This document shows, piece by piece, positions 1-64,000 of a DNA stretch of 64,000 bases. The notes below the pieces were generated by a model. It saw only the letters and a program-made list of their open reading frames with translations. It searched no databases and was not told the origin of the DNA. Source of the DNA: Paratrimastix pyriformis (Eukaryota; Preaxostyla; Paratrimastigidae); contig JAPMOS010000004.1 of assembly GCA_027972325.1 (NCBI GenBank), positions 992,001 to 1,056,000 on the forward strand, given 5' to 3'. Made by a program: the position numbers and the translations under genes. Each line of letters starts with the position of its first letter. Position 1 is the stretch's first letter.

Positions 1-9155
<9,155 letters not shown>

Positions 9156-9184
9156 CCGGAGCGGTGCTTCGAACTAGGTCCACT

Positions 9185-9902
9185 GTAATCAGAACGGACG
9201 AGCTTGGGGTGGGGGCGACAGTGAGCTGGGGATGGCATTCGGATGTGATGAGCTCATCCTACGACGAGACGAGGCCGTTGTTGAGGAAATTCTTTCTTTC
9301 AGAAACACAAATACCGACCAGTTCCCCCGAAAACGATGGTTCTGTCAGCTGGCGCGGAGGCGGGCAACTTGCGATGGCGCTCGCAACTGAAATAAAATCG
9401 ATTGGAAAAATGACTTTGACGAACAACCGAAAAGATGTGCGAAACCTGAAAAGGCAATAAACAGTCCCAGAAGGGGCGGAACGCCGTGTCGGGACATTAA
9501 ATACTTGGGCTGAGGGGGACCAGCAGAAATGCCCCCGGTGTTGTGCTCGCCAAACGATCATTTGAATTCAAAAAATGTACAAACCCGCAAAAGGGGGGCA
9601 AATACCAAGACCAATTGACTCCATCCCGTGCTCGGCCCCAGCCCCCTCCTCCTCCTTCCCCGTGTTCATCACGTCCGGCCGTCTGCATTTTGGTGGAAAA
9701 AGGTGGTGGAAACAGGAACAAAAAACCAACAACAGATGCCCCAAAGGAAAAAAGTTCGAACAGAAGAGGTCGCAATCTCACAAAGGAGCGGACCTCCCCA
9801 AGAGAGCCGAACACACGGAGGAAAAACGCTCAAACAATACACAACAGAAACAGAGTTTTAGTGGGCTCGATGGCCCTTTCCAGTCAGAAACCACTCAAGG
9901 AT
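9185..9902. promoter_or_regulatory. Spacer between genes B and A with conserved upstream block
   Basis: No gene is seen in this 0.7 kb. The part nearest gene A (about 9190-9560) is strongly conserved with the regions upstream of genes B (about 25,700-26,060) and C (about 29,350-29,700), including CCAGTTCCCCCGAAAACGAT and CCCAGAAGGGGCGGAACGCC. This probably holds the promoter and 5' UTR. The part next to the gene B stop (about 9560-9902) matches the sequence after gene C (about 26,060-26,277) and is probably 3' UTR and terminator. Confidence 0.6.
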
Positions 9903-12308
9903 TTAAAAGGACGTCGAGGGGAGAGCAGCATCGTTGGTGAGGACCAACGGCGCGACCGACTCGGCCGGGGATACGGCCGGGGCCACAACATCAGCGGCAT
10001 CGAGGGTCGTTATCGGAAGAGGGGCTTCGACACCGACCGGTGCCACCTGCTGCTGCTGCTGCTGCTGCTGCTGAACAATGATAATGACTTGTGCCGGGGC
10101 CGGGGCCGGGGCCGTGGCCGGGGCCGGGGCCGTGGCCGGGGCCGTGGCCGGGGCCGTGGCCGGGGCCGGGAAAGCGGGGGTCAGGAGGTCGGGCGGGGGG
10201 GCGATCGGGTTGATCTGCACCATCTCGAGCCCGTCCTCCTTGGTCGGGCTGCCGGCCTCAACGGCCAGTGCGGCCGGGGTCAGATCGCCTGCGCGCGGTG
10301 GGTGGCCGGGTGGGAGGGACAGCCAGAGGCGAATCAGTCACGGCCAGGCCCACGACTCGACTCGCATCAAAACCAGCATCAGCCATCCATCCAAGCCCCG
10401 ACATCCATCCATCCAACCAAGCAGACCCTGCTGCGAGGGAGCGGCCCGGTCGTTGTTGTGGCTGCGACGACGGCGGAGGACGCCGAGCGCGAGGATCAGG
10501 ATGGCCACCAGGCCGCCAGCCAGCATCAAGGCCCCGACGACAAACAGGGCAATCGACCCGCCGCTCATGCCGCCTGCGGGGTGCCCACCGCCACCCATCA
10601 ATCATCCCAGAGCAAGAGAATGAGTCCGGCGACTCGACGGACGGATCAGGTTGCCGAACAAAATCGAGTGGAAGTGGAACCCAAGGCAGGGGTTGCTGAT
10701 CGGGGATCGCCACTCAGCCACTGCTCTCCGAGGCGTTTCTCGGCGGCACATTTCCGGTTTCCCCGAGTTCGTTACATGCGTCTTCCGCTGTCGTGGACCC
10801 ACAGCGATCAGAAGGAGCCCCCAGGGGCAGTGGCGAGGGGTTCTTGCCAAGAAGAAGAAGGAGGCGGATTGAGGCAAAGGGGGGGGAGGACGCCGACCGG
10901 TGAGGTAGTCCTCATCTGAGGTGGCGGTGGCGGCCACGTAGGTGAAGGCGTCCTGCAGGGTGGCGCTGGTCATGTCGTAGTTGAGCAGCTGCACGTCCGT
11001 CACCCAGTCGGCCCCGGTGGGCGTGCCCTCGGGGGGCGGCGGCACGAAGGCCCGCACCGTCTCGCTGGTGAGCACCTCCACCTCGAGGCACGCCTGGCCG
11101 CCCACCAGCACGGTCGCGTTGGCCCGCAGGTGGGTGCCCGTCAGGGTCACCCGGGTGGCCGCCTTGAACGAGCCCCGCCGCGGGCTCACCCCGCTGAGGG
11201 TCGGCGCCTCGGCTGCATGCGCAAGACGGGGCGGATGGAGGGGCGGGCGAGGAAGTAGATTAGAGGGGGTTGGTGGTTCGCAGGCGAAAACGAGGGGGCC
11301 TCTGCAAAAGCGTCGACAGGACACACATCAAACGGCAGGGTCAAAGAGCAGGCGCGCAGTGGCGGCGGACCCTGGTAGTAGAAGGACGAGCCGAGCGTGG
11401 CCGTGGTTCCGTCAATGTTGGTCACCACGATGACCATCGGCCCAAGCGGGATCTCCCCGCTGCCCTCATTCGCTCCCAGCGCCATCGAGGCGGCCGAGGC
11501 GGCGGCGGCGTTGACGGTGCACTGGAGGGAGTTCCCATCGGCCGCGATGACGATGCCCGTGCAGGGCAGCGAGCCCACCTTGACCGTGCAGCCGGCCCGG
11601 AAGTCGGACCCGGTGATGGTGATGGTGGTCGGCCCCGAGGCTGCCGTCAGGCTCGTGGGCGAGACCCCCGTCACGGCCGGCGCGGTGCCCGTGAAGGTGA
11701 AGGCCCCCACCGAGGTGGTCGAGACGCCGTCGCTGTTGCGCAGGGTCACGTCGGCCGGGCCGACCGTCCCCCCGGCGGGCACCGTGCACCGGATCCGGGA
11801 ACCTAGCAACACAACGAGAATGATGACAGGATGACGAGAAAGCGCGCAGGAAGAGAAAGCCTGCAGGAAGGGGGCGAGTTGGCAGCACGTATGCACATGT
11901 TTCGTGGCATGGAGTGGCGCTGGGCAGGAGACACCCAACGCCAACACGACTCATTTTGTGAACACGGCGCATTAATGCTGATTCTGTTGCGGACCCGAGA
12001 GGGTGAGGCCGGTGCAGGAGCGGCCGCCCACGGTGACGGTGACACCGGCTCGGACGTTGCTGCACATGATGGTCACCAGGGTCGAGGTGGTGGCCTTCCC
12101 GGTGGCCGGGCTCATCGAGATGAAGACCGGCGGGTAGACGGGCGACCCGACGGCTGCACCAGGAAAGCGGAGAAGACGAGGAGAACAAGATCATGATGGG
12201 GACCGGCTGGTGGTGGGTCAGGCGGCCAAGGGAGCGAACGGCTCGAAGGAGGGCCAATCACGCACACACATCAACACAGGCCACAGGCCACAAAGGCCAC
12301 CGAGACCA

Positions 12309-12340
<32 letters not shown>

Positions 12341-15300
12341 AGACGAGTGTACTCGAAGCCCTGGATCAGGACGGCGCTGGTCAGGTCGGTGTTGGTGACG
12401 GTCACGTTGACCTTCGCCTCGGCACCGGGCGGGCTGCACGCGGGAGGGAAGGAGACACCAAAGAAGAGACAAGATGACCAAGGGGGGACAGGCGATGACC
12501 GGCGAATGGGGCAACGAAGGAGGCTGAACGCGGCATGGCGGCACAAGACAGCTCCGGTGGGGACGGTGGCGGCATGGGCAGCGGGGTGGCCGGAGAAGGG
12601 AGCAGATCCGAGGCCGACCTGGTGCAGGTGATGGCGGTGGCGTTGTGCACCACCACGGCCGTGCAGGGCAGGCTTCCCAGCAGCACCGTGGCCCCGGCCC
12701 GGAACCCGGTGCCCGTGAGAGTGAGCCCCGTCGAGCCGCTCGTCGGCCCCGAGACCGGCCACACCAGTCCCACCACTGGGCTGACATCTGCGAGGGTTGA
12801 TGGGGACGGGAGTGAAACGACGGGCGTGAGGAGCAATGGTGGGTGGTGCCGAGGCAGTCGGGCGACGGACCCTGATAAGCGTACGAGGCGGGGAGCGAGG
12901 CCGCGGTCAGGTCGCTGTTGGTCAGCACCACATCCACCAGGCCCGCCGCATCGCCGGCCGGGACGGTGCAGCTGGCCCGGGTGCCACCGGCCTCCAGGCT
13001 GAGCCCCGTGCAGGCCCGGCCGCCCACCGTCACCTGGGCGCCCGCCCGCAGGCCCGTCCCGGCCAGTGTCACCGTGTTGCCGCCCGCCAGTGGGCCCGCG
13101 GCCGCCCCGACCAGGCCCGTCAGGGTGGGCGCCGCCTCCTGGAAGGTGTACGCCCCCAGCAGGGTCCCGGTGACCTGGTCGGGGTTGGTCACGACCACGT
13201 CGGCCACCCCCGCGGCCCGGCTGCCCGCCCCCAGGGTGCACCCGATGCTGGTGGCCGTGCAGGCGGTCACCACGCAGGCGACACCCCCGATGGTCACCGT
13301 GGGGCAGGTGGCCCCCCCGTCGGCCGCCCAGAAGTTGGCCCCGGCGATGGTCACCGGGGACGGGGCCACCCGCACGGCCGGCCCCACGGCGGGCGTGACC
13401 GAGGCAAAGGTGGGCGTCAGGCCTGGTGGTCAGGACGACGGGGGGACGCAAAGCAGAGTGAGATTTGAGTTCGCAGGAGGGCTTGGCAGACAGACCTTGG
13501 ACCGTGACGGAACGGCTGGCCTGACGCCCGCCCGCGTTGGTGACGGTGACGGGCTGGGACCCGTGGAAGGTCGACGGGGGGCACTGGGCCAGGATGGCCG
13601 TGGCACTGGCCGAGACCAGCGTGCAGCTGACCGCGGCCGCGCCCGTGCCCAGGCTCACGGCGGGCTGCTCGAAGGCCGACCCGCTCAGCGAGAGCAGGCA
13701 GCCCGTGGCCGCCGGGCAGAAGGCCGGCGTGCAGCCCGTCAGCACGGGTTGCGTCACTGCGCAGGAGCAGAAGGCGGGGAATGATGATGAGGTGGTGTGA
13801 TGCGCTCGCAAACCGGACGGGACACGACGGCGGACGGGCGGGCGGGCGGGCGGGCAGGCAGGCAGGCAGGCAGGGGGCGAGACGCTGCCCGCTTCTCGGC
13901 AGACAGACCCTGGTAGGTGTAGGTGACCGCGCAGGCGTACCCGCCCAGGTCGACGACCGTCAGGTTGGCGAACTCGGTCGTGCTGGCGGGCACGGGGCAA
14001 CGGATCTCGGTGGCCGTGGAGGCGGAGCAGGTCAGCGTGGCCCCGGCCAGGGTGACGGTGGGGTTGAGGAAGTCCGACCCGGCAATGGTCACCTCGCAGC
14101 CCCCGGCCAGGGGGCAGGTGGGGCTGACCCCGCTGATGGTCGGGTGCGGGACTGCAGTGAATGGCGAGTGGATGGTGGGAAGAGGAGCAAATGTGACCAG
14201 GTGAGAAGCCGCCTCCCACAAAGGCAGGCTCCATCCTTACAGACAGCTGTACTGGTAGCCGATGGAGGCCGCGAAGCCGCCTGCGTCGATGACGGTCAAG
14301 TTGGTGGCCTCGCGGGTGCTGGCCGGGGCGGTGCAGGTCAGGCTGGTGGCCGTGGGGCTGCCCACCAGGGGGCACGCGACCCCGTCGATGGTCACCGTAG
14401 GCCCGTAGAAGTCGCTCCCTTGCACCGTGATCTGGCAGCCCAGCGGCCCGCAGGCCGGGGTGGCACCCGTCACCGTCGGCCGATGAACTGCGAGCGGCCA
14501 AGAACATAGACACGAATGACCAAGGGCAATGTAATCGTTCAGTGGTCGGTTTATATAGCGACATCAAAAATCAAAATCAAAACCAGGTTCAGCCTCTGCA
14601 AAGGACCCACAGGAGGGCAAAAACAACAACAGCCACAACAACCACAACCAAAACCACAACAACAAACACAACAACAAACGCAACCGGCACCGTGCTTGCT
14701 GGGAACCTTTGGTTGAATGGCAGACAGTCTCCACAGCCCTGCTCGATTTCCCTGTTCCACCCACCAGGTGGAGCTCTGCAGACCGATGTAAGTGTAGGTG
14801 CCGAATGCCGCGTAGCCGCCGGCCGAGATGACGGTCAGGTTGCAGTGCTCGGCGGGGGCCTGCGGGGCCGTGCAGACGATCTGGGTGGCCGTCGAGCTGA
14901 CCACGGCACAGGCGGCGCCCCCGATGGTGACCACGGGCTCCAGGAAGCCACTTCCGGTGATGGTGATGTCACCCCCGGTGGCCTCGACCTGCGGGCTGAC
15001 CCCGCTGATGGCAGGGTGCGGGACTGGGGAATATGCTTGAATGAGCGGAAAAGCGCCTGGGGGGCGAACAGACAGCTGTACTGGTAGCCGATGGAGGCCG
15101 CGAAGCCGCCCGCGTCGATGACGGTCAAGTTGGTGGCCTCGCGGGTGCTGGCCGGGGCGGTGCAGGTCAGGCTGGTGGCCGTGGGGCTGCCCACCAGCGG
15201 GCACACGACCCCGTCGATGGTCACCGTAGGCCCGTGGAAGTCGCTCCCTTGCACCGTGATCTGGCAGCCCCCCAACGGCCCGCAGGCCGGGCTGGCACCC

Positions 15301-18300
15301 GTCACCGTAGGCCGGTGAACTGCGATGGGCGGCATCAGCATCGGCATCAGCATCAGCATCAGCATCAGCATCAGCAGTCCCGCGGAGGGGCGAAAAAATG
15401 AATGGGTGGCTGTGGGCGAGTGTGTTTGCTGTCAACAGTTGGTTGACACCCCAGCACGCGCACGGGCTACTTGTCGCATACAGTATGAGTCAATTTCTGT
15501 CAGCTTTTTTTTCTGCACTTTTTGGGGAGTCCTCTCTTGCTCTTCTTAGGTGATCGGTCCGCGGGATTGGGGGGTCTCCTTGTTCCGGAAACGGACCGCG
15601 GTAGGTGTAGGTGCCGAATGCCGCGTAGCCGCCGGCCGAGATGACGGTCAGGTTGCAGTGCTCGGCGGGGGCCTGCGGGGCCGTGCAGACGATCTGGGTG
15701 GCCGTCGAGCTGACCACGGCACAGCTGGCGCCCCCGATGGTGACCACGGGCTCCAGGAAGCCACTCCCGGTGATGGTGATGTCACCCCCGGTGGCCTCGA
15801 CCTGCGGGCTGACCCCGCTGATGGCCGGGTGGGGGACTGTCGGAGAGGCGAGAATGAGGAGGCAGATGATGAATTGAGTTCGTTTTCAAGTGCGCCCCAG
15901 CAGCGTGGGGTGTCTGCTTAACAGACTGTTATACGCGTAGGCGGTCGTGGCGGCGAGCCCGTTGCTGTTGGTGACGGTGATCGTGTGCCCCTCGGCCACC
16001 CCGGTGGCGGGGGCCTGGCAGGTGATGCTGGTGGAGGTGACGGTTGGGCAGGTCATCGCCACCCCGTCCATCTGCACCGTGGGCTGGGAGAAGGCCGTCC
16101 CGGCGATGGTGATGGCGCACCCGTGGGCCGGGCAGGCCGGGGTCACCCCGCTGATGACGGGGTTGGCGGCTGCGGGTGGTGGGCGGAGGGACAAAAGGGA
16201 TGACAACGTGTTTGGACCATCCCAGGAAGAAAAGGATCGGGCGAAGGCCGGGAGATCCACGGACGGGTATACTCGAAACTGAGGACGGCGCGCCGGCCCC
16301 CGGAGTTGGCCACCCACAGCGGATACGACCCAACGGGTTTTCCGGCGGGCAGGGTCACGTGCAGGTCGGTGGCGGTCGAGTCGCCCAGCACAGTGCACTC
16401 CTCCCCGTCCAGGGTCACCCGGTACGGGGCCATGGCGCCGGCCCCGGTGACGCTGACGTGCACCGAGCAGGCACCCCCAACCATGCAGCTGGTTGGGGTC
16501 ACCTGGGCAACCGGAGCAGGATCTGCCGGGGTGCGTGGAGGGAGACGGGGCGGGGGGTGAGATTCGGTCGGCGTTGCATAGCGAGAAAAGCCCAGCCGCC
16601 GTGGTGGGGCTACGGACGGAAGTGGAGCACTGTGTCCCAGTTGGGCACCGTGAAGAAGACGGCGGGCGAGAGCTTGATCTGAGCCCGGTACTCCCGGGAC
16701 GCCGGGTAAACACCCGCGGCAAAGGTGCATTGCGAGCAGCTGGGTGAAGGAAGAGGGCAGGCCAACAAAAACGAGGGGAGATGAGACGTGAGCGTGCAGG
16801 CGATGTTCCCTCCCAGGGGAAGGCACCCGTGTTTTTCAGATCGGGTGGTGAATGTCCGGTTGGTGTTGCCAGGCCGAATTCGCAGACCTGCGCACGCGGG
16901 CCCGGCCGGACTCGTTGAAGACCAGGGTCTGGGTGACGTTGCTGCTGGGGCCGACCACCTCCATGCTGGCCGCCCAGCCGATCATCTGCACGGGCTCGTC
17001 GACCCACAGCCGCAGGATGACCTCATCGTCGGCCGACTCGGCGTAGAGCGCCTCGAAGTGGTTGTGGTACTGCTGGTTGAGCCCAATGCTGACCGTCCCC
17101 AGGTTGCCGTTGGCGTAGATGGGGCCCAGCGGGGTGCCGGTCGGGTCCAACACCACGGAGGTCGAACCGCCCGGCACCCAATTCGCCTTTGTGACCACCG
17201 GCCCGGTCGGGAGGACCCCGTTGACGAAGGGCAGGTAGGTCCAAGACCCGTCCTGGTGTCTGATCCAGGCACCATTGCCAACCTGAAAAATGTTGTACCA
17301 TCCCAGCCCGGTGTGCTCGGCGCTGCCCACGGCCGCGTTGGCTGCCGTGAACTCGCCCGCACAGTCGAACGACTCACCGCTGCACAGGCGCACCGCCCCA
17401 AGGCCGCCGGCCGCGCTGGGGATGGCCGCGTAGTAGGAGGAGGCGTTGTACTGGGCCGACCCGACGGGTGGCATGAAGATATTGATCGAGGAGCCCCCGT
17501 AGAAGGTGTTGCTGGCCGACAGGGTCCCGTTGCAGGCCGTCCCGGGCACGCACATGAAGAACGACTTGCCCTGAGAGGCTCCGCCCGGTTCGCCGGCAGC
17601 CCGAACGAGCAAGTTCCCTGGACAGAGAACAACAGCCGGGTGATGCCGGTTGTAGGCGAATGGTGCCGCCCAAGCCACGGCGATGAGGTGACCTGTGGGC
17701 GTTGGAGAGAAGAATTCCCGACGGACCGTTCGGCAGGCCCCAGAGCCAGGTGGCAGAATCGGACTTGAAAGGCTGTGTCGCGGTGCCCACAAGGGAAATC
17801 GTCGGGTCAGTGACCACCCCGACACAGCCGCCGGCCGTTGGGCACCTGGTGGAGAGCGCAACACCATTCATTCGAGGAAGAGAAAGACGAGGGGGCACGG
17901 ACACGGTGACACTGCTCACGGTGTTGTCTGAGCGGCACCAGCGCACAATGTAGTGGGCCGGCACGGCCTCCGGGCTCAGGGTGACCTGAAAAACATCGCC
18001 CACCTGGATCGGCGCGTGACAGGTGTGTGGTATTGTGGGTCGGTGAGTGATGTCAGGGGGCCATTTTCCGCTCCCACGGCAGAAGCGCAAGCGCATCGGG
18101 CGGTCGGCAGACCCGGTCATTTGCCAGTTCGCCAACCAGACTGCGGGTCGCCGAGACGGTGCCGACGCAGGGACTCGTGCCAGAACACCTGGAGGGTAAG
18201 TGGCGGGGCGGGTGAGGTGGCTATCCTACCGCCCCTCCCCCCCTCAGATTTAAAAAGAGGGAGGAAGGACACCGCAAGAAGTATCGAGTCCACGAGGAAT

Positions 18301-20381
18301 CAAGCAGCAGGCCAACATACGCAAGCAGGCAGCAAAGGGTCAGTCAACGGTAAAGCGCTCGGGCGAGAGCACGTCAACATCCGAAACCGGAAATCAGGAC
18401 CCACAGGGGATCCGTCACATGGTGTGGATGGACAGCTCACGCTCTCACCACATCGCACGGCAGCAGCAAAGGGGGCCCGACACAGGCATCGGAGCATATG
18501 ACACAGACCTTTTCGATTGGGCGTGCAAGGAAAATGTCGATGGCGAGCATCGACGGACACAGACACAGGCACAAACAGACACACACACACACACACACAA
18601 AAGAAAAACGCCACAAGTGCATGCACAAGCGCCAAAATCAAGCGGTGCCCACCAGGCCAACATACGCAAGGCGGCAGCAAATATGTGTCGGAGATCGAGG
18701 TGGACAGGGTTTTGATTGCATGAAGGAGTGTGTCAGAAATCCGATGGATCCCACCTCAAAGGTGACCAGCTCCACCGCCCGCTTGATCGCGGGTCAGGGC
18801 CAGATCAGGCAGGCCACACTCACATTGCGCTCGGAGTTCCACAACACAATCTTTTTAAGTACCTCCGAGCGCCGCGCACAGACACCACGGACAGACACAA
18901 GACACAAGACACGCAGACACCACGGACAGACACAAGACACGCAGACACCACGGACAGACACAAGACACGCAGACACCACGGACAGACACAAGACACGCAG
19001 ACACCACGGACAGACAGACACACCACGGAGACACATAAACACCACGCCGACAAAAGCAAAAGCAAACTCGTAGACAGGACGGAAAAGCACATCGGGGTCC
19101 AGACCAGGTGAAGGCGCCTTTGGTGCCCAGGACCGACGTGCCACCGACCAGGAAAGCGTTGTTAGGCAAGTCAACAAGAGTCATTGAACTGGCTGCCATC
19201 AGTAGTGCCCTTGTGTCTCCAAAAGGGCCCGACTGGAAGGGACCCGATTTGGGGCCCCTGGGGACGAAGTTTGGGGGTGAGGGGAGAGGAGGGGGGCATC
19301 GAATCGAATGAAAGGACTGTCGCCTGACAGATCGAATGGGTGGTCTCATACAGAAACTGGGCGGCACCCGGGACCAGCAATCCGTCGCCAGGCAGGGTCG
19401 ACTTTGATGAGAAGCGAGCGATGGCAGGTGCGGTTTCTCGGAATCTGGGACCGAGGGCGGACCAAATGAACCAGATGTTTTGGGTGTCCTTGATGAGATA
19501 GTCCCCGGCCGCGCGGGCTTGGAGAACAGGCGCCCCGGGTGCGTCGGGGAGGCCGGTGACGGTGTTCGCAGTGGACAACGTAACACCACGGCAGCCCGTG
19601 GCCCCTGGGCACCTGCAAAGGATGATAAGAAAAATGCGTGTGAGAAGGGGGCTGCATCACTCCCACCTCCTCCTCAGCAGGGATGGTGGTGCATAACGAT
19701 GACCAGAGAAACGCGTGAGAAGGGGGCCAGAGCTGCATCACCCCCCTCAGATGATCATGACAATGCTGATTGAATCGGGAAATTATGATGGGCGGGCCAG
19801 GGGAGGAGGCGAGAAGCAGACCATGTTAAGGTTTTGGCGTTGCTCCCGTAAACGACGTAGTCCTTGTTGGGCGTGACAAGGATACTACCCATGCCAATCT
19901 GCGGCCATCGGGGGTGCCAGGGAGGGAGGAGCAGAAGGCGGGACGATTGATGATTGATGATTGGATGTAAGATGATGAGGATGGGATGGGTGGTGGGATG
20001 GGATGGGATGGGGGCTCGGAGCTGTTCGCAAACAACAACAAACAGCCATGCATGGCTTCTCATTCGCGGGTTGCCAAAACGGGCTGAGCGAAGAAGCGGA
20101 CCTTCTGATCGGTGGAATCGCCGGTGAGGCCCATGGCAGCGCTGACCGTGCCGATGACGGGGTCCGTGGCGGAAAACCTGCATCGGAAAAGGAAAAGGGA
20201 TTGATGGCAACAGGCAAGTCACACACATGAAAAAACGGAATGGCAAGGGGTCCAGGGGGGGGCAATGGGGGAGCGGGGAACGGGGCAGACCAGAAGATAC
20301 CGCCCTTGCCCCCATCGAAGCCCTGGTATGAAACGACCAGGCTGGCATTGGCGACCTCAGCCACGTCGTTGCCCATCAACT

Positions 20382-20412
<31 letters not shown>

Positions 20413-23400
20413 CCGGATAGGATGCGCAGCGGGGGGCGGAATGACAAAAACGACTAGACTCGCACACAAGTCGACCCCTTCGTGCCCATGGGTGCGGGTC
20501 ACGTGACATGACAAGAAAAAATGGATTATCCGCCTTCTCGAGCAGGAGCGAGCGACGCTGATGGCAAACCGCCTCCAACTCCATTGTGAGCATCCGTCCC
20601 AGATGAACATGTGCACGCGAGTGAGTGACCTGCCGTCAACCTGCCTTACCGATCTGTGAGATGGGAGGGCCAGGGGATGCCCCCGTGACGGACCCCACTG
20701 ATCACGGTCCCCACCAGGCCGGTCTGGGCGGAGATCGGGCCCTTGCAGCCGGAGCCGTCCGCCCCACAGCGGGCCACGAAGCCGCCCATGACCCCGCCAG
20801 TGCTGCACGACGGACACGAGATGACATACTCGCCAGTCTGCCGTGTGTGTGTGTGTGTGTGTGTGTTCAGAGTTGACGTCCCTCTGTGTCGATCGAGGAG
20901 CGGCGGATCGCAGGGAACAGAAAGGCGTCACGGACCGAGAGGACAGTAACCTTTTTCGACCCACTGAAACCCGTCAGCGAGTCGGGGGTCGGCGAGGTCC
21001 CGTTGCAGCCGGTGGGAGGACAGTACGTGATCTGCCCGAGCCGGTTGGGGGGATGAGAGGATGGGATGGGCATTGCGACCAGACCACCGACGGACTGATC
21101 ACGACATAGCTGCCGTCCGGGAGCCCGGTGACTGAGCTGCCCACCTGCTGATTTGCCCCGGAGCCGATCAGAGCGGTGGCCGACGAGACGGTCGAGGGAC
21201 AGCCGGCAGTCCCAGAGCAGAGCATGGAAAAGCCAACGGCAGTCACGCTGCCGTCGACCCAATTCAGGGAGCTCACCACTGCGAGAAGAAGCAGAAAAAA
21301 GATATTGTCAATGAGGGATGGGATTTGATGGGGTGCTGTCGATGAGAAAACTCCCCAATTGAGAGTGTCGTCCTCGGACAGTCGAGCACTGGGCATTTCC
21401 GTGCTCTCGCGTCTGTGTGGGCCAGCGGGTTGTGTCCGGCCGGCGCAGTCGTGCCACCAAACCAAGGGGACTCCCTGGCAGGATAGTGGGCTGGCGACAC
21501 AGTGCCCCCCCGGTTTGGACCCCAAATCGCACCGCGTGCATGCATGCACGTCGCCTTACATTCCACAGACCGTAGTTATCATTGGCGAGAAGGGTCACGA
21601 TGGAGCAGACGAAATTTGTCGAGGTGGTCGGTCCGCCTTGCAGCTGGGCGACCTCGTCCCGCTTTCTGTGGGACCCCAGAGAGAATTCCCGCGGATTTAA
21701 GCCAAACGAGGAAACAGAATTCTCCACCTTGAAAAGGGACAGCCCACGGGGGAAGCGCCATAGTCATCCACCAGACCAACAGACGCAAGCAGGCAGCAAC
21801 AAAGGGTCAGTCAACGGCAAGGCGCTCAGGGAAGAGCATGTCAACATCCGAAAACCGGAAATCGGGACCCACATCACATGGGTGTGGATGGACAGCTCAC
21901 GCTCGACGCACACGGATGCACACAGGGCACAGGGACAAATGGGGGACAAATGGGAGACAATGGGAGCACAGGGCATCTCGGCAAACAGACGGCAGGCACA
22001 GACAAAGACAGACAGGCAGACAGGCAGACAGGCAGACAGGCAGACAGGCAGATCGACAGACAGGGAAAAGAGCCAGGAAGGGGCGCACCCGACAGGGACA
22101 GCAGAAAGGCACCCACGGACGGACCCGACACAGCCCGTGGTGCCCGAGCACCAGTGGACCCAGCCGTTGGACTTGGGCGACGAGGCGCCGGGCCGGTAGA
22201 GGACGTAATTGCCGGTGTTGGGCAGGTAGACGAGATAGTTCCCCACCCAGTCGCTTGCTACGGTGCCGATCTGGGGAAGGGGAAACCCGATGGTGCGGGT
22301 GGTGAGGGTGTGTGTGTGCGTGTGTCGTCAAGAAGGAAGAAGGAACGGGAAAACAAAAACCAGAGGTGTGCGTGCGTGGTCCCTGGCGGCGCTGTCCCGT
22401 CCCGTCCCGTTCGTCGCATATCTTGGCCTGAGGAATCTGCTTCCCTCTTGGACTGTGCCTCCACTTGGTTCTCTCTCTACTCTCTCTCTCTCCATTTTGG
22501 GATGGACAGGTTGCCAGGGACGGACCAGGGCGTTGGTCTCACTGACGTCGCCCACGGGGATGATGCCGGCACTCGGGTTGAAGAAGGCCGCCGCCCCGGC
22601 CGAGGCGGCCGATGTGACGGTGTTCGTCCAGGTTTTCGACACCATTAGGAAGTTGCCGTTGTCGAAGAACAGAATATTGTTGCCGGCCCCCATGGGATTA
22701 TTTGGTGTCGTGGTGCCAATGACGTCGGATCCGAGCGTCGTCCCCACCTGATGCGGGGGACGAGACGCCAGTGGCAGTGGCAGTGGCAGTGGCAGTGTGG
22801 ATGTTTTGAAATCTGGGGCAAGCGAGCGGGCTGACAGTTGGGCATGAGTGACGTCGGGCCGAGCCATGGCATCGTGTGTGTGCATATAGTATGTGTGCGT
22901 GGATGTTGGGGGGGATGGTGGTGAGTCAAGGGGGGCGGCGGACCAGGCTGTTGGTTGGACCGACGGTCCCCGCAGCAGGGTGGGTCGAGTTGCCCACGGC
23001 CACGAAGCCGCGGCTTGAATACCAGGTAGACGAATAGACCACGTAGAAGCCGTTGGAGAGAACCCTCACATTCAGGCCGACCTGAAAAAGGGGCAGGGTG
23101 GCAAGGGGAGCAGGGAAATGATGGAATGGGACAAGGGACTACGAGGCCAGATCGTCGAGACGGGTGGCGCGCGGCGGGGTGAACGGGTGAGTCGGGTGTC
23201 TTCCGTCTTTTTCGTGACCGAACCTCGCTCCGCCCCCCCCCCACACACACACACACAGCACACAGACAGACAGACCCACCACCACACACAGACACCAGGA
23301 GATTCTGTCTGGGGTGATTGGAGGACCACTCGAGGGGGAGACCCGTTCCACTGGGGTGCTTCGGTGATGTGATGATGGGGCGACCTTATCGGCGGGGTGG

Positions 23401-25680
23401 CTGCCCACGAGGGACGTCGGGTGGGAGCTGCTGACGACCCCCGTGCAGCCGACACCCGCGGGGCACCTAGGGGAGGGAGGGAAACGAGGCAGGGCGGGCC
23501 GAGGAAGGAGAGGAAGGCGAACAGATGAGATTTGTGATGCGTGAAGGGGAAGGGGTGACGGAGGCACAGACCAGGTGACGGCCCCGCATCGGCGGTTCCC
23601 GATGCTAGCGGGGCGAAGTGCTGCGATCGGACGAGGTAGCTGCCATCGGGCAGTTCGGTGATGGTGGGGGTAGAGGGCGGCGTATTCCACCCGATGACTG
23701 AGTTGTACACACTGCCCACAAGCGAGTTGGCTGGGGCCCACACGACAGACACCCGCAAAAAAGCGCGCATCCACACAGACAAAAAGACACCGAAGAGGAG
23801 AGAATACAGAATTGAGATGGTGGTGGTGGTGGTGGTGGTGGCGCGGTGGGGGGCAACCGCCACCCCTAAGTACCGGCGGCCCAAAGCAACAATCGGCGGG
23901 GGCCAAACGGACAGGAATTGCTGATTCCAGTGCAGCCCCCCGGCTGGCCCTGGCAGTGGCGCACCAGCCCCGCATCGGAGGTCGTGCCGGCATCGCCTTG
24001 ATACTCGTTATCCATCGCCAGGACATCCTGCAACCCGGAAGCGCACGCCAGACATGCACGCAGCAGCAGCAGCAACGTCAAGATGGAAGAGTATGGCGCT
24101 TGCTCGCGCGCACGAGCCGGCCGCCGCCTGCCCGTGCCCGTGCCAAGTGCGCGAGGTGTTCGATGCAAACCTTCTCGTGTGCGCCGGTTAATCCCCCCTC
24201 ATTTCCCTTGCTGTCTGTCTTGGGCGATTTCGGTCTTTCTCGTGTTCCCTTTTCAGGGCCCCGGTGGCTCGGTTTCCGGAAGATGAGAAGAGATCAACCC
24301 AGGCCCGCCGTGCGTGGCCAAGACCGACTGTGACAAGAAGCTGCTGGTTCCTGGTGCCGCCTGAGACGAGCTACGGAGCTGAGCACTGAGTGGGACGGAG
24401 CCAACCAGTTGGTATTGTAAGTGATTTTTTTTCTCTCTTTGTTCCCTTTTCCGGGCGCCCTGGTGTCTCTGGCTTCCAGAATAAGAGCATCCCGGGGAGG
24501 TGCCGTTGCCCCAGAACTTTGGAGGAACGCCAACGTAAGGGCGGCAAAGGCGGGATGGGTGCGGGAGCGCGGACCCCGTTGGAGAGGAAGTACACCTCAT
24601 CGCCAAACAAGTCACCGCCCTTTTGGCCAATGGCGGCGACGGTTGCCGAAATGGTCACCTGCCCGATGGCGCAGTCATAGGGCAGCCTGATGGGTGCCAA
24701 AGCGGAGGAGGGAGGATGATGGAGGGGGTGATGTGGCGTGAGGGTTCCGTGCGGGAAGCGATAGGGGCGGGGAGAGGGAATGGAAGGGGATGGATGGGGA
24801 TGAGGGGTTGGGAGGGGATGGGGTACGGACAGCATCAGGGCGCCCCGTTTCGCGTTCCATTCGGGCATCTGGACGATGGGCGGGTGCAGGGCGGTGGCCT
24901 TCTTGTACTTGGTCGACCGGAAGGCGCCCCCCGTCATGCTGCTGCGCAGCTCGCCCACCAGCGAGCCGTTCTTGGCGAAGTCGTAGAAGCCGATGCGGCC
25001 CTGGTACCCGTACGAGTTGTGGTCGCCCACGGCCAGGATGGTGTCCGTCATCCAGCCCAGGAAGAGGTTGCTCCCCACCGCGTCGGCCGGCAGCCGGAAC
25101 TGGCCCAGCAACGGCACAACGGCCGGGTCGGCGTTCGCTGCCATGCCGTTGCTGCCGGCGGCGGTGAAGCGGCGCAGGCGCTGGAGCGGGGAGGAGGAAA
25201 AACGCGCGAAGCAAGGAAAAAGGTTGGAAGCAAGGAAAAAGGTTGGAAGCAAGGAAAAAGGTTGGAAGCAAAAGAAAAGGTTGGAAGCAAGAGAGCAGGT
25301 CGCACCCCCATCCCATCCCATCCCCAACACCAACTCCACTCCGCGCCAAAGTCGGGGTTCGCAGACCTCCCAGGCGGCCTGCTGGGCCTTGGGACTATTG
25401 GCGTTGAACTGGTCCGGATCGCAGGCGGCGGTGGTCCCCGCCCCCCGATAGCGGAGGGTGCCCCGGAAGCGGATCCCCTCCGGTCCGGCCGCGGCGACAA
25501 CAGAGTCCGAGGCCCCGAGGTGCAAAGTGACCGGGGTCGGAAGGCAGTACTCCTCGCCAACCTCCAGCTCGTGCCCCTGGGCAACACTGGCCCGCCCCAG
25601 ATCGAAAAACAACAAACACAGAAGAAAAAGAGTGAATTCACAAACAGCCGAAGACGGGGCAACGGCCAGACATGCCAACC
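9903..25680 (-). CDS. Gene B: giant type I membrane protein, DUF5650-like + PA14-like + ~14 IPT/TIG domains
   Basis: The most complete member of the tandem family, with about 40 exons. Order from the N-terminus: hydrophobic leader (CEFTLFLLCLLFF, about 25,615-25,650); three unique N-terminal blocks (25,610-25,330; 25,190-24,830; 24,690-24,550); DUF5650-like repeats (about 24,030-17,720); a large exon with a PA14-like core (17,620-16,870, DDEVILRLWVDEPVQMIGWA); about 14 IPT/TIG domains (16,524-10,900), mostly one per exon, with ISGVSP / VTI.GSDF / C.AP motifs; a single membrane span (about 10,555-10,475, IALFVVGALMLAGGLVAIL followed by RRRR); and a tail with Ala-Pro repeats and 9 Gln ending in TAA. 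The layout fits a surface receptor or adhesin with its C-terminus in the cytoplasm. The initiating ATG is not resolved. TIG exons at 15,837-15,072 and 15,025-14,240 are a recent exon-pair duplication. Confidence 0.75.
10047..10073 (-). repeat. polyQ (CAG)9 in the gene B tail
   Basis: Nine CAG codons on the coding strand, followed upstream by the codons for VIII and an Ala-Pro rich run (about 10,090-10,170). This is the short allele of the tract that reaches 132 triplets in gene C. Confidence 0.9.
14240..15837 (-). repeat. Tandem duplication of two IPT/TIG exons
   Basis: The TIG exon at about 15,837-15,600 is almost identical to that at 15,025-14,782 (one Ser/Ala difference seen), and the TIG exon at 15,318-15,072 is almost identical to 14,488-14,240. 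The introns between them do not match: one has a short CAGCAT run, another an A/C-rich stretch at 14,590-14,690. Either the exons are held alike by gene conversion or selection, or the introns changed very fast. Confidence 0.85.
18885..19025. repeat. 28-bp minisatellite in a gene B intron
   Basis: Four to five copies of a 28-bp unit built on CAGACACCACGGACAGACAC. It lies in a large intron between DUF5650-like exons, next to (CA)n at 18,580-18,600. No coding signal. Confidence 0.85.
20380..20411. repeat. Poly-G run in a gene B intron
   Basis: About 30 consecutive G on the plus strand just upstream (minus-strand sense) of a DUF5650-like exon, so the transcript has a C-run near its acceptor. 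Similar runs occur at 12,308-12,340 (G), 28,888-28,915 (C) and 58,408-58,428 (C). Confidence 0.9.
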
Positions 25681-25699
25681 GGAGCGGTGCTTCGAACGC

Positions 25700-26277
25700 C
25701 GTCCACTGTAATCAGCACGGACGAACTCATGGTGGGGGCGACAGTGAGCTGGGGATGGCATTCGGATGTGATGAGCTCATCCTACGAGGAGACGTTGAGG
25801 AAAATCATCTTTTTTCAAAAACACAAATACCGACCAGTTCCCCCGAAAACGATGGTTCTGTCAGCTGGCGCGGAGGCGGGCAACTTGCGATTGCGCTCGC
25901 AACTGAAATAAAATCGATTGGAAAAATGGCTTTGACGAAAAAGAGTTGCGAACCCGAAAAGGCAATAAACAGTCCCAGAAGGGGCGGAACGCCATGTTGG
26001 GACATGAATTCTTGGTGTGTGTACCAGCTGAAAGCCCCGGTGTTGTGTTTGCAGAATTCAAAAAAACAAAAAATCTCGGTGTTCAGCACGTCCGGTCTGC
26101 ATTTTTGCAGAAAAAGGTGGTGGAAAACAGGAGCAAAAAAACCAACAACAACTCCAGCCGTGGCCCCAAAGAAAACAGTTCGAACAGAAGAGGTCACACA
26201 ATCTCCCAAAGGAGAAGAGAGGGCCGAACAACACGGAGGAAAAACACTCAAACAATACAACAGAGACCGTCAAGGAT
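25700..26277. promoter_or_regulatory. Spacer between genes C and B
   Basis: No gene is seen. It repeats the layout of the B/A spacer: conserved upstream block next to gene B (about 25,700-26,060), then the conserved region that follows the tail stop codon of the next copy (26,060-26,277). The duplicated unit therefore included gene plus spacer, as expected for unequal crossing-over. Confidence 0.6.
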
Positions 26278-26396
26278 TTAGAAAGACGCCGTGGGGGTTG
26301 GTGGGACCAACGGCGCGATCGACTCGGCCGGGGCCACAACATCAGCGGCATCGAGGGTCGTTGCCGGGAGAGAAGCTTCAACACCGACCGGTGCCA

Positions 26397-26793
<397 letters not shown>

Positions 26794-28904
26794 AACGATA
26801 ATAATGACTTGTGCCGGGGCCGGGGCCGGGGCCGGGGCCGGGGCCGGGGCCGGGGCCGGGAAAGCGGGAGTCAGGGGGTCGGGCGGAGGGGCGATCGGGT
26901 TGATCTGCACCATCTCGAGCCCGTCCCCCTTGGTCGGGCTGCCGGCCTCAACGGCCAGTGCGGCCGGGGTCAGATCGCCTGCGCGCGGGGGATGGGCGGG
27001 TGGGGACGGGACAGCCAGAGGCGAATCATCAGTCGCGGCCACACAGAGCACAAAAACCAGCACCATTTCGTTCGCCATGGTGCCGATCTGGAGAATACCG
27101 GGTTGGATGAGATCAAACAAGGCGGAGATGCAGGGAGACGTGGCGACTGTGTGCGGTGCGGACCAGGGCGTTGGTCTCATTGACGGTGCCCACGGGGATG
27201 ATGCCCGCACTCGGGTTGAAGAAGGCCGCCGCCCCGGACGAGGCGGCCGATGTGACGGAGTTCGTCCACCGAGACGATACCATCAAGAAGTTGCCGTTGT
27301 CGAAGAACAGAATGTTGTTGCCGGCCCCCATGGGAGTCGTTGCCGTCATGGCGCCAATCCAGTCGCCCGAAGTGCCGCCCACCTGACGAGGGACGAGAAA
27401 GAAAAGCCAGTGGCAGGTGCGCATGGTCGAGAAGTGTGTCAGGTGTGGTGACTGAAGGACTGGGCTGTCAGGTGGGAATGGAAGATGGTATACCGGTTGG
27501 CATTGCGTGCGGGACCAAGGAGGGCGACGGACCAGGCTGTTGGTGAGACATCGCCCCTCCCCAATGCGATAAATATAGAAAACCGGACAGGAATCGCTGA
27601 CGCCAATGCAGCCCCCCGCATCGGAGGCCGTGCCGGCATCGCCTTGATACTCGTTATCCATCGCCAGAACATCCTACAACCGATGCCGAAGAAGAGCAGA
27701 GATGGAAGAGGAAGAGGAAGACGGTGGTGACGATGATTGGATGCTGATGATGGGGTGATGCTGATGCTGATGCTGATGCTGATGCTGCTGATGCTGATGC
27801 TGATTGGATGATGATTGGATGATGATTGGATGATGATTGGATGATGATTGGATGATTGGATGATGATTGGGTGATGATGAATGAGGATGGATGAGGACGG
27901 ATGGGTTGTCTGTGTGTGGAGCCTGTGTGTGTGTGAGCCTGTGTGTGTGTGTGTGTGGGGGCAAGGATGGCGCCGTTCCCGAACGCTCCGATCACGAGAC
28001 GCTGGAAAGGCACCGGCCAAGGGAGGGGGTCCGGGAGCGCGGACCCCGTTGGAGAGGAAGTACACCTCATCGCCAAACAAGTCACCGCCCGTTTGCCAAT
28101 GGCGGCGACGGTTGCCGAAATGGTCACCTGGCCAATGGCGCAGTCATATGGCAGCCTGGTGGAGGGATGGATGGGAGAAGAAGAAGAAAAGTGGCGGGGC
28201 GTGTGGAGTAAAGAAGGAAGAAGTAACGGGAAAACAAAGAACAGAGAGGTTGAAGAGACAGCACGTGTGCCACTGCACCCGTGGGCGAAGGAATCCCCCG
28301 TTTGAAAGGCTCGTTCGGCGGGGTGTGTGAGCGTTCGATGCGCAAGCCGACGCAGTGGACGAGGAGGGGAGGATGGCGGAGAGGGGATGGTGGAGGGGGT
28401 ACGGACAGCATCAGGGCGCCCCGTTTCGCGTTCCATTCGGGCATCTGGACGATGGGCGGGTGCAGGGCGGTGGCCTTCTTGTACTTGGTCGACCGGAAGG
28501 CGCCCCCCGTCATGCTGCTGCGCAGCTCGCCCACCAGCGAGCCGTTCTTGGCGAAGTCGTAGAAGCCGATGCGGCCCTGGTACCCGTACGAGTTGTGGTC
28601 GCCCACGGCCAGGATGGTGTCCGTCATCCAGCCCAGGAAGAGGTTGCTCCCCACCGCGTCGGCCGGCAGCCGGAACTGGCCCAGCAACGGCACAACGGCC
28701 GGGTCGGCGTTCGCTGCCATGCCGTTGCTGCCGGCGGCGGTGAAGCGGCGCAGGCGCTGGAAAGGAGAAAAGGTCGGAGGCAAGCGAGAGGATCCTCTTC
28801 CGTTCCACCCCAAGGTCCAAGCTCCACGCCCCAGGCCCCACTCCGCCAAAGACTGGATTCGCTGGCCTCCCATGCTGTTTAGCGTGCATCCCCCCCCCCC
28901 CCCC

Positions 28905-29012
28905 CCCCCCCCCCATCCCCATCCCCATCCCCATCCCCAACCCCAACACCAACCCCAACACCAACACCAACACCAACACCAACACCAACACCAACACCAA
29001 CACCAACACCAA
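28905..29012. repeat. CCCCAT / CCAACA hexamer run in a gene C intron
   Basis: A poly-C run followed by CCCCAT and ACCAACACCAAC repeats inside the first intron of gene C, where genes A and B have the 19-bp minisatellite. No coding signal. Confidence 0.85.
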
Positions 29013-29349
29013 TTTGCCAAGACTGGGTTCGCGGACCTCCCAGGCAGTCTGCTGGGCCTTGGGGCTGTTGGTGTTGAACTGGTCCGGATCGCAGGTGGCA
29101 GAGGCCACCGCCACCCGATAGCGGAGAATACCCCGGAAGTGCACTCCCGCCGAATCCGACCGAGGTGACGACGGAATCCGAGGCTCCGAGGTGCAGAGTG
29201 ACCGGAGTCGGAAGGCAGTACTCCTCGCCAACCTCCAGCTCGTGCCCCTGGGCAACACTGGCCCCCATCCAAAAAAACAAAAAGTGAATGCACAAACAGC
29301 CTGAGACGAGGCAATGGCAGACATGCCAACTGGAGCGGTGCTTCGAACG

Positions 29350-30096
29350 CCGCCCACCGTAATCAGGACGGACGAGCTCAGGGTGGGGGCGACAGTGAGC
29401 TATTCGGATGTGATGAACTCATCCTAAGAGACGAGATCGTATTTTCTGATCAAAAAAAATTACCGACCAGTTCCCCCGAAAACGATGTTTCTGTCAGCTG
29501 GCGCGGCGGTGGGCAACTTGCGATCGCGTTCGCAACAACTGGAAAAATCGCTTTGACAAACAACCGAAAAGAGGCGCGAACCTGAAGACAATAAGTAGTC
29601 CCAGAAGGGGCGGAACGCCGTGTCGGGACATAAAAGTCTTTGACACCCGGTGAAACCCAGCGGGAATGCCCCGGTGTTGTGTTCGCAAAACCGAACAAAA
29701 CAGGCCCCGCTTCGCGATGTTGCGAAGAGATCCTTGAGCGCGATCCATTTGCTCAAATATAAATCGAAATTCCAGTTTGGCAAAAGGTCCGCTGTCGTTT
29801 GGGTTCGTTTTCCGGCAAAGTGGAAAGTCCCTCGGGCCACTGCCCGTCCTTCTTTCTCGTGTTCGTGCAGCCTCGTGGGAGGCTAACTGAAGATTACAAG
29901 AGGACCCTTGAATGAATCCTCTTCCTCCCTTTCGTTTCACTCCTCTTCCTTTCTCCTTCACCTCTTTCATCGTTCTTCTCCGGCAATTGCCCCATCGTCC
30001 CCGGGCCAACACGTTTTTCCACCTCACTCTGCAGCCCTTCGCCCGCCTCGCCGTCTAGAGTGAACGCACTTAGATTCATCACACGGCACTCTCCGA
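29350..30096. promoter_or_regulatory. Spacer upstream of gene C, after the OCRL stop
   Basis: No gene is seen in about 0.75 kb. The first 350 bp (to about 29,700) is the conserved upstream block shared with genes A and B. The rest (29,700-30,096) is less GC-rich, unlike the other spacers, and probably holds the OCRL 3' UTR and terminator. The left family array therefore ends here. Confidence 0.6.
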
Positions 30097-33000
30097 TCAT
30101 CTGATCAGATCCGCCATAAACTGCGCGAGAGCCGGCGAGAGCGAGCCTCCACTTTGGAAGAAGGCTGAACAGAGGGCCGTCTGGAAGTCTAAAAGAACAG
30201 CCAAACGATTGAAGTGGGGGTTCAGAGGCTGTGACAGACCGAGAGTCTGGCGACATGGGGGCAGGTGCTTGAGCAAGACGAGACAGTAGGTCAGGGCGGT
30301 GCCCACCATGACCGGCATTTGGTTGAGGATGCTCCACTTCATGGATACCGAACCCCTGGAATGGGAGACAAACAGAAACGGGAGAAGGAACAGGAATGAA
30401 CCCGCCCGTGGATCTGGCGCAAGAAACTGTGGGTTTTGGCAGGTGCGGGGTGGTCACACAGACCGCTGGGCGGCGGTCATGAGGGAGTGGTACTCACGCG
30501 AGATCAGCGGTCGGGGGAGCGCTTCGAAGAAGACCACGATAGACTGCAGCATCGCAGGCAGGGTGGCCGTCACTGGGCGCAGGAGGGAGGCGAAGGGGAG
30601 GGGTTTCAGAGGTACTGGGCCACAACGAACCCCCCCCTCCGCGAAGGAACAGAGGGAGAGAGCAAAATCACGAGAAAACGAAAACGCCCCACTCACGCAC
30701 GGCACACCAGCCAGCAGACGAGGGAACTCGGTGCCCGTGTCGAGGGCCTCGCGGATCTCGGCCAGGGTGACGAGGGTCGTCGGGTCGCCCATGTCCAGCG
30801 GCCGCATCGCAGGCAGCTTGCCGAAACACGGCGCGCATAATAGCAACAGCCAAAAACAGACAGCCGTTGAGAGAGGGCGCGAGGCGCAGATAGAATCGAC
30901 AGTACAGGCTGCAGCACAGAACAGTTCACGCCATGCAGAACGCTCACAGCCAGGCAGCGTCCTTTTTCGCCATGTCCGGGCGTTCGTCCCCCTCCTCGGA
31001 CACAGACCTGCCCCCGATGGGCGAATATGAATGCTGCCATGCGCCAGAGCTCCGCCGGGATGCTGTTGGTTCGCTGGGGCTGGGCGGGCTGCAGCAGGGC
31101 CGACAGGGTGGCGGGTGGCGGCAGGAGGGGGGAGGTAGCCGAGGCGACGGGGGATGGAGACTCGAGCGAGCGGATGGGCCGGGGCAGGTCGACTGGGGTG
31201 CCAAGGGAGGGGTGGTGGGATGCGTATGTCAAAGGCATGGCGAGTTAAGAGTAGATCAACGTGAGGAGAGGATGACGACGAGTGTTCATCGGATATCGAC
31301 GGGGTCAAAAAGGTATCCTTGTCAAAGGTACGCGTGTCAAATCAAAGGTCTGATGTGTCAAAGGTATGTGTGGTCAATCAATCACACCGACCCCTCCTCC
31401 ATGCCCCTCCTCCCTACCCCTCCTCCCTACTCCCCCACCTGCCCCCCGCCCACCCCCCGCGACACGATTCGCTGGCGCTTCTCAACCGCCTTCTTCGGCC
31501 TCGCCTGCCTGCCCCTGCCCCCGGCTCATGTCCACAGATCGAGTCGGCCCTCACGCACTCGTCATCCGTCTGGGGGGTCGTTTGTAGGTGCGTGTGTGGC
31601 GGGTGCAGTGGGTGCCGTGGCCATGGGGGAGCAGCGGGTGAAGACATGGCGGAACGGACGGAGGAACGGAAGCCGAGCGCCGAAGCACGAGGGCAGGTAG
31701 TGGCCCGAGAAGGTGATCTGGATGGGGCGGGGAGGCGGCGCACGTCGATGAAGATCAGCGCGGGTGGGGCAGCCGGGAGGTGTGTGCGTGTGTGTCAATC
31801 CAGGGGTCGAAGTCACGGTGATGAGACGACTGGGGAGTTTTTGTGGTTCTGGGGACAACAGCGGAGCGGAGGCCCGCAGGCAGAAAGGCAGAGGAGAGGG
31901 CGGGCGGGCGGGCGGGCGGGCGGGCGGGCGGGCGGGGGCGGGCGGGCGGGCGAGGCCACAGAATGGGACGGAACGAAGTGGTCGCGCCCATCGACGATCT
32001 GGAAGACGACGATGCAGTTGAGGGCCTGCTGGCGCTCGTTCAGGCTGCAGCGGGGCAGGCCGGGGGGCCGCGGGAAAGACCGACGCCCGCCATCACATCC
32101 GAGGGAATGGAAGAGATGAGATATGACAGAGAACCAACAGCAGCATCAGGAGCACAACAGTCATCATCATCATCCGATCATCATTTCCACCGCAACAGGA
32201 GGGGAGGGGAGGAGGAGGAGGAGGAGGGAGGAGGAGGAGGGGGGGAGGGGGGAGGGGAGGGGAGGGAGGGGAGGGAGGGGAGAGGGGCACTGGGGCCGTG
32301 CATGCAGGCAGAACAGACTCGGCAGTGAGCTCGCTGGGGCCGCGCACGATGGCCGTGCAGACGATGTCGACCGATTCGCCCGGCTGGAGGGTCCCCGTCG
32401 TGGGATGGGCAACCAGCCAGCCCGGCAGGGGCGTGTCCGCGTCGGGCCGCGAGAATTGGAAGCGGGCAGGGACCTGGTGCGTGCGTGTGTGTGTATGTGC
32501 GTGCGTGTGTGTATGTGCGTGTGTGTATGTGCGTGCGTGTGTGTATGTGCGTGCGTGTGTGTGTATGTGCGTGCGTGTGTGTGTTGTACAGAAGCAGAAG
32601 CAATGTGCGTGCGTGTGTGGTGTATGTGCGTGTGTGGAGTAAAGAGGGAAAGAAGTAACGGGAAAACAAAAACCAGAGAGAAAGACAGCACGAATGTCAC
32701 TGCACCCGTGGGCGAAGGAATGTGTGTGTGGAGCAAAAGGACTGGTGAGGAATCGGTCAAGAAGGATCTCCAATGACGCACAGCTCACGACCTGGGTGGT
32801 GTGTATGGGAGGATGTGCAGGTGAGGCGGCCAGACAGCGCAGCAGGCGCGCGAGATCATGTCCATGCCCCACGCCCCATGCCCCACGGAGGAGCGGACCT
32901 TCCCCCAGGTTGTGACGAGTGCGTGCGCCACAGAGGATGGTGGTGCGGACCTTCCCCAGGTTGACCACGTTGAGCGTCCGCTTGACGGGGCTCCCATACG

Positions 33001-36000
33001 CGACCGTGCCAAACTCAATCTGGGTGGCCGAGACGGCGGCCGTGGGGATGCTGTCATTGATCAGCCGGTCCATGTCCCGAATCAGCGAGCTGTAGACTGC
33101 CTCGCGCCGCTTGGCCGAGACGACCCAGACCTGGAATGGGGGTTGGGGGAGGCCCGCGGGGAGATGGAGACATGAGAATCAAGCCCCCGTGGCCGTTCCA
33201 AAAACAAACGGAAAAAAAATGCGAGGCCCACAGGAACCAGAGCGCATAATTGGCACAGGAACCAGAGCGAATAGTTGGCACAGGAACCAGAGCGCATAAT
33301 TGGCACAGGAACCAGAGCGAATAGTTGGCACAGGAACCAGAGCGCATAATTGGCACGGGATGAGTCAGGTCCAGCCAGATCCATGCAAAAGGCAGCGGCA
33401 TCATCACCAACCCCCGTTCATCCCCGTCGCCGTCATCACCCCCGCCATGGACATCACCCCTGTCATCATCCACCACCGCCGTCCTTGATGGAGAAACTGT
33501 GTTAGGAAACAATCTTACAATCAATGGCGGCACTCATACAGTCAATGGTGAAACGACATTTAATGGACTTGTCAAATTCAATTGTGATGTCATTTTGCCT
33601 TCTGCTCCTATTCCTGACATGTCAATTGGACAACTGTCTAATGTGGATGTGTCAACTGGACTTGTCGATAAACAAATACTGCTTTATGATGCTACTTCTC
33701 AATGCTGGAAGAATTCTGCTGCAAATGAATCAACCACTGCTAAATACAACACCATCACAGAAATGACTGCCGGTAATGGCACTTCAGTTAATAATGTACT
33801 TCTGGCTTCTGGAAAAATCACCGCAACTAATGCACAAATCAACCTCTTTTACCGCCGCTGGATTGCTCATCATTGCCGTCAAACCCACCACCATCCCTGC
33901 CATCGACATCACCCTGCCCAGAGAAGAGGACGGACCGGCGCATCGACAGCACCCCCGGTCACAACCCCCCGTCATCCACCACCCCCGCCATCATCATCAT
34001 CCCACGTCATCATCACCACCCCCCGTCATCATCATCACCCCCCGTCATCATCATCACCCCCGTCATCATCACCCCCGTCATCCACCACCCCCGCCATCAT
34101 CATCACCCGTCATCCACCACCCCCGCCATCATCATCATCCCACGTCATCATCACCACCCCCCGTCATCATCATCACCCCGTCATCATCACCCGTCATCCA
34201 CCACCCCCGCCATCATCATCACCCGTCATCCACCACCCCGCCATCATCATCATCCCACGTCATCATCACCACCCCCCGTCATCATCATCACCCCCCGTCA
34301 TCATCATCACCCCCCGTCATCATCATCACCCGTCATCCACCACCCCCGCCATCATCACCCCCTGTCATCATCACCCCCTGTCATCATCACCCCTGTCATC
34401 CTCACCCCCGTCATCACCATCACCCCTGTCATCCACAGACCGGCACATCGAACAGGGCCGCGACGGGCCTGTGGTCGGACATCAGCGAGGTGTCGATGCG
34501 ATGATACGAGCGCAGCAGGATCTGGTCACGCAGCTGCGTCGGGGGGGCGCTGTCCTCCCCGGGGCCACCCGACACGGTCGCGTAGATCCCACGCACGGGA
34601 GGGGTGCCTGCAGTACCCGCGGGCGCGTCGGCCGGGGGCAGCGAACGGAGCTGGATGCAGGCGGGGCGGTCGGGGTCTTGGAGGCGATCCAGCTGGCGAC
34701 GTGGGACGCGGAAGAGCACGCGGTCGCACCAGGAGGGAGTCCGGGGGTGCTCCGCGCTGGTGTGCGGATGTGGGGTTGGGGGGTGGGAGACCGTGCTTCT
34801 TTGTGCCATCACGCCACTCGTCGTCGGGCTGATGGTGATGATCACGGTGAGTGGTGGTGCTCGCGGACAGTGATGATGGGGGGGGGGGGGGATGATGATG
34901 GCGGGGATGCATCCTGTCGACTTCTCACGTCCCCACAGTGGAATGGGGTGGGGGTGGGGGGGTGAGGCATCCGCACCTGACGTGGTACGAGGCCGTGTGT
35001 GGGCGGTACTTGTACGTGGGCGCAAAGCGAATGGGTCCCTCGGCGCAGCCCGGGAATGTGGTCTGCTTCTCCCGTTCGATGCACAGCTGCAGGGGTGGCC
35101 GTCCCACCAACAAACGGGAGAGTGCGAAAAAGAGGGAGGGGGATGGGGATGGGAATGTGGTCTGCTTCTCCCGTTCGATGCACAGCTGCAGGGGTGGCCG
35201 TCCCACCAACAAACGGGAGAGTGCGAAAAAGAGGGAGGGGGATGGGGATGGGAATGTGGTCTGCTTCTCCCGTTCGATGCACAGCTGCAGGGGTGGCCGT
35301 CCCACCAACAAACGGGAGAGTGCGAAAAAGAGGGAGGGGGATGGGGATGGGAATGTGGTCTGCTTCTCCCGTTCGATGCATAGCTGCAGGGTGGCAAACA
35401 ACAGTGAGAAAAGGCCCCGAGGCGGTGTGACGTGTGAAAAAGAGGGAGGATGATGGAATGCATTCGATGCACAGCGGCAGGGTGGCACCGCCCGGGGAGA
35501 AAGGCCCCGACGCGATGCGGAGTGTGAAAATGAGGGAGGAGGATGGGATGGGAAGATGGTATGCTTCTCCCACAGCAAGGTGGCGTCGCCCCCCAAGTGG
35601 AGAAAGGGGGAAGAATGATGTGACGAAGACGCGGTGCATTGATGGGGGCCGTCGGGAGAGAGGCGAGGGGGGAGAGAGCCCGGAGTGGGTGGAATCACGG
35701 AGGACGGGGCAGCGTGCGGGTGCGTGCGGTTGTGGGGGCGGGGGTGCAGACCTGGTTGTGTGAGGGCATGCGGTTGTGGAGGTGGCCGGGGGGGGGGGGG
35801 GGGGGATGCAGACCTGGTCGTGGGCGAGGAGGGTGTCCCACTGCTCGGCCTCCACCTGGGCCACGGCCTCGGGGCAGCCCATGTTGAGCCGGTAGTTGAA
35901 GTCCCCCATCCAGATCACGTGACTGCGGGACAAGAATACGGGCATGACAATGCGTGCTTGTTAGAGCCGGTAGTTGAAGTCCCCCATCCAGATCACGTGA

Positions 36001-38048
36001 CTGGGGGTTGGGGTGGGGGGCAAAGGTCGCGTGATGGAATGATGCGTATTGGACAAAGGGGTCAGCTGATACTGTTCAGCTGGTGTTGCCCAGACACAGG
36101 TGACACGGCTGGGTGGGTGGGTGGGGAATGATGTGCAAGTGGGGGTTGAGTGTCAAACAGGCGGGATGTCTGTGTGTGTGTGTGCGTGTCGAACAGAAAG
36201 CAGAATGTGTGTCTGTGTGTGCGTGTCAAACAAGGAGGGTGGGATGTCTGTGTGCGAGGAGGAGGAGGAGGGGGGGGGAGGGGGGTGACTGTGTCGTGCG
36301 TGTCGAACAGAGAAAGCAGGATGTCTGTCTGTCTGTGTGGATCTGCACGGACTCGTGGTCATTGATGGACAGCAGCGGCACATCCGTGCCGTCCACCTGC
36401 TGCTGTTGTTGCAGCTGTTGCTGCTGTTGCTGCTGCTGCTCAGAGGAGGCGGCGGCGGCGGCGGGCTGTTGCTGGGCATGCTGCTCCAGGGGTGATGCAG
36501 ACTGCGGGATCACCCGAAAGACCAGCCGCCGCTCGAGTTCACTGCGACCCCGCCGCGGCGAAGTGCGGATCGAAGTCACGCCCACGGTCAGATATGGGAG
36601 GGGGGATGAAGGGGCGTGCGGGCCGACCCCCGGGGAACAGAGGCTACACCATCGCCCCCGTCCATCCCTCTGGACGACGCACGCCATCCGCATGCCCCTC
36701 CCCACCATACGGACGACTCATCTCCCCAACCCACCTGCCCCATCATCTCATCCAGACGTCATCCACACCCCCGCCTGCCCAACCCCCTCCCCCCCCATCA
36801 CCGCCAGACGGACGACTGGTCGCGGTTTCTCCCCATCACTCAGACTGGACCATCCCGCCTGCCCAACCCTCCTCCCTCCCCCCATCGCCAGACGGACGAC
36901 TGGTCGCGGTTTCTCCGGGCCACGTTGCGGGCCTGGGCACACAGATGGGCGCAGACGATGCAGAAGGTGGTCTGCCGGAAGCGGAACCGGATGGCCACCC
37001 CGCCCTTGTTGCCCATGGTCCCCATCAGCCCGCAGCCCGCTGGGTGGGCCAGGTCGGGGTGGGCAGGTCGGGGGAGGAGGGAGGGAGGGAGGGAGGGAGG
37101 GAGGGGTGGTAAAATTGTGGTGGTGGGGAAAGGGAGTGGGGCGGGTCGGACCGAGGTGGGGTGGAGCAGCGCAAGGCAAGGAGGGCAAGGAGAGAGGTCA
37201 GTGATGGTGGGGCCAGACCAGTGCTCCAGGCCAGATCGGTGAGCTCCGACGCGTATCGCTTCTTGACGAAGAGGCACAGCAAAAGGCCGACCTAACCCCC
37301 GGGTATGAATGGCAATCCCCAAATAAATTTGGTGTGGTGTGTGTTTGGGCACGGACCATCTGCTTCGAGAAAACGTGGATGTAGGGCTCACCGTCCTCAT
37401 CAAGGGCAGCCTACAGTACCCCCGGGGAGAGCGTTCGAAACGGGAGCATGCGATTAAAAACAAACTTGAATTTTCTGGTGCCACGGGGCGGCTTTGGAGG
37501 TGTCTGAGAGAATGAGGCCAGAGGCTGTGAGATCGATCTCCTGGAATCTGCACGAAAAGTCGAGCGACTGCCTTAATTTTGATGAAAATTCAAACCCGAA
37601 TGCGTAGAGGTCAGGAAAAACCTGGGGGCCTTCTTCTCCCTCGCCCATAGCGGTGAGGCCGACATGAGCAGGGAGAGCGGGATGCGAGAGATCTCCTCCT
37701 GCGGTCGAAGAGCTCTCAGGGACATCAGCGTCATCGCCTTCGTCATCTCCAGCCGCCTCAGAGGAGTCAAATGCATCGGACACAGGAGGAGGTGGGGCGA
37801 CGACATTATTCGAAATGTGCGGGAGGGGGACAGCTGTGCGCGCTGCCCGGATCATTGGAAGGAGAGTCTCCGGGGGTTTGTTGTTATTGACATTCCAAGT
37901 GACGGCACAGAGACTATGAATCGACGAATTTTCGTCGAGTTATCATCAATATGGGGAGATCGGCAAGAAGAGACCTCAGATCTTGACGATCAATGAACTC
38001 ACTCTCTCTTTGCATGAGCATCTTCTGGAGGTCATGGAAGGAGGACAT
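30097..38048 (-). CDS. OCRL: OCRL/INPP5B-type inositol polyphosphate 5-phosphatase with ASH and RhoGAP domains
   Basis: Expected to remove the 5-phosphate of PI(4,5)P2 and related lipids on endosome and Golgi membranes. In order: start 38,048 (MSSFHDLQ); VTWNVNNNKPPETLLPM (from 37,913) and DLYAFGFQEIDL open the phosphatase fold; MGTMGNKGGVAIRF (about 37,025-36,980); WMGDFNYRL (about 35,915-35,885); PTYKY (about 35,020); PSWCDRVLFR (34,741-34,709); SDHRPV (34,486-34,465). An ASH domain follows (IEFGTVAYG..VKRTLNVVN at 33,020-32,965; YLPSCFG near 31,680), then a RhoGAP-like domain (IREALDTG, FFEALPRPLISREYH, to 30,097) that lacks an obvious arginine finger, as in human OCRL. There is no N-terminal PH domain. 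Insertions in the catalytic domain include a Gln-rich loop (36,480-36,370). The ATG is 106 bp from the FIG4 stop. Confidence 0.88.
33233..33358. repeat. 25-bp minisatellite, five copies
   Basis: Unit about 25 bp (CAGGAACCAGAGCGCATAAT plus TGGCA), alternating GCATAATT and GAATAGTT forms, which gives a 50-bp higher-order unit. In an OCRL intron, next to the AT-rich virus-like fragment. Confidence 0.9.
33486..33858 (+). other. AT-rich virus-like structural-protein fragment (fossil insertion)
   Basis: A block of about 370 bp with base composition and codon use quite unlike its GC-rich surroundings, inserted in an OCRL intron on the opposite strand. It encodes an open segment with motifs common in fibre or decoration proteins of phages and large DNA viruses (LTINGGTHTVNGETTFNG; ILLYDATSQCWKN). 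It is a fragment with no start, no partners and no terminal repeats visible. The family cannot be named securely. The sharp composition contrast suggests a fairly recent capture. It is a relic, not a working gene. Confidence 0.5.
33950..34435. repeat. CCCCGTCATCATC minisatellite field
   Basis: Irregular tandem units of CCCC(C)GTCATCATCATCA and CATCCACCACCCCCGCCA in the OCRL intron between the last phosphatase exon and the ASH exons. Open frames are artefacts of the repeat. Confidence 0.9.
35052..35391 (-). repeat. 99-bp minisatellite copying an exon/intron junction of OCRL
   Basis: Three full copies and a partial fourth of a 99-bp unit. Each copy includes an intron acceptor (..CCCCTGCAG) and the first codons of the phosphatase exon, LCIEREKQTTFP, which align with human OCRL LNIQRTQKKAF. 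Only the copy at the left end (about 35,090-35,050) continues into the rest of the exon (EGPIRFAPTYKY). The unit is 33 codons long and stays open, so unspliced copies would not shift the frame. Degenerate copies extend to about 35,560. Confidence 0.85.
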
Positions 38049-38154
38049 TGTTGTTGTTGTGAACCCTGCAGTCAAATTTGTGTGATTAGTATTGTTCTCC
38101 CACAGGCTCTCCCGCAGGCTCGTTTGAAAAACGCGTGGCAAGCTCTCGCCATTG

Positions 38155-46052
<7,898 letters not shown>

Positions 46053-46140
46053 CCTGGAGTCGCTCGAAAAAAAGGCGGGGCCGGCCGGACAGCCTGTTCC
46101 CCCTTTTGGGACTTGCCGCTATACTTTTTTTTGATCGATT
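46053..46140. promoter_or_regulatory. Divergent promoter: FIG4 / Pro-rich gene
   Basis: At most 90 bp separates the FIG4 ATG (46,052) from the first open codons of the plus-strand gene. It contains GGCGGGGCCGGCC and a T-rich run (TATACTTTTTTTTGATCG). Confidence 0.5.
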
Positions 46141-47770
46141 TTGCTCGTGTCGCTTCTCCTCAGCCGACCTCTCGACCCGGTCTCTCCGATCAACAACAAA
46201 ACATTCCTCCCTTTGGGAAGTCGCGCCGTTGTTCCGAGGCCCGATGACAGTGTCCCAAGCACCCCCCAATTCGTGTTGAGTGCCGGGCCGGCCAAGTCCC
46301 CACGCAGTTCCCACTCGACCCCTCGTACTCCACGCACTTCCGGTGGGAGGGCCCTTTCATTTGATATCAGCCCCAATCCTCCACCCATCTCATCCCGCAT
46401 CGGAGGCACCCGATCTCCCACTCGGCTCCCTGAGCCTCCGATTGTGCAGGTCCGTTCTTTTTTTTTTTGTTCCAATTGATCGCGACCCTTTCTCTTGGCG
46501 CCAGATCGGAGCCTCTTTCCGTCCCCCGGAGACATCCACCCCCCGTCTGCCTACTCCGTCCCCATACCGCCCCTCGCGGACTGCCTCACCGCCACTGCGG
46601 CGATTCCGATGTCCCTCGGCCATGTCTCCGATTCCTGGGGTTACTTCCTCTCCCACTCCACCACCACCCTCGCGCGCCTCTATTACCTGGGGTGAATATC
46701 CCCCGTATGGGCCCCATCGGGCCGCACCCCTGGCGGTCCCCCGGCTGCGCCTTGAGAATCTGCACCTGCCCATCCGCGGCGTCCTGTCTGTGAAGTGCAC
46801 ACACCTTGCTCCACCCCGACATCCGGGCTTTTTTGCGGGATCCTCTTGTCGGCATTTTTACGCACTTTGTGCTGTTTTGTGCGTTCCGCACTCTCCTGCC
46901 TCCCGTCCTCGCTCTCACGACCCTCACCACCCCCGCGCTTCCACCTTTCTCCCGTCCACAGGGTCAGCCCGAGCCCCCAGCCGGATGTGGTCCCGGAGGA
47001 GATGATCCACGTCCGGGCAGCCTCCCGCGCCCGGCGGCAATATCGGCAGGGTCCGTCGCGAAGCGCCAGCGGTGTTGATGAGTGGATGCTGATTGGATGA
47101 TGACTGGATGATGATGATGATGATGATGATGACTGGATGATGATTGGATGATGACTGGATGATTGGATGATGATGACGACGATGATGATTGGATGATGAC
47201 TGGATGATTGGATGACTGGATGACTGGATGATTGGACGATTGGATGATTGGATGATGACTGGATGATTGGATGATTGATTGGATGATGCTGATGCTGATC
47301 TCGCCGGATGCTCGAGTGTCGGGTGGCACGGTGGCACGTGGGGACGCGGGGAATGAGGTGAGTGGACGTCGTCCGGCACGGGGGGGGGGGGATGTGGTTG
47401 ATGTCCGCATGTGGCCTCATTCTGGTGGGTAATCATGACGATGCGGTTTGGCCTTCGCACCACCCGTCCACACGCACCCCACGATTCCCCACATGCTCAT
47501 CCACAACCCAACGCACACACACCAGGCGGCGGCGGCGGCCCCGGGGGCAAACCGCCCGATGACCTGGTGCCCCCCGGGCCTTCCCAAGTCCGGGCGCGCA
47601 GTCCCAACGGGGGACCATCCACGACCTCCACCATCACCCCAACCAACACCCGGGGCGGGGAAGCCACCGAGGTGACCGTCCTCGAGGCGTACGCGTCAGC
47701 CCCGCCCTCGCCCATCTCGTCCCTGCCCCCGCTGTCCCCGCCCACACCGCCGCCGCTCCCCCAGCAACAA

Positions 47771-47813
<43 letters not shown>

Positions 47814-48631
47814 TGGCCCTATTGGCTGACGGGACGGGTGGGGCGGGTGAGCCGCTGGGGGCGGGGCAGGGGCAGCATGAACCGACGGGTCTGTTTGAGA
47901 GACCAACTTGGTCGTCCGTGCACCCCGAATGCAGACAGACCCCCGAATGCAGACATACCCCGAATGCAGACAGACCCCCGAATGCAGACAGACCCCCGAA
48001 TGCATACATTTCCCCGAATGCAGACAGACCCCCGAATGCAGGCATTCCCCGAACGCAGACATTCCCCCGAATGCAGACATTCCCCCGAATGCAGACATAC
48101 CCACGAATGCAGACATACCCACGAATGCAGACATTCCCCCGAATGCAGACATACCCACGAATGCAGACATACCCACGAATGCAGCCGAATGCATACATAC
48201 CCACGAATGCAGCCGAATGGATACATTCCCCCGAATGCAGACATCCCCAACAGAAAGCCATCCTCCACACATTCTGCCATCCCACACAGCGGCTCAAGCG
48301 GGCGTTCCTCTTGCGGAGGCGGCCACCTCGGGTCCGGCCCGGCCGCCCTGGCCACGTGAGGCCTTCCTGGCTGTTGTCGGGACCCACCCGCCCCCACCGC
48401 CAAGGTCTGCTGCTTTACACCCGCCACGACCCACATGCCCACCAGATGCAAACAGTCCGATTATCGTCCAATCGACATCCAATCAGCATCCAATCACCAT
48501 CACATCATCATCATCACCATCATCCGGTCATCATCATCATTATTATTATTATATTATTATTATTATTATTATTATAATTATTATTATTAATAATAATAAT
48601 TATCATCATCATCGTCATCATCATCATCATC

Positions 48632-48716
<85 letters not shown>

Positions 48717-51574
48717 CCTCAGTCCGGAAAGCTAAAGGGGCACGACAAGGGCACGGACGCGGACGCGGACGCGGACAGGGCAGGCGCACACTCACACGCA
48801 TCCATCTCATCCCTGGCTAGCCCTCCGCTCTCGGGCCGCCAACCAGCCGCCTCATCGGGCAGACGATGCGATGCATGTCCCAACCTGGCCCCAGCACCGA
48901 TCGTCATGTCTGCCACTGTGTGTGGTTGTGCTGCTGTGCTGTGCTGTGCTGTGCTGTGCTGCTGCTGCTGCTGCTGCTGCTGCTGTGCTGTTGCTGCTGC
49001 TGCTGTGCTGTGCTGTGCTGTGCTGTGCTGTGCTGTCTGTTGTCCGGCGGATGGAGTGGTTTGGGCCGGGGAAGGAACGGCGGCAGTCCCTCAGAGAGCC
49101 CTTTACCCACCTCCTGCCCACCGCAGTCCCCTCGTCGGCTCGGCTTCCCCACCGCCGCCTCCCGCCGGCTCCCAGCCGCCGCCTCCCGTCACCCCCACCG
49201 GCGCAGCGGCCACCACCCCGCCCCCATCCACGCGAACCCTCACAGCCACCAGCCCACGGCCCGTTCTGCCCACGCCACCGCCCCCGCCGCCCGTACTGGT
49301 GGCGCCCCCATGCCGGCCCGCCACAACGCCACCAGCAGGCCCGGGATATGGCCGGGGACAGGGAGGAGGTCGAGGCGGCATCCGCTGTCGATGAGGATGA
49401 TGACGCGTCCGAATCGATGGCTGAGCGCGGTGGTCCTGTCGAGACAGGTCGGCCGGGTCCCGTGCCACCCCAACCGCCCGCTGTCATACCCGCGCCATCG
49501 CAGCAGCTGCCGATGCCATCACAACAACCTCAAGGCAGCACAGGTGACACCACCCCTCCGCCGCCCCTTCCCGACCCATCGTCCCCCACCCGCGCCGCCT
49601 CCCCCACCCGCCTGCGCACCTCAAAATCCACGGGGTCGCTGCCCGCCCCCTTCGCGCTCACATCCCCGCCGTCATCGCCGGCACTTCAGCCCCAACCCCC
49701 ACCAGCATCACCGCCGCCTCCTCCCACCACCTCCCCGCTTGATCACAACGCCACTCCCGACGGCGGCCCGCCCCGCGCCGCCCTAGTAAATGTCCCCCGT
49801 GATGGCGAAGAGGATGGTGAGCTGTCCACACCACCCCCCGGCACTTCGGTACCTCCGTCCCCTCCGAGCAGCCCCCGGCCCCTGCCTCCCCCGGCCCCGG
49901 CCCCCGCCGCCCGGCCGCTCTGCACCACCCCGGCCCTGGCCCATCTCGCCGCCCAGGCAGCCGAGGAATCCCTTCTCGAACAGCCCCCGCCGCCGCACGG
50001 TAGGGTGCCTTCCCTCCCCCGGTTCACCCCCACTCCCGACCTGCTCCAGCAGCGGCGCGCCCAGACGGCCACCCCTGCCTCGCCCTCGCTCCTGCTGCCG
50101 CCCCCGCCGCCCCCCTCCGTCCGGGTCTCGCCCTCCTTCCTGCAGGCAAGCGGCAGTGTGACTCCTTCGCCATCTCCTCCCAGCAGCCCGGCCCCGTCCC
50201 CCGCGCCCCCTCCTCTCAACCTCAGCCCCGTCGAGACGCTCCATCGACTGGCCGTCGCGCTGGTGGGCAGCCCATCCCGCCACCACCCCGCCACCCGCCC
50301 CTCGCCGCCATGCGCCGCTCGCTGCCCGCGGCCCACTCGCCCAGCGCCTTCTCATTTGGGCACGCCCTGCCGCACCGTGGTTATGGCCACCGACTGGGCC
50401 TGGCCGACCTGCTCGCCACCTCGACCGTCCTCGAGGATGCTGCTGTTCCCCCGGTGAGCACCGCCAGGGGTATGTCACCCCGGGGGAATCGACTCCTCGA
50501 GGGTATGTCACCCCGGGGGCAGCAGGGTATGTCACCCCGCGGACAGGGTATGTCACCCCGCGGGCAGCAGGGTATGTCACCCCGGGGGCAACAGGGTATG
50601 TCACCCCGGGGACAGGGTATGTCACCCCGGGGACAGGGTATGTCACCCCGGGGGCAGGGTATGTCACCCCGGGGGCAACAGGGTATGTCACCCCGGGGGC
50701 AACAGGGTATGTCACCCCGGGGGCAGTCCGCCCGCCAGGCTACCAGGCTCAGGTCATCCCAGGAAGCCGTTTCCCCGAGGCCCCCGCGACGTGGCGGTGG
50801 GGCCGCCTCGGCAGTACCTCCGCTGCTCATCCCCCCGTCCGTCATCGAGCCCATCCCCATCCCCATACCCATACCCATCCCATCGCCATACGTCATCCAA
50901 TCATCATCATACAATCATCATCATCCAATCATCATCAGCATTAGCAGCAGGCATTCAATCATCATCACCCTGTTCACCACCACCACCCCACTCTCCTTCT
51001 GCCCCAGCTCGGCGTCGTCCCACGCGGCCCGCCACTCCTCTCAGCAGCATCCCGACCTGCCTCCCGGCCCCCGCGCCGTGGCGGCCGCCCTCCGGGCGCA
51101 CCCGGCCGCCCCGCCTCCCACAAATCCCCATCCGCCACCAGAGACCCACCGTCCACACACCCCGGCAGCCACCACCGCCACCACCACCGCCACTGCTGCT
51201 GCCCCGCCGACCCACTGGCGGCCCCTGCGCACCCACGCCCCCGCAAAACCCGCCCCCAATGCCGGGAGTCGGGCGCTGGTGGGTGAGAACGGTGGGGGAG
51301 TGTCGACTGCGACCGGGGGAGGTGGCGACCACAGGGTCCCCTCGGCCTGGTCGGAAAGCCCCGAGGAGGAGGCACGCGAACGGTGCGCGGAGATGGTGGC
51401 TGAGGCCGAGCAGGCATTGATCGAGTCCGTCGTGCCCTCTTGATGTGGGTTTTTGATGTGGCGCTGTTGGTGGTTTGGATGGGGGTTTTCTTATTTTAAT
51501 GGTTTGTTGTTGTTGTTGGTTTGGATGGGGGACAAAAAAACTCATCATCCAATCATCATTCCAATCGTCCTCGT

Positions 51575-51606
<32 letters not shown>

Positions 51607-54120
51607 GCAAGCAGCATCCAATCATCATCATCCAATCATCATCCAGTCATCATCCAGTCATCATCCAGTCATCATCCAGTCATCATCCAGTCATCAAGAG
51701 GCTGTTATGGTTGTCCGCGTTGTTGAGGTGTGGCCCGGTGAATCACCCACCCCTCCCCCCATCCTCTCCCCCACCTGATCGCGCGGTCCTCTCGCACTCC
51801 CCATCAGGCCGGTGGACTTGAGTCCGACAGACTTGGCGGCCCTGGGCGGGAGCCCCTTGCACACCCGGCCCAGCTCATCCCTGTCCCAGACCCCGTTGCT
51901 TTCCCCAACCCCGGAGCCGCTTGGTCCCGAGGTGGCGCCCACTGAGGGGGGAGCCGCCATGCCCCGGGGGCCGGTCCACTTCACCCGACCGCCATCGTCG
52001 CCTGGCAGGCTGCCCCTCCGCACGGCTGCCGCGGCGCGGTCTGTTGGGGGAGATATATGGATGATGATGATGATGGTTGGATACATGATTGGGTGATGAT
52101 GTTGTTGATGATGCCTGGATGATGATGATGATTGCATGTTGATGTTGATGTTGATGTTGATGTTGTTGATGATCTGGATGGTGATCTTGGACGATGATGA
52201 TGTTGATCTGGATGATGTTGATGATGTTGATGATTGGATGATGATGGGACGTTGAGAGCGGTGTGGGATGAGAAGGTACCAGCATCAACACCATCATCAT
52301 CCAGATGTCCCGCCCCCGCACCTCACACGCCACGCCACACACCCTTACAGTTTTCCCCCGGCCGGCTCCGGCTCTCCTCCCCCATCCTCCTCGCCGCCAC
52401 TACCAGCCACCCCGACACCCACACCCACCCTCCCGCGCCACCGGCCCCCCGATGGCCCCCCGATGGGGCCACCCGCACCACGGCCCTGGCCGTCTGCCCC
52501 ACGCCCCGGGACGGCACCCGCCTCGTCATTCTCACCCCGGGCCAGCATGACCATGACCCCTCGAGGTGTCCGGGGTGAGTATGGTCCCCTGGGGGGACAG
52601 CCACCTGTCGACCGATCCGGAAGGTGGACGGCGGGCCCGGCGGCGGATGACGAGGATGTGGGTGTGGAGGCGGGAGACGTGGAGGGGGAGGAGGATGATC
52701 GGGGACCGCGGGTGGCCTTTGCGGCACACGGGGGCGGCCCGACGGTCTGTTTTTACACTCGCGGTGTGTCATATACACCACCAGCCACCAGCCACTCGTA
52801 TGAGTGCTTCGTATGCGAAACGGCCAGCCACCGACCACTCATCAGCACCAACATCATCATCACCAACATCCTCATCATCATCTTCACCATCATCATCTTC
52901 ACCATCAACATCATCAGCACCAACATCATCAGCACCAACATCATCAACACCAACATCATCAGCACCAACATGTTCTTTTCGTGTGCGTCGCTTTGAATCC
53001 ATCCCCTCCCCGGCGACACTTCGACGCATTCCCTTTCTGTTCGACACCGGTACACACACATCATGATGATGATGATGATCGCCATCCACCGCACACTGCC
53101 CCTTTTTCTCTTCAGCAGCGCTGGCCTGTGTCTGCCAATGGCTCCCCACGAGTCTCCATCAACTGCACGGCCGCCTCCGCCAGACGCCAGGTCGACTCAA
53201 CCCTGCCTGGCCCGCCACCCCCGCCCCATGCCGCCAACGCCCCTGCGCGTGGTTCTGGACATCTCTGTCTTTGACAGTCATCAGCATCCGCATCCGCATC
53301 ATCGTCATCAGCATCAGCATCAGCATCAACATCAGCATCAGCATCAACAGCATCAGCATCATCAGCATCAGCATCAGCATCCGCCTCATCGCCTGAGCGC
53401 CTCATCATCACCATCCCTCCCTCCTCCTCCCTCCTCCTCCTCCTCCTCTCCTCCCCCCCCCGTTCCCAGCCACCGGCCTCTTCATCCCGTTTGGCTGCTG
53501 CCTCGACGACTCCTCCCCCCGAACCCGACTCTCCGCCGGCCGACGAATCCCTTGAGCTCGACCGCAGCCCCTCCACCGGGCCCCCCCTGGCCCCCTGGGC
53601 CCCCGCTCCCACTCCCGGCCGGGTCCCGCCACCTTCCACTCCGGCCCCTTCCACTCCATCCCCCTCGCCATCTCGCACCGTCCCGCTCCGCCTGAGCTTT
53701 GCGGGGCTCGCCCCCTCGACGACCCTGCGGCCGGGACTCCCGGAAGGGACAGTTCGGTCGACATTACCGATGGCGATGTCAACTCCCTCCTCCGGACGCA
53801 GCCATGTGGCGGCTGTTGCCCCCAAAACGCCCCCTCCTGCTCGGATCCGACCTCGGGGCACACCCACACCAAGGCCCCAAGCCCAGACCCCACCATCACC
53901 ACCACCGCCACCACCACCACCGTCCCGGGCTGCGATGGGTGCCACCACTCCCTTGCGCGAGCGAGGGCCCTCCCCGCCCGACGTGACGCATCACCGCTCA
54001 CTCGTCTTGACCCCCCTCACCCTGCTCGAGGAGCTCTCCATCACCACCCCCTTGCATTCGGCCCGGGAGCCTCATGATCTCTTGGCCACAAGTCGTCGGG
54101 CCACAGCCACAAAGAGGTAA
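46141..54120 (+). CDS. Large Pro/Ser-rich low-complexity protein, function unknown
   Basis: One gene, judged from intron phase: for example GA|GTCCGT at 51,425 joins in frame to 51,808 (EPVDLSPTDLAALG), CG|GTCTGT at 52,039 joins to 52,351, and an exon ends at 52,744 before GTCTGT. The first open exon (to about 46,450) ends IVQ before GTCCGT and resumes IGASFRPPET near 46,505. Most of the product is Pro, Ser, Thr and Ala, with a polyQ (47,764-47,812), an acidic patch (DEDDDASESMAE, about 49,390), a GMSPRGQ repeat (50,468-50,730) and a short Glu-rich helix (EEEARERCAEMVAEAEQALIE, 51,363-51,424). I recognise no domain, and low complexity alone gives no function. It is probably largely disordered. 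The start ATG is not resolved, and joints between 53,100 and 53,480 are uncertain. The final codons (to TAA at 54,120) overlap the convergent DOLPP1 gene. Confidence 0.55.
47926..48240. repeat. 14-17 bp minisatellite (CCCGAATGCAGACA)n
   Basis: About 20 imperfect copies, with variants ACAGACCCC, ACATTCCCC and ACATACCCA. All frames on both strands stay open, so I cannot tell whether it is coding or intronic within the Pro-rich gene. The irregular spacing and lack of unique spacers rule out a CRISPR-like array. Confidence 0.85.
48478..48720. repeat. (ATC)n and (ATT)n microsatellite field
   Basis: ATC run with a block of ATT/AAT triplets (48,539-48,600), in an intron of the Pro-rich gene. It is followed at 48,930-49,040 by a (GCTGT)/(GCTGCT) block just before the next open exon. 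Confidence 0.9.
50468..50730 (+). repeat. Coding minisatellite: 11 copies of GMSPRGQ(Q)
   Basis: Units of 21 or 24 bp (GGTATGTCACCCCGGGGGCA with or without GCA) keep the frame and encode GMSPRGQ or GMSPRGQQ eleven times. Unit lengths are multiples of three throughout, as expected for a tract under coding constraint. Ser-Pro-Arg motifs could be kinase or SH3/WW targets; that is inference. Confidence 0.75.
53280..53400. repeat. (CATCAG)n hexamer run
   Basis: CATCAG/CATCCG hexamers in the Pro-rich gene, probably in the intron before the last exon. A similar run (CAACATCATCAGCAC) lies at 52,840-52,975 in the previous intron. Confidence 0.85.
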
Positions 54121-54696
54121 CCTCCCAGGGTACCGACCACCAGCCCGCCTCCGACCTGCCACCAGTCGTGATAACCCAGGTAGATCCGGGACCAGGAGAC
54201 AAGCACGGTCCCCACGACCACCCCGACTTGCAGCAGGACCCGCAAGGGTCGTTCCACCTCGCGTCGTTGGCTATATCCCCCCAGTGTGAATACAACCGAC
54301 GGGTGTGCGCGCGCCGCGCAGACCTGAGCCACCACCAAAAGGCAATGGTGAAAAATGCCATGAATTGTCCGTGGTCTGAGGGCCATCCGTAGTCCTTTCG
54401 GGCTGATCCGTCAAGAAGGGGTCGCTCCTCTTTGAAGATCTTCTTCAGGAGGGTGTTGAGAACTCGGTTCAGCAGTTGGCCCACAAAGAAAATGACTAAC
54501 GAAAAAGATTTGGCATGGGAAAATGTTCCTCCACATGCGGACAGGTATTTCGGAACTTGAGGCCTCGCTCGAAAAGCAATAGCGGTACAAAACAAATCAT
54601 GAGCGCAAGCGGCGCTAATGTGATATAGGCCATTCCCAGCGAAATGAGACTTGATTCGTCATAGATGACATGCGTCAATGAGAGGGAGGATGGCAT
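54072..54696 (-). CDS. DOLPP1: Dolichyldiphosphatase (DOLPP1), PAP2 family
   Basis: Integral ER membrane phosphatase that turns dolichyl diphosphate into dolichyl phosphate so the carrier can be reused in N-glycosylation. Three exons: 54,696-54,543, 54,495-54,324 and 54,270-54,072, with introns of 47 and 53 nt starting GTCCGC and GTCTGC. The protein opens MPSSLSLTHVIYDESS, as in animal DOLPP1 (LTHVEYPAGD). The PAP2 signature is complete: KKIFKEERP (K-X6-RP), PSDHGQF (PSSHSQF in the family), SRIYLGYHDWWQV. About four membrane spans are visible. An upstream ATG at 54,843 would overlap the divergent coiled-coil gene, so 54,696 is preferred. It is shorter at the C-terminus than the human protein. 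Confidence 0.9.
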
Positions 54697-54751
54697 CCCC
54701 GAGCGCACCTGTGCAATTTTGACTTGAAAGAGTTGGCTGGACCCACGGGCG
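54697..54751. promoter_or_regulatory. Divergent promoter: DOLPP1 / coiled-coil gene
   Basis: Only 55 bp between two ATGs. Contains AATTTTGACTTGAAAG, which resembles GACTTTGATTATTTGAAAG in the POLE2/CDK8 spacer and AAATTTGACTG upstream of OCRL (reading its coding strand). Confidence 0.5.
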
Positions 54752-57700
54752 ATGGCATCTTCCGGAGGATTTACTGGTTCCGGACTTGCGGTGGCCCAAG
54801 GTGAGGGTTGGGCGGGCAGCAAGCAGCGGGATATGTTGACCATTCTGCGAGAGGTCGATCGGCAGCGCGACCAGCTTCAGGATCAGCTCGACACTCGATG
54901 TGAGCAACTCGCGGCTGCCACGGCGCAGAACGAGGACTTTATGAAGAAAATGCAACAAGCCAAAATTCAATTCACCTCTCTGCAGACCCAGTTCGAGATG
55001 GCGAATTCTGCGCGGAATGGCATGGAGAAAGAAATCCACTCGCTCAGGATTCAGGTCTGTCGACTTGGGCCTCTTGGTTTGACTTACTTCCGACAGTTGG
55101 ACGAAAGCATCACTGAGAGAGAGCGATTTCGCCAGCACGTCTGCTGTTTTTTTTCTCCTTGGTTGATTCACCATCACGACCCGGGCAGCTGCAAACGAGT
55201 GAAGCCGAGCGACAACGGCTCACAGACGATCTCCGAGAGTTGGTTAAAGAAAACCAGGTCTGCCGCAAAGGGTTACTCGCATTCCTCTTCATGCTGGACC
55301 TAGGCACTCAGCACCAACAATGCCATGCTCTCGGGAAAGCTTGAGCAAACCCAGAATGATTGCCAGCGAACAAATGCGGCTCTCGGTCAATGGGAAAAGG
55401 TTTTTCGCCTTTACTATCCTCCTCCTCCTCCTCCTCCTCCTCCTCCTCCTCCTCCTCCTCCTCCTCCTCCTCCTCCTCCTCCTCCTCCTCCTCCTCCTCC
55501 TCCTCCTCCTCCTCCTCCTCCTCCTCCTCCTCCTCCTCCTCCTCCTCCTCCTCCTCCTCCTCCTCCTCCTCCTCCTCCTCCTCCTCCTCCTCCTCCTCCT
55601 CCTCCTCCTCCTCCTCCGCCCTCCATCCACCCCACCCCTCCAACTCACCCCATCTATCCACCTCCAACCGCTCTTCTCTTTCACACAGCTTACCGCAAGC
55701 AAAGAACTCGAACGAGTCCACATCCTGCAAAATTGCGAGGTCTGCTTTCTTCGATTTCTTTCCATCTCAACCCGGATGCTTTCCAACCCACTTGATGTCC
55801 AACCCCATGCTTTCAACCCCATGCTTTCCATCCCACCCCACATGCTTTTCCCCCTCAATTTTCTCTCAGAGTCTGGCCAACGAACAAGCCACACTTCAGC
55901 ACGCTTTGCACGAGAACGAAATGACCTGTGAGGGTCTCCGAACGGGCCTCCAGGCACGCGACCAGCAACTGCAATCCCTGGCCGCCCAATTGCATGAGGC
56001 GTACGAAGCGAATCAAAACCTGGCCACCAATATGGAGACAACGCACATACAGTACCAGGGTCTGCCGCCCGATGATGCGTGTTGGCTGGCTGGCTGACTG
56101 GTGTGGGATGTGGGATGCTGGGTTCGTGGAAGAGCGTTCGTGGGTCGTGCCCATTCATCTTCTTCCAACCCCCAATAGCGCTCACTGAGGAGTTGAACCG
56201 GGCCAAGGAAATCATTTCTCGGCTCTATCAGGACCAACAACATCTCAGTCTGTCGCCATCCTGCCTTTTATTGTGCACCCCTGTCCATTTTGCGTGTCGC
56301 CTTCTGACCCGTTTTCCTGACCCGTTTTTCTGACCTCCTGTCGACCGCTTTGGCAGTCACGGACAAAGACGCGCAAGCCATGCTCTCCGCCATGGCATCT
56401 GAGAAGCAAACCCGCGCGGAAACGGAGGTCTGTCCCGGGTCTCGAATCGCGACCCAGGCAGAAGATCGCAATCGACGGTGGGTCAATCATATGTCATGGT
56501 CTTCTCATCTCTCCATCCCAGATCGCCCGTCTGATGGCCTTGACGAGCAGCCTTCAGGAGCAGCGGGACGCCCTCGCGGCCCAGTCGTCGGCCATGGAAG
56601 GCCTTGCGGGGGACGAGGTCGCAATAGATCTCAAACTGCGCGCCTTTCTTTCTCTCACTCGCACTTCACAGTCCCTTTGCTCCACACACACTTCACTTGT
56701 TTCGCGAACGAGCCTCATTCTCTCCCCACATGGTGCTGACGTAGCGGAAACGAGTCCAAGAACTCGAGAGGCTTCTCGCCCAAACTCGGGGCGACCAGTG
56801 CGCCGCTCAGGGCCAATTGGAGGTCCGTAGCATCGCCAGCAGCCTCTCTTCTTTCTCGCTTCCCACTCTCGTCGACCCTCCGCTCACTTTTTCCCTTCTC
56901 ACTCGGCTGGCTGGCGATGCAGGGCGTGCAGGCCGAGATCGCACGACGCGAGACCAAGATCACAGAACTTCAGGCGTCTGTAGGAACCTCTTTCATTTTC
57001 TCCGCACGTCCTTTCGCCCGTCCTTTCGCACCTCCTTCATTGATCCTGCTTCTTTTCTCCCCAGCGAAAATAACTCCCGGACGCGGCAGTGCGCCCAACT
57101 AATGGACTCCAATGCGAAACTCGAAGGGCAGGTCAATGCCCTGCGAACGTCTGCCACTTTGCCGTTCGCCTCTCCTCATCCAGGCCAACCTCTTGCAGGG
57201 AGTTGGGCCAGGCCAGCCGGATCAAGGACGATACCCTTGCCCAGACCAGCCGGGTCCGCGGCCAGACGAGGCAACTCGAGGCCACTGTCGCCCATCTCCA
57301 GTCAGGTTCGTATCATCGGATTTTGGCCGGGGAGGCTCGGTGGCTTTACGATGATGAATCAATTCGCTGGTGCGTGCCCGTAGCTCTGGAGGAGTCCCAA
57401 AAGGAGGCGGCGGCCCTCCACGATGAACTCACCCGGGCCCGCAACGAGCATGCCTCCGCCATCGCCCGAACACAGTCCCGTTGCGAGAAGGTCTCCGCAC
57501 TGCGTCGAGGATGTTCGAGGGTGACTGATCTTTTTTTGTTTTTTGCGCGGGCGGTTGACTGGGGGAGTAGCGAGTTGGCGATCTCGAGGCCGAACTGGGC
57601 GCCGTTCGGCAGGCGTACACCAGCCTGGCCGCCGATCACGCCAAGATGCGCGATTTGTATGCCTCCCTCATCGGTGCTCCCGCAGCCGCACGGGTCCGCA

Positions 57701-58355
57701 CGTTTTCATTCAGTTTGTCACAAGTGGGTGGACGAGCATGTTGAATGTGTGTGTCCATGCTTCATTCATCTTTCCGTTTGCCATGGTTTCCGACTCACAG
57801 GATGTGCCCGTGCCGCAACCTCCGATCTACGTTCCACAGTATACCCTTTCTGCCACATCGCGCCCTGTTCCGCCCCCGTCGTCCCTGACCGCCGTATCGG
57901 CCCTCACATCCTCGGCCTCAGGGCGGGCTTCCGCCGCTGCCCTTCCCATCGGCCAGCCACCCCGACCCTCCCTGCCTTCATCCACGGTCACCTCCACGAC
58001 GTTCTCGTTCTCCTCCGCCCCCCAGCCCACTCGTCCGACCCCCCCTCCCTCTGCTCGGCCCTCTATCACCCCCTGCTGCCCCGCGCGCAGCCACCGCCGC
58101 ATCAACCAGAGGCAGCAGCAGCATCTCAACGATGCCTCTCGCCTCCGGCTCTGCCGAGCGGATGCCCCCGAGGACCGCCCCACTCCCTGCGAGCCCAGGG
58201 TCAGGCCCACCCGGGCGGGTGTTGGACATTCGCTCCCCGGCCGCACCCGTCCTCACCTCACCTGGCCACGCCCCGCGGCCCCTCCCCCATCGCACGTTCG
58301 GCCGTGGAATGCAGGAGCCGGACGAGATGGGATGATACTCTTACAAAAACGGTGA
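54752..58355 (+). CDS. Coiled-coil protein, possibly centrosomal or basal-body (CEP135/TSGA10-like)
   Basis: Sixteen exons. Start MASSGGFTGSG at 54,752; introns at 55,055-55,096, 55,139-55,188, 55,258-55,303, 55,399-55,688, 55,740-55,869, 56,060-56,178, 56,248-56,356, 56,428-56,521, 56,618-56,744, 56,823-56,922, 56,975-57,064, 57,149-57,198, 57,306-57,383, 57,491-57,570 and 57,694-57,800. Every joint keeps the frame. The product is nearly continuous heptad-like helix (ILREVDRQRDQLQDQLD, QTSEAERQRLTDDLRELVKE, ELTRARNEHASAIARTQSR), then a Pro/Ser-rich tail from DVPVPQPPIYVPQY to a TGA at 58,353. The opening helix recalls CEP135/TSGA10, but coiled coils attract false matches, so only the structural class is secure. 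Thirteen of its 15 introns start GTC. Confidence 0.75.
55415..55620. repeat. (TCC)n tract in an intron of the coiled-coil gene
   Basis: About 68 TCC triplets without interruption inside the 290-nt intron at 55,399-55,688. In the transcript it acts as one very long pyrimidine stretch before the acceptor. Poly-Pro, poly-Leu, poly-Ser, poly-Glu, poly-Arg and poly-Gly frames here are artefacts. Confidence 0.95.
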
Positions 58356-58466
58356 AGGTTGGGCCACCCAAGCCCGGCGCCTCGCTGGGTTCTTTCTCTC
58401 ATCCCCCCCCCCCCCCCCCCCCCCCCTCCCGTATTTATCTGGCGGTGACTGTTCGTACGTCGTATT

Positions 58467-61457
58467 CTATGGCGGAATTGAGCTTACCTCGACGGTACGA
58501 TTGCCGGGGTAGTAGACGACAAAGGTGAGATCGACGGGGAAGGAACCCGGGTTGACGCACTTGGCCCCTTGGTACTCGGCCGTCAAATGGGTGCAGGAGT
58601 CGGCCAGAAGAAGCTTGAAAAAAGAAAAACATTGGAGAGAAAAAGCCTTCGATGGGAATCGAACCCATTACCTCCCGCTTACTAAGCGGGTGCTCTGCCA
58701 AGTAAGCTACGAAGGCGAACATACTGTTACATGGGGTGGGCGCGCCGTGATATCATTTCTCCCTCACACGACAAAGACAAAGGGCAGACCATGTGCGGGA
58801 TGGGGTAGAGCTGCATGGCATGGTCGAGGTTCCACGCGATGGGAACCGTTTGGGGGCAGAGCGGGCAGAGGTGCGCCTGGTCGAACACTGTCTTCACCAT
58901 CTGTCCGTCGCCCGCCCATGCGTTGAAGAATGTGTGGACGCGGAAAAGGTTCGTGTGATGACAGACCGCCATGTACAGATTGCGAGTCTCCTGCTGCAGA
59001 GCAGAGTCCTCCTCCAGGGCCATGGAGGGGTCTTGGGTCGCCTGCGGGGTCTCGTCTGCGGCAAGAGTGGGCGCGGAGGGGGAGGTGAGGGGGGAGGGGG
59101 GATGGTGACACCAACGTTCGTCCACTCCTCGAAGCTCTGTCGAGTCGATATCGCCACGGGATGGTAGCCGGGGGTACAGACCGGGGTTGGACAGCCCCTC
59201 GCGGAGGGCTTCGCCCTCTGGGGATGGCGACGGGGCGGGGACTGGGGTCACTCCTGCGGCCTCCGCTACTGCTCCTGCTGCTGCTGGGGCCTGGGTTTGG
59301 GACGGGGGCAGCCCGGTCCCCGCGGGTGCGATCTGGGGTGGGTTCAGGGCGAAACACGACCGCCGGATCTTTTGAAGCAGGTTGTCACGATAGATGACAA
59401 TTGTCTGGGTGAAGAAGGCCAACCTGCGTGGGGGGGGGGGGGGAACAGGAGATTATGACGTGGACGGGGCGGATGACAACCATCGCCCGCCCGGCCCGCG
59501 GCTGACCTGACAGGATTCGTGGCGAGGGTGACTCGGAGCCCCGGGACGGCCAGCAGGGGCGCCACCAACGAGGGCGGCAAGGGCGCCCGGGGCAGCAGTG
59601 GCCCGCTGCTCAGATCGTTAGGCCCAGGCACAAGAACTAGAACAACAGAAAGGTTGGCGGATCGAATCACGGCGGCGACAATTTTTTTTTCTTCCCCCAG
59701 ACCGAATCTGCTGTGAGCCACCAAGCGGGGACACTCCTGGATCAGGGCGGCCAGCTGGCCGAAGAGGTCGCGCACACGTTGGTGGTCCCCGGGGCCCTGC
59801 AGACAAGAGGATGGTTCCGATGATGAATGAACTCCAACACCCACGCGTCGCCACCCCCCCCCCTCCACCCCGCCTGCCGCCCCGCCCCCATCCCATTGTG
59901 TAACCTTCTGATTCTCCAACAAGGGATCGAGTGCAAAGGGGGGCGGTGATTCAGGGGGGGCGATCGTGGGCGGGAGTGGGATGGTTTGAGGGGGGAGAGC
60001 CACCAATTTTTTTAGGGGGGATAGCCACCATTTTTTTTTTTCAGCAACAATATGGGATGAATTCCCATCAATCATATTGTGACCTATCCCCAGACCTGGG
60101 GCATGGGTTTGGAGGCGAAACTGCCCATCAGAACGAAGACAAGCGGAGGCACGTCCACCTCGTTGTATCCGTGCAGCATCACCGCCAACTTCTCCAGCAC
60201 CTGCACAGGGGTCGTGGGATGGGGGGGGGGGGGGTGGATGTGGTTATGACGACGATGACCCCGTGGACAGGGCCTATCCACTCATCATGATCGTGGTGGT
60301 CATCACAGCGGGCGAGACATGGGTGGAGAGGGGCGGGAGTGGTGGGAAAACGCCCAGCGAATGAGGACATGAAGACGAGACATGGCGTGGGGTGTGGTGG
60401 ACGTGGTGTGACGGGGGAACGGACGCGGGCCGATCCAGCCAGACGTCCAACGACAAGAAGTGACGTATAGATCACCCTGACGTATATATCACCCTGACGT
60501 ATATATCACCCTGACGTATATATCACCCTGACGTATATATCACCCTAGACGAGGCATGGTGCGAGGTGCGTGGTGGGTGGCATGTGGTGGAGCGTGGTGA
60601 CGGATGCGAATCCTAGCCAGACACCCCGATTTTTACCATTAAGGAAGGCGCGTATACCCATGGCATTTGTTTTCGGGGAAACGAACAGCCGAATTGCGAA
60701 GAGTGTTGTTGACGCGATCCTCCGACACATCGCCGAGAGGGTGCGGGACAGGGCATCCATGAATTTCTCATCAAGACGAGGCATAGCGTGGGTGGTGGCA
60801 TGACGTGGGGTGTCATGGGGTGGGGTGTGGGGTGGGTGGTGTGATGGTGAAAATGGGGGTGCGGACCCTCGGCCGATCCAGCCAGACATCCGATGACATA
60901 AAGACATCCGTGGGGTGTGTGGGGTGTGTGGTGGGTTGCATACGATGGGTGCGGACCCTCGGCCGATCCAGCCAGACGTCCGACACGAAGACAAGCATGG
61001 CCTCCGAGCGGGTCTCCACTTGTCGCAGATGCTGTTGTGCGAGCAGGAGGCATGGGCGGAAGACGGGATGCCCGATGAGCAGTATGAACGGGACCGTTGT
61101 CTGTCCGTCTGTGGGACGGAACTAGTCGCGGGGGACGGGTGGATGAATTGGGGGCAGCAAGCACCTCAATACCCCCAGGCGCAAAAAAAACAAACAAACA
61201 AAAACAACAACACTGCGATCTCCGCCCAGACCGGCCTGGTGGGAACCGCCGGATATGGGGTCCGTCACGGATCCATTCCCTGCCCCTCCCATCTTGGAAG
61301 GGCATCAGATTAGTGATCCACCTTCAAGAACCATCATCGTCATTCCGTGTGTATGTTCAGATGGGACGGGGGGATTTTTGAAACACACAATATCATCCCG
61401 TCTTAGTGCTCCGTGCGGACCTCTTCAAAACACAAATCCAGATAACTTGCCGATTCC

Positions 61458-61514
<57 letters not shown>

Positions 61515-62928
61515 GTGTTCGACGCCGCGGCTTGGGTCTGCTCGTCCCCGGGGGTGATGACAGCATCGGCCGAGTCGACAGAACCGGCGCGGAGGAGGCC
61601 GGTGGGTGTGACCAGCTGCTTCAGGATCGGGTGGGCCCGCAGGGTGGCGTCCTGGCTCTCGTTCGGGGGCGAGCACATGAAGACGACGTGGAAGATTCCT
61701 GGAGGCGGTGGTCGGCGATCGGAGGGTGGAGGGATGGGGGATGAAGACCAGCTCAAGGTGGTGGGTGATGCCCACGGAAGGGGATGCTGGGACTGCACCT
61801 TGCCCAGAAATTGAGGAATTGGGTTGGATGCTGGTGACGTGTGACGGCGATGCGTGTGGGAGTTGGTGGTGGTGGAGGGCGAAAGAAAGTCGGGTGTGTA
61901 AGTGTGTATGTGCGCGTTTGCGTGTCGGGGGGGGGGGGGGGAGTGAGTGGGTGATAACCACGGACCGTTGAGGTCTCTGTAACCCTCGACCAGCACAAAG
62001 GTGCCATCGCCAAAGAAGCCCTCGCTCTTGCTCTGCCCATCGTGTGGGTGTGTGTGGGTGCACGTTAAAAAACGGTACGAGACGATATGACAGGGTGATT
62101 GGGGAGGGAGGGGATGGGTTGGAGAGGGGAGGAAGAGACCATCCCAGAGAGGTCCAATTCGATCGACCCCGAGGGGTCCTCCAGGTGGAATTTGCCCTCG
62201 GTCAGTTGGCACAGCAGCCCAAACAGGAATTTGTGGTGGCCCGAGGCCCCAATGAGCGAACTCACCTCGACAATCTACGACGGGGTTAGATCCACACCGG
62301 GGGGGTGATATATGAGGCTACCCCGGGGGGACAGCCACAGACAGGGCAGTAGACTTGCTTGCTCTGGGGTAACAGCGGCGGAACAAAGTTCTTCTGGCGA
62401 AGGAGCCGCTGCCGGAGCAGGTGATATCGATCATCTGCGAAGAATACCGGGGGGATGTGGGCCGTGTTACATATCGACGAATTACAGACTAAACATGGCA
62501 ATCTTGGCGGGGGCATCCCCAAAGAGGGCATGCGGTCCCGGGACACTGGAATATGATAAGATGATGGTTGGTCCGGCGGAGCCGCGGAATTGTACAGACA
62601 ATGCGAAAATTTTCCTGTGCGCATCGTAACGAAACTTTGGAACAGCCCGAGCATCAATAATTCGGAGATACTTGTGTTCGTCGTCGGGATTGATGTGAGC
62701 ATCAGGAGCCGCCTGCTCCAACTTCTGAATAGCGAGCTCGATATCTTTTGCTTCAGCTTTGCTATCTTTTATCGTCAGAGAGACTTCTTTGATGATGGCC
62801 GGAAACACCTCCTCGGCATTATCGAGAGTCCCCAAAAAAGAGAGCAATTTGGTCCTCGCCTCTGGGTCAAACCGCACACCACACATGGCAATTGATTTGT
62901 TCAATTTCCTTGACACTGCAGGATCCAT
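58467..62928 (-). CDS. POLE2: DNA polymerase epsilon subunit 2 (POLE2 / Dpb2)
   Basis: B-subunit of the leading-strand polymerase, also needed to assemble the CMG helicase at origins. The start at 62,928 gives MDPAVSRKLNKS. Collinear matches to human POLE2: FRYDAHRKIF (62,650), LFGDAPAKIAMF (about 62,530-62,495), LCQLTEGKFHLEDPSGSIELDLSG (62,230-62,150), VFVSDVWLD (about 60,995), VLEKLAVMLHGYNEVDVPPL (from 60,200), LVPGPNDLSSGPLLPRAPLP (59,650-59,590), IVIYRDNLLQKIRRSCF (59,400-59,350), HLCPLCPQTVPIAWNLDHAMQLYPIPHM (to 58,790), LLLADSC..CVNPGSFPVD (58,613-58,540). As in eukaryotic B-subunits, the phosphodiesterase motif is degenerate. Unusual insertions: polyQ near 61,515-61,455 and a Pro/Ala-rich stretch of about 100 residues (59,330-59,000). 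The last intron (58,614-58,789) holds a tRNA gene. The CDS probably ends NRTVEVSSIPP-TAG, with GTAAGC read as coding. Confidence 0.9.
58645..58716 (-). tRNA. tRNA-Thr (anticodon AGT)
   Basis: 72 nt folding into a full cloverleaf: 7-bp acceptor stem (GCCTTCG/CGAAGGC), D-arm GCTT/GAGC, anticodon stem CCCGC/GCGGG with loop TTAGTAA (anticodon AGT), T-arm ATGGG/CCCAT with loop TTCGATT. The B box GGTTCGATTCC is intact and CCA is not encoded, as in eukaryotes. Five T residues follow directly (58,640-58,644 on the other strand), a standard Pol III stop. It lies in the same direction inside the last POLE2 intron. Confidence 0.95.
60415..60995 (-). repeat. Decayed copies of a POLE2 exon end inside the next intron
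   Basis: The exon end coding VFVSDVWLDRPR with its donor GTCCGCACCC (about 60,995-60,950) is repeated at 60,900-60,855, 60,625-60,605 (partial) and 60,450-60,420. Each copy keeps GACGTCTGGCTGGATCGGCC or a close variant. They look like ghost exon ends made by tandem duplication across a donor site. Confidence 0.75.
60461..60545. repeat. 17-bp minisatellite, five copies
   Basis: Five direct copies of TGACGTATATATCACCC (the first has TAGA for TATA) in the POLE2 intron between the DVWLD and VLEKL exons. No spacers, so not CRISPR-like. Confidence 0.95.
61450..61515 (-). repeat. polyQ insertion in POLE2
   Basis: About 20 CAG/CAA codons in the exon that ends DLCFEEV before GTCCGC. Human POLE2 has no polyQ here. 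It probably forms a disordered loop. Confidence 0.85.
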
Positions 62929-62984
62929 CTTGCCTGAAATAGCCGCGTCGCCGACTTTGATTATTTGAAAGGCGCGGAGAGCTT
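62929..62984. promoter_or_regulatory. Divergent promoter: POLE2 / CDK8
   Basis: 56 bp between the two ATGs, with GACTTTGATTATTTGAAAGG at its centre. See the similar motif in the DOLPP1 spacer. Confidence 0.5.
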
Positions 62985-64000
62985 ATGTTTCCCTATAGGT
63001 CCGATAAGCACCCGGTGTGCTCGCCCGTCGAACGTCGAGCTGAACCCAGCTTTTCTCAGAAATCGCAAGCGGGTCAACCTTTCGCGGTACTCTTTTCACG
63101 ACCAGCGAGACAAGATCGGTGAAGGGACGTACGGCGTGGTTTATGCTGCCTTTGATCTCCATCGCCGTGTGAAAGTTGCCATCAAGAAACTCCGGACCAA
63201 CGAAACAAATAAAGAGATACCACTGAGTGGGTATCGGGAGATTGCTGTCTGTGCGGACTTTCATCTTGTCCCCTCGCTCATTTTGATCCACAGCTCCTCC
63301 GCGAGTTGCATCACGAAGATATCATTGCTCTCCAAGACGTTGTCGTTGACCCGGAAGAACGTTGCGTCTATCTTGTCTTCGATTGGGCGTGCATCGACCT
63401 TTTCGTCTGTGATCATCACCACACTCTGCCGCAACCCATGCTCACCTCCAACAGGATGCCCTCCAGAAAATGCGAAAAGCCTCAATACAAATTGACGCCG
63501 TTTTTGTCAAGACGGCCATGTGGCACATCCTCCGGGGTCTATCCTTCCTGCACACCAACTGGGTGATGCACCGGGACATGAAACCCAGCAATATCCTGCT
63601 CATGCCCGACGGGTCAGTCAAATTAGGTCTGCCTCACCCGCGGTCATATCCACACTCATTCCACACCCCGGGGCTCCAGCGGACTTTGGGCTGGCCCGGA
63701 TTTTTCAATCGCCGCCGGAACCGCTCTCCATCAATGGGGTGGTGGTGACCATCTGGTCGGTATTACCCCTCCCCTCCTCCTCCTCCTGCTGTGCGATGCG
63801 TCTGCCTGTGTGGGTTGGCACGGGCGCATCCTCGTTCGGATTCGTCCTGTTTCAAAATTCCATATCAAATGCTCCCAATGGGTATCTCCCACCCCCTCCC
63901 TCCATCTCTGAATGGGTATATCACCACCCCAGGTACCGCAGCCCAGAACTTCTCCTCGGCTCGCAGCACTACACCAAAGCCGTCGGTCTGATCCGCTCGT
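62985..64000 (+). CDS. CDK8: CDK8-type Mediator kinase (5' part, runs off right edge)
   Basis: Cyclin-C-dependent kinase of the Mediator kinase module, acting on Pol II and transcription factors in the nucleus. Exons 62,985-62,998, 63,060-63,246, 63,294-63,404, 63,455-63,626, 63,680-63,755 and 63,933-63,985; the next intron starts at 63,986. All six donors read GTC-N-G. The joined product starts MFPYRNRKRVNLSRYSFHDQ, then IGEGTYGVVY (P-loop), VAIKKL (catalytic Lys), LLRELHHEDIIALQDVVVDP, FLHTNWVMHRDMKPSNIL (catalytic loop), ADFGLARIFQSPPEPL, VVVTIWYRSPELLLG and SQHYTKAV. HANWVLHRDLKPANIL and [24 protein letters not shown] in human CDK8 are closer to this than other CDKs. The activation segment lacks a Thr for CAK phosphorylation, as in CDK8. 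The DFG here is DMG in human CDK8. Confidence 0.9.

Follow-up and report, generated by a model that had tools for sequence, protein, structure and literature searches.

The 5' end of U1 snRNA is treated as nearly invariant among eukaryotes, since altering it would be expected to inactivate the majority of introns simultaneously. In the Saccharomycotina, where A-to-U switches altered donor preference at +4, the motif ACUUACC was reported to be invariant wherever a U1 candidate exists (227/230 genomes and 9/10 outgroups) and the U6 box to be 100% conserved in 240 yeasts and outgroups; the switch accompanies loss of METTL16 and SNRNP27K, and a change of U1 position 5 from pseudouridine to A was named as a possible compensation but was not seen there (PMC10581693). 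Fritillaria borealis is described as having departed from the usual donors genome-wide, with non-canonical introns, while its U1 5' end is strictly preserved, a divergent U1 not being its route (PMC13326754). In the diplonemid S. specki, one U1 gene is conserved and another has a changed, C-rich 5' end, whose C stretch pairs comparably with the canonical logo (PMC12621601). The metamonad Giardia, in which U1 also faces an unusual donor, is reported to keep ACUUAC at the 5' end and to form a non-canonical U-U pair (PMC3510501). Nucleomorph U1s are reported to retain the usual motif (PMC6461891), Entamoeba is said to be without U1 (PMC13292270), and U1 was not detected in Amoebophrya (PMC7789003). 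A literature search of open-licence PMC papers listed none that deals with GTC as a donor consensus or with the U1 described below, and in the portions consulted of the P. pyriformis genome paper (PMC10703272) introns and splicing were found mentioned only in the methods and references, with none of these mentions on splice sites.

Paratrimastix pyriformis is a free-living flagellate of the Preaxostyla. Its genome is intron-rich and probably contains tens of thousands of introns, extrapolating from 394 in about 0.3 Mb. We analysed a 64,000-nucleotide stretch of this genome (the window), together with introns and snRNA genes elsewhere in the assembly. Our reading, to which we give a probability of roughly 0.92 on the sequences compared here, is that the 5' splice-site code and the U1 snRNA of P. 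pyriformis changed together. The donor consensus is AAG/GUCUGU (loosely G/GUYYGY), and the U1 5' end reads 5'-AUACAGACCUU in place of AUACUUACCUG.

The first-pass annotation had claimed that nearly all donors in region 54752-64000 begin with GTC (30 of 33 introns, 27 with G at +5) and that none has A at +3. Trained ab initio prediction in this region gave 20 introns, excluding CDK8, which was not called as a gene in that run; 19 began with GTC, 16 had G at +5 and none had A at +3. Across the whole window, the corresponding numbers were 117, 105 and 0 of 124 introns. Protein anchoring gave GTC in 4/4 introns of CDK8, 11/13 of POLE2 and 9/12 of FIG4, or 24/29 together, with +5G in 22/29 and one GTA; where the alignment is weak, some POLE2 and FIG4 junctions may have been placed wrongly. 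The prevalence of GTC was thereby borne out, and the absence of +3A held for the ab initio introns of the window but not for the anchored set, nor for the CCT genes described below (3/68). Three of the gene identities given earlier were also confirmed: CDK8 and POLE2 matched PDB chains, and FIG4 matched 120 homologs, among which, as listed, a P. pyriformis entry was absent.

We give the positions of 23 selected introns; the window holds 29 protein-anchored introns overall, plus the ab initio set. The CDK8 introns (+ strand) were at 63247..63293 (GTCTGT, anchored to the human CDK8 chain), 63405..63454 (GTCTGT), 63627..63679 (GTCTGC) and 63756..63932 (GTCGGT), the last three likewise protein-anchored. 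In POLE2 (- strand), the intron at 62546..62599 (GTCTGT) was anchored to the human POLE2 chain, and those at 62435..62489 (GTCTGT), 62275..62342 (GTCTGT), 62033..62139 (GTCTCT), 61699..61965 (GTCCGT), 59797..60095 (GTCTGG), 59424..59506 (GTCAGC) and 58614..58789 (GTCTGC, with a tRNA-Thr gene inside) were also protein-anchored. Five introns of the coiled-coil gene (+ strand) were called ab initio only, at 55055..55096 (GTCTGT), 55740..55869 (GTCTGC), 56060..56178 (GTCTGC), 56248..56356 (GTCTGT) and 56428..56521 (GTCTGT). For FIG4 (- strand), homolog alignments placed the introns 44865..44930 (GTCTGC), 43761..44069 (GTCCGT), 43282..43662 (GTTCGC, non-GTC) and 41536..41928 (GTCTCT) at the same position in 120/120 cases, 44989..45199 (GTCTGC) in 118/120 and 44175..44711 (GTCCGC) in 117/120.

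Outside the window, eight CCT genes supplied 68 introns anchored by protein alignment. The results showed GTC at the start of 53 of them, with C53/T12/A3/G0 at +3, T in 39 and C in 25 at +4, and G in 62 at +5, the majority donor being AAG/GTCTGT. The +3 rule is therefore a pyrimidine, T being found in 12 of the 68, and not strictly C. In the protein-anchored sets only GT...AG was imposed on intron ends, and GT itself is thus a precondition and not an outcome. Two methods agreed exactly on 56/68 of the CCT introns. After training, GTC began 362 of 394 ab initio introns (the subset of 491 in which both flanking exons have at least 60 bases); here C exceeded T at +4 (52% and 35%), and the U1-matching A at -3 was less frequent than C (28% and 38%). 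Preferences at -2 and -3 were weak. In four arbitrarily placed 50-kb blocks (contigs C112, C441, C24 and C168), with only GT...AG imposed and the coding model trained on CCT exons only, 91/119 introns began with GTC.

A GC-rich, C-biased genome might make GTC common by composition, and GTC does account for 33% of all GTs and 41% of 4815 exonic GT decoys. Against these backgrounds, however, 91/119 gave binomial p values of 4e-22 and 5e-15, respectively. The first-pass annotation had named GTC no commoner than expected as a finding that would count against it; when this was checked, GTCNG made up 79% of the 394 ab initio introns vs 9% of the exonic GTs. GTG, the commonest GT trinucleotide (40%), yet starts only 10/394 ab initio and 0/68 CCT introns, and we give composition practically no credence as the explanation. 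Hexamer counts alone are weak evidence for GTCYGY: over 264 kb on both strands, GTCTGT occurred 214 times vs 152 expected (z 5.0), although repeats push it down to fourth place among GT hexamers, and GTAAGT 8 times vs 7.6 expected.

The donor pattern was also followed under other starting rules. Training started from a canonical CAG/GTAAGT matrix converged on GTCYGY (GTC in 78.6% of 439 introns, GT in 81.5%). Training without a hard GT rule gave 15% of introns with other starting dinucleotides, many in repeats, and with intron ends unconstrained it drifted into low-complexity sequence and did not recover GT donors. When spliced alignment was run without imposing GT-AG, junction positions became blurred (15/66 GTC, 11 GGT).

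Public protein records supported the use of two sets of CCT junctions. Our CCT-eta model protein was identical to the public P. pyriformis protein (537/537), the ab initio introns coincided with the nine protein-anchored ones (8 GTC, 1 GTT), and the public annotation was made with RNA-seq intron hints (PMC10703272). The EukProt entry GAFH01001239.1 matched at 460/460 residues (100% identity) across seven CCT-delta introns (3 GTC, 4 GTT). We take this to be a transcriptome-type accession and its protein to be transcript-derived, which supports use of the seven junctions. GTT, not GTC, at 4/7 of these junctions counts against our reading.

To read the recognition ends of the snRNAs, as the first-pass annotation had suggested, we located the U1 and U6 genes, and found a compensating U1 change with an intact ACAGA box. 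Eight U1 copies matched the Rfam model RF00003 over positions 1-166 of 166 (E 2e-10 to 4e-13), and all eight full-length genes begin with AUACAGACCUU, not with canonical AUACUUACCUG. Their scores (50.8-60.2 bits) lie below the Rfam gathering score of 69.5, and it is their fold, promoter and complementarity that lead us to call them divergent U1 genes. DNA search returned the same eight genes and one 32-base 3' fragment. A predicted Sm site, AUAAUGUUUGG, aligned by eye to the Sm region of the model. The copies are dispersed and their flanks differ, yet CCCATAA lies 59-60 bases upstream of all eight, 66-67 bases upstream of the four U6 genes and also upstream of the one U2 copy read, suggesting a shared snRNA-type promoter. 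Canonical ATACTTACCTG had no exact match in the 56-Mb assembly, in which a reversed control pattern matched 33 + 24 times.

The published assembly has a BUSCO value of 76.3% (PMC10703272), so a canonical U1 (AUACUUACC) could be missing from it, with the eight genes found being a variant class that serves only some introns, much as S. specki carries two kinds of U1. We consider this very unlikely, because all eight dispersed copies found are altered, because ATACTTACCTG lacks an exact match, and because GTA and GTG donors together make up just 3/68 of the protein-anchored CCT introns. All eight copies found also fit the new logo, in contrast to the single changed copy of S. specki.

The U1 end matched the donor closely. 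ACAGACCUU and AAGGUCUGU are exact reverse complements of each other, and reverse-complementing U1 nt 3-11 gives exactly AAGGTCTGT, the majority consensus of the 68 CCT donors. In the normal register, U1 would pair as A3-U+6, C4-G+5, A5-U+4, G6-C+3, A7-U+2, C8-G+1, C9-G-1, U10-A-2 and U11-A-3. The gene sequences thus place compensating changes at positions 5, 6 and 11: UU to AG at 5 and 6 would restore pairing with +4 and +3, and G to U at 11 with -3. The register, the G-1, G+1, U+2, G+5 and U+6 pairs and the match to the whole Rfam model are shared with the canonical U1/GTRAGT system. What differs from that system, jointly, is U1 at positions 5, 6 and 11 and the donor at +4, +3 and -3. The position 5 change to A is the one that was named but not seen in the Saccharomycotina. 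Across the 68 donors, the observed U1 outperformed the canonical U1 in mean Watson-Crick pairs (6.38 vs 4.87), in donors with at least 7 pairs (32 vs 0) and in mean duplex energy (-9.35 vs -4.83). Compared with 463 exonic GT decoys, the pairing base was enriched at each of the seven free positions (P = 0.013 at -2, 3e-4 at -3, 5e-13 at +3, 5e-16 at +4 and 1e-28 at +5), and 65/68 donors had C or T at +3, able to pair with U1 G6. For the 394 ab initio donors, a hypothetical U1 with G5 paired slightly better (5.99 vs 5.82 pairs); with +4 C above T in that set, A5 suits conserved genes better than the GC-rich bulk. A trade-off between exon and intron pairing was weak in the CCT introns (rho -0.28, P = 0.02) and not significant in the 394 ab initio introns.

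The first-pass annotation had favoured a donor that matches U6 instead of U1, with a changed U1 as the alternative, and the alternative is what the genes point to. It correctly noted the complementarity of UCUGU to the U6 ACAGA box, and the box is intact here; U6 is ordinary (ACAGAGA), as are the recognition elements of U2 and U5 (one copy read each). A shift of donor choice to U6 pairing, with U1 ordinary or irrelevant, is nevertheless highly improbable: it is already contradicted by an altered U1 that is complementary over nine donor positions, among them -3 to +1, for which no U6 pairing is known. The same U6 box is also reported in organisms with other +3 bases (PMC10581693), purines among them. 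U6 by itself therefore leaves the shift unexplained, and U1 is the recognition RNA that differs.

U6 may still have led the change. Donors could first have drifted toward U6 (+4 U, then +3 C) at the cost of U1 pairing, with a matching change in U1 coming afterwards. The present mechanism would be identical to that of our preferred reading, history alone differing, and we regard this order as possible but tentative. In its favour, U1 nt 1-7 now equals U6 AUACAGA, and in 21 introns of the oxymonad Streblomastix the bases are reported as +3 A, +4 U and +5 G (PMC1501061), so U at +4 may be older than the split. A METTL16 candidate (PF05971, 64.5 bits, cut-off 23, a family that also matches in bacteria) speaks against it: it retains NPPF by eye, and the combination of +4 U and METTL16 has been called generally incompatible (PMC10581693). 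An SNRNP27K candidate (PF08648, 34.7 bits, cut-off 23.1) carries YMNRKG by eye, which we equate with Met141 of the human sequence. Both candidates thus seem to be retained, unlike in the +4 U class tied to their loss.

We also sought U1-C. The top PF06220 match (C86) was rejected, since it looks like a WBP4-type zinc finger. A candidate at C68, read by eye as MPKY/YCDYCDVFLTHDSP/SVRKSHNNGWK/HKANV, has three donors (GTTCCG, GTCTGT and GTTTGT, by eye) and Trp at what we take to be the place of human Arg28. Human U1-C is reported to touch only the backbone of the U1/donor duplex, and Arg28 to lie near the phosphate backbone, its change to alanine being without growth effect in yeast (PMC4383343); with backbone contact only, a new duplex sequence should be compatible with the protein shell.

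Under the joint change that we prefer, the eight U1 genes would be expressed and paired as drawn, and U1 pairing would select donors; U1 would then depart and U6, with unchanged AUACAGAGA, would take over the donor. With AUACAGA common to both RNAs, each can read +2 to +6 through the same base pairs. The order in which donor and U1 changed is something that we infer. We lean toward a further reading in which U1 has been rewritten in the recognition language of U6, so that +2 to +6 are read alike. U1, which ordinarily prefers +3 A and +4 A, would then no longer conflict anywhere in the genome with U6, whose complement has +3 C and +4 U. Default donor models would miss most introns, which matters for gene prediction in this group. 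The donor (the lock) and U1 (the key) appear to have changed together across the whole genome, and this makes it testable how a global recognition code moves, what U1 and U6 each add at +3 and +4, and whether U6 m6A (METTL16) constrains +4 once U1 no longer does. If the further reading is true, P. pyriformis would be the first eukaryote known to have replaced, as a whole, the code by which U1 of the major spliceosome recognises 5' splice sites.

We gathered introns in three ways, ab initio, by protein anchoring of eight chaperonin-subunit (CCT) genes, and by protein anchoring of genes in the window. The P. pyriformis (Preaxostyla, Metamonada) assembly that we read comprised 56.06 Mb in 495 contigs, and the published assembly is described as 56.6 Mb with a GC content of 60.94% (PMC10703272). 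Ab initio training started unconstrained was unsuccessful; the coding model was built from 35 CCT exon matches, with GT...AG as the sole intron constraint. The results showed that GTC began 75% of 210 introns at iteration 0, before further training, and, when only the four 50-kb blocks chosen at arbitrary positions were counted, 91 of 119 introns, again with GT...AG required. In the trained set (GT-AG kept; another 97 introns, bordered by an exon of <60 bases, omitted), GTC was found in 362 of 394 introns, with G at +5 in 84.5% and C or T at +4 in 52% and 35%. Alignment of the CCT genes with mammalian chains, constrained only by GT...AG, gave 68 introns, 56 of them in exact agreement with the ab initio calls. 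Their donors had C53, T12, A3 and G0 at +3, T39, C25, G3 and A1 at +4, G at +5 in 62, G at -1 in 56, and A at -3 in 28. In the window, CDK8, POLE2 and FIG4 contributed 4, 13 and 12 protein-anchored introns, with GTC in 24 of 29. These results bear out the GTCYGY donors reported by the first-pass annotation, which had read no A at +3; the CCT donors have a minority of T and a few A at that position.

We searched the assembly for spliceosomal RNA genes. Eight full-length U1 copies were found, one per contig on eight contigs, and all eight carried ATACAGACCTTGC; the DNA search returned only one 32-base 3' fragment beyond them, and ATACTTACCTG had zero exact matches in the assembly, compared with 57 for a control pattern. 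The 5' end of the U1 genes is AUACAGACC in place of the ordinary AUACUUACC; a changed U1, which the first-pass annotation had named as one of two alternatives, was thus present in every full-length copy. U2 gave nine full-length matches (157-160 bits) and one partial match, with the branch-recognition stretch kept in the copy read, and U5 gave seven matches, with the loop CGCCUUUUACUA kept in the copy read. CCCATAA lay 59-60 bases upstream of 8/8 U1 genes, 66-67 bases upstream of 4/4 U6 genes, and also upstream of the one U2 copy read, as the centre of a shared element with nearly fixed spacing (L001-L012, L045). A U12 candidate on contig C432 (103343-103517, minus strand; L049:144-318) scored 44.9 bits, below the gathering score of 53, and its match spanned the full model with a conserved 5' part; P. 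pyriformis may thus have a minor spliceosome.

The majority donor AAGGTCTGT was the reverse complement of U1 nucleotides 3-11, and pairing with the observed U1 was enriched at each of the seven free donor positions relative to 463 exonic GT decoys. The predicted pairing energy was -9.35 with the observed U1 and -4.83 with canonical U1. The sharpest position was +3, where 65 of the 68 CCT donors had C, which pairs with U1 G6, or U, which wobbles, whereas canonical U1 would call for a purine, A or G. Among the bulk of introns, which are GC-rich, C exceeded T at +4, although U1 A5 cannot pair with C, and C exceeded A at -3, indicating that the fit is imperfect. U6 was found in four copies (96.7 bits), with AUACAGAGA intact in 4/4 (alignment of one examined). 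The ACAGA box on which the first-pass annotation based a shift of donors toward U6 pairing instead of U1 pairing is thus intact, but such a shift is not supported, since U1 is itself altered and complements the majority donor.

The CCT-delta model was identical over 460/460 residues to EukProt entry GAFH01001239.1, whose accession form we take to be that of a transcriptome assembly, and this identity is consistent with seven junctions, of which four have GTTTGY donors and three have GTC. CCT-eta, on contig C28, had the same 9 introns (8 GTC, 1 GTT) by both methods, and its ab initio model matched the NCBI protein 'putative T-complex protein 1 subunit eta [Paratrimastix pyriformis]' over 537/537 residues (100%). 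The published annotation is described as drawing on RNA-seq intron hints (PMC10703272), so this match lends transcript-type support to the nine-intron model.

From these sequences, we propose that U1 would keep its usual register on the donor, the helix between them being compensated, and that U6 would afterwards pair with the donor bases U1 had bound. U1 nucleotides 1-7 equal U6 AUACAGA, so the two RNAs could form identical pairs at +2 to +6. In the human structure, U1-C contacts are described as backbone only (PMC4383343), and such a U1 change would therefore be permissible. Expression of the U1 genes and U1-donor pairing in cells are predicted. METTL16 and SNRNP27K candidates are present, unlike in yeasts described with a switched +4, and LUC7 matches lay at two loci. 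In the search for U1-C (L046:1485-1700 and L047), the best PF06220 match was a WBP4-like protein, and a U1-C candidate was located on contig C68, its zinc-finger part split by three introns as read by eye.

Near 3' splice sites, CTCAC was enriched (73 of 462 introns versus 17 of 286 mid-intron windows) and CTAAC was rare (2 of 462), the 462 counting CCT introns twice because both overlapping sets contain them. The branch site may likewise have C where other organisms have A or G. A tRNA-Thr (AGT) gene on the minus strand (window 58644-58716) is nested in a POLE2 intron (58614-58789) of the same orientation. Tandem GGGTATGTCACCCCGGGG-type units occupy window 50440-50730 in the region of the Pro-rich gene, and similar GACGTATATATCACCCT units lie near 60460-60545.

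In the open-licence literature that we searched, we found no report of a genome with all U1 genes altered to match an altered donor. In a survey of yeasts, U1 5' ends are described as invariant. One diplonemid is described as having an extra divergent U1 copy, whereas all eight full-length copies are altered in P. pyriformis. Donors of the oxymonad Streblomastix are reported with A, U and G at +3, +4 and +5 (PMC1501061), and Giardia U1 is reported to retain ACUUAC (PMC3510501), indicating that the coupled change at donor +3 and U1 position 6 probably arose on the Paratrimastix line.
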